A stretch of DNA of 49,178 nt from Nitrososphaerota archaeon (GTDB lineage: Archaea > Thermoproteota > Nitrososphaeria > Nitrososphaerales > JAAOZN01), in assembly GCA_011605775.1 (NCBI GenBank), contig JAAOZN010000083.1:1-49178 (forward strand). The letters are read 5' to 3'. Both the position numbers and the translations under genes were made by a program. Of this stretch, positions 1 through 49,178 are shown piece by piece (within the stretch, counting starts at the first letter, position 1; the number at the start of each line of letters is the position of its first letter). Below the pieces are notes generated by a model. The model was not told the origin of the DNA. It made no database searches and worked only from the letters and a program-made list of their open reading frames with translations.

Positions 1-111
1 TCCCGCCACCCATGCCTAAAGCATGTTAGTAGAGGTTCCTAAAATGCTTAGCTGTCCACGATACACTTACCAACACCGCAACAGTTCTGCAGATTCTAAC
101 TTGCGCTTATC
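1..111. other. Window edge, no gene recognised
   Basis: This stretch lies downstream of the stop codon of the minus-strand PhoU-like gene and runs to the window edge. I see no open frame, tRNA fold or convincing hairpin in it. It could be the 3' flank of a neighbouring gene outside the window. Confidence 0.4.
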
Positions 112-1203
112 CTAAGCGTTTTCAAATCTGCATATTTCAGTAGGCTCTTCTAGGTATCGGTTGATCGTGATCTCGCATACGATGCTGCAATGGTCTGCTA
201 TCTGCTCAAGTGTACCTATTATTGTTCTGAGGGATAAGTAGTAGTTTAAGTTAGGTACGTTGCAAGCCGCTGGATCTTGGCTGCATTGCCTAATAGTCGT
301 GAATATCTTCTCGGTAAGGTTATTGGCTACAAGGTCTGCGTCATCTACTCTCTGGGCTGATTCGTTGGCAAGCTTCAGATCTAGTTGAAAGAAAGCTTTC
401 ATCGCTTTACTGTATATGTCCTCTACAAGCTCAAAAAATTCATAAACCGAGCGCAACACTTCCTCATTAGGGTCGTAACCTATTTCTATCAATCGAAGAA
501 TTTCTGTAGCTATGTCTTCTATGCAATCGCCTATCTCCTCGAGAAACTTAGCTACTGTTCTGCTACCAACGATATGCAGAGGATGTTCTATCCCAAGCTT
601 CTTCCCTATCATTCTATCTCTTGTAGCTAAGAGGAGCTGCCTAACCACCAGCCAGTATATTCTATCTACCTCGTTCTCCATATGTAGCACCTCATTAGCC
701 AAGTCTTTCCGCCTCTCCTTTAGACTACGGTAATCTGCATTCAACATCGAAGACGTGATTATATAGAGGCGCCTCAGAAGACCATTTACTGGGAACTTAG
801 TCGGATCAACAAAGTTCTGTAGAGTGGTGTAGGTTAATGTCTGCTCCACTATGCTTATTCCCGTAAGCCGCTGCACAGTCTTTCTAATCTCATCTAGATG
901 CATCTTGCTTAACCCCCTTCTAGAACTGATCTGGATGGTGTCATGCCCGATGATGTACATTCCTGTGATAAGTCTTGTAAGCAGCCCCTCCTCCGTTATC
1001 TTATCAGCCTCGACAACTACTTTAACAGGAGCCTTAGACTCTTTACCCATGCCTGGGAAGAGTCTTAGCGTTCCGTCTGCGTCTCTCATTAGAGACACTA
1101 CGTCGCCTTGCTTTAAGCCTACTTCTTTAACCCAGTCCCTTGGTAGAGAGACGACTAGTGTTGAGTAGCCGACTTGCTGAACCTTCCGAATCTCTAACTC
1201 CAT
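112..1203 (-). CDS. AbrB-PhoU phosphate-type regulator
   Basis: A protein of about 363 residues combining an N-terminal SpoVT/AbrB-like DNA-binding domain (the first ~45 residues, with the pattern STLVVSLPRDWVKEVGLKQGD) and a C-terminal helical PhoU-like region. This architecture is known in archaea for proteins annotated as phosphate uptake regulators; a direct role in phosphate control here is inferred, because no Pst transporter is visible. I chose the ATG at 1203 over the in-frame ATG at 1239: residues before MELEIRKV do not fit the family, and a TATA-like element near 1233 would place the transcript start just upstream of 1203. It is divergent from the TFB gene. Confidence 0.8.
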   Translation of the reverse strand: MELEIRKVQQVGYSTLVVSLPRDWVKEVGLKQGDVVSLMRDADGTLRLFPGMGKESKAPVKVVVEADKITEEGLLTRLITGMYIIGHDTIQISSRRGLSKMHLDEIRKTVQRLTGISIVEQTLTYTTLQNFVDPTKFPVNGLLRRLYIITSSMLNADYRSLKERRKDLANEVLHMENEVDRIYWLVVRQLLLATRDRMIGKKLGIEHPLHIVGSRTVAKFLEEIGDCIEDIATEILRLIEIGYDPNEEVLRSVYEFFELVEDIYSKAMKAFFQLDLKLANESAQRVDDADLVANNLTEKIFTTIRQCSQDPAACNVPNLNYYLSLRTIIGTLEQIADHCSIVCEITINRYLEEPTEICRFENA

Positions 1204-1229
1204 CGGCAAGAATATATTACACTTACCGC

Positions 1230-1236
1230 TATATAT
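1230..1236 (-). promoter_or_regulatory. TATA box of the PhoU-like gene
   Basis: On the minus strand the sequence ATATATAG lies about 30 nt before the ATG at 1203. This fits an archaeal TATA box giving a very short leader. It supports the internal ATG rather than the one at 1239, which would be upstream of the transcript start. Confidence 0.45.
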
Positions 1237-1406
1237 CATTTATTATAGCATAGGTGAGAACAGCTATATTATATAGTCCATGATAGCAGCAGTAGCGACA
1301 TAAATTGTTACAAAAAGGGTCGTCCCTTCTTCTGGTTTGCATAATGAAGTGACGGATGATGTCAAGAAGAGCGGTAGTATATACAATAGTAAAAAAACTT
1401 AGATAA

Positions 1407-1413
1407 TGTATAT
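1407..1413 (+). promoter_or_regulatory. TATA-like element of tfb
   Basis: TGTATATA starts about 36 nt before the TTG start of the TFB gene, a distance compatible with an archaeal promoter and a leader of a few nucleotides. The surrounding AT-rich region (1380-1413) holds no gene. Confidence 0.4.
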
Positions 1414-1442
1414 AGAAGCGCCTAGAGAGAGTAGTAGCTGAC

Positions 1443-2369
1443 TTGGCGTCAGAAGTCAAACCCTCGCTCGTTCTAGGTTCGATGAGCATTTGCCCGGTGT
1501 GCGCCTCGACCTCCATTATAATTGATAGTGTAGCTGGTGAAGTAGTTTGTAGGATGTGTGGCGCAGTGATTACTGAGAGTGTACCCACCTTTGCCCCTGA
1601 GTGGAGGAAGTTAGATGATGAGAGTTCAAGAGCCGGGTTGCCCTGCACACTTCTCTCACACGATAAAGGGTTATCAACGACCATCTCTACATCACTTAAG
1701 GACGCAAACGGTAAGGCGATATCTGCTGATGGTGTTGCGACTATCAATAGACTTCGTCTGCTCGATAGGCGCGCAAGCATGCAGAACTCGACAAACCGCT
1801 CGCTACATAAAGGGCTAAAAGAGCTAGAGAAGATAGCGGATAAACTTGGAGTAAGCAAGACAATACTGGAACAGGCGGCGTGGATATACAGAAAAGTCCT
1901 CAAAGAAGGCTTCACGAGAGGTAGACCCATCCAAGCAACAGCTGCAGCAGCCTTATATGCTGCTTGCAGAGATTTAGAAGCTCCGAGGACTCTAAAAGAC
2001 TTTGCCGCTATAACGAATGTATCTAAGAAGGAGTTGGCTAGGTGCTATAGAAAGATGCTCTCAGTGGTTGACCTCCAGCTGCCTACTGTAGATCTGATGA
2101 AATGTGTGTGCAGAGTAGCTGCGAATGTCGGGTTTGGAGAGAAGGTAAAGAGGAAAGCGTTTGAATTGGTTAAGTTAGCCCAGAAGTCCGGGAACTTGGT
2201 GGGTAAAGACCCGATGGGGACAGCAGCAGCGGTTCTTTACATCGCAGGAACGCTGGAAGGTGAGCCTATAAGGCAGAAGGATCTAGCTAAGGCTGCTGGT
2301 GTAACTGAGGTAACCATTAGGAATAGATGCAGAAGTCTCAAAGCTTTTGTAAAGATGAACTGGCTGTAA
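1443..2369 (+). CDS. tfb: Transcription initiation factor B (TFB)
   Basis: 308 residues, the usual TFB length. The N-terminal zinc ribbon is visible as CPVC (17-20) and CRMC (36-39), followed by the B-reader/linker and two cyclin-like repeats (about 115-205 and 215-305; ATAAAALYAACR and GTAAAVLYIAG are the equivalent helices). It binds TBP-TATA and the BRE element and recruits RNA polymerase. The recorded start is TTG at 1443; an in-frame ATG at 1482 (MSICPVC) directly before the ribbon is a possible alternative. The gene stands alone upstream of dnaG with its own promoter region. Confidence 0.95.
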   Translation: MASEVKPSLVLGSMSICPVCASTSIIIDSVAGEVVCRMCGAVITESVPTFAPEWRKLDDESSRAGLPCTLLSHDKGLSTTISTSLKDANGKAISADGVATINRLRLLDRRASMQNSTNRSLHKGLKELEKIADKLGVSKTILEQAAWIYRKVLKEGFTRGRPIQATAAAALYAACRDLEAPRTLKDFAAITNVSKKELARCYRKMLSVVDLQLPTVDLMKCVCRVAANVGFGEKVKRKAFELVKLAQKSGNLVGKDPMGTAAAVLYIAGTLEGEPIRQKDLAKAAGVTEVTIRNRCRSLKAFVKMNWL

Positions 2370-2392
2370 GGTAGAGACAGGTCTGGGTTAGG

Positions 2393-2399
2393 TTTATAT
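2393..2399 (+). promoter_or_regulatory. TATA box of the dnaG-pelA unit
   Basis: TTTATAT within GGTTTATATC is a near-consensus archaeal TATA box. The expected transcript start, 25-27 nt downstream, falls at about 2421-2425, the left edge of a perfect inverted repeat. That leaves a leader of about 40 nt before the TTG start of dnaG. Confidence 0.55.
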
Positions 2400-2420
2400 C
2401 TATGACCAAACCGCCTACAG

Positions 2421-2448
2421 TCTGTTAAGCTTGATGTCGCTTAACAGA
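2421..2448 (+). repeat. Perfect 10-bp inverted repeat in dnaG leader
   Basis: TCTGTTAAGC (2421-2430) and GCTTAACAGA (2439-2448) are exact reverse complements separated by 8 nt. The element begins at the predicted transcript start and ends 16 nt before the dnaG start codon. It could be an operator covering the start site or a 5'-terminal RNA hairpin. Its palindromic DNA form is seen directly; the function is inferred. Confidence 0.7.
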
Positions 2449-2464
2449 GTAGGTAGATATAACC

Positions 2465-3592
2465 TTGCCAGAACCTGGTATAGTAAAGTATCTAGTAAAG
2501 CTAAGGTTCGACGTAGAGGGTGTAGTTGAAAAAGCCGATGTGATAGGCGCGATCTTCGGTCAAACAGAAGGACTTTTCGGTCCAGAGATGAACCTAAATG
2601 AGCTTCAGAAGTCGTGGAAGGTAGGTAGGATAGAGATTAACATAAGTTCAAAGAATGATAGGACCAGTGGTGAGGTCCTTATACCGATGTCTACAGATAT
2701 CTCCACAGCAGCGCTCGTGGCAGCAGCTGTCGAGAGCGTCGATAAAGTGGGTCCCTGTTCAGCCCGCTTTACCTTAGTGGGGATAGAAGATGTTAGGGCT
2801 GCTAAGAAGAAGCTGATCGTTGAAAGGGCTAAACAGATTCTTAGGGAGTGGGCATCGAAGGCTATGAGTGAAAGCGAGGAGATCGTACGTGACGTTATCG
2901 AATCGACAAAGAGGGCGCGTGTAATCGCTTTTGGTAAAGAGGGGCTGCCTGCTGGACCTGGTGTGTATACTGCAGATCAGATAATCGTAGTCGAGGGTAG
3001 GGCTGATGTTATAAATCTCCTTAGAGCAGGCTTTGAGAATGTCATCGCTCTTGAAGGCGCCAAGATACCTGAATCTCTAATAAGATTTTTGCGTGAGAAG
3101 AAGGTTATACCCTTCTTAGATGGGGATAGGGCTGGGGATCTTATATTACGCGAGTTAGAGCAGGTTGGAGCTAATATTGTGCGTGTGGTCAGGGCGCCTA
3201 GAGGTAAGGAGGTAGAGGAACTAACACCGGTTGAGATCATAGAGCTGCTTAAAGAGGAGCCTACATCAACCAAGAAGACGCAGGTACTGCAAGATGCCTT
3301 TACCGAGAAGGTAGCTTCTCTCTACGGTTCGCTTAACGGTACCCTGGAGGCTGTGGTGCTTGATGAAGCTCTAAACGAAATTGCGAGGATGCCTGTTAAC
3401 GAGCTATACCCAAGTTTAGAGAAGGCAAGCGGATACACGCACATAATCTTCGATGGTATCATAACGCAGAGGCTTGTGGATGCAGCATCAAAGGCTGGTG
3501 TCAAGACGCTCATTGGGCATAGACTGGGTGAGCTGCAGAATATACCTGAAGGGCTTAGAGTTAACACATTCAAAGATCTCGGTATAGAGTAG
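2465..3592 (+). CDS. dnaG: Archaeal DnaG primase/exosome subunit
   Basis: 375 residues with a central TOPRIM domain: the invariant glutamate in VEGRAD (176-181) and the acidic motif DGDRAGD (219-225) are present. Archaeal DnaG was described as a bacterial-type primase, and in Sulfolobus also as an exosome component that favours poly(A) substrates, so both primer synthesis and RNA decay are possible. It lacks the zinc finger and helicase-binding domains of bacterial DnaG, as expected. Start is TTG at 2465. Only 8 bp separate it from pelota, another RNA quality-control gene, suggesting co-transcription. Confidence 0.93.
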   Translation: MPEPGIVKYLVKLRFDVEGVVEKADVIGAIFGQTEGLFGPEMNLNELQKSWKVGRIEINISSKNDRTSGEVLIPMSTDISTAALVAAAVESVDKVGPCSARFTLVGIEDVRAAKKKLIVERAKQILREWASKAMSESEEIVRDVIESTKRARVIAFGKEGLPAGPGVYTADQIIVVEGRADVINLLRAGFENVIALEGAKIPESLIRFLREKKVIPFLDGDRAGDLILRELEQVGANIVRVVRAPRGKEVEELTPVEIIELLKEEPTSTKKTQVLQDAFTEKVASLYGSLNGTLEAVVLDEALNEIARMPVNELYPSLEKASGYTHIIFDGIITQRLVDAASKAGVKTLIGHRLGELQNIPEGLRVNTFKDLGIE

Positions 3593-3600
3593 CAGCATCT

Positions 3601-4662
3601 TTGATAATCCATAAGCTCAGTCTGAAGAAGGGCTTCATAGCGTTAACGCCTGAAGATGAAGACGACCTCTGGGCGTTAAGAAGGGTGATCGAACCAAGGG
3701 ATCTGCTGACTACCTTGACTACGCGTTCTATAAAGCGTCAAGGTGAGTTCATCAGACCGGACAAGGGCGAGCGGATACCTGTACGCATAACGCTTGAGGT
3801 GGAAAAGACGACTATAGATAGCAGCCTAAGCCGCCTTAGAGTATTCGGTAGGATCGTTAATGCTTCGGACGAATCGGTCAAGAAGGGTGCTCACCACTCC
3901 CTCCTCATAACACCTGAGAAGAAGATCGAGCTTCAAAAGACTGCATTCAGCCATTTACACCTAAACATCTTAAAGAAGGCTTACAGCTCTGAACCAAGCT
4001 TTATAATCCTAGCAGTTGATAGGAGAGAAGCAGCGATAGGCAGAGTTAAGGGCGCACACCTTAAGATTATAACCAATATAGAGTCTTTCGCTGGTGGGAA
4101 GGCGTATTCAGAAAGCAGTGCAATACAAGCATACTATAGCAAGGTTATCGAAGCGCTTAAGGCAAGCGCTAGAGAAGGTGAGATGATCTACATCGTAGGC
4201 CCGGGACCTACTAAAAACGCCCTAGCTAACCTACTAAAGGGTATAAATAAGATAGGGAAGCGTGTTGTCGTAGTCGAAGGTGTGGACGTTGCTGGGGAGG
4301 ATGGCGTCCGTATGGCTCTAAAGTCGCAGAACCTCCAGCAGCTCTTAAAAGACCATAAGATAGTCAAGGCGTCTTTACTCGTGGAAGAGGTTCTTCAGAG
4401 AATCGCAAAGAACGATGGTAGGGTTGCTATTGGGTTAGATGAAGTGGCTAGGGCTGCTGAAGCCGGCGCTGTAGAATATCTTCTCGTCTCAGACAAAGCC
4501 TTCGCTGAAGAAGCCAAAGAAGAAGGAATTGTTCAGCTCTTAAATAAGGTCGAATCCACTAGGGGGCAGATCTATCTTTTAGACGCTTCAACAGAGGTTG
4601 GGCTTCAGATCTCTGCGTTAGGCGGTGTAGTAGCTCTACTTCGTTTTGTGTTGTCAAGTTAG
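3601..4662 (+). CDS. pelA: Pelota, ribosome rescue factor
   Basis: 353 residues, typical of archaeal Pelota/Dom34. The N-terminal Sm-like domain begins at MIIHKLSLKKGFIALTPED and includes ALRRVIEPRDLLT and the R-x-RVFGRIV strand; the eRF1-like central domain has FIILAVDRREAAIGRV, and the C-terminal L7Ae-like domain includes AGAVEYLLVSD. With aEF1A it releases stalled ribosomes in no-go and non-stop decay. Start is TTG at 3601, 8 bp after dnaG. Its 3' end overlaps the convergent cutA gene by 9 bp. Confidence 0.95.
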   Translation: MIIHKLSLKKGFIALTPEDEDDLWALRRVIEPRDLLTTLTTRSIKRQGEFIRPDKGERIPVRITLEVEKTTIDSSLSRLRVFGRIVNASDESVKKGAHHSLLITPEKKIELQKTAFSHLHLNILKKAYSSEPSFIILAVDRREAAIGRVKGAHLKIITNIESFAGGKAYSESSAIQAYYSKVIEALKASAREGEMIYIVGPGPTKNALANLLKGINKIGKRVVVVEGVDVAGEDGVRMALKSQNLQQLLKDHKIVKASLLVEEVLQRIAKNDGRVAIGLDEVARAAEAGAVEYLLVSDKAFAEEAKEEGIVQLLNKVESTRGQIYLLDASTEVGLQISALGGVVALLRFVLSS

Positions 4663-4980
4663 TGTTTCCAATATCCACTTCAAGTAACCTTCGCCTACAC
4701 CATCTACGTTTATTTCAAGTAGCTCAGGCACCTCGTAACTATGTGTCTTCAGCACCTCGCTCTTCAGCTGCTCCGCTTTTGTGGCTAATGTCTTGTAAAT
4801 AACCAAGTACTCTGTAGCATCCTCCGTCTTGCCTTTCCACTTGTAGATCGATCTTACTTTGAAGAATGTGGCGCAAGCTGAAAGCCCCTTCTCGACCGTA
4901 TTCTTCGCCGCATCAGCTGCCTTCTCCTCAGACTCATAAGTCGTCATAACGACGCATACTTTATCCAAACTCGCAGCCAC
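4654..4980 (-). CDS. cutA: CutA1 divalent cation tolerance protein
   Basis: 108 residues, the normal size of the trimeric CutA1 family. Family hallmarks are visible: VVMTTYESEEKA at the start, GLSACATFFKVRSIYKWKGK in the middle, and LKTHSYEVPELLEI near the C terminus. The family binds divalent metals such as copper, but its role in the cell is not settled. Start is GTG at 4980, 6 bp downstream of the sucD stop, so it may ride on the sucCD transcript. The 3' end overlaps pelota tail to tail. Confidence 0.93.
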   Translation of the reverse strand: MAASLDKVCVVMTTYESEEKAADAAKNTVEKGLSACATFFKVRSIYKWKGKTEDATEYLVIYKTLATKAEQLKSEVLKTHSYEVPELLEINVDGVGEGYLKWILETLT

Positions 4981-4986
4981 CTATCT

Positions 4987-5901
4987 TTACTTAGCACCTA
5001 AACGTCTTTTATCGATTACCGTTCTGGTACTGAGAGCATTCTTAAGTAAGAGGGGGATCTGTGAAGGAAGCTCTGCTACGGCAACGCCAGCGCTGGTTAA
5101 AGCGGCTTTCTTCTCTTCAGCAGAGCCTGAGCCTAATGATATTATCGCTCCAGCGTGCCCCATTCTCTTACCTTTCGGCGCAGACCTACCAGCAATATAT
5201 GCGACTACGGGCTTTGATAAACCTTTGTTACGCAGGTAGGCTGCTAACCTCTCTTCGGCATCCCCACCTATTTCACCTATAACTACAACGGCTTCGGTCT
5301 CCTGATCTTCTTCAAACATCTTAAACACGTCTACAAAATCTAACCCAATAACAGGGTCTCCACCTATTCCAATCGCTGTGCTCTGCCCAAACCCGCTCTT
5401 GGTAAGAGCCCAAGCCACTTCATACATCAAGGTCCCGCTTCTTGACACTACCCCAACCCCGCCTCTCTTGAATAGGTGTCCAGGCATTATCCCAACCTTA
5501 GCTTCGCCTGGCGTTATCACACCGGGACAATTCGGTCCTATAACCTTAACATCCTTGCTTGATGCGTAGGCGAGCATCTTCATGGTATCGTGCACAGGTA
5601 TACGCTCAGTTATTACGATGATAAGCTTGATCTCTGCATCTACAGCCTCGTTTACGGCATCTGGTGCTGAAGGTGCTGGTACGAAGATTATTGAGGTGTT
5701 GATGTCTGGGTGTTTATCTAGAGCTTCTGCTACCGAATCGTAGACTGGTATATCATTAACATAGGTCCCACCTTTACCTGGTGTTACGCCTGCAAGAATC
5801 TTTGTGCCATATCTGAGCATATGGGCTGCGTGTAAGGATCCCTCCCTACCAGTTATCCCCTGTATGAGCACTTGTGTGCTAGAGTTTATGAGTATTGCCA
5901 A
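4987..5901 (-). CDS. sucD: Succinyl-CoA synthetase alpha subunit
   Basis: 304 residues, matching the alpha subunit. It shows the CoA-binding Rossmann start QGITGREGSLHA, the IGPNCPGVITPGE segment, and the phosphorylated active-site histidine in GHAGAII (His249). Together with SucC it interconverts succinyl-CoA and succinate with nucleotide triphosphate. Start is TTG at 5901; the gene overlaps the end of sucC by 16 bp, indicating translational coupling. The product links the oxidoreductase and 4-hydroxybutyrate genes of this window to C4 metabolism. Confidence 0.96.
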   Translation of the reverse strand: MAILINSSTQVLIQGITGREGSLHAAHMLRYGTKILAGVTPGKGGTYVNDIPVYDSVAEALDKHPDINTSIIFVPAPSAPDAVNEAVDAEIKLIIVITERIPVHDTMKMLAYASSKDVKVIGPNCPGVITPGEAKVGIMPGHLFKRGGVGVVSRSGTLMYEVAWALTKSGFGQSTAIGIGGDPVIGLDFVDVFKMFEEDQETEAVVVIGEIGGDAEERLAAYLRNKGLSKPVVAYIAGRSAPKGKRMGHAGAIISLGSGSAEEKKAALTSAGVAVAELPSQIPLLLKNALSTRTVIDKRRLGAK

Positions 5902-7031
5902 TTTTTAACCCCCCTACTCGCCTTCACAGCGGCTTCGGCTGCTTCTTCTAAGCTCTCATAATATCCTATACCTGCATCCCTCAGTATCTTACGCCCCTCT
6001 TCTTCATTCGCACCAACCAATCTCACGACAGCAGGCACGCCTTTGGTTACTGAAAGAGCTTTCACCAAGCCTAGCGCTACTTCGTCACATCTTGTTATAC
6101 CACCGAGGACATTCAAGAACAGCACCCTCACTTTGGGGTTTCTTAAAGCTATTTTGAGAGCTTTTTCAACAATCTCCTCCGTCGCCCCCCCGCCTACATC
6201 AAGGAAGCAAGCTGGTCTACCGCCAAAGATAGTTACGGTGTCCAGCGTGGCCATAACTAGTCCAGCACCATTTCCAACTATCGCTATATCGCCATCTAAT
6301 TCCACGTAGCTTAGACCCTCACGCCTCGCCTCCCTTTCAAGCTCGGTGAGATCTTCGTCTTCCTGACCGAATTCGCCGTGCCTAAATAGAGCGTTATCAT
6401 CGATTATGATCCTAGCGTCAAGAGCTATTAGTGAGCCGTCTTCCGCTAAGGCTAGCGGGTTACTTTCTAGCAGCTCACAGTCAAGATTTTGAAAGAGTGC
6501 GTATAGGTTAAGCGTGAGCTCAGTAAACGCTTTGGCTTCTTCTCCTTTCAGACCAATGGACCTCGCTATCTGATAGGCTTGGTGGCGCATAAGACCCACA
6601 AGCGGGTCTATATGCCTCTTCACTAGCAGATCGGATCGCGTCCTCAGAAGTTCTTCTATGTCGATGCCTCCAACACTAGACGCTAAAACGATCGGCATCC
6701 TTGCTGAGCGGTCGATCGTGAAACCCAAGTAGAGCTCCTCCTTAGCTTTGATCCACTCCTCTACTAAGATAGCCCTCACTTTGAGCCCGTTGATCTCGGT
6801 TTTAAAGAGCCTTTCAGCTTCAGACCTCACAGTAGATTCAGAGTCAGCTTTAACCACACCTCCAGCCTTACCCCTACCAGCAACTGTGACCTGAGCCTTC
6901 AGCATAACCGGCCCTCCGATAGCTCTGTATGCTGAAACAGCTTCTTCAACGTCCCTAACTAGGATGTGCCTAGGAACCTTCACGTTTACGGTGGAGAACG
7001 CTCTAAGCGCTTCATATTCTTGGAGTTTCAC
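5886..7031 (-). CDS. sucC: Succinyl-CoA synthetase beta subunit
   Basis: 381 residues. An ATP-grasp domain occupies the first ~235 residues (LKAQVTVAGRGKAGGV, ESNPLALAEDGSLIALDARI, with the metal-binding Glu/Asn-Pro-Leu segment) and a CoA-ligase domain the rest (GAGLVMATLDTV, GGRPACFLDVGGGAT, LNVLGGITRCD). It forms the heterodimer with SucD, whose gene overlaps its 3' end by 16 bp. Start is GTG at 7031. It is divergent from ridA, and the AT-rich spacer (7032-7114) carries TATA-like sequences for both directions. Confidence 0.96.
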   Translation of the reverse strand: MKLQEYEALRAFSTVNVKVPRHILVRDVEEAVSAYRAIGGPVMLKAQVTVAGRGKAGGVVKADSESTVRSEAERLFKTEINGLKVRAILVEEWIKAKEELYLGFTIDRSARMPIVLASSVGGIDIEELLRTRSDLLVKRHIDPLVGLMRHQAYQIARSIGLKGEEAKAFTELTLNLYALFQNLDCELLESNPLALAEDGSLIALDARIIIDDNALFRHGEFGQEDEDLTELEREARREGLSYVELDGDIAIVGNGAGLVMATLDTVTIFGGRPACFLDVGGGATEEIVEKALKIALRNPKVRVLFLNVLGGITRCDEVALGLVKALSVTKGVPAVVRLVGANEEEGRKILRDAGIGYYESLEEAAEAAVKASRGVKNWQYS

Positions 7032-7088
7032 ACTATAAATATAGCTTAAAGATACTAATATTGTTTGTTCCTCAAATATGCGAAAATG

Positions 7089-7096
7089 TATTTAAG
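7089..7096 (+). promoter_or_regulatory. TATA box of ridA
   Basis: TATTTAAG lies 26 nt before the ATG pair at 7115/7121, the standard archaeal spacing, implying a leaderless or nearly leaderless transcript. This argues against the upstream in-frame ATG at 7061. Confidence 0.5.
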
Positions 7097-7114
7097 GTGA
7101 GGTTTTACTTAAGG

Positions 7115-7504
7115 ATGGATATGAGAGTCTCGGTCAAGACTGACAAAGCACCTAAACCAGCTGGACTGTACTCACAAGCAGTCAGAGCGGGCGACTTCAT
7201 ATTTATCTCTGGGCAAGTTGGGATAGATCCAGCTACGGGAAGGTTTGTTGAAGGGGGCGTAGAGGAGCAGACTAGGCAGACACTTAGAAACATAGAATCC
7301 ATACTTACAGCTGCAGGTTCAAGTTTAGACGATGTGGTAAAGATCTCGGTCTTCCTAAAGGATGTTAAAGACTTTCAGGTGATGAATAAGGTCTTTGCAG
7401 AGTTCTTTAAGGAGCCGCCTCCAGCTAGAACCACAGTTGGTGTGGAATTTTTTGCCCCAGAAATGCTTGTTGAAATCGATGCAATAGCCTACTCACCGAA
7501 GTAA
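7115..7504 (+). CDS. ridA: RidA enamine/imine deaminase
   Basis: About 129 residues of the RidA/YjgF family. Visible marks are GLYSQAVRAGDFIFISGQVGID near the N terminus, the catalytic arginine in PPPARTTVGV, and the C-terminal EIDAIAY. The family hydrolyses reactive 2-aminoacrylate and other enamines released by PLP enzymes. I moved the start from the ATG at 7061 to 7115 (ATG at 7121 equally possible), since the 18 extra residues do not belong to the family and the TATA box lies inside them. It is convergent with the broken doxX gene. Confidence 0.93.
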   Translation: MDMRVSVKTDKAPKPAGLYSQAVRAGDFIFISGQVGIDPATGRFVEGGVEEQTRQTLRNIESILTAAGSSLDDVVKISVFLKDVKDFQVMNKVFAEFFKEPPPARTTVGVEFFAPEMLVEIDAIAYSPK

Positions 7505-7542
7505 ACAAGATGCTGGAAAAAGAAAAGATGGGTGCTTGTCGT

Positions 7543-7991
7543 CTAAAGCCCTAGTAGAGCATCTAGCGATATGACGCCCCCGCCCAGCACCATCAGAGCT
7601 ACACTAGATGCTATGATGACTGTATCCAGCTCCCAACCCTTGAGGTAGCCTTTAGTCTGTTTATACTGCTGCTCAAACGCACCCATAGGTATCGGCGCAT
7701 AAGCCAACTTAGTTAAATAGAGGGTTGTCGTAGCAATCATGTATATTACGAAGAAGATCGCGATTAGCCAAGTAGTCCCAATAGAAGGAATAGTCCTCCG
7801 AAGAACTCAAGAATGGCGGCAACTTCAAAGCCGGCTCTCGGAACCCCTACACTCTGCATCATAGGTATCATCTGCTGCCTCGCCTCTTTTACAAACACCT
7901 TGGGGTAGCCGTGGATTATCATGAGGACGCCTACAAGCACCCTTATCACCAGCGACGCTAGATCTGAGTATGCAGCTAATCCACCTAGCAT
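7543..7991 (-). pseudogene. DoxX family membrane protein, one frameshift
   Basis: Two adjacent minus-strand frames together make one DoxX protein of about 149 residues. The first (7991 to stop at 7764) holds VIRVLVGVLMIIHGYPKVF and the second membrane helix FEVAAILEFFGGLFLLLGLL. The second frame continues WLIAIFFVIY-MIATTTLYLTKLAYAPIPMG to the end at 7543. A single -1 step near 7770-7772 joins them without losing a residue, so one base seems missing. DoxX proteins are small four-helix membrane proteins linked to quinone or thiol stress. A real recent mutation and a sequencing or assembly error cannot be told apart here. It is divergent from an HxlR regulator. Confidence 0.8.
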
Positions 7992-8018
7992 GTTGCACTC
8001 TAATTTTACTATACAAAT

Positions 8019-8036
8019 TAAACTATAAATAGTTTA
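8019..8036. promoter_or_regulatory. 18-bp palindrome between doxX and hxlR
   Basis: TAAACTAT (8019-8026) and ATAGTTTA (8029-8036) are exact reverse complements with a 2-bp centre. The element sits in the 58-bp spacer between the divergent doxX and hxlR starts and contains the TATA-like CTATAAATAG. A dimeric winged-helix regulator bound there would block both promoters, so it is a likely HxlR operator; the binding is inference. Confidence 0.55.
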
Positions 8037-8049
8037 TACCAGTAAACTG

Positions 8050-8355
8050 ATGGCCGGAAATTGCGAATTTGAGGCAACACTACAGCTCCTAGCTCGTAAG
8101 CACACTTTAACTATCCTCAGAGTTCTTGCGGTGAATAGCACTATGTGTTTTAACGAAATCAGAAGGGTTACACGCGTTAACCCGAAGACGCTTACTGACC
8201 GCTTAAGAGAGCTTGAAAAAGAGGGGTTGGTTAGGAGAAGCGAGTTGAGGAAGATTCCAAGGGAGGTCAGATATAGCTTGAGTGAGAAGGGTTTTGATCT
8301 AGCCAAGGTATTTGAGGTCATCGCTGCTTGGCACCGAAAGTATTCTAACATTTAA
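8050..8355 (+). CDS. HxlR-family winged-helix regulator
   Basis: 101 residues, the standard HxlR length. It shows the N-terminal cysteine (Cys5 in GNCEFE), the HTH KHTLTILRVL...MCFNEIRRV, the recognition-helix region NPKTLTDRLRELEKEGLVRR, and the wing EVRYSLSEKG. Some HxlR proteins (for example YodB, CatR and HypR in Bacillus) sense quinones or disulfide stress through that cysteine, and YodB/CatR control a DoxX-type gene, catD. The same pairing occurs here, so redox-sensing control of the divergent doxX is a reasonable inference. ATG start at 8050. Confidence 0.9.
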   Translation: MAGNCEFEATLQLLARKHTLTILRVLAVNSTMCFNEIRRVTRVNPKTLTDRLRELEKEGLVRRSELRKIPREVRYSLSEKGFDLAKVFEVIAAWHRKYSNI

Positions 8356-8474
8356 TTAGGCGAGTGAGAAGCTCATCGCCACAAGCCGTTTCGTCTTTCT
8401 TAAAGCTGGTAGGCTGCGATTCGACGTTCTAATGGTTGGTGTTGGACATCTCTCTAAGAGTTGACAGAACCTGA
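8356..8474. other. Intergenic spacer, nothing recognised
   Basis: 119 bp between the convergent hxlR and site-2 protease genes. I see no open frame longer than about ten codons, no tRNA fold and no strong inverted repeat. Confidence 0.4.
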
Positions 8475-9719
8475 TTATTGAGGTAGGAGGTAGGGGAAGA
8501 AGAGCATAGAGAGAACTAGGCTGAGGACCAAAAGAGTTACGCCGAGAGTAAGCCGTTTTATAGTCTCTTCACTAGCGATGTTCTTAAGAGAGCCTTGCAG
8601 CAGCGCTCTGAACGTCTGCCCCCCGTCAAGCGGGTAGATTGGGAGGGCGTTGAATATAGATATGTTAAAGTTTACGAACCAGATCCAAAAGAAGAGGTTA
8701 GCCAGCGTCGGATATAGAGAGCCTAGAGGGGATGAGTAGAAGTGTGACATAAGCTGTGAAAAAGGTATGAGCTGCTGATTAGCGGTTGAGAAAGTAGGCC
8801 AAACCAGATACAAGAGGGGATTGACCCTCCAAGCATCCCTGTAATTATCGAGCACCTCTCTGAGCCCAACACCGGTCAACCCGAGATAGCCCTTGGAAGA
8901 ATTATAGGGGTTTGCCGCAGCTGAAACCTCAACACTATAAGAACCTATTACCTCCCCTCCGGCCAACCTCACAAACCCCAACACAACTGTATCCCCAGGC
9001 TTGAGTGTAGAAAGAGTGTTATAAGCATCACCCATATCCTTGGTGCTGACGCCGTTTATCGATGTGAGCACATCACCAGGCTTTATACCAGCCGTATGCG
9101 CGGAGTACCCTTCGGCAACCGCTGTTACACCAATTCCATCGACTATAGGTGCTGCTGAGCCGAGTAGTGTAAGCAGAATTAGCAGACTGATTAACGCGAC
9201 CACCATATTAGACCCAGGCCCTGCTGCGAGGACCCGCCCTGAGTCTCTCGCTCTTGCCGCGCGTATCTCTTTATCATCAACTTCAACGAACGCACCTATC
9301 GGGATGAATAAGAAGAAGAGCAAGCCCGTGGACTTCACCGGAAAGTTCAGACTTCTAGCCAAGACGCCATGTGCTGCTTCGTGAATAACGATCCCCACGA
9401 TAAGTGCCACCCAACCGTATAATAAGGGAAGGTAGGGGTTGAGACCTGGTATAAGTAGGTTTGCAAGGGGTGTAACAGATCTAATATACTCTCTCGCCAA
9501 GGCATTAGATACGATTAGGCTGACAGAGCGGATCACGATGTAGAGTCCGATTACGGCTATGATGGGCATAAGGAGTGTAAAGATCCAGCCTAACCAAGGT
9601 GTTAGAATGTATCTGCCCAGTCGATCAAGCAGCCTTAACCCACGTTTAGTCTTCACTATTAGAAGTGGTGGTTGGAACTCCACTACACCGAACTTCTTTC
9701 CTTCTTTTTCGTCTGGCAA
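8475..9719 (-). CDS. Site-2 type membrane metalloprotease (M50)
   Basis: 414 residues. Predicted membrane segments flank the zinc site HEAAH (113-117, in GIVIHEAAHGVLARS); the third ligand lies in NALPIYPLDGGQ (LDGG at 364-367). A PDZ domain (about 195-265, GIKPGDVLTSINGV) sits between them. Such proteases cut transmembrane or membrane-near substrates such as anti-sigma factors in bacteria; archaeal substrates are mostly unknown. Start is TTG at 9719. It is divergent from the tRNA thiolation gene and convergent with hxlR, so it appears to be transcribed alone. Confidence 0.9.
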   Translation of the reverse strand: MPDEKEGKKFGVVEFQPPLLIVKTKRGLRLLDRLGRYILTPWLGWIFTLLMPIIAVIGLYIVIRSVSLIVSNALAREYIRSVTPLANLLIPGLNPYLPLLYGWVALIVGIVIHEAAHGVLARSLNFPVKSTGLLFFLFIPIGAFVEVDDKEIRAARARDSGRVLAAGPGSNMVVALISLLILLTLLGSAAPIVDGIGVTAVAEGYSAHTAGIKPGDVLTSINGVSTKDMGDAYNTLSTLKPGDTVVLGFVRLAGGEVIGSYSVEVSAAANPYNSSKGYLGLTGVGLREVLDNYRDAWRVNPLLYLVWPTFSTANQQLIPFSQLMSHFYSSPLGSLYPTLANLFFWIWFVNFNISIFNALPIYPLDGGQTFRALLQGSLKNIASEETIKRLTLGVTLLVLSLVLSMLFFPYLLPQ

Positions 9720-9749
9720 CCGTCTTTCTACCGTAGGCTTGGAAGTTCA

Positions 9750-9758
9750 GATATATAA
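9750..9758 (+). promoter_or_regulatory. TATA box of the tRNA thiolation gene
   Basis: GATATATAA lies with its centre about 26 nt before the ATG at 9780, which predicts a leaderless transcript starting at or next to the ATG. Confidence 0.55.
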
Positions 9759-9779
9759 TCTAGTGAGCTGCACTATACA

Positions 9780-10742
9780 ATGATGGCTACGCTTCTGAAG
9801 TGCAGTAGATGCGGAGAAGCATCGGTGTATTATAGATACTATTCAGGCGAGAGGCTTTGTAGAAGCTGCTTCATAGAATCGATCATCGAGAAGACCAGAC
9901 GAACGATCTCAAAGTATAAAATGCTGAGCTACGGCGACAAGATAGGTGTAGCTGTTTCAGGTGGAAAGGATAGCCTAACCCTACTTCATATACTATCCAA
10001 AATAACAAGTGGGCACGCTTCTGAAATTGTGGCGCTTATCGTAGATGAGGGGATAGAAGGGTATAGGGAAGAAGCGGTTAAGCACGCCATTCAAACGTGC
10101 AACAAGCTGGGAGTAAAGTACCGCATACTCAGCTTCAAAGATGCCTATTCTCTAACATTAGATGAAGCGATCAAGCTAAGGACGGATAAAAGTTTAGCCG
10201 CTTGCACCATCTGTGGTGCACTCAGAAGGAGGGCTATAGATCAGTTAGCTAAAGAAGCTGACGTAGATGTCGTAGCCACGGCTCACAACTTGGATGATGT
10301 CCTCCAAACCTTCCTCATGAACCTATTCTCAGGCGACATATGGCGGGTTGCTAGAAGTAGAGTTTTAGAAGAAACCTCAGAGTTCTTCCCTGTGAAGCGT
10401 GTCAAACCTCTGATGGAGATACCTGAGGCTGAGGTAGCGCTCTTCGCTTATCTTAAAGGTATACCTTTTCAGCGTGCAAGCTGCCCCTATATGAGTGAAT
10501 CCATAAGGTCTGAGGTAAGATCTATACTAAACGAAATGGAGCTCAGGCATCCCGGCATAAAGTTTAATCTACTCAGATCCTACCTTAAGATCTCATCCAA
10601 CCTAAAGCTCGAAGCGAAGAGTCTTGTATGCAGTCACTGCGGCTACCCCTCCTCCAATCAAATATGCAGCGTCTGCACTATACTCACTAAGCTCAAAAGT
10701 GAAGCAAACAGAGCAAAACGTCCAAATACCACTCAAACCTAA
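9780..10742 (+). CDS. tRNA 2-thiouridine synthase, TtuA/NcsA family
   Basis: 320 residues. Two zinc knuckles frame the enzyme: Cys8/11/27/30 at the N terminus and Cys284/287/296/299 at the C terminus. The PP-loop SGGKDS is at 60-65, and Cys142, Cys145 (ACTIC) and Cys235 (RASCPY) match the three cysteines that hold a [4Fe-4S] cluster in TtuA. The family activates a tRNA uridine (U54 in TtuA, U34 in NcsA/Ctu1) by adenylation and inserts sulfur; which position is modified here cannot be read from sequence. ATG at 9780, with a second ATG directly after. Confidence 0.92.
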   Translation: MMATLLKCSRCGEASVYYRYYSGERLCRSCFIESIIEKTRRTISKYKMLSYGDKIGVAVSGGKDSLTLLHILSKITSGHASEIVALIVDEGIEGYREEAVKHAIQTCNKLGVKYRILSFKDAYSLTLDEAIKLRTDKSLAACTICGALRRRAIDQLAKEADVDVVATAHNLDDVLQTFLMNLFSGDIWRVARSRVLEETSEFFPVKRVKPLMEIPEAEVALFAYLKGIPFQRASCPYMSESIRSEVRSILNEMELRHPGIKFNLLRSYLKISSNLKLEAKSLVCSHCGYPSSNQICSVCTILTKLKSEANRAKRPNTTQT

Positions 10743-10749
10743 ACTTCTC

Positions 10750-11073
10750 CCGGTGGCGGGGAGGGCTGGGAGGCTAGCCGTCTCCCAAACCTGAAAACGG
10801 CTACACGCAGGAGCCAGTAACCACCAGGTAAAACACCGCATCTGAAAAACCCGCCAACCGGATGGGAATGAAGCCGCGCTGCGGTGGGTAGCAGCAAGGA
10901 GCACTCCTCTCGAAGGGGAGGGTGTGACTCTCAACCACCGAACCGAGTCAGGTCCGGGAGGGAGCAGCTCTAAGGTGGGGCTGGCTACGCTGCCGCATCT
11001 ACGTGGTCAACTTCATCTGGTTGGAGATGGGGCTCGGTTGCGGTGTGAATTCTGGTGGAGCCGCCACCTCCGA
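10750..11073 (+). ncRNA. SRP (7S) RNA
   Basis: The universally conserved helix 8 motif is present: GTCAGGTCCGGGAGGGAGCA at 10947-10966, with a GGGA tetraloop. The ends pair as GGTGGCGG (10752-10759) with CCGCCACC (11061-11068), the archaeal helix 1. Near the 5' end GGGAG/CTCCC (10768-10772/10782-10786) forms helix 3 and CCTG/CAGG (10790-10793/10808-10811) helix 4; their loops carry the complementary TAGCCG and CGGCTA, the Alu-domain loop-loop contact. Length of about 320 nt fits archaea. It binds SRP19 and SRP54 for membrane targeting. The ends are approximate. The promoter must lie in the 3' end of the upstream thiolase gene. Confidence 0.95.
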
Positions 11074-11100
11074 GCACATATCTAGCGATATTTGATTAGT

Positions 11101-11484
11101 TTACTTGGTTAGTTGGGTAGATTCCTCTTCTTTAAGCAGCTTCCCCTCAACCAAAACCGCGTTGACTTGATAGATTTCTTCTGTAATCGTGTTACCTCGA
11201 ACCAGCTTTCGTCTCCTCTCGCCTTTTTCAGCCTTACGTAGCCCCGTTCCCCTTGTTAATAGAACATACTTCTTCACCCCGCCTAAAACATCTGCACGCA
11301 TAGGGAAACCAGCTTTATCACTTCCGCCAGTTATCTTTATCTTACCGGGTATACCGATGACTTCAGCATCGAATATGTCGCCTATCTTAAGTCCTACCAG
11401 CGGTTGAGCCAGCTGATCTTTTAGCTCCTTGCTGATGGATTTACCTGTTTTAGGGTCTGAGACCACTAATTTGAAGGTTGGCAA
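11101..11484 (-). CDS. rps6e: Ribosomal protein S6e
   Basis: 127 residues, the archaeal size. Recognisable from MPTFKLVVSDPKTGKSISKE, GLKIGDIFDAEVIGIPGKIKITGGSDKAGFPMR and the basic segment RKAEKGERRRKLVRGNTI. It is a small-subunit protein found only in archaea and eukaryotes. Start is TTG at 11484. The gene is convergent with the SRP RNA, leaving about 27 bp between them, and seems monocistronic. Confidence 0.97.
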   Translation of the reverse strand: MPTFKLVVSDPKTGKSISKELKDQLAQPLVGLKIGDIFDAEVIGIPGKIKITGGSDKAGFPMRADVLGGVKKYVLLTRGTGLRKAEKGERRRKLVRGNTITEEIYQVNAVLVEGKLLKEEESTQLTK

Positions 11485-11625
11485 GCCGCACCAGACAGAG
11501 ACCCCTACATCTAGCTAAATAAGCGTTTAATGCAAACACACTAACCCAGAGTGTGGTGTTTACTGTATCAACGGTTCATAAGGTCCACAAATCTTAAAGG
11601 TTGGGTAAGCGCAAAATAGATTGCT

Positions 11626-12096
11626 ATGACCCTAAAAGTTGGGGAAAAGGCACCGGACTTCACCTTAAGAGACCAAGACCTAAAGCAAGTCAAACTTAGC
11701 GATTATCGAGGTAAAAAAGTTGTGCTAGCCTTCTTCCCAGGCGCTTTTACATCGGTGTGTACAAAAGAAATGTGCAGTTTAAGAGACGCTTTACATAACT
11801 TTAACAAGCTTGATGCTGTGGTGCTGGGTGTAAGTGTTAATGATCCCTTTACGTTAAAGGGGTTTGCTGAGAGAAATATGTTGAACTTCCCACTTCTAAG
11901 CGACTATGATCGCAAGGTTATCGAGATGTATGACATAGTCCACAGAGACTTCGCTGGGCTCAAGGGTTACTCAGCTTCGAAGAGAGCCGTCATATTAGAC
12001 CGAGAAGGTGTGGTGAGATATCTTTGGGTTTCGGAGGATCCGAAAGTTGAACCAGACTACGATTTGATTCAAGCCGAGCTTGCAAAGATAAAGTAG
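11626..12096 (+). CDS. Peroxiredoxin (Bcp/PrxQ type)
   Basis: 156 residues of the thioredoxin-fold peroxiredoxin family. The peroxidatic cysteine is Cys45 in [10 protein letters not shown], with a likely resolving Cys50 five residues later as in PrxQ/Bcp enzymes. [22 protein letters not shown] and [14 protein letters not shown] are further family marks. It reduces peroxides using a thioredoxin-like donor in the cytosol. ATG at 11626, with an AT-rich TATA-like stretch about 30 nt upstream. The 141-bp spacer before it (11485-11625) shows nothing else. Confidence 0.93.
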
Positions 12097-12138
12097 AGAT
12101 CAAAAGTTTTAAGAGTCGTCGATGCCGTCTTCGCCCTA

Positions 12139-12654
12139 TTGGCTCTGTTAGAGTTTAACGGAAAAAGACCTAGGCTGGGCAAGGATGTCTATGTTGACCC
12201 TACAGCTAGGATCCTAGGTGATGTCGAGTTATGTGATTACGCTGCTGTTTGGTTTGGTTGCTTGGTTAAAGGCGAGTTTAAATCAACAAAGATCGGAAGA
12301 AGTAGTGTAATTATGGAGCAGTGTTTTGTGGAAGATACGCACATAGGTGAAGAAGTGCTGGTAAGCCACAGAGCCGTCCTCCATAGATGTATAGTTGAAA
12401 GTAGAGTGCTGATAGGAATAGATGCCGTTATCTTAGATGGTGCACAGATTGGGGAAGGAAGCATAATAGGCGCAGGGAGCCTAGTAACGGCTGGCACAAA
12501 AATACCCCGTGAATGTGTTGCATTAGGTTCGCCAGCTAAACCGTATAGGGGAGTCGCTGAGAAGGATAGAGAATTGTTCAAGAAGGCTCTAGAGGAAGCA
12601 GCTTGGAAGACCTCTCTATATAAGATGATTTTAAGCGGCTCACTCGAGCCCTAA
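12139..12654 (+). CDS. Gamma-carbonic-anhydrase-like hexapeptide protein
   Basis: 171 residues with left-handed beta-helix repeats typical of the gamma-CA/YrdA family. Two of the three expected metal-binding histidines are present, His77 and His82 in VSHRAVLHR, with GSPAKPYRG near the end as in the family. The first histidine, normally in a VIHT-like turn, appears replaced: the equivalent turn reads CFVED. A few residues of that loop also seem to be missing. Classical carbonic anhydrase activity is therefore doubtful. Start is TTG at 12139. The 3' end overlaps the convergent zincin gene by 15 bp. Confidence 0.85.
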   Translation: MALLEFNGKRPRLGKDVYVDPTARILGDVELCDYAAVWFGCLVKGEFKSTKIGRSSVIMEQCFVEDTHIGEEVLVSHRAVLHRCIVESRVLIGIDAVILDGAQIGEGSIIGAGSLVTAGTKIPRECVALGSPAKPYRGVAEKDRELFKKALEEAAWKTSLYKMILSGSLEP

Positions 12655-13128
12655 CCTTTTGATAAGCCTCTTATGCTCTTCTTCGCTAATCCAATCTACT
12701 TTCAGATACTCGATTATCTCCTCCCTAGTTAAGCCTATCCTCTTAGCTTCCTCTACTGTAAAACGGTAAGCTTCAATTTCAATAGGGTTATCGACATAAG
12801 AAAGCTCCTCATTAAAGAGCTGCTTACCATCCAAGAACTGTTTAAGATGGTAGAGCTCGTGGATGATATCTAGATAAAGGGTTCTCAAGTCGCTATGCTT
12901 TAAGTGGTAGGTGCTTACCAGCAGATGTCCATCAACATCACTAACACCCATATATCCATAGCGTGAAGAAAAGAACTCCACTTTAAGATTGCTTAGAATC
13001 TCCTCCGTCCTATCTCCAAAGAGGCTTCGAACAGCAGGGACCTTCTCAAAGCCTTTAAAGTAGTCCGTAAAGCGAAAGAGTTTCGTAGGAACATCACGAA
13101 TTATAGTTATGTCATCCAGCCCCGCCAT
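12640..13128 (-). CDS. Small HELYH zincin, function unknown
   Basis: About 162 residues. The zinc-protease motif HELYH (91-95, in LDIIHELYHLKQF) is followed about 25 residues later by NPIEIEAYRF, whose glutamates (118 and 120) could supply the third ligand as in gluzincins. No signal peptide or membrane segment is apparent, so it is probably cytosolic. I do not recognise a named family; IrrE/ImmA- or SprT-like proteins are comparable in layout only. ATG at 13128 preferred over GTG at 13131. A TATA-like TTTTTAAG lies about 27 nt upstream, suggesting a leaderless mRNA. Confidence 0.65.
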   Translation of the reverse strand: MAGLDDITIIRDVPTKLFRFTDYFKGFEKVPAVRSLFGDRTEEILSNLKVEFFSSRYGYMGVSDVDGHLLVSTYHLKHSDLRTLYLDIIHELYHLKQFLDGKQLFNEELSYVDNPIEIEAYRFTVEEAKRIGLTREEIIEYLKVDWISEEEHKRLIKRLGLE

Positions 13129-13204
13129 CACCCTATTATTATACTCGCCTGCTTAAAAAGAAAACTAAATTACTAGATAACGAGTACCCGAACACAGGGC
13201 GAAG

Positions 13205-13489
13205 ATGAAGTATATGGTTGACGCTATGCTCTACGGTTTAGCTAAGGAGCTGCGTGAACTAGGAATCGAGTGCGAGACAGCGTCTAAGCTCATACGGGGC
13301 GACGAAGACTCGAGCATAAGTATACCAGACCCTGACATAGTAGAATACCTCTTGAAAACTAAGGGAGAGGTCTGCTTAATAACGCTAGACAGCGAGCTAG
13401 CGCAATACTGTGCCAAATTCAACCTACCTTGCATAAGAATACAAGATCTTGTAATAAGGCATATTCTAGAGCAGAGGAAGCGTAGCTGA
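13205..13489 (+). CDS. Mut7-C/DUF5615-like PIN-type protein
   Basis: 94 residues. The opening VDAMLYGLAKELRELGIE and the later LITLDSELAQYC resemble Mut7-C or DUF5615 proteins, small relatives of PIN ribonucleases in which these aspartates sit at the active site. A nuclease role is inferred from that resemblance only. Only 76 bp separate it from the divergent zincin gene; no antitoxin-like partner of the same orientation is visible, so I do not call a toxin-antitoxin pair. ATG at 13205. Confidence 0.6.
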   Translation: MKYMVDAMLYGLAKELRELGIECETASKLIRGDEDSSISIPDPDIVEYLLKTKGEVCLITLDSELAQYCAKFNLPCIRIQDLVIRHILEQRKRS

Positions 13490-13508
13490 GATACTCTTCA
13501 GCCGGCGG

Positions 13509-14988
13509 TTAAGCCGGTTTTGACGCACTTACTTTAATCTCTGCTTGAAGATCTTTTATCTTAGCCAACTTCTTTGCTAACTTCTTCTTCTCCTCGATAT
13601 TCATAAGCCTAGCGATGACTATTCTTTGTGCTTGCGGCGAGCCTGCTCCGTGTAGGGATTCGGTTAAGTAGCCTACCGCATTTCTACCTATAGTCATGTT
13701 CTCTATTAGGCGAAGTATTCGAATCCTGTCTTCTGGGTCCACACCCTCCTTCGTTGCCAAGAACTTTCTTACAAGCGGTCCAGTGACAGGATTCTTAAGC
13801 TCCTTTTCAGATGGTAGTGTTACTACAAAGCCTCCCGCTAGATCTTGAGCTAACCTAGCTATTTCGTAAGTGAATCTTGTAACGTTGTGTTTACATACGT
13901 TTGCAAGTAGAGGATCACACTGCCAGTTCCCAGCCTTCGTCTTATACGATGAATAAGATGATGCTATACCTGTGCCAAATATGGTCTCATTGAGGTGCGC
14001 CATCTCAACCAGCTTCTCCCTGATATGACTCTTATCGCCGACGCCGTTATAATCGGCTATAAGGGCGGCAGCGCCTATCAGCACATCACCAACGCCGCTC
14101 TTGCACGTATAGCTTCTCCTATGATATGCTGTGAATCTGTCTATTAAGGTGGGTACGAACTCTATCTCACCGCACATAAACACATACTTCCATGGTACAA
14201 ACACATCCTCGACGACTATCAAAGCTTCCTGCCCAGAGTAGAGGGAGTTACCTGCATCGATCTCCCCGCCATCAACTATTCTCGTATCACAGGATTGCCG
14301 GCCATAGATGTAGGTCAAACCAGGTGCATCAACGGGTACAGCGCAAGAGACTGCGTAATCCTCTTCACCAGGTTCGAGGCGCATGGTCGGCATAAAAATC
14401 AGCCAATGTGAGTTTATGCAGCCTGTCTGATGAGCCTTTGCCCCTCTTATCACTACCATCCTTCCTCCTCTCAACAACGTGGAGAAAGAGGTCTGGGTCT
14501 ATCTGTTTTGATGGTCCTACACTTCTATCTCCTTTAGGGTCGGTCATGGCGCCGCCTATTACAAGATTCTCTTCTTGAACATATTTTACAAACTCTACGA
14601 AGCGCTTATGATACTCGGTCTTATACTTTTCATCTATCTCATAAGTTACCGAGTAGAGTGTGTTCAAGGCATCCATGCCTACACAGCGCTGAAAGCAGGT
14701 GCCTGTAAGCTGACCTAATCTCCTCTGCATCTTGTTTTGCAGCACCACATCTTCTGCGCTCTCTGTTATGTGTAGGAAGCGGTTGACAGGTTTGCCTATT
14801 AGAGACGAGTAGGCTTGGCCAAGATGAGGCTCTCTAACGGCAAGATCATAGGTTTCCGCCACCGCATTTATTGATGGTCTGATTATTGGGTGGTCTACTG
14901 GGTTCTCTATGAGCTGCCCCATATAGTAGACCTTAAGCTTACGCTTCCTCAGACTCTCTATATATTCTTGTCCGTTTCGGATCGGCAC
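13509..14988 (-). pseudogene. 4-hydroxybutyryl-CoA dehydratase, one frameshift
   Basis: Two overlapping frames form one protein of about 490 residues. The first (14988-14365) covers the N-terminal part to VVERRKDG; the second (from about 14460 to 13509) resumes at VVIRGAKAHQTGC. The shift lies near 14455-14475 in a purine-rich run. Cluster ligands of the dehydratase are visible: Cys98 and Cys102 (TCFQRC), then H and C in AYHRRSYTCK, whose lysine follows the cysteine as in the clostridial enzyme, and the ESLHGAGSPQ segment. The enzyme turns 4-hydroxybutyryl-CoA into crotonyl-CoA via a radical using FAD and [4Fe-4S]. The relative 4-hydroxyphenylacetate 3-monooxygenase lacks these cysteines. GTG start at 14988. 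Confidence 0.8.
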
Positions 14989-15012
14989 AAGTATTATTAT
15001 CCACTATTTGGT

Positions 15013-15044
15013 TTATAAATATATCGCAAAAGAAAACTTTAAAC
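15013..15044. promoter_or_regulatory. Divergent TATA boxes, dehydratase and ADH
   Basis: On the minus strand ATATATTTATA (15013-15023) is about 30 nt before the GTG start of the dehydratase. On the plus strand CTTTAAAC (15037-15044) lies about 26 nt before a transcript start expected at 15066, shortly before the alcohol dehydrogenase ATG. The two genes share an 88-bp promoter region, which suggests joint control. Confidence 0.45.
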
Positions 15045-15076
15045 TAAAGCGTAGCGCATATAACAATTGAGTCGTC

Positions 15077-16129
15077 ATGAAGGCTATGAAGCTAGTGGAG
15101 TTTGGGAAACCCCTTCAGCTAATCGAAAGCGAACCACCACCGCTGTTAGATGATAATGTGTTGGTTAAAGTTGAGGCTTGTGGTGTATGTCACAGTGACA
15201 TACATCTAAGTGACGGCTACTATGGTGCCAAAGAGGAGGAGAGGTTGACAATAAGAGATAAACGGATACGCCTACCTTTAACCTTGGGCCACGAAGTTGC
15301 TGGGAAGGTAGAAGCCAAAGGAAGAAGTGTAACTGGGTTTGAAGTTGGTGAGCGTGTCGTGGTTTATCCTTGGATAGGTTGTGGTGTCTGCGGCTTCTGC
15401 AGAGCAGGGCTTGACAACCTGTGTGAGAGACCACAATCGTTAGGTGTTTATTCTGATGGCGGCTATGCGGAATATGTTGTTGTACCTAATCAGCGCTACG
15501 TCTTGAGATATGATGGTTTAAAGCCAGAGGAGGCAGGTGTTTTGGCATGTTCGGGTATAACTGCGTTGCAGGCGGTAAAACGTGCGCAGATTAAGCCGGA
15601 TGAGATCGCTGTGATAATAGGCGCTGGCGGAGTAGGCGGTATGGCTATACAGCTCGCTAAATCTTTGACAGCATCTACCGTAGTTGTGTTAGATGTGAAT
15701 GATAAGAAGCTAGCATACGCAAAAACTCTAGGCGCCGATCTCACGATAAATTCGGCTCAACAAGACGTTTCAGCCGCGTTAAAAGAAGCGTTCAAAGGTA
15801 AGAGAGCGAATGCTGTTATAGATTTTGTAGGCAGCACCCAGACTGTAGAATCAGCTCTAAAAATCCTCGGAAAGGGTGGCAGGCTCGTAGTAGTCGGTTT
15901 ATTTGGTGGGGTTCTTAAGATCCAGATACCTCTTCTGCCCATAATGGCTTTCAACATATTGAGCAGCTACACAGGTACACTCACCGACTTACAGGAGATG
16001 CTTCACCTTGCAAGCCAAGGGGTGGTAAAACCCGTGATTTCAACGTCATTTCGACTGGATCAAGCCAATGAAGCTTTGTCTAGCTTGCGAAAGGGAGAGA
16101 TCGAGGGCAGAGCGGTAATAAAACCCTAA
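15077..16129 (+). CDS. Zinc-dependent alcohol dehydrogenase, NAD type
   Basis: 350 residues, closely resembling the Sulfolobus medium-chain alcohol dehydrogenase throughout. Catalytic zinc ligands are in GVCHSD, GHE and ACSG; the structural zinc cysteines are in CGVCGFCRAGLDNLC. The Rossmann motif GAGGVGG is followed by VVLDVND, whose aspartate favours NAD over NADP. It oxidises alcohols or reduces aldehydes. Its divergent position beside 4-hydroxybutyryl-CoA dehydratase raises the inference that the substrate may be succinic semialdehyde or 4-hydroxybutyrate; sequence alone cannot confirm that. ATG at 15077; it ends 7 bp from the convergent AOR gene. Confidence 0.92.
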   Translation: MKAMKLVEFGKPLQLIESEPPPLLDDNVLVKVEACGVCHSDIHLSDGYYGAKEEERLTIRDKRIRLPLTLGHEVAGKVEAKGRSVTGFEVGERVVVYPWIGCGVCGFCRAGLDNLCERPQSLGVYSDGGYAEYVVVPNQRYVLRYDGLKPEEAGVLACSGITALQAVKRAQIKPDEIAVIIGAGGVGGMAIQLAKSLTASTVVVLDVNDKKLAYAKTLGADLTINSAQQDVSAALKEAFKGKRANAVIDFVGSTQTVESALKILGKGGRLVVVGLFGGVLKIQIPLLPIMAFNILSSYTGTLTDLQEMLHLASQGVVKPVISTSFRLDQANEALSSLRKGEIEGRAVIKP

Positions 16130-16136
16130 ACGCTAA

Positions 16137-17966
16137 TCATTCACCCCAAAGATCTCTCGCGACATCGCTTAGACCTAGGGAGACAAGCTTCTCTTTGCTG
16201 GGTTTGCTTGTGGCAGCATCCCAGCCACGTGCTTCATAATATTGGGGTAAAAGTTCATCCAACTTAACAACCGCTCCAGCCTTTGTTGGTAGCGTTAGTA
16301 GCCTCTTTGGCAGAGTATCTTCGCTCTTGCTGCAGCCGTGCTTAACATTAAAACACTTCTTAAGATTGAATATCTTTTCACCAAGCATCATAACGTCAGC
16401 CAAAGAGAGGTTTAACCCAGTTACAGCGTTATACACTTTAAGCATATATTCATTGGAAGGGTAGCCTCGCGCATCTACAGCAAACAGGCACCAGCCTGAG
16501 GCTTGCGTAAATGCATTCCAATCCTCTACTTCCTTCACGAGTTTACCCTTGCCTTCCGTGGAGAATCTAGTTTTGAGTTCTCTGAATAGGCTTAACCCCT
16601 CTGTATGTCTTCCCCCTGTTGGTGTGCAAGCGTAATGTGCACCTACACCTTGAGCTGCTCTTGGGTCGTGCATGGCTATCTCCAACCCTTTTGAGTGTAT
16701 AGCGTATTCTTCAGCACTGCCTCCTATTTGCTTAGCAGCCCTTCTAACACCTTCTGCTAATATGTCGCCGATTCCCTTTCTTTCTCCTATCATCTCCAAT
16801 AATTGCAGCAGAGCCTCCCCCTCGCCAAACTTCAGCTTAAGACCACCTGTATCTTTCTCGCTTAAGACACCTTTTTCAAAGCACTCCATCGCAAACGCTA
16901 TCACACCTCCTGCTGAAATCGTATCTAAACCGTAGAGGTTACAGAGGTTATTTGCTTTGGCGATAACCTTAGGATCATTGACTCCGCAATTAGGACCAAA
17001 CGAGGCTACCGTCTCATATTCAGGGCCCTCAACCCCCTCCTCAACTTCATATGGCCCGTCTAGAGCTTTATTGACTCTTCTGCAGCCTATGGGGCAGGCG
17101 TAGCAAGTACGGTTCTTTAAGAGGATGGTCTCGTATCCTCCTGGGTATGCTACCATTTCAACATATGCGTCAGAAGGTCCGAAGCTTGAGCCGCTCCAAT
17201 TATAAGCTGGTACATCACCCAACTGCCAGAAGAATGCGAAAGATCCGGGTGTTCCTCCCTTCGTGAACGATACTACATTCTTGTTAGTCTTAACGTAGTT
17301 TGTTATCTCTACCACCAGCTGCTTGAGTGTTGACGGGTCTGCGACGGTCGGATTCTTACTTCCTTTAACAACGACAGCTTTAAGGTTCTTTGAGCCCATT
17401 ACAGCACCGACACCGCATCTAGCAGCCGCCCTATCTGCTTCATCATTCATTATGGCTGCGAATCTGACCATCTTCTCACCCGCTCTTCCGATGGTGCAAG
17501 CTTTTAGTTGCGGTTCTCCTAGATCGCGTTTTATCGCTCTTTCAGCTTCTCTAGCATCCATCCCCCAGTATGCTGAGGCGTCCCTCAGCTCAACCCTCCC
17601 ATTATATAGGAGTAGAAGCGTAGGTTTACGTGCTCTTCCGCTTACAACAATAACGTCATAGCCACACTTCTTTAATTCAGCTGGGAAGAAGCCGCCACCG
17701 CTAGCATCGCCGAAGTATCCAGTGAGAGGCGACTTTGTGACAACGGTGTACCTTGATGCGGTAGGTGCTACGGTACCAGACAAAGGTCCTTGTGTGAAGA
17801 TTAATCTGTTATCTGGATCTAGGGGTGCGACCCAAGCCGGCACTTCATCGTATAGTAGTCTTGCACCCAATCCTACTCCTCCCACATACTCTCTACACCA
17901 TTCAGCAGGCAGATCTTTCTCTAGAATCTTACTTGACGACAGATTGACCCACAGGATCTTACCCAT
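16137..17966 (-). CDS. Tungsten aldehyde:ferredoxin oxidoreductase
   Basis: About 609 residues of the AOR family, starting MGKILWVNLSS. The family N domain includes GGVGLGARLLYDEVP, the pterin-binding region TASRYTVVTKSPLTGYFGDASGGGF, and cluster cysteines CYACPIGC with the fourth in LKKCFN near the C terminus. It oxidises aldehydes to carboxylates with reduction of ferredoxin in the cytosol; the metal is usually tungsten. I chose ATG at 17966 over TTG at 17990: an AGGTGGG ribosome-binding site precedes the ATG and the TATA box near 18008 would start the transcript after 17990. MoeA at 24.7 kb would serve its cofactor. Confidence 0.93.
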   Translation of the reverse strand: MGKILWVNLSSSKILEKDLPAEWCREYVGGVGLGARLLYDEVPAWVAPLDPDNRLIFTQGPLSGTVAPTASRYTVVTKSPLTGYFGDASGGGFFPAELKKCGYDVIVVSGRARKPTLLLLYNGRVELRDASAYWGMDAREAERAIKRDLGEPQLKACTIGRAGEKMVRFAAIMNDEADRAAARCGVGAVMGSKNLKAVVVKGSKNPTVADPSTLKQLVVEITNYVKTNKNVVSFTKGGTPGSFAFFWQLGDVPAYNWSGSSFGPSDAYVEMVAYPGGYETILLKNRTCYACPIGCRRVNKALDGPYEVEEGVEGPEYETVASFGPNCGVNDPKVIAKANNLCNLYGLDTISAGGVIAFAMECFEKGVLSEKDTGGLKLKFGEGEALLQLLEMIGERKGIGDILAEGVRRAAKQIGGSAEEYAIHSKGLEIAMHDPRAAQGVGAHYACTPTGGRHTEGLSLFRELKTRFSTEGKGKLVKEVEDWNAFTQASGWCLFAVDARGYPSNEYMLKVYNAVTGLNLSLADVMMLGEKIFNLKKCFNVKHGCSKSEDTLPKRLLTLPTKAGAVVKLDELLPQYYEARGWDAATSKPSKEKLVSLGLSDVARDLWGE

Positions 17967-18003
17967 AAACCCACCTAACTTTGCAGCCAAGAACTATACC
18001 CAC

Positions 18004-18011
18004 AATATAAA
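18004..18011 (-). promoter_or_regulatory. TATA box of the AOR gene
   Basis: On the minus strand TTTATATT predicts a transcript start at about 17981. This lies downstream of the possible TTG start at 17990 and upstream of the ATG at 17966, so it decides the start in favour of the ATG. Confidence 0.5.
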
Positions 18012-18175
18012 CTAAAAATACGTTAGATATATTTCTTACGCTAATAACGCCCTGCCTAACTCTTACATAAGGAGCATATGGGATAAGCGGAGAACAAAGA
18101 AAGATACCCTAGTAAAGTAACAGGCTACCATCGCGCAGCTTAATTCATTCCTTACTTGGGGATTCGAGAAGAGTT

Positions 18176-18206
18176 GGTATCTTATGCTCGATACCCATAT
18201 ATAGCT
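18176..18206 (+). promoter_or_regulatory. Inverted repeat and TATA box of trehalose operon
   Basis: GGTATC (18176-18181) and GATACC (18190-18195) are exact reverse complements 8 nt apart, immediately followed by the TATA box CATATATAGC (18197-18206). A further half-site GATACCC lies at 18103-18109. Placement just upstream of the TATA box suits a regulator that touches TFB or blocks it. The remaining 265-bp spacer between AOR and the glycosyltransferase shows no gene. The GTGG-type ribosome-binding site TTAGGTGGT precedes the ATG at 18256. Confidence 0.55.
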
Positions 18207-18255
18207 TGGGAGAAGTTATTTTAGCCAACTTTGATTAGATGTTAGGTGGTAGAGG

Positions 18256-19617
18256 ATGGGTATTCTTTGCGTAGCATCCCAGACGCCGCTAATCCAGCTC
18301 ATAAACACTAACGTGGTTGGAGGCGCAGGAGTTACTGACTTCTCTACTCTTACTGAAGGTGTGGATTATAGATTCAGCCCAGGCGGCGTCAGCAGGATGC
18401 TCTACCCGCTGTTGAAGCGGATGATGCAGAGTGGTATAATAGAGGGGGTTGAGTGGATCTCTTTAAATCCCAATGCTCCACCTAAAGCATCGCTTAAAGG
18501 CATCAATCTCAGCCACGTCACCTTACCTCAAGCAAAGATTAAAGGCTATGGCGCAGTGAAAGAGGGGATTTGGCGTCTATTTCACGGTCTGTGGAAACCA
18601 GAAGTCCCTGAATTTTGGTGTGACGAGTACATCGACTACATGTTCTTGAATCGTAAGTTCAGTGAGTTGGCTTACGCTCTCCATCGTCAACTTGATTTTG
18701 ATGGCTTCTACATACACGACTTTCAGCTCTTGCCGATGGGGTCTATGCTCCCCACGGCCGAGCCGAAGATATTTAGGTGGCATATACCATTCAGAACGCA
18801 TGATCTACCTAGGAGCTGGCAGCTAGCCCTACTAAAGTACTTGAGTTACTACGATGTGGTGATCGTGAGCAGCCGAACCTACCTTGATGAGTTAAGAAGA
18901 TTGGGGTATGAAGGTGACGCTTTTCACATATACCCCTACATAGACCCTTCACAGTACACGCAGCCAACTGCGCAACAGATCCAAGAACTGCGTGATCGTC
19001 TTGGTATAAATGAGAAGGATAAAGTCTTGCTGACAGTGGCCAGATTAGATCCTATGAAGGCGCAGGATAAAGTGATTATAGCCCTTAAGAGAGTCGTCTC
19101 CAAACTCCCTAACACAAAGCTTGTGTTAGTAGGCGATGGTAGCTTTTCAAGCTCCAAACTAGGGTTATCAAAGGGTGAAAAATGGTTACAACACCTCAAA
19201 GAGTGCGCAGAAAACAAGGGGTTAAAGGGAAATGTGGTCTTCGTTGGCTATCTCCCAGAGAAGGACTTAGGGACTGCGTATGCGATGTGTGACGCCTTTA
19301 TACTACCATCGGTTAGAGAGGGCTTCGGACTCGTGGTAGTTGAAGCTTGGTTGTATAAGAAGCCAGTTATAGTCAGCTCTTACGCAGGTGTTGCTGATCT
19401 GATAGAGGACGGTGTAAATGGGCTCTTATTTGATCCTAGGAACACCAATCAGTTAGCCTCTAAAATCATTAGGGTCTTGAGCGATGAAGATCTTGCTGAG
19501 AAGCTGGGTAAAGAGGGATTCAAGACATCCACACTCTGCCACTTAGATGAGGGTATAAAGAAGGAAGCTGAAGTCCTCTCAAAATACTTAGGCGGTGTCA
19601 GATATGCTACCGTTTGA
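18256..19617 (+). CDS. GT4 glycosyltransferase, likely trehalose synthesis
   Basis: 453 residues with a GT-B fold. The N-terminal half has FSPGGVSRMLYPL and a YIHDFQLLPMGSM acceptor loop; the C-terminal half has LLTVARLDPMKAQDKVI and the donor-site pattern VREGFGLVVVEAW with the paired glutamates of family GT4. The closest recognised relatives by layout are TreT-type trehalose synthases and archaeal transferases next to trehalose genes. Because a stand-alone trehalose-6-phosphatase follows two genes later, it may make trehalose-6-phosphate in place of the missing GT20 synthase; this is inference. Strong ribosome-binding site, ATG at 18256. Confidence 0.8.
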   Translation: MGILCVASQTPLIQLINTNVVGGAGVTDFSTLTEGVDYRFSPGGVSRMLYPLLKRMMQSGIIEGVEWISLNPNAPPKASLKGINLSHVTLPQAKIKGYGAVKEGIWRLFHGLWKPEVPEFWCDEYIDYMFLNRKFSELAYALHRQLDFDGFYIHDFQLLPMGSMLPTAEPKIFRWHIPFRTHDLPRSWQLALLKYLSYYDVVIVSSRTYLDELRRLGYEGDAFHIYPYIDPSQYTQPTAQQIQELRDRLGINEKDKVLLTVARLDPMKAQDKVIIALKRVVSKLPNTKLVLVGDGSFSSSKLGLSKGEKWLQHLKECAENKGLKGNVVFVGYLPEKDLGTAYAMCDAFILPSVREGFGLVVVEAWLYKKPVIVSSYAGVADLIEDGVNGLLFDPRNTNQLASKIIRVLSDEDLAEKLGKEGFKTSTLCHLDEGIKKEAEVLSKYLGGVRYATV

Positions 19618-20359
19618 GAGCATCTACCCAATAATCTACGTAGCCATAACTCTTGCTCTAACATATATTGCAACCAAGATTGTAACCCTCTTTATTCGAG
19701 GGATCTTCAGGTCTGGGATCCCCATAATAGCGGTCCACGTTGAGAAGGTAGTGATCGTGGCGATCTGGGTCATAGGCGTGTTGATCGCGGTTCAAACAGT
19801 TGGTGTAAGAATAGATCTTATCCTTCTACTATTTGCACTAGTAGGCTTCGCGGCGATCCTAGCATTCAGAGATGTGCTGCAGAACATGGCAGCCAAATAC
19901 TTCAGCGAGCTTTACGTTCCATTTAAGCTAGGTGATGAGATCACCGTACTCAACTACACTGGTAAAGTGATTGGGGTCAACCCTACTTGCACGATCCTAC
20001 TGACCAAAGAAGGGAATATAATCAGCATCCCGAACCAGATGTTTATGAAGGAGCCGATCGTTAACTCAACGCAAGCAGCTTGGAAAGAGATAATCGTACC
20101 AATAGTTGTGCCAGCCAGCATCGACTTGGCTGAATTTGAAGAAAACGTGTTTAAGGCTTGCAATAAGCTGAAGATGTATTGGGATGAAAACTTCCCCCCT
20201 CTTCTAACAACAAAGAGGCGTGATGAGAAAGAGATACATCTAGAGCTTAGGCTTATGGTAAACGCGCCGGAGAAGAAAGAAACAGCTGCCGCCGAGATAA
20301 ACAGAAGGATACTTGAGATTCAGCAGAAGTTCAGAAGTAAAGCTCGGCAGACACCCTAA
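19604..20359 (+). CDS. MscS-type mechanosensitive channel
   Basis: About 251 residues. Three membrane helices are visible (about residues 8-30, 45-65 and 70-95), the third being the pore helix leading into LQNMAAKYFSELYVPFKLGD, the MscS signature, followed by the beta domain (GKVIGVNPTCTILLTKEGNIISIPNQMF). Such channels release solutes on hypo-osmotic shock. ATG at 19604 is chosen over GTG at 19595; it overlaps the glycosyltransferase end by 14 bp, so the two are translationally coupled. The neighbouring trehalose genes suggest it protects cells that accumulate trehalose. Confidence 0.92.
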   Translation: MLPFESIYPIIYVAITLALTYIATKIVTLFIRGIFRSGIPIIAVHVEKVVIVAIWVIGVLIAVQTVGVRIDLILLLFALVGFAAILAFRDVLQNMAAKYFSELYVPFKLGDEITVLNYTGKVIGVNPTCTILLTKEGNIISIPNQMFMKEPIVNSTQAAWKEIIVPIVVPASIDLAEFEENVFKACNKLKMYWDENFPPLLTTKRRDEKEIHLELRLMVNAPEKKETAAAEINRRILEIQQKFRSKARQTP

Positions 20360-20377
20360 CCAACAACTCGGATAACC

Positions 20378-21151
20378 TTGGCGCCCAAGCATCTTTGGGA
20401 GGAGTGGAATAAAATCATAAGTACCATAAAGTCGAGCCCCTCTCTATTCATACTCCTAGACTACGATGGCACACTCACACCTATAGTGGAGAGACCAGAA
20501 GACGCATATCTATCTCCTGAAACAAGAAACCTTCTAAAAACCTTAGCCGATAAACAAGGATACAAGGTTGCTATAGTCTCAGGTAGGACCTTAGAGGATG
20601 TTAAGAAGCGGGTAGGCTTGGAAGACCTATATTATGCAGGGAACCACGGTTTAGAGTTGAGTGGACCTGATGTAGAGTTTGTGCACCCAAGAGCTAAAAG
20701 GCTGGCTGGAAGCGTTTCAAAAGTCTATGAAGAGCTGAAGGGAGAGTTAGGTGGGTTTGAAGGAGTTATCGTTGAGGATAAGATCTTCACGGTAAGCGTA
20801 CACTACAGAGCCGCCCCAGAAGAGAAGGTAGATTTGGTTAAGCAGAAGGTGCTTGAAGTGATAAGAGGTTGGCAGCGCCTACAACTTAACTGCGGAAAGA
20901 AGGTGCTTGAAGTTAGGCCTAAGTTGGATTGGAATAAAGGAAGAGCTGCGCAGCTTCTCATCGAGAGAGTAGCACCTGAGAGCCTACCAATATACGCTGG
21001 GGACGACACATCAGACGAAGATGCCTTTCTAAAGCTCAGCAGAGGTGTGACAATCTTGGTGGCGAACACACCGATCCAAACAAGCGCAAAGTACTATCTT
21101 AGAAGCCCCGATGAGGTCAAAGAGCTTCTTAAGCAGCTAGCAGTACTGTAA
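20378..21151 (+). CDS. otsB: Trehalose-6-phosphate phosphatase
   Basis: 257 residues of the HAD superfamily, OtsB type. Motif I is DYDGT (Asp28 and Asp30), motif II lies in AIVSGRTLEDV, and motif IV is GDDTSDEDAF; the cap carries GNHGLE, typical of trehalose-6-phosphatases. It removes phosphate from trehalose-6-phosphate in the cytosol. Start is TTG at 20378, 18 bp after the channel gene. In many archaea this domain is fused to a GT20 synthase; here it is separate, and no GT20 gene is in the window. Confidence 0.93.
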   Translation: MAPKHLWEEWNKIISTIKSSPSLFILLDYDGTLTPIVERPEDAYLSPETRNLLKTLADKQGYKVAIVSGRTLEDVKKRVGLEDLYYAGNHGLELSGPDVEFVHPRAKRLAGSVSKVYEELKGELGGFEGVIVEDKIFTVSVHYRAAPEEKVDLVKQKVLEVIRGWQRLQLNCGKKVLEVRPKLDWNKGRAAQLLIERVAPESLPIYAGDDTSDEDAFLKLSRGVTILVANTPIQTSAKYYLRSPDEVKELLKQLAVL

Positions 21152-21185
21152 ATTCTTAATAGAGAGAGGCGCAGTAAATAGTTAG

Positions 21186-21353
21186 ATGATGGTACGGAGT
21201 ATCATAAAAGGGCATCAGATACTTTATGAATGCGAAGAATGCCACCTACTATATCGAGAAAAGACTTGGGCTGAAAGATGCGAAGAATTCTGCACCAAAC
21301 ACCACGCTTGCTCACTAGAGATCACCAAACACGCAGTCCGACTCGACGATTAA
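21186..21353 (+). CDS. 55-residue Cys/His-rich zinc-finger-like protein
   Basis: A small open frame starting with two ATGs (21186, 21189) and ending in TAA. The product contains YECEECHLLYREKTWAERC followed by EEFCTKHHACSLEITKHAV: two CxxC-type pairs (C16xxC19, then C32/C37 and a later C43) with nearby histidines. This looks like the short archaeal proteins of the pattern YECxxCGxxYxDxxxAxxCExWCxxHxSCN, which bind zinc but have no known function. Its coding pattern, conserved cysteines and a TATA-like TTCTTAATA about 27 nt upstream support it as real. It lies between otsB and tRNA-Glu. Confidence 0.75.
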   Translation: MMVRSIIKGHQILYECEECHLLYREKTWAERCEEFCTKHHACSLEITKHAVRLDD

Positions 21354-21381
21354 ACGAGAAACACAACCAACACCAAACCGC

Positions 21382-21392
21382 TAATATTAAAA
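21382..21392 (+). promoter_or_regulatory. TATA box of tRNA-Glu
   Basis: TAATATTAAAA lies 27-37 nt before the first base of the mature tRNA, the usual place for an archaeal tRNA promoter. Confidence 0.5.
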
Positions 21393-21418
21393 GCATAAAG
21401 ATGAATAGCCAGCTCTGA

Positions 21419-21493
21419 GCTCCGGTCGTCTAGTCCGGTCAAGGATCGCGGCCTCTCGAGCCGCAAACGCGGGTTCAAATCCCGCCCGGAGCA
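21419..21493 (+). tRNA. tRNA-Glu (anticodon CTC)
   Basis: A complete cloverleaf: acceptor stem GCTCCGG/CCGGAGC, anticodon stem GCGGC/GCCGC around the loop CTCTCGA (anticodon CTC), T stem GCGGG/CCCGC around TTCAAAT, and discriminator A at 21493. The CCA end is not encoded. I see no intron. It reads GAG codons. Confidence 0.96.
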
Positions 21494-21558
21494 TCTACCA
21501 TCCTAACCTCATACTAGCGGTTTAAAGAAGTGTGGCGGAAATTGAACCCATCCTAATC

Positions 21559-21583
21559 CTTATATATCTACGACAATGTCGTA
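21559..21583 (+). promoter_or_regulatory. Feo operon promoter with operator-like palindrome
   Basis: CTTATATATC (21559-21568) is a strong TATA box. It is followed at once by TACGACAATGTCGTA (21569-21583), a perfect 6-bp inverted repeat with a 3-bp centre, lying between TATA box and start codon. A repressor bound there would block polymerase entry. The downstream gene is a DtxR-like metal regulator heading the ferrous iron uptake operon, so autoregulation by iron is the natural inference. Confidence 0.65.
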
Positions 21584-21591
21584 AACCATGC

Positions 21592-21978
21592 ATGGTGCAC
21601 AGAGGTGTGTCAGGGTTTTCACAGGGGCAAGAGGAGTTTCTTGAGTTAGTGTATAGGTTGACCGCTTCGGGTGGTGTGGCTAGGACTAGCGATCTTGCTG
21701 AAGGGTTAAGGACTACTTTAGGTACGGTTACTAATCTTGTTGAGAGGCTTGAGCGTAAGGGGCTTGTGGTCCACCAACCCTATCGTGGAATCACTTTGAC
21801 CTCGAAGGGTAAGCGTATCGCTGCTGAGATCGTTAAGAGGCATAGATTGGTAGAGCGCTTCTTGATCGATTTCTTGATGATTCCTTCTGAGCGTGCGCAC
21901 AAATATGCTTGTAAGATGGAACATTCTTTAGATAAAGAAGTTGTAGATGCGTTGGCCAGCCTACTATCAACTACCTAA
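21592..21978 (+). CDS. DtxR/MntR-family metal-dependent repressor
   Basis: About 128 residues. An N-terminal winged helix (EEFLELVYRLTASGGVARTSDLAEGL, LGTVTNLVERLERKGLV) is followed by a dimerisation and metal-binding domain with RHRLVERFL and KYACKMEHSLDKEVVDAL, which keeps the Cys, Glu and His that bind metal in DtxR. It has no C-terminal SH3/FeoA domain. I chose the ATG at 21592 over the upstream start at 21532, since the latter would place the TATA box and palindrome inside the gene. It heads the feo operon and probably represses it when iron or manganese is bound. Confidence 0.85.
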   Translation: MVHRGVSGFSQGQEEFLELVYRLTASGGVARTSDLAEGLRTTLGTVTNLVERLERKGLVVHQPYRGITLTSKGKRIAAEIVKRHRLVERFLIDFLMIPSERAHKYACKMEHSLDKEVVDALASLLSTT

Positions 21979-21995
21979 ACCGTAGGGTGAGCGCT

Positions 21996-22640
21996 ATGCC
22001 TAGTGGTGGCGAGCTTGTAGAGTTGCTTGAAATCGTGGCTTCACTGGATCGCGAAAGGAGGGGTGCTTCTTTGAGCGAAATCGCTAGCAGATTGGGCTTG
22101 TCCGCCGATAAGACGCTGGAAAAGCTAAAGGATTGCGTGGAGCTTGGATTCATCGAGCAGCATAACTCTCTCTTTACAGTCACCCAAAAGGGTGTTAAGG
22201 AGATCCTTGCACATAGGGCTGAGTACCTTCACGATCACCTCGTGCATAGGGGTGGAGGTAGATTATCGAGGCTGCTTGAGCGGTTGACAAGAGGGGCGAA
22301 AGAAGAGGTTACTCAGCACCTCTCCACCAGACACGGCTTAGATAAAGAGACTTCAGACGCCCTTCGCCAAAGCCTTCTAGAGTTTAAAGGTCAAGTTGAA
22401 GAAGTTGTGCCTTTAACTGAGTTGAAGCGTGGTGAAGTCGGGGAGGTTGCGTTTGTAGTCGCTGGTAGAGGGTTACTCGCTAGGCTTGCGGCTATGGGCA
22501 TCGTCCCAAAGGTGAAGGTTACCGTTGTCAGAGTAGCACCCCTACATGGACCGATAGAGGTTTCTTTGAGAGGTGTCTCGATAATACTAGGTTATGGTGT
22601 TGCTTCAAAGATCTATGTGAGGCGCGGCTCAAGTGCTTAA
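21996..22640 (+). CDS. Winged-helix protein with FeoA domain
   Basis: About 214 residues. The first ~65 residues form a winged helix (GASLSEIASRLGLSADKTLEKL); the middle (about 75-130) resembles a DtxR dimerisation region but lacks the clear Cys/Glu/His metal set; the last ~75 residues are a FeoA-type SH3 domain (LKRGEVGEVAFVVAGRGLLARLAAMGI, LRGVSIILGYGVASKIYV). It may act as the FeoA partner of FeoB, as a second regulator, or both. ATG at 21996, preceded by GGGTGA, is preferred over GTG at 21987. It overlaps feoB by 8 bp. Confidence 0.85.
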   Translation: MPSGGELVELLEIVASLDRERRGASLSEIASRLGLSADKTLEKLKDCVELGFIEQHNSLFTVTQKGVKEILAHRAEYLHDHLVHRGGGRLSRLLERLTRGAKEEVTQHLSTRHGLDKETSDALRQSLLEFKGQVEEVVPLTELKRGEVGEVAFVVAGRGLLARLAAMGIVPKVKVTVVRVAPLHGPIEVSLRGVSIILGYGVASKIYVRRGSSA

Positions 22641-24612
22641 CACTAAAGCAGAGGCAAAGCGCATAACAATCGCGTTAGCTGGGAACGCTAATGTAGGGAA
22701 GTCTGCAATATTCAATCAGCTCACAGGGTTAAATCAGACCGTTGCCAACTGGCCCGGTAAGACGGTTGAGAGGGCTGAAGGTACACTACGTTTTCAAGAT
22801 TACACCATTAAAGTCGTTGATCTACCAGGCATCTACTCTCTCTCAACTTATTCGATGGAGGAGTTGGTTACTAGGGAGTATCTGGTAGAGGAGACGCCTG
22901 ATGTAGTCGTCAATGTTGTGGATGCTTCAGCCCTTGAGCGTAACCTATACTTGACGCTTCAGCTCCTTGAGTTTGAAGCTCCTCTGGTCATAGCGTTAAA
23001 TCAAGTCGACTTTGCCGCTAAAAAAGGTGTTAGAATCGATGTTGAGAAGCTATCTGAGCTGCTTGGAGTTCCAGTTATTCCTACGATAGCTGTTACCGGC
23101 TCTGGGATAAGTGAAGTACTCGAAGCTTGTGTCGGTGTGGTTAAATCTGGTCGGAGGAGGGCGCAGAGTAGGTTAAAGTACGGTAAAGAGGTTGAAGAGT
23201 ATGTGGGCAAGCTCTCTGAGGTTCTTAAAGAGAGAGCTCCTACTCTAGTATCAAAGTATTCTGCAAGATGGCTGGCTATAAAGCTCTTAGAGAAAGATCC
23301 CCAAGTAGTTGAGTTGGTGAAGCGTGAGGGGTTTGGGCAACAGATCCTAGCTTTGGCTGAAGCGATTATAGAGCATTTAGAGAAGATGCATGGTGAGAAC
23401 TCTATCCTCGTAATCGCGTCGGAGCGGTATAGTGTGGCGAGTAGAGTAGCGGGTGAAGTTGTCAAGATCGCTACGCCACCAAAGCTTTCCGTTGAGGAGA
23501 AGCTGAGCGATCTTACTGCAAGAGGCATATTAGGATACCTCATATTGGTTACGCTCTTCATAAGCATCTTCGCAACCATATTCTATGTGGGTGGCTTCTT
23601 TGTTGCACTTTTAGAGGGCTTCTTCACCGATCTGTTGCTTCCGGCTGTAGAAGGGCTTCTAACCGCCACCCCTCCTCTTCTAGCAGCATTTATTGTGGAT
23701 GGTGTGTTGGGTGGTGTAGTTGCGGGTTTGACTGTTGTTCTACCTTATATCGTCCCCTTCTATCTGATTCTGGCTGTGCTGCAAGACAGCGGGTATCTGC
23801 CCAGAGCGGCTTTTCTTATGGATAACTTTATGCATAAGATCGGGTTACACGGCAAAGCGTTCATACCCCTCCTCCTAGGTTACGGGTGTAGTGTACCGGC
23901 TTGCATAAGCTGTAGGATAATGGAGAGCGATAGGGAGCGCTTTTTAGCGGCCTTCGTTACCGTGCTGATACCCTGTGCAGCGAGGACAGTAATCATCTTG
24001 GGTTTGGTGGGCAGATACCTTGGGCTACCCGCTGCCATAGCCATCTACCTCTTCAACCTTATACTCGTCTTCCTCCTAGGCAGATTAGCATACCGAACCT
24101 TCCCAGGCGAACCAGTTGGGCTTGTGATGGAGATGCCTCCATACAGGAAGCCACTTGCAAGAGCTGTTCTGATGCAGACTTGGTCAAAGACCAAAGACTT
24201 CATACAAATAGCGTTCCCAATCATTGTAGGAGGGTCGATGGCATTGCAGCTGTTGAATATATCTGGTCTGCTTCAGCGAGCCAGCAACCTCCTAGAGCCT
24301 CTAATCAGTTGGTGGTTGGGTCTGCCAGCTGTGAGCAGCATACCTCTTGTATTCGGGGTTCTCCGTAAGGAGCTCGCTCTTATACTCTTGGGTGATGCTC
24401 TTGGCACCTTCGATTTCTCTTTGGTTCTTTCACCGGTGCAGATGGTGGTATTTACCCTTGTAAGTATGCTCTATATACCCTGTGTGTCCACAGTCGCTGC
24501 TTTGCTTCACGAGTTCGGCCTAAGGAGAACCTTATTCATTGTTGTAGTAGATATCACATTAGCCCTTCTAGTCGGGGGGATAGCATATAGGATACTGATG
24601 CTTGTGATGTGA
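22633..24612 (+). CDS. feoB: Ferrous iron transporter FeoB
   Basis: 659 residues. The N-terminal G domain has GNANVGKS (17-24), DLPG (63-66) and NQVD (123-126); the rest is a membrane region with two Gate motifs, including GYGCSVPACISCRIMES and IPCAARTVIILG. It moves ferrous iron across the cytoplasmic membrane. Start is GTG at 22633, overlapping the FeoA-domain gene, so the operon is regulator - HTH-FeoA - FeoB. Its presence suggests reduced, low-oxygen conditions in which Fe(II) is available. Confidence 0.96.
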   Translation: MLNTKAEAKRITIALAGNANVGKSAIFNQLTGLNQTVANWPGKTVERAEGTLRFQDYTIKVVDLPGIYSLSTYSMEELVTREYLVEETPDVVVNVVDASALERNLYLTLQLLEFEAPLVIALNQVDFAAKKGVRIDVEKLSELLGVPVIPTIAVTGSGISEVLEACVGVVKSGRRRAQSRLKYGKEVEEYVGKLSEVLKERAPTLVSKYSARWLAIKLLEKDPQVVELVKREGFGQQILALAEAIIEHLEKMHGENSILVIASERYSVASRVAGEVVKIATPPKLSVEEKLSDLTARGILGYLILVTLFISIFATIFYVGGFFVALLEGFFTDLLLPAVEGLLTATPPLLAAFIVDGVLGGVVAGLTVVLPYIVPFYLILAVLQDSGYLPRAAFLMDNFMHKIGLHGKAFIPLLLGYGCSVPACISCRIMESDRERFLAAFVTVLIPCAARTVIILGLVGRYLGLPAAIAIYLFNLILVFLLGRLAYRTFPGEPVGLVMEMPPYRKPLARAVLMQTWSKTKDFIQIAFPIIVGGSMALQLLNISGLLQRASNLLEPLISWWLGLPAVSSIPLVFGVLRKELALILLGDALGTFDFSLVLSPVQMVVFTLVSMLYIPCVSTVAALLHEFGLRRTLFIVVVDITLALLVGGIAYRILMLVM

Positions 24613-24651
24613 GATAGACTAAAATCCAAGTACTGCTTCTTTAAGGTAGGG

Positions 24652-25890
24652 TTGAGTAGAAAAGAGGACATAAGTTTTCAAGAAGCCTACAAGCTAACAA
24701 TAGAGTACGTTAAGCCGTTGGGTAGAGAACTGATCCCTCTAACTAAACTTGTCGGGCGTGTTTCCGCTGAAGATATCTACTCTAAGGTGAACACGCCTAC
24801 GGCAGACGTCTCACTTAAAGACGGTTTTGCTGTCAAATCAAAAGATGTTTCAGACGCAAGCTCAACAAACCCAAAGCGGCTGCGTATCATAGGCTCACTA
24901 GCTGCAGGGGAACATAAAGACCTCGAGTTGACCGACGGATGTGCAGTTAAGGTAACTTCTGGAGCCCTTTTACCAAAGGGCGCAGAAGCGGTCGTCTCCA
25001 TCGAGTTTACAGCTGAGCGGGAGGGGTACGTTGAAGTGTATGCCGATGCTGAGCTTGGGCGTAACGTGCTGAGGAAGGGTTCAGACCTAGAGGCTGGCTC
25101 AAAGATCTTGTGCAAAGGGGAGCTACTTTACCCCTCTGCGATCAGCCTACTCGCTGCTGGCGGATATGACTCACTCTGGGTCTATAAGAAGCCATCGGTT
25201 GAGATAATCGCTACCGGGAGTGAAGTAGTCGCTCCAGGGAGAAAAGTTGGTGTCGGTAAGGTCGCCGCTACCAACCTCTTGAACATCTACTGCTGGCTTG
25301 CGTCTCTTGGACTGAAGTTGAGGAGCCGAGTCGTTAAAGATGATGTTGATGTGATCAGAGCAGCCCTCAGCAAAGCCTTACATCGAGCAGACGTGGTCTT
25401 AACGAGCGGAGGCGCTTGGAAGAGCGAGAAGGATGTAGTTGTGAAGGTGCTTGATGATCTAGGTTGGCAGATGATCTACCATAGGGTGAAGATCGGGCCT
25501 GGCAAAGCAATAGCCTTCGGACTCTTCGGCTCAAAAGTTGTCTTCTGCCTACCCGGAGGACCACCGTCGAACGAAATCGCCTTCCTCCAACTCGTTCTAC
25601 CAGCCATCTTTAAGCTTTGTGGCCTAAGGAGGTCGCTGATCCCAATAGTTAAGGCGCGTTTGGCTGAAGAGGTTAGGGGGCAGAAAGATTGGACACAGTT
25701 CATCTACGCTCACCTCAGCTATAGTGGTGATGAGTTGGTAGTTAAACCCATAGCGCTTAAGCATAGGCTTCAAGATATGGCTGAAGCGAACTCTGTGTTT
25801 ATGATTCCCGAAGGGGTTGAGGTTATAGAAGCTGGTAGCATCGTTGATGCACAGCTCCTTAGGCCTCAGACACTAGCCCCCCTTCTTTAG
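24652..25890 (+). CDS. moeA: Molybdopterin molybdenumtransferase MoeA
   Basis: 412 residues, normal MoeA length. Recognisable segments are SAEDIYSKVNTPTADVSLKDGFAVKS, KVTSGALLPKGAEAVVSIE, the MoaB/Mog-like domain with SVEIIATGSEVVAPG, VVLTSGGAWKSEKDVV and VFCLPGGPPSNEIAF. It inserts molybdate or tungstate into molybdopterin. Start is TTG at 24652, 39 bp after feoB, so read-through is possible. The aldehyde:ferredoxin oxidoreductase at 16-18 kb would be a client of this pathway. Confidence 0.95.
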   Translation: MSRKEDISFQEAYKLTIEYVKPLGRELIPLTKLVGRVSAEDIYSKVNTPTADVSLKDGFAVKSKDVSDASSTNPKRLRIIGSLAAGEHKDLELTDGCAVKVTSGALLPKGAEAVVSIEFTAEREGYVEVYADAELGRNVLRKGSDLEAGSKILCKGELLYPSAISLLAAGGYDSLWVYKKPSVEIIATGSEVVAPGRKVGVGKVAATNLLNIYCWLASLGLKLRSRVVKDDVDVIRAALSKALHRADVVLTSGGAWKSEKDVVVKVLDDLGWQMIYHRVKIGPGKAIAFGLFGSKVVFCLPGGPPSNEIAFLQLVLPAIFKLCGLRRSLIPIVKARLAEEVRGQKDWTQFIYAHLSYSGDELVVKPIALKHRLQDMAEANSVFMIPEGVEVIEAGSIVDAQLLRPQTLAPLL

Positions 25891-25973
25891 GTTGTGTAGT
25901 GGTTCAAAATGCTCTCTTAATTGTTGCTTCGTCCTCACATTTTGGTGCGCATGAGGCTTGACGAGATGATATG

Positions 25974-25997
25974 AAACAGCTGCCCTGAAGCTGTTTT
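25974..25997 (+). terminator. Hairpin followed by T run after moeA
   Basis: AAACAGCT (25974-25981) and AGCTGTTT (25989-25996) are exact reverse complements with the 7-nt loop GCCCTGA, and the right arm ends in TTTT (25994-25997). It lies 84 bp after the moeA stop and ahead of the promoter of the next gene (CTTTAAAT near 26011-26018). It could end the feo-moeA transcript, though archaeal termination mainly needs T runs. Confidence 0.45.
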
Positions 25998-26053
25998 CTG
26001 CTCCCTCTAAAGCTTTAAATCCCAAGTACAATCGATGTTTATGAGAAGCGCGA

Positions 26054-26503
26054 ATGCAAGCAAGTTTCACGATACCCACCCCGCAGTCAGTAGTTATATT
26101 CACAGTCATCATAGCCATCATCCTCATAGCGGTTCTAATATTATTGGTTCTACCCGTATGCTTGCTGAAAATAGAGGTTTCCAGCGAAGAAGTAGTGGTT
26201 AAGGCCCCTCCGATGTACAGCTTCTCCGCTAAGCGAGGGGATGTAGAGGAGGTCTACGTCGCAGACCTGAATTCGAGGAGCGACCTTAAGCCGAGTCTGA
26301 GAACGTGGGGGCACGGGCTGCCAGGCTACAGTTTAGGCTGGTTCAAGTTGAAGAATGGTGCAAAAGCGTTCCTCGCAGTCTCTAGCAACGTAGCCGTTGT
26401 CTTCAAGCTCAGAGGTGGCGAATACCTCTTGGTAACACCCACTAACATAGATGGCTTCATTACAACACTGCAAGGGCTTGGATGGAGTATTGTTACAAGG
26501 TAA
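26054..26503 (+). CDS. Membrane-anchored PH-like domain protein
   Basis: 149 residues. One hydrophobic segment (about 13-37) near the N terminus is followed by a soluble domain of about 105 residues. The segment KPSLRTWGHGLPGYSLGWFKLKNGAKAFLAV resembles bacterial and archaeal PH-like domains, in which it forms adjacent strands. The soluble part is probably cytoplasmic or outward facing; the sequence does not decide. No function is known to me. It has its own TATA-like element (CTTTAAAT, about 26 nt before the likely transcript start near 26041). Confidence 0.65.
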   Translation: MQASFTIPTPQSVVIFTVIIAIILIAVLILLVLPVCLLKIEVSSEEVVVKAPPMYSFSAKRGDVEEVYVADLNSRSDLKPSLRTWGHGLPGYSLGWFKLKNGAKAFLAVSSNVAVVFKLRGGEYLLVTPTNIDGFITTLQGLGWSIVTR

Positions 26504-26580
26504 TTCTGCGGGACATTATTCAACTCCTCTTCTGCAGTAAATTTACTTGCAGCTTCTAGATCAGCTGAACGACTTATCAT

Positions 26581-27429
26581 TTACTCCTTAGGTAGGTGTA
26601 GAAGAAGGTTAACTATGCCTAAGACGATGTAGAGTGCTTCCTCGGTTCTGACTGTTGCTGTGCCTTGCTCCGGCACAAAGTTTAGGGTTATGTTTGCCAC
26701 GTTTTCAAGCGAAGTTCCTTCTTCTTGGAGGATCTCTTGGAGGCCGCTTCTTGGTGAGCCGAATAGTATCAAGCACCGCTCATTTGAGTGCAAGAGGGTA
26801 TGTAGTTTCTTCCAGTTCTCTTCTATTGGTTGGCCTTCTTTCGCTGTTGCTATTACCAGAACTGGCTTTAGGCTTTTGACGAGTTTGCTGAGTTCTTCGG
26901 TCTGCTTTACCGCGAAACCCCAGTACCCTTTTACAGCACTTCTATCAACTAATCTGCAGGTCAACTCTGGTTCAACGTCTTCTATCTTAACGAGCACTCT
27001 ACCCAAGTTGGCTTCAGCATCCAAAAGGCGTGCTGGCTTAGCTAGCCCAACGTCAACATAATATGCGCCCGCACGTCTATAGCAGTACCCCTCTCTTACG
27101 TCCCCCTCCTTAACTTCACTTAGATCTGTTTTGACTTGGTGGCTTGGTGTGCGTAGGGGTGGGAGCACCCCTGCATACGCCAGCTCAGGCATCTTGGGGA
27201 AGAGGTGTCTTCTAAGGTACTGTGGTGTCTCAATATATTGGAGAAGGATGCTGAGCAGCCTTTGGTCTTTCCTAGCCTTCTCTTTCTGATCGTGGTAGAT
27301 GTATATCCTCGTCACTCTATGTATGGCGCAAGCTCTTGCGATGTAGCCTGCTTTTTCAGTCTTCTCCCTCAGATCAACACACTCTATTAGAGTTGAATCA
27401 GGTATCGCTACCCAGAGCTCGGTGCTCAT
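26581..27429 (-). CDS. SPOUT RNA methyltransferase (DUF171/SPOUT1 family)
   Basis: About 282 residues. The N-terminal part (ELWVAIPDSTLIE, ARACAIHRVTRIYIYHD) and the C-terminal knot segment (CLILFGSPRSGLQEIL, LNFVPEQGTATVRTEEAL) are those of the archaeal/eukaryotic family that includes human SPOUT1 (C9orf114). An OB-like insert lies around 100-180. The family methylates RNA using S-adenosylmethionine; the target in archaea is thought to be rRNA, but this is not shown here. ATG at 27429 is preferred over TTG at 27432. It is divergent from the PDCD5-like gene. Confidence 0.88.
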   Translation of the reverse strand: MSTELWVAIPDSTLIECVDLREKTEKAGYIARACAIHRVTRIYIYHDQKEKARKDQRLLSILLQYIETPQYLRRHLFPKMPELAYAGVLPPLRTPSHQVKTDLSEVKEGDVREGYCYRRAGAYYVDVGLAKPARLLDAEANLGRVLVKIEDVEPELTCRLVDRSAVKGYWGFAVKQTEELSKLVKSLKPVLVIATAKEGQPIEENWKKLHTLLHSNERCLILFGSPRSGLQEILQEEGTSLENVANITLNFVPEQGTATVRTEEALYIVLGIVNLLLHLPKE

Positions 27430-27487
27430 CAACCTACTTTGCTGCAGCTAAGCCTATAAATAGGGTGGTTGGATCGCTATATCTGGT

Positions 27488-27874
27488 ATGAGCGCAGAAG
27501 AAACCCCCCTTGAGGATAAGGATCTTGAGTTGATTAGGGCTAGGAAGATGCTTGAGCTTCGGAAGAAGCTGCTTAAGCAGAGCGAAGAGGAGAAGAAGGC
27601 TGATCCAAGGCGCATACTGATATCTAGGCTTATAGATAGGGGGTTAGATGTGCTCGAAGCTGCTGAGAGAGCCTACCCAGAGGAGACCAAAATCGTCGTT
27701 AAGAGACTGGCTGAGCTTATAGAGCAAGGCTACATCCAAGGCTACATTAGAGGGGGTGAGCTTCTTTCGCTCTTTAGGGCTTTAGGTCTACACATCTCCG
27801 TTGAAACCACGATCTCCGTGTTAGAAGACGGGCGGCTTATCCCCCTTGCTGAGAAGTTTAGGCGGAAAGACTAA
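27488..27874 (+). CDS. PDCD5/TFAR19-like protein, tentative
   Basis: 128 residues, highly charged, with a long N-terminal helix (LELIRARKMLELRKKLLKQSEEEKK) followed by a compact helical domain (ETKIVVKRLAELIEQGYIQGYIRGGELLSLFRALGL) and a basic tail (AEKFRRKD). The layout recalls archaeal PDCD5-type DNA-binding proteins, but the match is weak to my eye, and no motif decides it. ATG at 27488. It ends by overlapping the convergent rtcB gene by 4 bp. Confidence 0.6.
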   Translation: MSAEETPLEDKDLELIRARKMLELRKKLLKQSEEEKKADPRRILISRLIDRGLDVLEAAERAYPEETKIVVKRLAELIEQGYIQGYIRGGELLSLFRALGLHISVETTISVLEDGRLIPLAEKFRRKD

Positions 27875-29328
27875 CCCTTAACCACACCCAGAGGTACAAG
27901 CCTTGCTACTTTAGTTGCGATCCCGACGGCGTGCGAGACCTCGGCTACTTCATCTACATTCTTGTATGCAGCCGGAGCCTCCTCAGCTACTCCCCTCCAA
28001 CTCGCTGCCTCTATCAACACGCCTTTGGATTCAAGCTCCCGCCTTATCTTCTCTGCTGTGTAAGCTTTGACTGCGGCGGCTCTCGAGAGCATTCGGCCTG
28101 CACCGTGCGCGGTTGAGCCGAAGCTCAGCTCCATAGCCTTCTCAGTGCCTTTAAGCACCCAAGATGAGGTGCCCATTGAGCCGGGTATAAGCACAGGCTG
28201 CCCTACGTCTCTGTATTGTTGTGGTATTGCGTCGCTTCCGGCCGGGAAGGCTCTAGTCGCACCCTTCCTATGCACAACAACCTTCTTCATCGAGCCGTCT
28301 ATGTTGTGGTACTCGTATTTTGCGATATTGTGGGCAACATCATAGACGAGTCTCATGCCTAAGTCCTCCTCACTTATCTTGAAGACCTTCCTAAAAGCTT
28401 CCCTAACCCAGTGTGTGATCATCTGCCTATTTGACCAAGCGAAGTTTAGAGCAGCAGCCATAGCCTTCATATAATTTTCAGCCTCTTTCGAATACATCGG
28501 TGCGCAAGCCAGCTCTCTATCTGGGAGGTCTATACCATACTTCTTTGATGCAGCCTCGATTATCTTAAGGTAGTCACTGCAGACTTGATGCCCGAGTCCT
28601 CTCGAGCCTGTGTGGACCAAAACCATGATCTGGTTCTCTTGTGTTATGCCGTATTTCGCCGCAGCTTCTTTGTCAAAGATCTTATCCACCTTCTGAACCT
28701 CGAGGAAGTGGTTTCCAGAACCTAGGCTACCTAGTTGTGGTGCACCTCTGCTTTTTGCTATGTTTGAAACAGCAGCTGGGTCTGCGCCTTTCATAACCCC
28801 TTGCTCTTCGCACATTTCTCTATCTTGGTCCCAGCCGTAGCCTTTTGATATAGCCCACTTCACACCCTCGGTCAAAACAAGATCCAACTCACTTGAGGTG
28901 AGCTTTATTATGGCTTGACTTCCGAGCCCCGATGGCACCATTCTATAGATCGTTTGGAGGAGTTCTTTAAGACGAGGTCGAACGTCATCCACGGTGAGGT
29001 TTGTTCTGATGAGCCTAACACCGCAGTTTATGTCGTACCCCACTCCGCCCGGCGATACTACACCCTTTTCAGCGTCGCTCGCAGCAACCCCTCCGATAGG
29101 GAAGCCGTAGCCTTCGTGCCCATCCGGTAGTACTACAACGTGCTTGTATAGGTAGGGTAGGTGCGTTACGTTAACCGCTTGATCTATTGTTCTATCGGTC
29201 AGCATCTTAGCGAGTAGTTCATCGCTAGCGTATATCGTGACTGGCACCTTCATCCCAGGCTTGAAGCCTGCTTCGATGCGGTGCTCCACGGCGCTTATCC
29301 TCTTTATCGGGAACCTAGATTGGCTCAT
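27871..29328 (-). CDS. rtcB: RNA ligase RtcB
   Basis: About 485 residues. The manganese-binding cysteine is in GYDINCGVRL, further ligands are in LGSGNHFLEVQ and LVHTGSRGLGHQV, and the guanylylated histidine is in GSTAHGAGRMLSR. There is no intein. RtcB joins 2',3'-cyclic phosphate and 5'-OH ends with GTP in tRNA splicing and RNA repair. ATG at 29328 is preferred over GTG at 29337, because AGGTGAG lies just upstream as a ribosome-binding site. Only 48 bp separate it from the AsnB-like gene, so it may be the last gene of the replication-repair run. Confidence 0.96.
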   Translation of the reverse strand: MSQSRFPIKRISAVEHRIEAGFKPGMKVPVTIYASDELLAKMLTDRTIDQAVNVTHLPYLYKHVVVLPDGHEGYGFPIGGVAASDAEKGVVSPGGVGYDINCGVRLIRTNLTVDDVRPRLKELLQTIYRMVPSGLGSQAIIKLTSSELDLVLTEGVKWAISKGYGWDQDREMCEEQGVMKGADPAAVSNIAKSRGAPQLGSLGSGNHFLEVQKVDKIFDKEAAAKYGITQENQIMVLVHTGSRGLGHQVCSDYLKIIEAASKKYGIDLPDRELACAPMYSKEAENYMKAMAAALNFAWSNRQMITHWVREAFRKVFKISEEDLGMRLVYDVAHNIAKYEYHNIDGSMKKVVVHRKGATRAFPAGSDAIPQQYRDVGQPVLIPGSMGTSSWVLKGTEKAMELSFGSTAHGAGRMLSRAAAVKAYTAEKIRRELESKGVLIEAASWRGVAEEAPAAYKNVDEVAEVSHAVGIATKVARLVPLGVVKG

Positions 29329-29376
29329 TCGACTCACCTGTGCAGAACCTCTATCTTTTTCTACCGTCTGCTTCTG

Positions 29377-30693
29377 TTATAAGGGTTTCTTTGCTGCCTT
29401 GATAGCCTTGGCTATACCTGTGCTGTATTGCAGCGCCTTCTTGGGAGCTTCGGCGATCTCTTCTGGTAGATTTAGTATTTCAGCCACCCTCCTCAGAACT
29501 ATCTTTCTCCTTTTCTCGTCGACTTTGAGCCTGGGGTGTATGTTGAGAGCGTATTTGACGAGCGGCTTCGAAGCGTATGGTAGGCTTAGATCAACATATG
29601 GTGCTGAAGCGTATTCGTCTCTCTCTAAACCTCTTTCTGCAGATGAGATATCTTCTACAATAAGCTTTTGGGCAGCCTCTAGACCTTTCGATAGGAAAGC
29701 GCCGTGGTATCGCATATAGCCCCCAAATAGTTCATCAGCCAGCTGCCCGAGCATGAGAGTCTGGTAACCCTCCTCCCTTGCCCGTCTAGCCAGCAACTCT
29801 ACACCAACCCCAATACTTAAGTCGAGTGCGCTGAAACTTCGGTAGGCGAGTAATCTGTTGCAAGCATCCTCTACCTCCTCAGCATCAACCGTGTATAGTT
29901 CAGCATCAACACCTAGAAGATCAGCAGCCTTAGCGCCCCACACAAGATCTCTTGACCCCTCTAAACCCAAGCAGAGCACCTTAATCTCCATAATGTTTGA
30001 GGCGATCTTCGCCAGAAGCGCGCTATCTAAGCCCCCTGAGAAACCTAAAGCCACCCTACCAGCCTTCTTCAACCTCGCTTCAACCGATGTTCTGAGCAGA
30101 GCTGAAACTCGGCTGGCAGCTTCATCCAGATCCTCCACCACCCCCTCGTCTCTTACTTCTGGGATCTTATACACCCGCTTCTCGCCGAAAGATAGGTGAA
30201 GTAAAGCGTTCTTCGGCGCCTCCTCTGCTTCAAAGCCTAACAACTCTAAGGCGTTTCTTTCTGTTGCTGCTGCTATAAGCTCAGGCTTCTGCACGTAGTA
30301 GAGTGGTTTCTGACCCAGGTGGTCTCTCACTAAAATCATCTCCTCTTCACCAGCGAAGATCATCGCATACGCTCCATCAACCGATTTCAGATCTTCGGCA
30401 GCCTCCTCAAACTGTCTGTCGAGAAGTTTGCGCCCCAGTTTCTCCAAGTCGAAGTTCTCAGGCGCATAGATCTCTCCGTGCATCGGTATAGGATGTGGTG
30501 CTTCACCCTGAAACTTTAAGCAAACCCCGGACTCAGCAGAGTATTCATCTATGTTGCAGGTGCTTAGGTCTCCTTGTTTTGTGTAGAGGTGGAAGCCGAA
30601 GGGTGCCCGACGAATCATCTGCCAAAGTATCTTCGTTAAGATATCCTCTTCCCTTCTGCTTATACAGGCTGCAAGCCCGCTTACTGGATTCAT
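29377..30693 (-). CDS. AsnB-like synthetase without glutaminase Cys
   Basis: 438 residues. The C-terminal half is an asparagine-synthetase-type ATP pyrophosphatase with the PP-loop GFSGGLDSALL and GQLADELFGGYMRY. The N-terminal Ntn domain is recognisable (DGAYAMIFAGEEEMILVRDHLGQKPLYY) but starts MNPVSGLAACIS instead of MCGI: serine stands at the nucleophile position, preceded by four residues. The start is firm because ATG at 30693 overlaps the hel308 stop as ATGA. Glutamine hydrolysis is therefore probably lost; it may use free ammonia, another nitrogen donor, or adenylate a different substrate. Confidence 0.85.
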   Translation of the reverse strand: MNPVSGLAACISRREEDILTKILWQMIRRAPFGFHLYTKQGDLSTCNIDEYSAESGVCLKFQGEAPHPIPMHGEIYAPENFDLEKLGRKLLDRQFEEAAEDLKSVDGAYAMIFAGEEEMILVRDHLGQKPLYYVQKPELIAAATERNALELLGFEAEEAPKNALLHLSFGEKRVYKIPEVRDEGVVEDLDEAASRVSALLRTSVEARLKKAGRVALGFSGGLDSALLAKIASNIMEIKVLCLGLEGSRDLVWGAKAADLLGVDAELYTVDAEEVEDACNRLLAYRSFSALDLSIGVGVELLARRAREEGYQTLMLGQLADELFGGYMRYHGAFLSKGLEAAQKLIVEDISSAERGLERDEYASAPYVDLSLPYASKPLVKYALNIHPRLKVDEKRRKIVLRRVAEILNLPEEIAEAPKKALQYSTGIAKAIKAAKKPL

Positions 30694-32849
30694 CTCAAAC
30701 TCTGAACCTGCTTCTTTATCTTCTTGGCTAACGCTGGTCCTATTTTAGGTACTGAGGCTAGCTGCTCCTCTTTGGCTGAAGCAATCTTGCTAAGGTCTGT
30801 GAATCCTCGGCTGTAGAGGGCTCTGGCTCTAACTCGCCCTATGCCCTCGAGTTTAGTTAGAGGCAGCAGCTCGGCTCTAACACCATACTTTACTCTCATT
30901 CTCAGCTCTTCGATCTCATCTATTAAGTAGTTGATCTGGAGTAGTTTGGCAATCTCCTCAAAAGAGTAGAGTAGCCACTCGGCGTTCTCGGTTATTCTGT
31001 AGAGGTCTCCGGGTTCAACACCATATTTTTCTAGTATGCTGTCTTCGCTAGCCTCCCTTATCCAAGCATCTAATACAAGCACATTCCTGAAGGAGTCCGA
31101 GCCGCTCCAGTAAGCCGCTTCCTCATAGGGTTGTATGAGGAATTCTTCGCTATGCTCTTCTATATACTCCCTAGCCTCATCCGTATCTTTGCTTCTGAGA
31201 GCAAGCTTAGGCGACATATCAGGCGCTATTGAGATGATGTGGATTATACCGGCTTCGTATCTTTGCCCAGCCCTACTTCTTTGAAGCGCCTTCTTAAATA
31301 GCACTCCCGTTTCAGGATCTATATAGAGTAGCGAGATTCGTTTGCCAAACTCTGTAGCCATATATCTGCGACCGACCTTCTCAACTAACCCGTCTCTTAG
31401 CAGGGTAGATAGGCATCTGCTCAACCTAATCTTCACCGTAGGTCGCCTATACTGCAGCGTGAAGAGCGTCTTGGAGAAGAATTCGTCAATATCATCGTCG
31501 GTCAACCCCGGTAGGCTGGCTATTGTAGCAAGTAGATGTGTTCTAAGCATACCTTCGTCTGAGAGCTGTGATGTGATGGGTTCAGGCTTACCTTTTATGT
31601 AATTCTCGAAGAGCTCTTCTTTGGTGAATGAGGGCGAAGCCAAGAGGATTGTCTCACCTATATCATCAAACTTAGGTCTACCAGCTCTACCGCACATCTG
31701 CTTATACTCAAGTACAGAAAGCAGGCTCTGCCCACCATACTCTGCATCATATCTATAGAGGCTTGATATCACAACCCTCCTGGCGGGAAGGTTAACTCCG
31801 GCAGCAAGCGTTGGTGTTGCTGTTAGTATCTTTATTAGCCCACTTCTGTAGGCTTCCTCGACGATCCTTCTATGGATAGATGCGAGACCAGCGTGGTGGA
31901 ACGCTGAACCGCACTCAACCGCTTCAGCTAGAGATCTGCTCAACGAGGTCTCCTCAACCTCAGTCAATATCCTCCTACTTACTTCACTCAACTCTCGCTT
32001 CTCTTCCTCTGTAAGATAGCGTTTAGTGACCTCAGCAGCTTTAGCCGCTAAGCTAACAGCCCTCCTTCGAGTCTCCGCAAATATTAGTGCCTGCCCGCCT
32101 TCATCGAGCACGTCTGCGGCAACATCTATCGCAGCGCCTCTTCCAGTGCTCTTTACGGTCTTGGTTCTGCCGTCTGCGTAGACAATTCTGCCGTGGTCCC
32201 AGACACCTTCAACGAGCTTTACTGGTCTCCAGTCTATGTTGATGAGCTCAGCACCAAGCCATTTTGCTATCGTAGCCCCATTCGTTATCGTAGCGCTCAA
32301 ACCTATTATCTGTGAATCTGGGGAAAAGGCTCTGATCTTGGTTAGTATGCTCTCTAAAGTGGGTCCCCTTCTCGGTAAACCTACTAGGTGCACCTCATCC
32401 GCAACATACAGCCTCACGTCATCTATCCAAGAAGCACCGTGTCTAAGTATTGAGTCGAACCTCTCGTTGGTTAAGACGATTAGATCACCATCTCTAAGAA
32501 ACTCACCCGGGGAATCATAGTCCCCTGTTGAGATGCGTACCTTAACGTTCGAGCCATCGGGTTTTGTCAGAGCCTCCAACATCTTGAACTCCTCATACTT
32601 TTCAGCAGCTAGCGCTCTTAGGGGTGTGAGGTAGACCACCTTCCCCCCATCTTCCAGAATCCTTTTGCCAGCAGCGATTATCGCCACAAGTGTCTTGCCG
32701 CTAGCGGTTGGTGTCGTTAGAAGGACGTTGGTTCCTTGGAGCGCACCTCTCCTAACGGCTTCTTCTTGGGGTGGATAGAGGTCTACGTAACCCTTCTCCT
32801 CCAGCAGATCAACAAGGGGTTTAGGCAGGGGTAGGTCTCTTATACGCAA
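30690..32849 (-). CDS. hel308: Hel308 DNA repair helicase
   Basis: 719 residues, full length. Superfamily 2 motifs: TPTASGKT (46-53), DEVH, SATITNGATIAKWL, TPTLAAGVNLPARRVVIS and QMCGRAGRPKFD, followed by winged-helix and ratchet domains and a C-terminal HhH region (LEGIGRVRARALYSRGF, VPKIGPALAKKIKK). It unwinds forks 3'-5' with preference for lagging-strand structures. Start is TTG at 32849, 9 bp after the mcm stop, and its stop overlaps the AsnB-like gene. Confidence 0.96.
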   Translation of the reverse strand: MRIRDLPLPKPLVDLLEEKGYVDLYPPQEEAVRRGALQGTNVLLTTPTASGKTLVAIIAAGKRILEDGGKVVYLTPLRALAAEKYEEFKMLEALTKPDGSNVKVRISTGDYDSPGEFLRDGDLIVLTNERFDSILRHGASWIDDVRLYVADEVHLVGLPRRGPTLESILTKIRAFSPDSQIIGLSATITNGATIAKWLGAELINIDWRPVKLVEGVWDHGRIVYADGRTKTVKSTGRGAAIDVAADVLDEGGQALIFAETRRRAVSLAAKAAEVTKRYLTEEEKRELSEVSRRILTEVEETSLSRSLAEAVECGSAFHHAGLASIHRRIVEEAYRSGLIKILTATPTLAAGVNLPARRVVISSLYRYDAEYGGQSLLSVLEYKQMCGRAGRPKFDDIGETILLASPSFTKEELFENYIKGKPEPITSQLSDEGMLRTHLLATIASLPGLTDDDIDEFFSKTLFTLQYRRPTVKIRLSRCLSTLLRDGLVEKVGRRYMATEFGKRISLLYIDPETGVLFKKALQRSRAGQRYEAGIIHIISIAPDMSPKLALRSKDTDEAREYIEEHSEEFLIQPYEEAAYWSGSDSFRNVLVLDAWIREASEDSILEKYGVEPGDLYRITENAEWLLYSFEEIAKLLQINYLIDEIEELRMRVKYGVRAELLPLTKLEGIGRVRARALYSRGFTDLSKIASAKEEQLASVPKIGPALAKKIKKQVQSLR

Positions 32850-32858
32850 GTGATATGA

Positions 32859-34907
32859 TCACACAACTTTTCTGAAGTAGCCTGGTCTGACTTCATAGAT
32901 CTGTCCGCTTCTATGAAGTATCTGCAGCATCCGCTCAGCTTCTTCCCGCTTAAATTTACCAGTTTTAATGAGCTCTTCTATAAACACCTTACCATCTACA
33001 GGCTTCTGCTCAGGACCAGAAAGCGATTTAAATACGTCTAAGGCTGTTTCAAGCAGAGTTCTTTCGCTGAGGGGTCTGCCGTGCAAGACGCCTAGATCAA
33101 CTCTACCCGTCTTCACATCTACGCTTACGGTGCTGAGCATCCTCTCCATCAGAGAGATAGCCCTTAACGCATCCTCTTCATTCACCTTATCTCTTAGCAT
33201 AACCCTTGCTCTAGCGGTAGCTAATCTGATAAGCGACTCGAGCTGCCTAGGTGTGACGGTTATCATAGATGCATCACCTACACTTCGCATCTTAAGATAA
33301 TATTCCAGAAGCTTCTCTTCAGCTTCGGGTGTTAAAGTGGGGTTGATTCTCTTAGCGTAGACTATGTACTTCCTTAACAGATCTACACCAATAGGAGGGG
33401 GTGTCGCGAAGCTACCCTTCCTATGCGTTTCAAGAATATGCCTAGCTACACGCTCGTCACCAGACCTTTCGGGAACGTCTCTTAAAACAAATATCAGATC
33501 AAACCTAGTGAGTAGAGGTATGGGAAGGTTAACGTTATCGGTTAAGTTGCGGTGAGGATCATACTTACCTAAGGTCGGATTAAGCGCTGCGAGTATAGCG
33601 GTTCTAGCATTCAACGTGGCAACTATACCACCCTTAGCCACACTACAAGTCTGCTGCTCCATACACTCGTGTAACGCACTTCTATCCTCAGGTCTCATCT
33701 TATCAAACTCATCTATACAAGCCAGCCCTTGATCCGCCAGAACAACCGCCCCAGCTTCAAGCATCATCATGCCCGTCTTCTCCCTCACGACAGCAGCGGT
33801 CAAACCCGCAGCGGTCGAGCCTCTACCAGAAGTGTATAGTGCTCTAGGGGCGACTCGCGCTACATACTTCAACATCTCAGATTTAGCGGTACCGGGGTCT
33901 CCGATCAGAAGCACGTTTATGTCGCCCCTTAAGGTTGTGCCATCTTCCAGCACTCGCTGCGGTGCACCTACGAGCTGTAGCAATATCGCCTCTTTTTGTG
34001 TTTCATAGCCGTAGATGGATGGTGCGATAGATGCGATCAGCCGCTCATAGGCTAGTTGCTGTGAGGCGATGCTCTTTATGATCTCCTCATCCTCCTTAGT
34101 TATCACAATCTTCTCAGGGGTCTCACCTAATGTTTCAACATAGTTCCCATCGAGTCTAGAGCGGAAGAGCCTGAACTTAACACCACCTAGTGCAGACTCA
34201 GGCTCAGCCCTAAGAATCCCAGTAACAATCACCCTATCTCCTGGTCTTGCTTTATTGACAAGATCACCTATCAGGCTCACATCTGTAGTCTGCGGTAGCT
34301 GCCCCGGTGGCAGCTCTTCAGGCAGCTCCTGAATTCTTATGACTTGGTAGTCCACAAATTCGGTCTTCTTAGGGTCAAGTTCAAATTCCTTTGACTCGTC
34401 GCACTCTGAGCACCTTCTGGGCTTAATAAGGACGATACCCTTCTGCTCAACGTAATTTATGTGACCACCTTTTTTGCACCTCCAAGCAGCCTTAACCGCT
34501 AAAGGTCTCAGCTCAGATGTGCGCACCACCATCCCTGCAACAGAGATTAGCTGATCCAGATACTCTGTTGATATGCGCCTTAATTCGATTCTCGTCGGCA
34601 GACCCCTTATTCTGACGGTCAACTCATTACGTATCCTCTCCGCATAAGTAGCGTTCTCAACTCTAACAGCTTCGTAGGCTGCGTTCTTGAATGCAGCTAA
34701 AGCTTCATCAGGTTCTCGTAAAATCTTCTCTGCCACATCCACATTATAGAATGACAGATCATCGAAGTCTACAACAAGGGACTTCGCACCTGAAATGGGT
34801 ATCTGTGAAACACGTTCCCTATACTTTAAGGCTCCGGTTTTATCTCTATATGTCTTTATGAAGTCGCTGAATACGTCTTGCAGACGGGCTTGTGTAAGCT
34901 CAGCCAT
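32859..34907 (-). CDS. mcm: MCM replicative helicase
   Basis: About 682 residues. The N-terminal zinc site uses Cys145, His150, Cys167 and Cys170 (CKKGGH, CSEC), a variant of the four-cysteine form that also occurs in crenarchaea. The AAA+ core has GDPGTAKS (337-344), LACIDEFDKM, the sensor region ILAALNPTLGKYD and LTRFDLIFVLRD; a winged helix ends the protein. It forms the hexameric fork helicase. ATG at 34907 is used, overlapping the GINS stop as TGATG; GTG at 34910 is less likely. Confidence 0.97.
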   Translation of the reverse strand: MAELTQARLQDVFSDFIKTYRDKTGALKYRERVSQIPISGAKSLVVDFDDLSFYNVDVAEKILREPDEALAAFKNAAYEAVRVENATYAERIRNELTVRIRGLPTRIELRRISTEYLDQLISVAGMVVRTSELRPLAVKAAWRCKKGGHINYVEQKGIVLIKPRRCSECDESKEFELDPKKTEFVDYQVIRIQELPEELPPGQLPQTTDVSLIGDLVNKARPGDRVIVTGILRAEPESALGGVKFRLFRSRLDGNYVETLGETPEKIVITKEDEEIIKSIASQQLAYERLIASIAPSIYGYETQKEAILLQLVGAPQRVLEDGTTLRGDINVLLIGDPGTAKSEMLKYVARVAPRALYTSGRGSTAAGLTAAVVREKTGMMMLEAGAVVLADQGLACIDEFDKMRPEDRSALHECMEQQTCSVAKGGIVATLNARTAILAALNPTLGKYDPHRNLTDNVNLPIPLLTRFDLIFVLRDVPERSGDERVARHILETHRKGSFATPPPIGVDLLRKYIVYAKRINPTLTPEAEEKLLEYYLKMRSVGDASMITVTPRQLESLIRLATARARVMLRDKVNEEDALRAISLMERMLSTVSVDVKTGRVDLGVLHGRPLSERTLLETALDVFKSLSGPEQKPVDGKVFIEELIKTGKFKREEAERMLQILHRSGQIYEVRPGYFRKVV

Positions 34908-35518
34908 CACCCCTCACCTATAATTGAAGATAGCCAGCTCTTGACCAAACCTTTAACAGATTCGATGAGCTTCTGCTCCTCTGGTGTGGTCTTCTCTATC
35001 AAATCGGAGGTCAGTGTTGTTGCTGAGGCTATGTAGAGGAGCTTCTGAACCCTATACCTCATCAGATCACGCGCAGCAGCAGCACTCTTCTCATACTGCG
35101 TAATAAACTTGGTGTCGCTGCGGGCCTTTTCAGATAGGTCTTCAAGGAATGTCTTTAGGTTGATGTAGAAGTCTTTCTTTAGGGTTGAAAGCTGCAAAGG
35201 TCCTTGCATACGCTCTCTGCTGAGTGATTTGAAGAGTTCAGTTTCAAACCCTTCGTTTGGTGCTGAGGCGAAGCCTAAATCAACCAGCACCTCACCGACC
35301 CACCTCGGTACTTCCAAACTTGTTCCCTCGGGCTGCTCCTCTATTTTAAACGATGGGAGGTTGATGGGCGGTATGCTGCGTCTAAGAATAATCTTCATTG
35401 GAGATAGGGCTAGTAGGTTCTCTCTTACGTTCACCAAGAATTCTATAGGTGAGGTTGTGTCCACGCTTGAGCCCCTCCCTCCCATTTTGCCAACCCTAAC
35501 CTTTAAACTTGCCCCCAC
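34907..35518 (-). CDS. GINS complex subunit (Gins23-like)
   Basis: About 203 residues. The segments SIPPINLPSFKIEEQPEGTSLEVPRWVGEVLVDLGFA and FKSLSRERMQGPLQLSTLKKDFYIN match the order of beta-domain and helical core in archaeal Gins23. Gene order gins23-mcm is known from Sulfolobus and supports the subunit call. With Gins51 and a RecJ/Cdc45 homologue it joins MCM to form the CMG helicase. The start is uncertain: GTG at 35518 sits about 26 nt from a TATA-like element, while ATG at 35485 is the first ATG. Confidence 0.85.
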   Translation of the reverse strand: MGASLKVRVGKMGGRGSSVDTTSPIEFLVNVRENLLALSPMKIILRRSIPPINLPSFKIEEQPEGTSLEVPRWVGEVLVDLGFASAPNEGFETELFKSLSRERMQGPLQLSTLKKDFYINLKTFLEDLSEKARSDTKFITQYEKSAAAARDLMRYRVQKLLYIASATTLTSDLIEKTTPEEQKLIESVKGLVKSWLSSIIGEG

Positions 35519-35539
35519 ACTTTTGCGACTGGTGTAAAC

Positions 35540-35549
35540 GGTTAAATGC
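35540..35549 (-). promoter_or_regulatory. TATA-like element of the gins-mcm operon
   Basis: On the minus strand GCATTTAACC has its centre about 26 nt before the GTG at 35518, predicting a leaderless transcript that could run through mcm, hel308, the AsnB-like gene and perhaps rtcB. The divergent gene has GGTATAATATTG (35557-35568) as its likely TATA box. Confidence 0.4.
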
Positions 35550-35639
35550 TGCGGTCGGTATAATATTGATTTAGATGCTTCCTAATCGCGTGGCTTCAGA
35601 AGGTGGCGAAAACAATTTTAGCTCGCAGAAGGTGGTTAT

Positions 35640-36002
35640 ATGGGTATGCAAACACTAGAAGAGAGAATCAAAGCCGTATTGGCGAAGATAAACAGAGAGA
35701 TCGGAGAAGATACGGCTCTGCGCTACGTAGGGTTTGAGAAGGGGGTACTTAAGATCAGACCGTCTGAAGCCTGCTCAGAATGCAAGCTACTAGCCTTCGA
35801 GCTTCAAAGAGGCATACTTAACGCTATCAGAGAGGAGGTGCCTGAGGTCTTAACTATCGTGCCTCTTGGACCAGCGTTCGCCGAAGCCTACTGTGAGAGA
35901 TGCCATATGCCTATTGATGAGTGTGTCTGCGCCTGCCCCTACTGTGGGAAGATCGATGATTGTGAGTGCGCGTTAGGGTATGGTAGAGCAACAGGTGGCT
36001 GA
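35640..36002 (+). CDS. NifU-like protein with Cys-rich tail
   Basis: 120 residues. The first ~75 resemble the NifU C-terminal domain: VLAKINREIGEDTALRYVGF, then ACSECKLLAFELQRGILNAIREEVPEV, with a CxxC at the place of the NifU cysteine pair. The tail (about 83-115) has CERC, CVCACPYC and CECA, nine cysteines in all, enough for a second metal or iron-sulfur site. It lies 6 bp ahead of the oxoacid:ferredoxin oxidoreductase genes, so it may help assemble or insert their clusters, or carry electrons. ATG at 35640 with GGTGG just upstream. Confidence 0.75.
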   Translation: MGMQTLEERIKAVLAKINREIGEDTALRYVGFEKGVLKIRPSEACSECKLLAFELQRGILNAIREEVPEVLTIVPLGPAFAEAYCERCHMPIDECVCACPYCGKIDDCECALGYGRATGG

Positions 36003-36008
36003 ACCTTT

Positions 36009-37766
36009 TTGATAAACAGCTTCACATATATGATAGGGGGCCAGCAGGGTAGCGGAGTAGATACCTCAGCTAACATCTTCGCCAAGGCGTGTGGTCTAGC
36101 GGGCTTACACATCTATGGGAAAAGAGAATACCATTCCAACATAAAAGGGATGCATAGCTACTTTCAGCTCAAGGTCAGCGATAAGCCTGTAAGATCTTTG
36201 AAGAGTAGAGTGGATTTGCTAGCTTCGTTTGACGAGGAGACGATTGCTGTCCACTGCGATGAGGTTGCTGAAGGTGGTGGACTAATCTATGATCCGAAGC
36301 TTCTAGATAGGAAGGTAGCAGCTATACCAACTTTAGACAAGATTGTAAAGAATAGGATAGTGAAGCGGCTTGAGGAACGCGGTCTAAACTCTACGATCGG
36401 CAGCCTAATTGAGGAATGTAAGGCGAGGGGTGTGCAGACGTACCCCATACCCTATGATGGGATACTCGGTGAAATCTCCAGAGCTTCTGAAAAGAAGATC
36501 AGCGAATTGGCTAGGATGATCAACGTGCTGGCTGTAGCCTCCAGCCTGGCGCTAGTGGAGCTCGACTTGGCCTTCTTAGAGCAGGCTATAAAGAACGTCT
36601 TTAAAGGCAAGGCAAAGGCTGTTGAGGAAAACATTGAGGGCGCAAGAGTTGCGTATGACTACGTTAAGAAGCGCTTCAGCAGCTCCTACCCCCATAAGCT
36701 GAAGAGCCAACCTAATGGTAGGCTCATTCTCTTGACTGGGAACGAGGCTATCGCTCTAGGTAAGCTTGTAGGCGGATGTAGATTTCAGAGCTACTACCCG
36801 ATCACCCCAGCTGCTGACGAAAGCGTCTTTCTGGAAGCGCACGCTGTCTTCCGACTTAACGGAGGCGATGAGTCAGGCTCGATAGTGGTCTTTCAGACCG
36901 AGGATGAACTCGCAGCGCTAACAAGCGCTACTGGGGCAGCGTTAGCTGGGGCTCGTGCAGCAACGTCCACTTCGGGACCAGGCTTTTCCGTTATGGTTGA
37001 GGGGTTGGGTTGGGCTGGTATGAATGAGGTGCCAGTGGTTGTAACTCTATATCAGAGAGGTGGTCCGTCAACAGGTCTTCCAACTAGGCATGAGCAGGGT
37101 GATCTGAGGTTTGCTCTACACGCTGGGCACGGTGAATTCCCTAGGATCGTTATAGCGTCTGGTGATATTGAGGAAGCCTTCTATGATGCTGCAAGAGCCT
37201 TTAACTACGCTGAGAAGTATCAGACCCTAGTTATCCATTTGGTGGACAAAGCGTTAGCTAATAGTAATCAGACATTAACGCTGGATCCGAGTTTGGTGAA
37301 GATAGAGCGCGGAGATCTTATTGGCGAAGAAGAGGTTGCGGAGATTAAGGCTGCTGGTGGGGAGTATAAGCGGTTTGAGTTTACGCCAACAGGTATTTCG
37401 CCGAGGGTGAAGCTGGGTACAAAGGGCTGTGTGCATTGGGCTTCAGGGGATGAGCATGATGAGTTTGGGCACATTAGTGAGAACCCTGAGGGTGTTGAGG
37501 TAGGCTTCCTACAAGTAAAGATGCTCTGCCCCCTACCGTCAAAGCACATCGCCAAAATTCTGGATGGTTCAAAGGTGATAGATGTTGAGATGAACTACTC
37601 GGGTCAGCTAGGTGGCTTGATCACAGAGAAGACGGGCATAGAGATAAGTAACTACATCGTCAAATATAATGGGAGACCTATGCTGCAAGACGAGGTTTAT
37701 CAAGCCTTAAGGTCTGTGGTTGAAGGCACAGCGCCTAAAAGGAGGGTTCTGACACTTGGCGCTTAA
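36009..37766 (+). CDS. 2-oxoacid:ferredoxin oxidoreductase, gamma-alpha fusion
   Basis: 585 residues. The gamma domain comes first ([38 protein letters not shown]), then from about residue 240 the alpha domain with [38 protein letters not shown] and [15 protein letters not shown]. This two-subunit architecture is the Sulfolobus type, which converts 2-oxoacids such as pyruvate and 2-oxoglutarate to acyl-CoA with reduced ferredoxin. Start is TTG at 36009. It overlaps the beta gene by 11 bp. Substrate range is not decided by the sequence. Confidence 0.94.
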
Positions 37767-38727
37767 GCTAGCGGACTTCAAGGAGCAGATACATAACGAC
37801 TGGTGCCCAGGCTGCGGAGACTTCGGCATACTTAGTGCGCTTCAGTCTGCTTTGGCTGAGCTTGAGTTAGAGCCTGATGATGTTGTGATCTTCTCCGGGA
37901 TAGGTTGCTCAGGTAAGCTCCCGCATTTCGTTAAAGCATACGGTATCCACACGCTGCACGGCAGACCTTTGCCATACGCTATAGGTGCTAAGTTGGCGAA
38001 CCCTAATCTGGAGGTTATCGCTGTGAGTGGTGACGGCGATGGGTTGGGTATAGGTGTGAGCCACTTTATCCATGCTGGTAGGCGGAATGTTGATGTGACG
38101 TATATTGTGCATGATAATGGTGTATATGGGCTTACGAAGGGTCAAGCCTCTCCTACGCTAAGATATGGTGTGAAGACCAAGGCTCTGCCTGAGCCTAACA
38201 TAAACGAAGCCGTAAACCCGATCTTCTTAGCGCTCTCAGCCGGTGTAACCTTTATAGCTAGGGGTTATGCTTATGATACTAGACATTTGAAGGAGATCTT
38301 CATGAAGGCGATTAAGCATAGAGGCTTCGCTTTTGTCGATGTGCTTCAGCCCTGCCCGACTTACAACGATGTCAACACTAAAGCATTCTACTCTGGTGAA
38401 GATAGGTTGGATCCGGTGACTAAGAAGCCTAGACCGCGTGTGTATAGGCTTGAGGATGTTGGATATGATCCTGTGGTGAGGGCTGATATGACAAAAGAGC
38501 AGGTTATGGCGAAGATCTCTAAGGTTATCGAGCTCTCGTTCGAGTGGGGTGACCGTATCCCGATAGGTGTCTTCTACCAGAATGAGAATGTACCCACTTA
38601 TGAGCAGAGGTTAGATCTTAGACTACGAAGCTACCTCTCTAACCCGCCTGCGAAGCAGAGGATAAGCACGCCAGAAGGCTTCCCAGCCGCTGACATAACT
38701 GAAATCCTCCAAGAGCTTGCTGTCTAG
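37756..38727 (+). CDS. 2-oxoacid:ferredoxin oxidoreductase beta subunit
   Basis: 323 residues. The thiamine pyrophosphate site is GDGDGLGIG (92-100) with the downstream [12 protein letters not shown]. Cys17, Cys20, Cys51 and Cys200 (WCPGCG, GIGCSGK, QPCPTY) have the spacing of the four cluster ligands in the Sulfolobus enzyme. It carries the catalytic TPP and single [4Fe-4S] cluster. Start is TTG at 37756, inside the end of the alpha gene. It ends 16 bp from the convergent epimerase gene. Confidence 0.95.
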
Positions 38728-38743
38728 TCAACGCTTCTCTAAT

Positions 38744-39649
38744 CTAACTGATGACAGCTTTAACCCAGCTGATCGTTCTTCGCAAACCCTCCTCAAATGA
38801 GACTATTGGCTCATAGCCGAGCAGCCGCCTAAGTTTCGATATATCTGGGTAGCTTCTCATAGGCTCCTTCTCCGCATCACTTCGAGGCGGTAGGTTTAGG
38901 AGTTGTGAGTTAGAGTTTGTGAGACGCTTGATTTCTTCGGCGATCTGCTTGATCGAGCGCTCGACACCAGTCCCTACGTTAAACACCTCTCCTATAGCCT
39001 CTTCTTTGATTAGGCAGAGCTCCACGACTCTAGCGTAGTTTTCAACGTAATATGGGTCTGTGGTGTCAGCGCCTCCGTTGTAGAGCGGTATAGGCTCGCC
39101 TCTTAAGCAGCACTTAATAAAGTTGGGTATCGCAGCCGTAAGCCTCTCATACTCCCCAAAGATCTTCCAAGATCTTAATATGGTGGTCTTGATCTTCTTG
39201 GTTGCTGCGTAGCTTCTGACGAGATACTCGCCGACCACCTTTGAGTAGTCGTAGGGTGTTCTGGGGTTGAAGGGTGTGCTCTCCCTAACAGGGAGCTCGA
39301 ATGGAAGACCGTAAACGTTTGCTGAACTCGCGTAGATGAACCTCTCCACACCCTTCTTTGAAGCTGCTTCCAGTATATTGAGTGTGCCGAAGTTGTTCAC
39401 CAGATGTGTTTGGTAGGGGTCTTGGATGCTCATCTTTATGTCAGTTACAGCGGCTAAGTGAACAACCGCATCGAACTTAAGCTTTGAAACTACATCTAGC
39501 ACAAACACCTTATCGCGTAGGTCTCCATTAAGGTCAGCACCTCTGAGATCTGTAGTTAATATGCTAAAGCCTTTTTTCAAAAGGTATGCTGTGACGTGCC
39601 GCCCAATAAATCCAGAGGCGCCGGTTACAAGCAAAGAGAGGTTGGGCAT
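38744..39649 (-). CDS. NAD-dependent sugar epimerase/dehydratase
   Basis: 301 residues of the extended short-chain dehydrogenase family. GASGFIG near residue 8 binds NAD and YDYSK near 135 is the catalytic Tyr/Lys pair; DLRGADLNGDLRDK selects NAD. The central region (RSWKIFGEYERLTAAIPNFIKCCLRGEPIPLYNGG) is like UDP-glucose 4-epimerases and nucleotide-sugar dehydratases; the exact sugar is not known. ATG at 39649 is leaderless according to the TATA box at 39672-39682. It probably makes precursors for surface glycans. Confidence 0.88.
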   Translation of the reverse strand: MPNLSLLVTGASGFIGRHVTAYLLKKGFSILTTDLRGADLNGDLRDKVFVLDVVSKLKFDAVVHLAAVTDIKMSIQDPYQTHLVNNFGTLNILEAASKKGVERFIYASSANVYGLPFELPVRESTPFNPRTPYDYSKVVGEYLVRSYAATKKIKTTILRSWKIFGEYERLTAAIPNFIKCCLRGEPIPLYNGGADTTDPYYVENYARVVELCLIKEEAIGEVFNVGTGVERSIKQIAEEIKRLTNSNSQLLNLPPRSDAEKEPMRSYPDISKLRRLLGYEPIVSFEEGLRRTISWVKAVIS

Positions 39650-39671
39650 AAGGACAGCCTCTCTTCTCTAT

Positions 39672-39682
39672 CATATAAAAAC
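39672..39682 (-). promoter_or_regulatory. TATA box of the epimerase gene
   Basis: On the minus strand TTTTTATATGA has its centre about 27 nt before the ATG at 39649, predicting a leaderless mRNA. Confidence 0.55.
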
Positions 39683-39752
39683 TGTTTATGGTAATAAGCT
39701 TAGAGATGCTTCAACATACTCTAGAGCATAAACCTATGTGATAGTCGTTAAA

Positions 39753-39775
39753 TTGAACGCTAAGTTCAAATATCC
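39753..39775 (+). promoter_or_regulatory. Inverted repeat on the DUF1847 promoter
   Basis: TTGAAC (39753-39758) and GTTCAA (39764-39769) are exact reverse complements around GCTAA and run directly into the TATA-like CAAATATCC, 26 nt before the ATG at 39797. The repeat covers the BRE position, so a bound protein would hinder TFB. The 147-bp spacer to the divergent epimerase holds no gene. Confidence 0.5.
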
Positions 39776-39796
39776 TCTTGATTCAAACTCATCGAT

Positions 39797-40435
39797 ATGA
39801 GTGGTGAGAAATCTCCTCAATGCGCTAAGTGTCCATTAAAGCCCTGCGCAAATGATCCTGAAGCTAAAAAGCCTGCTTTCTGCCCTATGGTTGCATACCC
39901 TGGGATCGTTGAGGAGTCTATGAAGCAGTATGAGAACGAGTTTATTAGAAATATTCACCGCTCCTCCACGCTCATCGAGAAGGAGGGGTATGGGTTCTGG
40001 CCTAGAGTTAGGGAGGTCGTTGAACTTTGTAGAAGGCTTAATGTTAGGAGGATTGGTGTTGCTTTTTGTGTAGGTTTAAGTGATGAGGCTAGCAAGCTCG
40101 ATAAGGTTTTTGAGGTGTGGGGGCTTGATGTTTACTCCGTAGCCTGTAAATGCGGCTCCATAGATAAGACGCGCATCGGACTCAAGGAGGAGGATAAGAG
40201 GAAACCTGGGCGTTATGAACCTATATGCAACCCAATTCTTCAAGCGATGGTGCTAAATCGTGTTTGTACAGAGTTGAACGTCGTTGTAGGGTTATGTGTG
40301 GGTCACGATACCATATTTATGAGGTTCTCCAAGGCTCCGATAGTTTACTTGATAGCTAAAGATAGGGCTACTGGTCATAACCCAGCTGCACCCCTTTACT
40401 CCTCACACTACTTCTCAAAACGTATCCTACCCTAA
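39797..40435 (+). CDS. DUF1847 Cys-rich metal-binding protein
   Basis: 212 residues. An N-terminal cysteine cluster (CAKCPLKPC, FCPM) is followed by a domain with VRRIGVAFCVGLSDEA, VYSVACKCGSIDK, CNPILQAMVLN and VVGLCVGHDTIFMRFSKAPI, the DUF1847 pattern found in anaerobic bacteria and archaea. Many cysteines suggest an iron-sulfur or zinc site; the function is unknown. The divergent epimerase and the downstream hemerythrin-like gene give no clear clue. ATG at 39797, apparently leaderless. Confidence 0.87.
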   Translation: MSGEKSPQCAKCPLKPCANDPEAKKPAFCPMVAYPGIVEESMKQYENEFIRNIHRSSTLIEKEGYGFWPRVREVVELCRRLNVRRIGVAFCVGLSDEASKLDKVFEVWGLDVYSVACKCGSIDKTRIGLKEEDKRKPGRYEPICNPILQAMVLNRVCTELNVVVGLCVGHDTIFMRFSKAPIVYLIAKDRATGHNPAAPLYSSHYFSKRILP

Positions 40436-40505
40436 TGAGCTCAGCCTGTAGGAAAACTGGTTCTTCTCTTCCTCAAACCAGCTATTAGGGAAAAAACGTT
40501 TGAAC

Positions 40506-40895
40506 CTACTTCTTCCCTACCGTTTTTAACACTTCTTCTAAAACTATCTGATACAAAGGTTCCTCTTTCTCCGTATGGCTAGCACCCACTCTACACAACT
40601 CTTTGATGGCTTCTTTGATTTGGTTAAGTAGGCTGAAGTGCGTCTTATGCTCCTCCTTCAACTGGGTGATTAAATGCTCTGCTTCCGGCTTAATATGTAA
40701 GACAGTCGGGAAGACCTTTTCTTCTTCGATTTTGAAGTGCGGTATTATAACGTTTTCAAAGAACATTAGGAAGTCTCTGCTCGCCGACACCGGGTCCCTA
40801 TCCAAAGCGCTTTGCAGTTCTTCGAATCTTTTGCGGAAGGTATAATGCTGGGTGTTGAGCTCCTTTAAGGCTTCTAACAGCTCCTCCTGGCTCAT
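40506..40895 (-). CDS. Hemerythrin-like HHE domain protein
   Basis: 129 residues forming a four-helix bundle. Candidate di-iron ligands are in LNTQHYTFRKRFEE, IIPHFKIEEEKVFP, AEHLITQLKEEHKTHF and ASHTEKEEPLYQI. HHE proteins bind a di-iron centre and sense or handle oxygen, nitric oxide or iron; this one could equally be a storage or repair protein. ATG at 40893-40895. It is convergent with DUF1847; the 70-bp spacer has a weak CTGGTT/AACCAG pairing only. Confidence 0.85.
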   Translation of the reverse strand: MSQEELLEALKELNTQHYTFRKRFEELQSALDRDPVSASRDFLMFFENVIIPHFKIEEEKVFPTVLHIKPEAEHLITQLKEEHKTHFSLLNQIKEAIKELCRVGASHTEKEEPLYQIVLEEVLKTVGKK

Positions 40896-40916
40896 CTACT
40901 CACGTTGCCAAAGAGA

Positions 40917-40934
40917 TTATCTGTTAATAGATAA
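40917..40934 (-). promoter_or_regulatory. Inverted repeat over hemerythrin promoter
   Basis: TTATCT (40917-40922) and AGATAA (40929-40934) are exact reverse complements with a 6-nt centre GTTAAT. Read on the minus strand the element centre is about 27 nt before the likely transcript start next to the ATG at 40895, so it coincides with the TATA-box position. It may be an operator. The remaining 115-bp spacer holds no gene. Confidence 0.4.
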
Positions 40935-41010
40935 GTTTTGCTCGATGGTAATTACGTCTTAGGCTGTAGTTGAACGCGTTTACTATGTGGTCCACGTTTG
41001 TGCTGCGATA

Positions 41011-42690
41011 TTATCTGCTGTATGCTGAGGCGATGTATTTGTAGAGCATGTGGTGTGTGTTGAATCTCGGTCCAAGGAGCTTTATAGAGTTCTTCATCAT
41101 CCTTATCCACTCACCCCTACCCTCCTTATAGTACTTCGGCAAAATTATGTACTCCAGCTTCCCATATAGATCTTCAAGCTCCTTGACGTAGCGCTCCTCA
41201 GCAGAAACTTGAGCGTCTGGATACGGACCGATCGCCCAGCCTGTTACGCCTTCTATGCAGCCCTCAATCCACCAACCATCCAGCACACTGAAGTTCAAAA
41301 CACCGTTAAGTGCAGCCTTCATCCCGCTTGTTCCACAGGCTTCATATGGTGGTAGAGGTGTGTTGAGCCAGAGGTCGCAGCCCGAAACCATCTTTAGTGC
41401 CATATCAATATCAATATTATAGTTCTCGAGGTAGACCGCTTTAACGTGCCCACCCAACTCCCTTATGCTGCGGTGCGCAGCCTCAATCATCCCCTTACCA
41501 TCTATATCACTCCGATGCGCCTTCCCAGCCATAACTATCTGAAGCTTACTCCCCCTCCCGATCCTCTTCAACCTCCGCAGATCAGTAAAGATTAAGGTGT
41601 GCCTCTTGTAGCCGGTTGCCCTCCTAGCGAAACCTATTGTCAGAGCGTCATAAGATAAGTCTGTGGAAGCCTTCTGGTTAACATAGTCGATCAAATCCCT
41701 CTTAGCCTCCAAATGCGCTTGCCAGAGCTCATCATCGGGTATAAGATCGGCTCTGCTCAGAATCTCTGGCTCTCTGCCCCAGCCGGGCAGATATCTGTCG
41801 TAAAGCGTCTTTAGGCTTTTGCAGACCCAAGCATATGGATAAACACCATTAGTTATAGCCTTTATGTCGTGGTCTGGGTATAGCTGCCTAGCGACCTCAG
41901 CGTGCCTCTTACTAACACCATTAGCAAAACCGCTCAGATTTAAGCCAAGAAGCGTCATGTTCAGCGCATCTTGCCCACCATACCTTCTCAAAACATCTTC
42001 AGGCACTATACCATCTAAGATGCTGCTAACTAAACCATAGTGGTATATGTCGTTCGCAGCGTACACTGGTGTATGTGTTGTGAAGACGCACCTCCTCTTA
42101 ACCTCCTCCGCCGCCATCTCACACCTTCTAAGAAGCCCCACTGCTACCAAGCTCGTATGCCCCTCATTCATATGATACTTTCTGACGTTATAGCCTAAAG
42201 CCTCAAGCATCCTCACACCACCTATGCCCAAAACCGCCTCCTGCTTCAACCTACAAACCCTATCATCCACATATAGAAGGGACGTAATCTCCCTATCTTC
42301 AGGCACATTCGCATCCAAATTGGTGTCCAAGAAGATAAGAGGCACAGGAGAACCATCAGCGCCCCTCACATCCATCTTCCAAGCACCCACCTTGACACTC
42401 CTACCCTCAAGCTCAACCGAAACCTCAACCGGTAATCTACTCAGATGCTCAGAAGGATTCCACTCATCCGACTCCTCCATCTGCTTACCATCAGCAGATA
42501 GAATCTGCTTATAATAGCCCCGCCTATGGAGCAGAGTAACGCCAACAAACGGTAGATCTAGATCAGAAGCAGCCCTCAAGGTGTCTGCTGCAAGTATACC
42601 TAATCCTCCGCTGTAGGTGGGTATCTTACTGGAGATCCCAACTTCCATGACGAAGTAAGCAACTACACCGTTGCTGGTTGTTGTCAGCAT
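41011..42690 (-). CDS. glgP: Alpha-glucan (glycogen) phosphorylase
   Basis: About 559 residues from the ATG at 42690, of the shorter GT35 type (alpha-glucan phosphorylases of archaea and Thermotoga). Visible segments are VVAYFVMEVGISSKIPTYSGGLGILAAD near the start, KYHMNEGHTSLV, AGKAHRSD, and the PLP lysine in EACGTSGMKAALNG. It releases glucose-1-phosphate from glycogen with phosphate. A TTG at 42783 would add 31 residues (IDKRLNRKLAKTFNN) not usual in the family; TATA-like elements suit either start (about 42732 for the ATG). Divergent from the homocysteine operon. Confidence 0.92.
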   Translation of the reverse strand: MLTTTSNGVVAYFVMEVGISSKIPTYSGGLGILAADTLRAASDLDLPFVGVTLLHRRGYYKQILSADGKQMEESDEWNPSEHLSRLPVEVSVELEGRSVKVGAWKMDVRGADGSPVPLIFLDTNLDANVPEDREITSLLYVDDRVCRLKQEAVLGIGGVRMLEALGYNVRKYHMNEGHTSLVAVGLLRRCEMAAEEVKRRCVFTTHTPVYAANDIYHYGLVSSILDGIVPEDVLRRYGGQDALNMTLLGLNLSGFANGVSKRHAEVARQLYPDHDIKAITNGVYPYAWVCKSLKTLYDRYLPGWGREPEILSRADLIPDDELWQAHLEAKRDLIDYVNQKASTDLSYDALTIGFARRATGYKRHTLIFTDLRRLKRIGRGSKLQIVMAGKAHRSDIDGKGMIEAAHRSIRELGGHVKAVYLENYNIDIDMALKMVSGCDLWLNTPLPPYEACGTSGMKAALNGVLNFSVLDGWWIEGCIEGVTGWAIGPYPDAQVSAEERYVKELEDLYGKLEYIILPKYYKEGRGEWIRMMKNSIKLLGPRFNTHHMLYKYIASAYSR

Positions 42691-42788
42691 CGAGCGTCGC
42701 CGAAGGTGTTGCTCTTTTACACTAAAGTTATTAAATGTTTTGGCTAACTTTCTATTTAGCCTCTTATCAATCTCTTTTACCAACCGCA

Positions 42789-42833
42789 GATTTCGGGAAA
42801 TCGCTATAGGTATAGTTTAATCTAAAATTAAAC
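42789..42833. promoter_or_regulatory. Two inverted repeats, glgP-homocysteine spacer
   Basis: GATTTCGGGAAATC (42789-42802) is a perfect palindrome with a 2-bp centre. GTTTAAT (42815-42821) and ATTAAAC (42827-42833) are exact reverse complements around CTAAA. Both lie in the region between the divergent glucan phosphorylase and the DUF39 gene, close to AT-rich promoter-like sequence. They are candidate operators, possibly for sulfur or sugar regulators. Confidence 0.5.
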
Positions 42834-42896
42834 GCTGTTGAAAAAGCGTATAGTAAAGTTGTTAAATCGTCCGCATCCGCGGGAGGTTGAAGCTGA

Positions 42897-44429
42897 TTGA
42901 ATGTGGAACGAGGCAAAGAAGAGCTTAGACGATACGAGGAGATAAATGAGAAGATTCGACGTGGAGACGCAGTAGTTATGACCGCTGAAGAGTTCATCGA
43001 ATTTGTTGAGCAGAGCGGGTTAGAAAAAGCAGCTAAAGAAGTTGATGTTGTAACAACAGGCACCTTCGGCGCTATGTGCAGCTCAGGCGCCTTCCTAAAT
43101 TTTGGCCACTCTGAGCCGCCTATTAAGATGGTTAGATGCTGGCTTAATGATGTTCCTGTGTATAAAGGGCTTGCTGCCGTAGACGCATACTTAGGCGCTA
43201 CATCGATGAGTGAAACCAAGCCTTTTGAATACGGTGGGGGGCACGTAATAGAGGATCTGGTTTCTGGTAAGGAGGTTGAGTTGAGAGCTGAATCATATGG
43301 CACGGACTGCTACCCGAGAAGAAGCTTAGAGACTACGATCATCTTAGATGATCTTAACCAAGCCTACCTCTATAACCCACGCAACGCCTACCAGAGATAC
43401 AACGCAGCAACGAACACCTCCGACCACATCCTCTACACCTACATGGGAACACTATTGCCTAGATACGGTAACGTAACCTTCTCAGGCTCAGGTCAACTCA
43501 GCCCCCTCTACAAAGATCTGAACTTAGAGACGATCGGCTTCGGCACCAGAATCTTCCTAGGAGGAGGCGTCGGCTACGTGGTAGGTGAAGGCACACAGCA
43601 TAAACCCCAAAGCGGGTTTGCGACACTCGCGGTCAAAGGAGACCTCAGAGGAATGAGTGCAGAGTATCTGAAGGGCGCTGTCTTCCACAACTACGGCACA
43701 ACTCTCTATGTTGGTGTAGGCATCCCAATCCCGATCATAAATATGCGTGTAGCAGCCACAGCAGCTCTTAAAGACGAAGATATACCAGTTGACATACTTG
43801 ACTATAGCGTGCCCTCCAGAGATAGACCGATCATTAAGAAGAGTAATTATGCTGAGCTCAAATCCGGTAAGGTAGTTATAGGGGATAAGGAGGTACCATC
43901 ATCCCCGCTTTCAAGCATAAAGGTTGCTAGGAAGATAGCTGAAACACTGAAGCGGTGGATAGAAGCTGGAGAGTTCTTCATACAGCGCCCGATAGAACTC
44001 CTACCAAACTACAGAGAGTTCAAGCCGCTCAAGATCAAGAAGCGCGAGGTGACAGTTGGCGACATCATGATGCCCCTTAAAGACCTCGTCTTGGCAAAAC
44101 CAGAGGACGATATAAAGAAAGTAGCGAAGATGATCATTGAGAAGAACATAGACCACGTTCCTATCGTAAGCGAAGAAGGTGTGCTGATAGGGATCGTAAC
44201 AACCTGGGATCTGACGAGAGCTTTGGCTGAGGACAAGAAGACCTTGAAAGAGATAATGACAAGATACGTCATAACAGCAAAGGAGTCTGAGAGGGTCGAT
44301 GAGGTTGCTAAGCGTATGGCAGAGCACCACATCTCAGGGTTACCCGTGGTTGATGATGTTATGCGTGTAAAGGGTCTGATTACATCAGACGACATATCCA
44401 GGAAACTCGTAGGGAGGAGAGGGGTATGA
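42897..44429 (+). CDS. Homocysteine biosynthesis protein (DUF39) with CBS pair
   Basis: 510 residues. The DUF39 domain (about 1-365) keeps two cysteines, Cys61 (GAMCSSGAF) and Cys138 (GTDCYPRR), 77 residues apart, as in Methanosarcina MA1821 to my recollection. Two CBS motifs follow (about 385-505: VGDIMMPLKDLVLAKPEDDIKKVAKMIIEKNIDHVPIV, then LKEIMTRYVITAKESERVDEV). The family makes homocysteine from aspartate semialdehyde and a sulfide source. CBS domains suggest regulation by adenosine ligands, perhaps S-adenosylmethionine. TTG start at 42897 is preceded by GGAGGT. It overlaps the next gene as ATGA. Confidence 0.92.
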   Translation: MNVERGKEELRRYEEINEKIRRGDAVVMTAEEFIEFVEQSGLEKAAKEVDVVTTGTFGAMCSSGAFLNFGHSEPPIKMVRCWLNDVPVYKGLAAVDAYLGATSMSETKPFEYGGGHVIEDLVSGKEVELRAESYGTDCYPRRSLETTIILDDLNQAYLYNPRNAYQRYNAATNTSDHILYTYMGTLLPRYGNVTFSGSGQLSPLYKDLNLETIGFGTRIFLGGGVGYVVGEGTQHKPQSGFATLAVKGDLRGMSAEYLKGAVFHNYGTTLYVGVGIPIPIINMRVAATAALKDEDIPVDILDYSVPSRDRPIIKKSNYAELKSGKVVIGDKEVPSSPLSSIKVARKIAETLKRWIEAGEFFIQRPIELLPNYREFKPLKIKKREVTVGDIMMPLKDLVLAKPEDDIKKVAKMIIEKNIDHVPIVSEEGVLIGIVTTWDLTRALAEDKKTLKEIMTRYVITAKESERVDEVAKRMAEHHISGLPVVDDVMRVKGLITSDDISRKLVGRRGV

Positions 44430-44815
44430 AAGTGAAGCTCCGATACTCACACGAAGCCGCTTCCAAACCAGTCTTAGCTGAGATCATACTGAAGACTGGG
44501 TTGCTGATCAACATCATCGAAGCCAAGCTCACACCAAAGGAGGGTGAGATGGTTATAGATATCGCTACACAAGGCCAAGCACTAAAGAGAGCCTTAGAGT
44601 ATCTTAGAGCAGCTGGTTTAGAGGTCACCGAGCTCCGCAGCCTAGTTGAAGTCGATAGAGAGCGATGCATATCCTGTGGCGCCTGCATATCGCCCTGCCC
44701 ATCTCGAGCCATAAGATTCGATGAGAGCTTAGATATCGAGATAGATGAGAGGAGGTGTATAGGTTGTGGTATATGTATAAGCGCTTGCCCACGCAAAGCC
44801 ATCCAGCTGATTTGA
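44426..44815 (+). CDS. NIL-domain ferredoxin of homocysteine synthesis
   Basis: 129 residues. The first ~75 form a NIL domain (LINIIEAKLTPKEGEMVIDIATQGQALKRALEYL); the rest carries two [4Fe-4S] motifs, CISCGACISPCP and CIGCGICISACP. It corresponds to MA1822 of Methanosarcina, the partner of the DUF39 protein in sulfide-dependent homocysteine synthesis, presumably providing reducing power. ATG at 44426 overlaps the upstream stop by 4 bp. Confidence 0.92.
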   Translation: MKVKLRYSHEAASKPVLAEIILKTGLLINIIEAKLTPKEGEMVIDIATQGQALKRALEYLRAAGLEVTELRSLVEVDRERCISCGACISPCPSRAIRFDESLDIEIDERRCIGCGICISACPRKAIQLI

Positions 44816-45630
44816 GCACGCTGATAACCCTCCCAAGCATATACCCCACATACCATAGAGACCTCTATTACGCTAACGTGAGGATCAAGGAGTCAAACCT
44901 ACACATCATCTCAGACGAAGGAGAAGCGATATCTCTCGCAGCAGAAACCGTCTATAAGCAGAGGCTCCTACTAGAACACTACATAAGAAGAGATCTAAGA
45001 TTTAGGTACGCACTCAAACCGATAAGACCGCTTGATGAAGCACCCGAAGCGGTGAAGCTCGCTTGTGTAGCGGCGGAATTAGCTGATGTAGGCCCTATGG
45101 CAGCTTTACCGGGAGCGTTAGCTGACTTAGCTACTAAGAGCATGGGGAGATTGGGCTGCAGGGTAAGGGTGGTTGAGAACGGAGGAGAGGTTTCAGCCGC
45201 CTCGCATAAAGAGATATGCGTCGCGCTCTACGCTGGTGCAACCCCCATATCCAATAAGATAGGTTTCGTGTTAGGGGGCGATGGCTTACCAGCTGGGTTG
45301 GCTACCAGCTCTGCTACCGTCAGCCACGCGATGAGTTTTGGTGAAGCAGATGCTGCTGTCGTCTACGCTGAAAGCGCTGCTTTAGCCGATGCTGCTGCCA
45401 CAAGGATATGTAATGCGGTTAAGGGGGAAGATGAGGGTGCGGTGCAAAGTGGGTTGGAGGAGGCGGATAAGATCGATCGCCTTCATGGTGTTTTCATCGT
45501 CAAAGGCAGATATGTGGGTAGGAAAGGTAGGTTACCTAAGATCGTAAGAATCAGAGGATTAGATAAAGGCGAAGCAGACTACATAGAACCCTTCTTACAC
45601 AAATGGTTGGGGCTCGAAAGATATTTGTAG
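44812..45630 (+). CDS. UPF0280 protein of homocysteine synthesis
   Basis: About 272 residues of the UPF0280 (COG2122, ApbE-like fold) family: YYANVRIKESNLHIISDEGEAISLA, PLDEAPEAVKLACVAAELADVGPMAALPGALAD, NGGEVSAASHKEICVALYAG and LGGDGLPAGLATSSATVSHAMSFGEADAAVVYA. MA1715 of the same family takes part in homocysteine formation in Methanosarcina. I chose the TTG at 44812 (overlapping the ferredoxin stop as TTGA) over the GTG at 44755, which would overlap by 61 bp. It closes the three-gene operon. Confidence 0.88.
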   Translation: MSTLITLPSIYPTYHRDLYYANVRIKESNLHIISDEGEAISLAAETVYKQRLLLEHYIRRDLRFRYALKPIRPLDEAPEAVKLACVAAELADVGPMAALPGALADLATKSMGRLGCRVRVVENGGEVSAASHKEICVALYAGATPISNKIGFVLGGDGLPAGLATSSATVSHAMSFGEADAAVVYAESAALADAAATRICNAVKGEDEGAVQSGLEEADKIDRLHGVFIVKGRYVGRKGRLPKIVRIRGLDKGEADYIEPFLHKWLGLERYL

Positions 45631-45654
45631 CCGCTTAAACCACCAGAAGGCAAA

Positions 45655-46293
45655 ATGGGTAGTTTAATAGATGTGGAAACGCTAGGTAGGATTGAGGGTA
45701 GGCTTAGGGAGATAGAGGAGCGGCGTGAAAAGATCTTAAGAGATGTGCGTGCCGTAACGCTGAACGCTTCCAAAGCTATCATAAGTGTGCACGCGAAGAG
45801 GAGGAAGGAGGCTGAGCGTCTACTTAAGGAGTCGAGGAGGGTTTTGGTCGAAACCTCTAAGATAGCTGGAAACGACCTCCAAAAGTATCTTATTCAACCG
45901 GCAGCAGAGTTTGTTGAGGCATCTATAACCATAGCTGTATCTAAGAAGAAGAAGAGCATCCCTAAGCAGGAGGAATTAGGTGTAGACGACATACCCTACC
46001 TCTTAGGTATCTTAGATGCGGTAGGTGAGATCAAAAGAATGGTTTATGACCGCTTAAGAGAGGGTAGGGTGAAGGAAGCCATAAGGCTCTTCAAGGCGAT
46101 GGAGGACATATACGCTTCATTAACACCCTTCGCAGCCTACGACCATATCGTGCAGGGGATAAGGAGGAAGACCGATGTCGCCAGGGTACTGATAGAGGAC
46201 ACGAGAGCCATCGTAACCGAAGAATTAAGGCGTGCCGCGCTCATAAAAGACCTTCAAAAGACAATTAAAATGGCGGGCAGCGATGAACCCTAA
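45655..46293 (+). CDS. Translin family RNA-binding protein
   Basis: 212 residues, all-helical. The segments LGRIEGRLREIEERREKILRDVRAVTLNASKAI, QPAAEFVEASITIAV and GVDDIPYLLGILDAVGEIKRMVYDRLREG match archaeal translin/TRAX proteins, which form octameric barrels and process RNA; the glutamates in EFVEA and GEIKR correspond to TRAX catalytic acids, so it may be an active nuclease like archaeal C3PO. ATG at 45655. It overlaps endonuclease V by 11 bp, and 24 bp separate it from the UPF0280 gene. Confidence 0.88.
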   Translation: MGSLIDVETLGRIEGRLREIEERREKILRDVRAVTLNASKAIISVHAKRRKEAERLLKESRRVLVETSKIAGNDLQKYLIQPAAEFVEASITIAVSKKKKSIPKQEELGVDDIPYLLGILDAVGEIKRMVYDRLREGRVKEAIRLFKAMEDIYASLTPFAAYDHIVQGIRRKTDVARVLIEDTRAIVTEELRRAALIKDLQKTIKMAGSDEP

Positions 46294-46918
46294 GCCTATG
46301 GAGGATCAGATAATATTCTTCGAAGCTATGCAGAAAGCTATAGCCAAGCTCTACCGAAGTGGGGTTGAGCCGAAGATAACCAAGGTGTGTGGGCTTGACG
46401 CAGCCTACTCCAACAACACCGCATCGGCAGCCGCTGTGATCTGGGAGATCGGGAAAGGTGTTGTTGAAAAGAGTGTGATAAGAAGCACCCCCTCCTTCCC
46501 CTACATACCAACACTACTCTACGCCAGAGAAGCACCCCTCTTATTGGCTGCATACAGAAACCTTAGGGGTGTGCCAGACCTCATTCTGGTGGATGGTCAC
46601 GGCTTAGCCCACCCTAGAAGAGCTGGTTTGGCTACAGTGATAGGTGTTCTTCTCGACCAACCTACTGTTGGTGTGGCTAAGAGGCTTCTTGTTGGTGAAG
46701 TTGAAGATAGCGGTAAAGCGCTCGCTAGAATAGTTTATGAGGGTAGATGTGTAGGATACCGAGTTAAACCCGAGGGTTGCAGAGCCTTTTACGTAAGCCC
46801 TGGGCATAAAGTTGGGTTGAGTGGTGTGAGGAGAATAATTCAACTACTAGGCTTAAGATACCCAGATGCGCTTAGAGAGGCTGATAGGCTTGCAAGAAGC
46901 TGGAGACAAGCAGCCTAA
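46283..46918 (+). CDS. nfi: Endonuclease V
   Basis: 211 residues. Catalytic acids are visible as Asp39 (CGLDAAYS), Glu83 (YAREAPLLL) and Asp104 (LILVDGHGLAHPRRAG). The wedge region and KRLLVG segment also fit the family. It cuts DNA or RNA one nucleotide 3' of deoxyinosine or inosine; the archaeal enzyme repairs deaminated adenine in DNA, while the human form acts on RNA. ATG at 46283, inside the end of the translin gene, so the two are coupled. Confidence 0.93.
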   Translation: MNPKPMEDQIIFFEAMQKAIAKLYRSGVEPKITKVCGLDAAYSNNTASAAAVIWEIGKGVVEKSVIRSTPSFPYIPTLLYAREAPLLLAAYRNLRGVPDLILVDGHGLAHPRRAGLATVIGVLLDQPTVGVAKRLLVGEVEDSGKALARIVYEGRCVGYRVKPEGCRAFYVSPGHKVGLSGVRRIIQLLGLRYPDALREADRLARSWRQAA

Positions 46919-47609
46919 GATAAAACCAGCGCTCATACCTACGCTCATAGAGCTTCTTCTGCTGGGCGCCAAAGATGAGCCGATCAAGATCTCGACCTAT
47001 GAGTTAGCTAAGAGGATCGGTCGCTCACAGCAAGCGGCATCCAACCACCTACTTGAGTTGGAGAGGGAGGGCTACGTAGAGCGGTTAAGGGTGAAAGGAG
47101 GCTTCGGGGTTAAGCTGAGCGAGCAGGGTCTGCGGGTATTGGCTGACATCTACCAGAGGCTGAGGCAAGCTCTAGAAGCTATGCCCGAATCTATTACGCT
47201 ACGTGGAAGGGTGTTCACAGGAATCGGGGAGGGCGCCTACTACGTTTCTCTGAAAGGGTACCGTAAGCAGTTCATAGCTAAACTAGGTTTCGACCCCTAT
47301 CCGGGCACGTTGAACATAAAGCTCTCCACACCTGTCGATAGGAGGCTTAGGCGGGAGCTGGAGCATTACAGGGGCATAAGGATACACGAGTTTGAGGATG
47401 GGCAGCGAACGTATGGTGGGGCTAGATGCTTTAGAGCGACTCTAAACGATGTGGTGGAGGGTGCTGTGCTCGCTATAGATCGTACACACTACGATGATAG
47501 TGTAGTTGAGTTTATAGCGCCTGTGAATGTTAGAGAGAGGCTTGGGTTGAAGGATGGCGCTGAAGTAACCGTTAACGTGCGGTTGATGGAGGATGATTCT
47601 GAGCGCTAA
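46866..47609 (+). CDS. ribK: CTP-dependent riboflavin kinase with HTH domain
   Basis: 247 residues. An N-terminal winged helix (about 25-95: YELAKRIGRSQQAASNHLLELEREGYVERL) precedes the archaeal CTP-dependent kinase domain (about 110-245), with GRVFTGIGEGAYYVSLKGYRKQF and FDPYPGTLNIKLS. This architecture is the RbkR type, a flavin kinase that also regulates transcription. It phosphorylates riboflavin to FMN. The ATG at 46866 gives a 53-bp overlap with nfi; a TTG at 46890 is a possible alternative start. It ends 4 bp into the convergent FAD synthetase gene. Confidence 0.92.
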   Translation: MRLERLIGLQEAGDKQPKIKPALIPTLIELLLLGAKDEPIKISTYELAKRIGRSQQAASNHLLELEREGYVERLRVKGGFGVKLSEQGLRVLADIYQRLRQALEAMPESITLRGRVFTGIGEGAYYVSLKGYRKQFIAKLGFDPYPGTLNIKLSTPVDRRLRRELEHYRGIRIHEFEDGQRTYGGARCFRATLNDVVEGAVLAIDRTHYDDSVVEFIAPVNVRERLGLKDGAEVTVNVRLMEDDSER

Positions 47610-48232
47610 AAGTCTTCTAATACGTCGTCCCTTGTTCTGAGGATAGTGGATGTCTTCACATGGGGTTTAGGGGTATCTAACCTCACCACCTCCACTTTTA
47701 CACCCCGCTTCTCGCTCTCTGAACGCAGCTCATCCTCTCTGTGCTTCTGATCATACCCTAGTGCTATTATGTCTGGGCGTACAGCTTCGACAACCTCGTA
47801 GATGCTCGACTCACTTCCCAGCAGCGCTAGATCAACGTATTTAACTGAGGAGACGAGCTCAACACGTTCAGATTCGCTATTTATGGGCATATGCCCCTTA
47901 TTCGCCAAGACCGTCTTATCCCTCGCAACCGAAACTACGAGCACATCGCCTAGAGCCTTGGATGACTTCAGCGTGTAGATGTGCCCCGGGTGTATAACGT
48001 CGAAGACCCCGCCTGCTAAAACCACCTTTAGAGTACTTCTACCCTTTTCGGTTAAGAGGAGGGTGCCACGGCTTCTCTTAATCAAACCTTTTTTCGCCGC
48101 TTCCTTAATCAGCTTCCTTAGTGTTGCTGTGTTGAATGGTAGTGTCTGTTTGAGATCCTCTATCCTCGCGGCTCCTTGCTTTATCTGGTTGATGAGGATC
48201 TTTGCTAAGACCTCTTTTATCTCCTTGTTCAC
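47606..48232 (-). CDS. ribL: FAD synthetase with N-terminal winged helix
   Basis: About 208 residues. The C-terminal nucleotidyltransferase has AGGVFDVIHPGHIYTL (HxGH) and KTSTILRTR, and matches archaeal FAD synthetase RibL, which transfers AMP to FMN. In front of it is a ~65-residue winged helix (IKEVLAKILINQIKQGAARIEDLKQTLPFNTATLRKLIKEAAKKGLIKRSRG) that plain RibL proteins lack. The start GTG at 48232 overlaps the Dph5 stop as GTGA (TTG at 48235 is the alternative). It converges on ribK with 4 bp overlap. Confidence 0.85.
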   Translation of the reverse strand: MNKEIKEVLAKILINQIKQGAARIEDLKQTLPFNTATLRKLIKEAAKKGLIKRSRGTLLLTEKGRSTLKVVLAGGVFDVIHPGHIYTLKSSKALGDVLVVSVARDKTVLANKGHMPINSESERVELVSSVKYVDLALLGSESSIYEVVEAVRPDIIALGYDQKHREDELRSESEKRGVKVEVVRLDTPKPHVKTSTILRTRDDVLEDF

Positions 48233-49178
48233 CAAGGTACCTCCACCAAACCTAGGAAGCGTAGCGCATCTAGAAGCCCTTCGGCGTATCCTATGCTTAG
48301 TATGGCTAGCTCAGGCTTTCCTTCGTTTAGGAAGCGTAGTGCGTCGCTGCTGTAGCAGTCGACGTTTTCAAGTAGATCGGTGGTGTTGAGTTTGGTTTCC
48401 TTTGTGGTGAGCATCTCTCTTACCCTCTTTAGGGTTGCGCGGGTCTTCTCAACGTATCTGGGTACTAAAATGTTAGCCTTACTCTTGGCGTATTGTGTGT
48501 TGTTGGCGTTGCTGCACTCTGTCTTGAAGAGTGTTTCGACGGCTTCTGCTTCTGTAAAGTGTAGGTCTGCTGGTATCACTATGCTGTAGGGTGGTTCGCC
48601 GTAGTCGTAGTGTAGGAGATCTTTGAGCTGCCCAACTTTTATCAGCTGGTTTCTTTGGCATAGGCGTGCTGCGACAGCTGCGAATAGATTTGGGTTGAGG
48701 ATTCCTAGCCTCGCTTCTTCGTCTGCGTCGATCAGCATCTTTAGGGCTTCGCTTGGGGTTAGGTTTCGGTTTGGGTGCCACTCTAGTAGTAGGAGTGTGT
48801 GTAGCCCTCTGAGTAGGTTCCAGTGGATGGTGTCTAGCACTGTGAGCGCTGCTTGTGGCGATGCTGTTACGGTGACGGTTTTGCCGAATTTGTATTGGTG
48901 GAGCCCTAGTTCGCCTGCTATGCAGCAGACTATGGATGTGCTGTGTATTATCTTGGTTTGCACACCCTCTTTGACCGCTCTCACCCTGAGCTCTTGGTGT
49001 GTTGTCGCAACCATGGGGTCTCCTGAGCACGCTAACGCTACATCAGCCTCCTTCGCCTCTCTAAGAATCCTTCTACCATCTTCCACGAACTCCCTAGACA
49101 CCTCCCTAACCTCTCTTCCCAAGAACTCTGCCAGCTCCTCTGCCGATGGCGCTGATGGGTTTGTGTAGCGCTCAAGGT
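48229..49178 (-). CDS. dph5: Diphthine synthase fused to DUF357, 5' partial
   Basis: The frame is open to the window edge; at least 316 codons are seen. The N-terminal part is diphthine synthase (YTNPSAPSAEELAEFLGREV, ALACSGDPMVATTHQELR, HSTSIVCCIAGELGLHQYKFGKTVTVT, DLHFTEAEAVETLF), which methylates the modified histidine of EF2. The last ~90 residues (VPRYVEKTRATLKRV, SSDALRFLNEGKPELAILSIGYAEGLLDALRFLGL) match DUF357, usually a separate small protein encoded next to dph5 or ribL. A TTG at 49122 is in frame, but the residues before it belong to Dph5, so the true start lies beyond the window. Confidence 0.9.
   Translation of the reverse strand, partial: LERYTNPSAPSAEELAEFLGREVREVSREFVEDGRRILREAKEADVALACSGDPMVATTHQELRVRAVKEGVQTKIIHSTSIVCCIAGELGLHQYKFGKTVTVTASPQAALTVLDTIHWNLLRGLHTLLLLEWHPNRNLTPSEALKMLIDADEEARLGILNPNLFAAVAARLCQRNQLIKVGQLKDLLHYDYGEPPYSIVIPADLHFTEAEAVETLFKTECSNANNTQYAKSKANILVPRYVEKTRATLKRVREMLTTKETKLNTTDLLENVDCYSSDALRFLNEGKPELAILSIGYAEGLLDALRFLGLVEVPW

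Follow-up and report, generated by a model that had tools for sequence, protein, structure and literature searches.

Organization of the rbkR-ribL locus

The window, by which we mean the whole stretch of 49,178 nucleotides that was analysed, carries two genes predicted to encode successive enzymes of flavin cofactor synthesis, RbkR (riboflavin to FMN) and RibL (FMN to FAD) (Table 1). The two genes are convergent, as their 3′ ends share 4 bp. On the strand of ribL, dph5 overlaps ribL by 7 bp, and the two genes form one operon in the window. The Dph5 protein carries DUF357 (PF04010, 56 bits) at residues 240–310. On the other side, a gene for Endonuclease V (46283–46918, +) runs about 50 bp into the start of rbkR, and rbkR is therefore probably without a promoter of its own here. 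A gene for a translin-family protein (45655–46293) lies upstream of the Endonuclease V gene. Further upstream (42897–45630, +) are a HcyBio (PF01837)-CBS gene, then a NIL-domain/4Fe-4S ferredoxin, and an ORF without a Pfam match whose product looks like COG2122 ApbE-like proteins, a cluster similar to the methanogen-type homocysteine synthesis cluster.

Table 1. Features of the rbkR-ribL-dph5 region, in coordinates of the window.
Feature	Coordinates	Strand	Description
rbkR	46866..47609	+	247 aa; bifunctional: CTP-dependent riboflavin kinase (product FMN) and winged-helix regulator
RbkR recognition helix, about residues 53–67, RSQQAASNHLLELER	47022..47066	+	SQQ invariant in 71 genomes (conservation profile)
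ribL	47606..48235	-	209 aa, TTG start; putative archaeal-type FMN adenylyltransferase (FAD synthetase), N-terminal winged helix
RibL N-terminal winged-helix domain, residues 1–69	48029..48235	-	AF2 pLDDT 95.9; Foldseek MntR/IdeR
RibL helix 3 (would-be recognition helix), residues 36–48, TATLRKLIKEAAK	48092..48130	-	DSSP of AF2 model
RibL nucleotidyltransferase domain, residues 70–209	47609..48028	-	PF01467; HPGH at 82–85; 3glv
dph5 (diphthine synthase), C-terminal DUF357	48229..49176	-	TIGR00522 187 bits; 5′ end cut by window edge

RbkR belongs to a family of enzyme-regulators

The CTP-dependent riboflavin kinase profile PF01982 was matched over its whole length by residues 116–238 of RbkR (143.8 bits), and a MarR-type winged helix-turn-helix (wHTH) was detected by Pfam at residues 38–75 (26.2 bits). 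The model NF010762, named 'winged helix-turn-helix domain-containing protein/riboflavin kinase', scored 217 bits, below its cut-off of 279, and the riboflavin kinase of T. acidophilum (3cta/5trd) was matched by residues 42–238 with 114 bits and an E-value of 6.7e-32. The invariant residues of the recognition helix are S54, Q55 and Q56, and SQQ is also present in the T. acidophilum protein. Indeed, the known members of the family, T. acidophilum TA1064 (3cta/5trd) and Haloferax HVO_0326, have the same two domains as the window protein, which departed from them in none of the features compared. The gene rbkR has been called 'bifunctional as gene regulator and enzyme' (PMC8305020). Judged by these matches, the window RbkR is a member of this known enzyme-regulator family and is predicted to double as a transcriptional regulator.

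RibL is the probable FAD synthetase

PF01467 was matched by residues 73–199 of RibL (61.5 bits), a region that includes the HPGH motif. Three PF01467 proteins are encoded in the window genome, which is 99.6% complete; the other two are read as NadM (L002) and CoaD (L004), and the bacterial FAD synthetase family FAD_syn (PF06574) is absent from the genome. From homology and this closure of the genome's inventory, we infer that RibL is its ATP:FMN adenylyltransferase. The highest NCBIfam score for RibL came from rfaE_dom_II (87 bits), and the nearest solved structure, 3glv, is titled 'lipopolysaccharide core biosynthesis protein', but this score is far below the model cut-off of 181.5, and in a tree constructed without MJ1179 the protein grouped with haloarchaeal FAD synthases and 3glv (fork 98/98), RfaE2/HldE being placed elsewhere on a separate long branch (100/100, length 2.45). 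An RfaE2/HldE identity was rejected on these two grounds, and a sugar-phosphate enzyme in place of RibL is made highly improbable also by a RibL match in 173 of the 174 high-quality genomes of the phylum sample and by the position of this only unassigned PF01467 protein beside a riboflavin kinase, in a genome without the bacterial enzyme.

The nucleotidyltransferase domain with its HPGH motif is common to the window protein and to the archaeal RibL proteins known from M. jannaschii (MJ1179) and haloarchaea. Unlike these, the window protein has an extra N-terminal winged helix, and none of its 209 residues is a cysteine. The two conserved cysteines of RibL are, we presume, tied to the air sensitivity of MJ1179. 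They were included in the description of archaeal RibL, but EhFADS of Entamoeba also lacks them and is active (PMC11423594), so that the two cysteines are dispensable for FAD synthetase activity.

The N terminus of RibL is predicted to fold as a winged helix

On the N terminus of RibL all Pfam HTH models were below threshold, among them HTH_45 with 21.0 bits against a cut-off of 25.5. Per-sequence Pfam scans of the domain in relatives returned many winged-helix families, the commonest being PF24409 ('wHTH-PRTase associated'; 14 of 39). The AlphaFold2 monomer model of the full-length protein, for which the alignment consisted of 16 sequences from the window and the fetched loci, had a pLDDT of 88.9 and contained a canonical winged helix in residues 4–67, with the elements H4–20, H25–31, H36–48, E52–55, E58–61 and H63–67 assigned by DSSP. 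For the domain modelled alone, again as a monomer and with 39 sequences in the alignment, the confidence was higher still (Table 1).

Foldseek placed this domain closest to the winged helices of MntR and IdeR (TMq 0.85–0.88, 1.3–1.5 Å); the E-values of only about 0.01–0.08 are weak because the domain is just 67 residues long. The fold neighbours also included the N-terminal domains of SAM O-methyltransferases, the mRNA-binding winged helix of SelB and RNA-bound TcaR. Profile searches with the domain returned a similar mixture (5zr4 with an E-value of 4.5e-5, AF1382, CheF and DnrK), and true transcription factors made up the majority of the neighbours by profile and by fold. With the full-length model, the best 50 matches in the PDB were all nucleotidyltransferases aligned over at most 150 columns (best 3glv, TMt 0.90), so none of these 50 structures spans both domains of RibL. 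A recent duplication of the RbkR wHTH as the origin of the domain was not supported, as hhalign of the two domains (20% identity in a 45-column alignment, at a probability of 94%) gave only a general winged-helix kinship.

The architecture described in the first-pass annotation was thus upheld: both flavin enzymes carry winged helices, that of RbkR in a known type of regulator and that of RibL ahead of an HxGH nucleotidyltransferase; prediction of the RibL N terminus returned a winged helix, and the two genes face each other.

Distribution of the winged helix and gene order in relatives

Of 200 genomes in a sample of the GTDB phylum Thermoproteota, 195 had a RibL match, and 80 named loci, nearly all titled Nitrososphaeria or Thaumarchaeota, were fetched. 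The nearest of these was from Nitrososphaeria archaeon JZ1_bin.63 (59%). A winged-helix profile matched 105 of 110 RibL genes from Nitrososphaeria and near relatives at E<1e-3, some rows of the profile being themselves in the set, and it also matched two more distant RibL proteins (L115 and L134). Convergent rbkR adjoined ribL in 68 of the 80 loci, with 3′ ends overlapping or at most 50 bp apart in 53; ribL was preceded by dph5 on its own strand in 51. Since the winged helix and the convergent order are both widespread among relatives, the pairing of rbkR and ribL is old and not peculiar to the window.

We propose that the RibL winged helix was gained at the root of Nitrososphaeria or close to it. 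Nearly a whole archaeal class, ammonia oxidisers included, has kept this domain on an enzyme of essential cofactor synthesis, and searches of open-licence literature returned no description of it. In the more distant genome L134, rbkR and the wHTH-bearing ribL stand in tandem on one strand and are not convergent.

The DNA-reading surface of RibL is not conserved

The first-pass annotation had raised the possibility that both enzymes bind DNA and so provide two levels of flavin control. In such a scheme RibL would be a NadR-like enzyme-regulator, with FMN/FAD or ATP as effector, that binds an operator through its winged helix and is layered on RbkR. Cofactor enzymes with HTH domains have precedents in RbkR itself and in NadR and BirA. 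NadR, a bacterial protein with an HTH, an NMN adenylyltransferase and a kinase, is a regulator with operators of its own, and the window RibL follows the same plan, in which an HTH precedes the HxGH adenylyltransferase of a cofactor pathway. The confident winged-helix fold closest to MntR/IdeR and the persistent tail-to-tail linkage to rbkR are also in keeping with such a role.

The RbkR wHTH of the same genomes served as the yardstick for that of RibL. Across 71 genomes, many of the loci being MAGs and the sequences phylogenetically related, mean information in RibL was 1.61 bits in the N-terminal domain, 1.60 in helix 3 and 2.94 in the catalytic domain, versus 2.50 in the wHTH, 3.30 in helix 3 and 2.79 in the kinase domain of RbkR. 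The conserved positions of the RibL domain were mainly those of the core (L10, Y14, L18, L28, I43, L46 and L51, given as the family's commonest residue), together with an LTxxGR hinge. The low conservation of helix 3 does not by itself disprove DNA binding, because recognition helix and operator can evolve in step when a regulator has one or few targets. Median dN/dS, taken over 24 independent pairs, was 0.25 for the RibL N-terminal domain and 0.073 for its catalytic domain, and 0.088 and 0.082 for the wHTH and kinase domains of RbkR. By this measure the RibL domain is under purifying selection, but loosely.

Helix 3 and the wing together carried a mean net charge of −0.24 in RibL (range −5 to +8) and of +2.65 in RbkR. 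The window RibL is unusually basic and near the top of its family, with +7 on the DNA face, as expected of a DNA binder, and +10 over the domain. However, the same face is neutral to acidic in most relatives, including near ones (−2 in L037, −3 in L038 and −3 in L049).

In three MAGs (L050, L095 and L108), 13–18 residues over helix 2 and helix 3 of RibL are deleted, while the rest of the N-terminal domain and the enzyme domain are intact. The three deletions probably represent one loss. The genomes of L095 and L108 keep an intact RbkR with SQQ. In these MAGs, one of them from Conexivisphaerales, nature provides a series of deletions within a winged helix.

We argue from these comparative data that the RibL winged helix does not in general serve to read DNA, because helix 3 is unconserved, the mean charge is neutral, dN/dS is higher, the HTH can be deleted and RbkR is retained. 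Of the two-level proposal, the part concerning RbkR held, as a protein of an established regulator type; the part assigning DNA binding to RibL across the clade was not supported, its recognition helix being unconserved and in three MAGs deleted, and its DNA face on average uncharged. In this respect RibL also differs from NadR. The comparison of RibL and RbkR within the same genomes shows how a live DNA-reading domain may be told from one that is structurally kept.

Riboflavin supply and candidate operators

None of the biosynthesis families RibB, RibH and RibD_C was found in the window genome, whereas all three were present in 14 of 14 control genomes. Six matches to ECF substrate-binding (S) components were found, one of them ThiW. 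The organism of the window is thus apparently a riboflavin auxotroph, and it still keeps RbkR. RbkR-type regulators elsewhere control riboflavin biosynthesis genes, but the window genome appears to be without such genes; because of this apparent auxotrophy, control by RbkR, if active, would concern riboflavin uptake. Among relatives, RibH was found in the tested ammonia oxidisers as well as in L036, L037 and L049, and was absent from several other related Nitrososphaeria. The RibL winged helix does not track riboflavin biosynthesis, as it is found in RibH-positive and RibH-negative groups alike.

The sequence ATTGA-N10-TCAAT recurred upstream of dph5-ribL in 14 of 37 loci. It was rejected as an operator, as it falls within the gene next upstream, whose coding sequence runs to the dph5 start, and the search upstream of dph5-ribL left no candidate operator. 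Perfect 6+6 dyads were not enriched upstream of rbkR (18 of 69 versus 16.9 in shuffles), where no clear dyad was seen, and no palindrome of the rbkR region recurred at the ECF S-component genes.

Role of the RibL winged helix

The reading that best accounts for these results, to which we assign a probability of about 0.6, is that RbkR acts as enzyme and regulator and RibL as an enzyme whose winged helix is mostly structural, serving dimerisation or docking. Flavin-responsive control would then rest on RbkR alone, with riboflavin uptake as its probable target in an auxotrophic genome. The RibL domain would have been kept as a fold without a conserved DNA-reading surface. Because the fold is kept and that surface is not, its role in most species is most probably structural, either as a site of homodimerisation or as a docking site for a partner, possibly RbkR or the DUF357 of Dph5, encoded by the upstream gene. 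A precedent is found in SAM O-methyltransferases (PigF, RedM, CalO1 and DnrK), whose N-terminal winged helix serves dimerisation. These proteins are fold or profile neighbours of the RibL domain and likewise carry it before an enzyme domain, but their catalytic domain is unrelated to that of RibL, for which dimerisation is our proposal.

Layered control by RbkR and a NadR-like RibL is unlikely in view of the conservation, charge, dN/dS and deletion data, to which are added the missing biosynthesis families that it might have controlled and a sole recurrent dyad that falls in coding sequence. Weak binding of DNA or RNA by the RibL winged helix, without sequence preference or only in basic lineages such as that of the window, is rather improbable. 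The wide spread of charge, with the window protein near its upper end, and the presence of the SelB winged helix and RNA-bound TcaR among the fold neighbours would fit such a tether; but helix 3 plus wing is at or below −1 in 48% of relatives, and since nearly half of them thus have a net negative face, tethering is not the general function. It would be a long shot that in the lineage of the window RibL both makes FAD and binds DNA, that RbkR and RibL together set riboflavin uptake and the partition between FMN and FAD in a riboflavin auxotroph, and that other Nitrososphaeria have lost the second level. Were this so, the RibL of that lineage would be the flavin counterpart of NadR.

Alternative N-terminal domains of RibL

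Most sequences examined from other RibL families had a DUF357-like N-terminal region, and PF04010 was confirmed in two of them (57.7 and 62.9 bits). In a published survey DUF357 (arCOG01224) was linked to cytidylyltransferase (PMC6393860). The fusions of DUF357 to RibL in Thermoprotei-type genomes resemble the window protein in having an added N-terminal domain of about 70–90 residues, but they have DUF357 where the window RibL has its winged helix, and in Nitrososphaeria DUF357 is carried by Dph5, encoded just upstream. The RibL winged helix was probably gained in the slot that holds DUF357 in Thermoprotei-type RibL. This variation of the N-terminal domain by lineage points to a shared partner or oligomer, which is open to testing. 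DUF357 formed the C-terminal domain of Dph5 in the window, in L035 and in L057, and the same domain is thus found on either of two neighbours according to lineage, at the C terminus of Dph5 or at the N terminus of Thermoprotei-type RibL.
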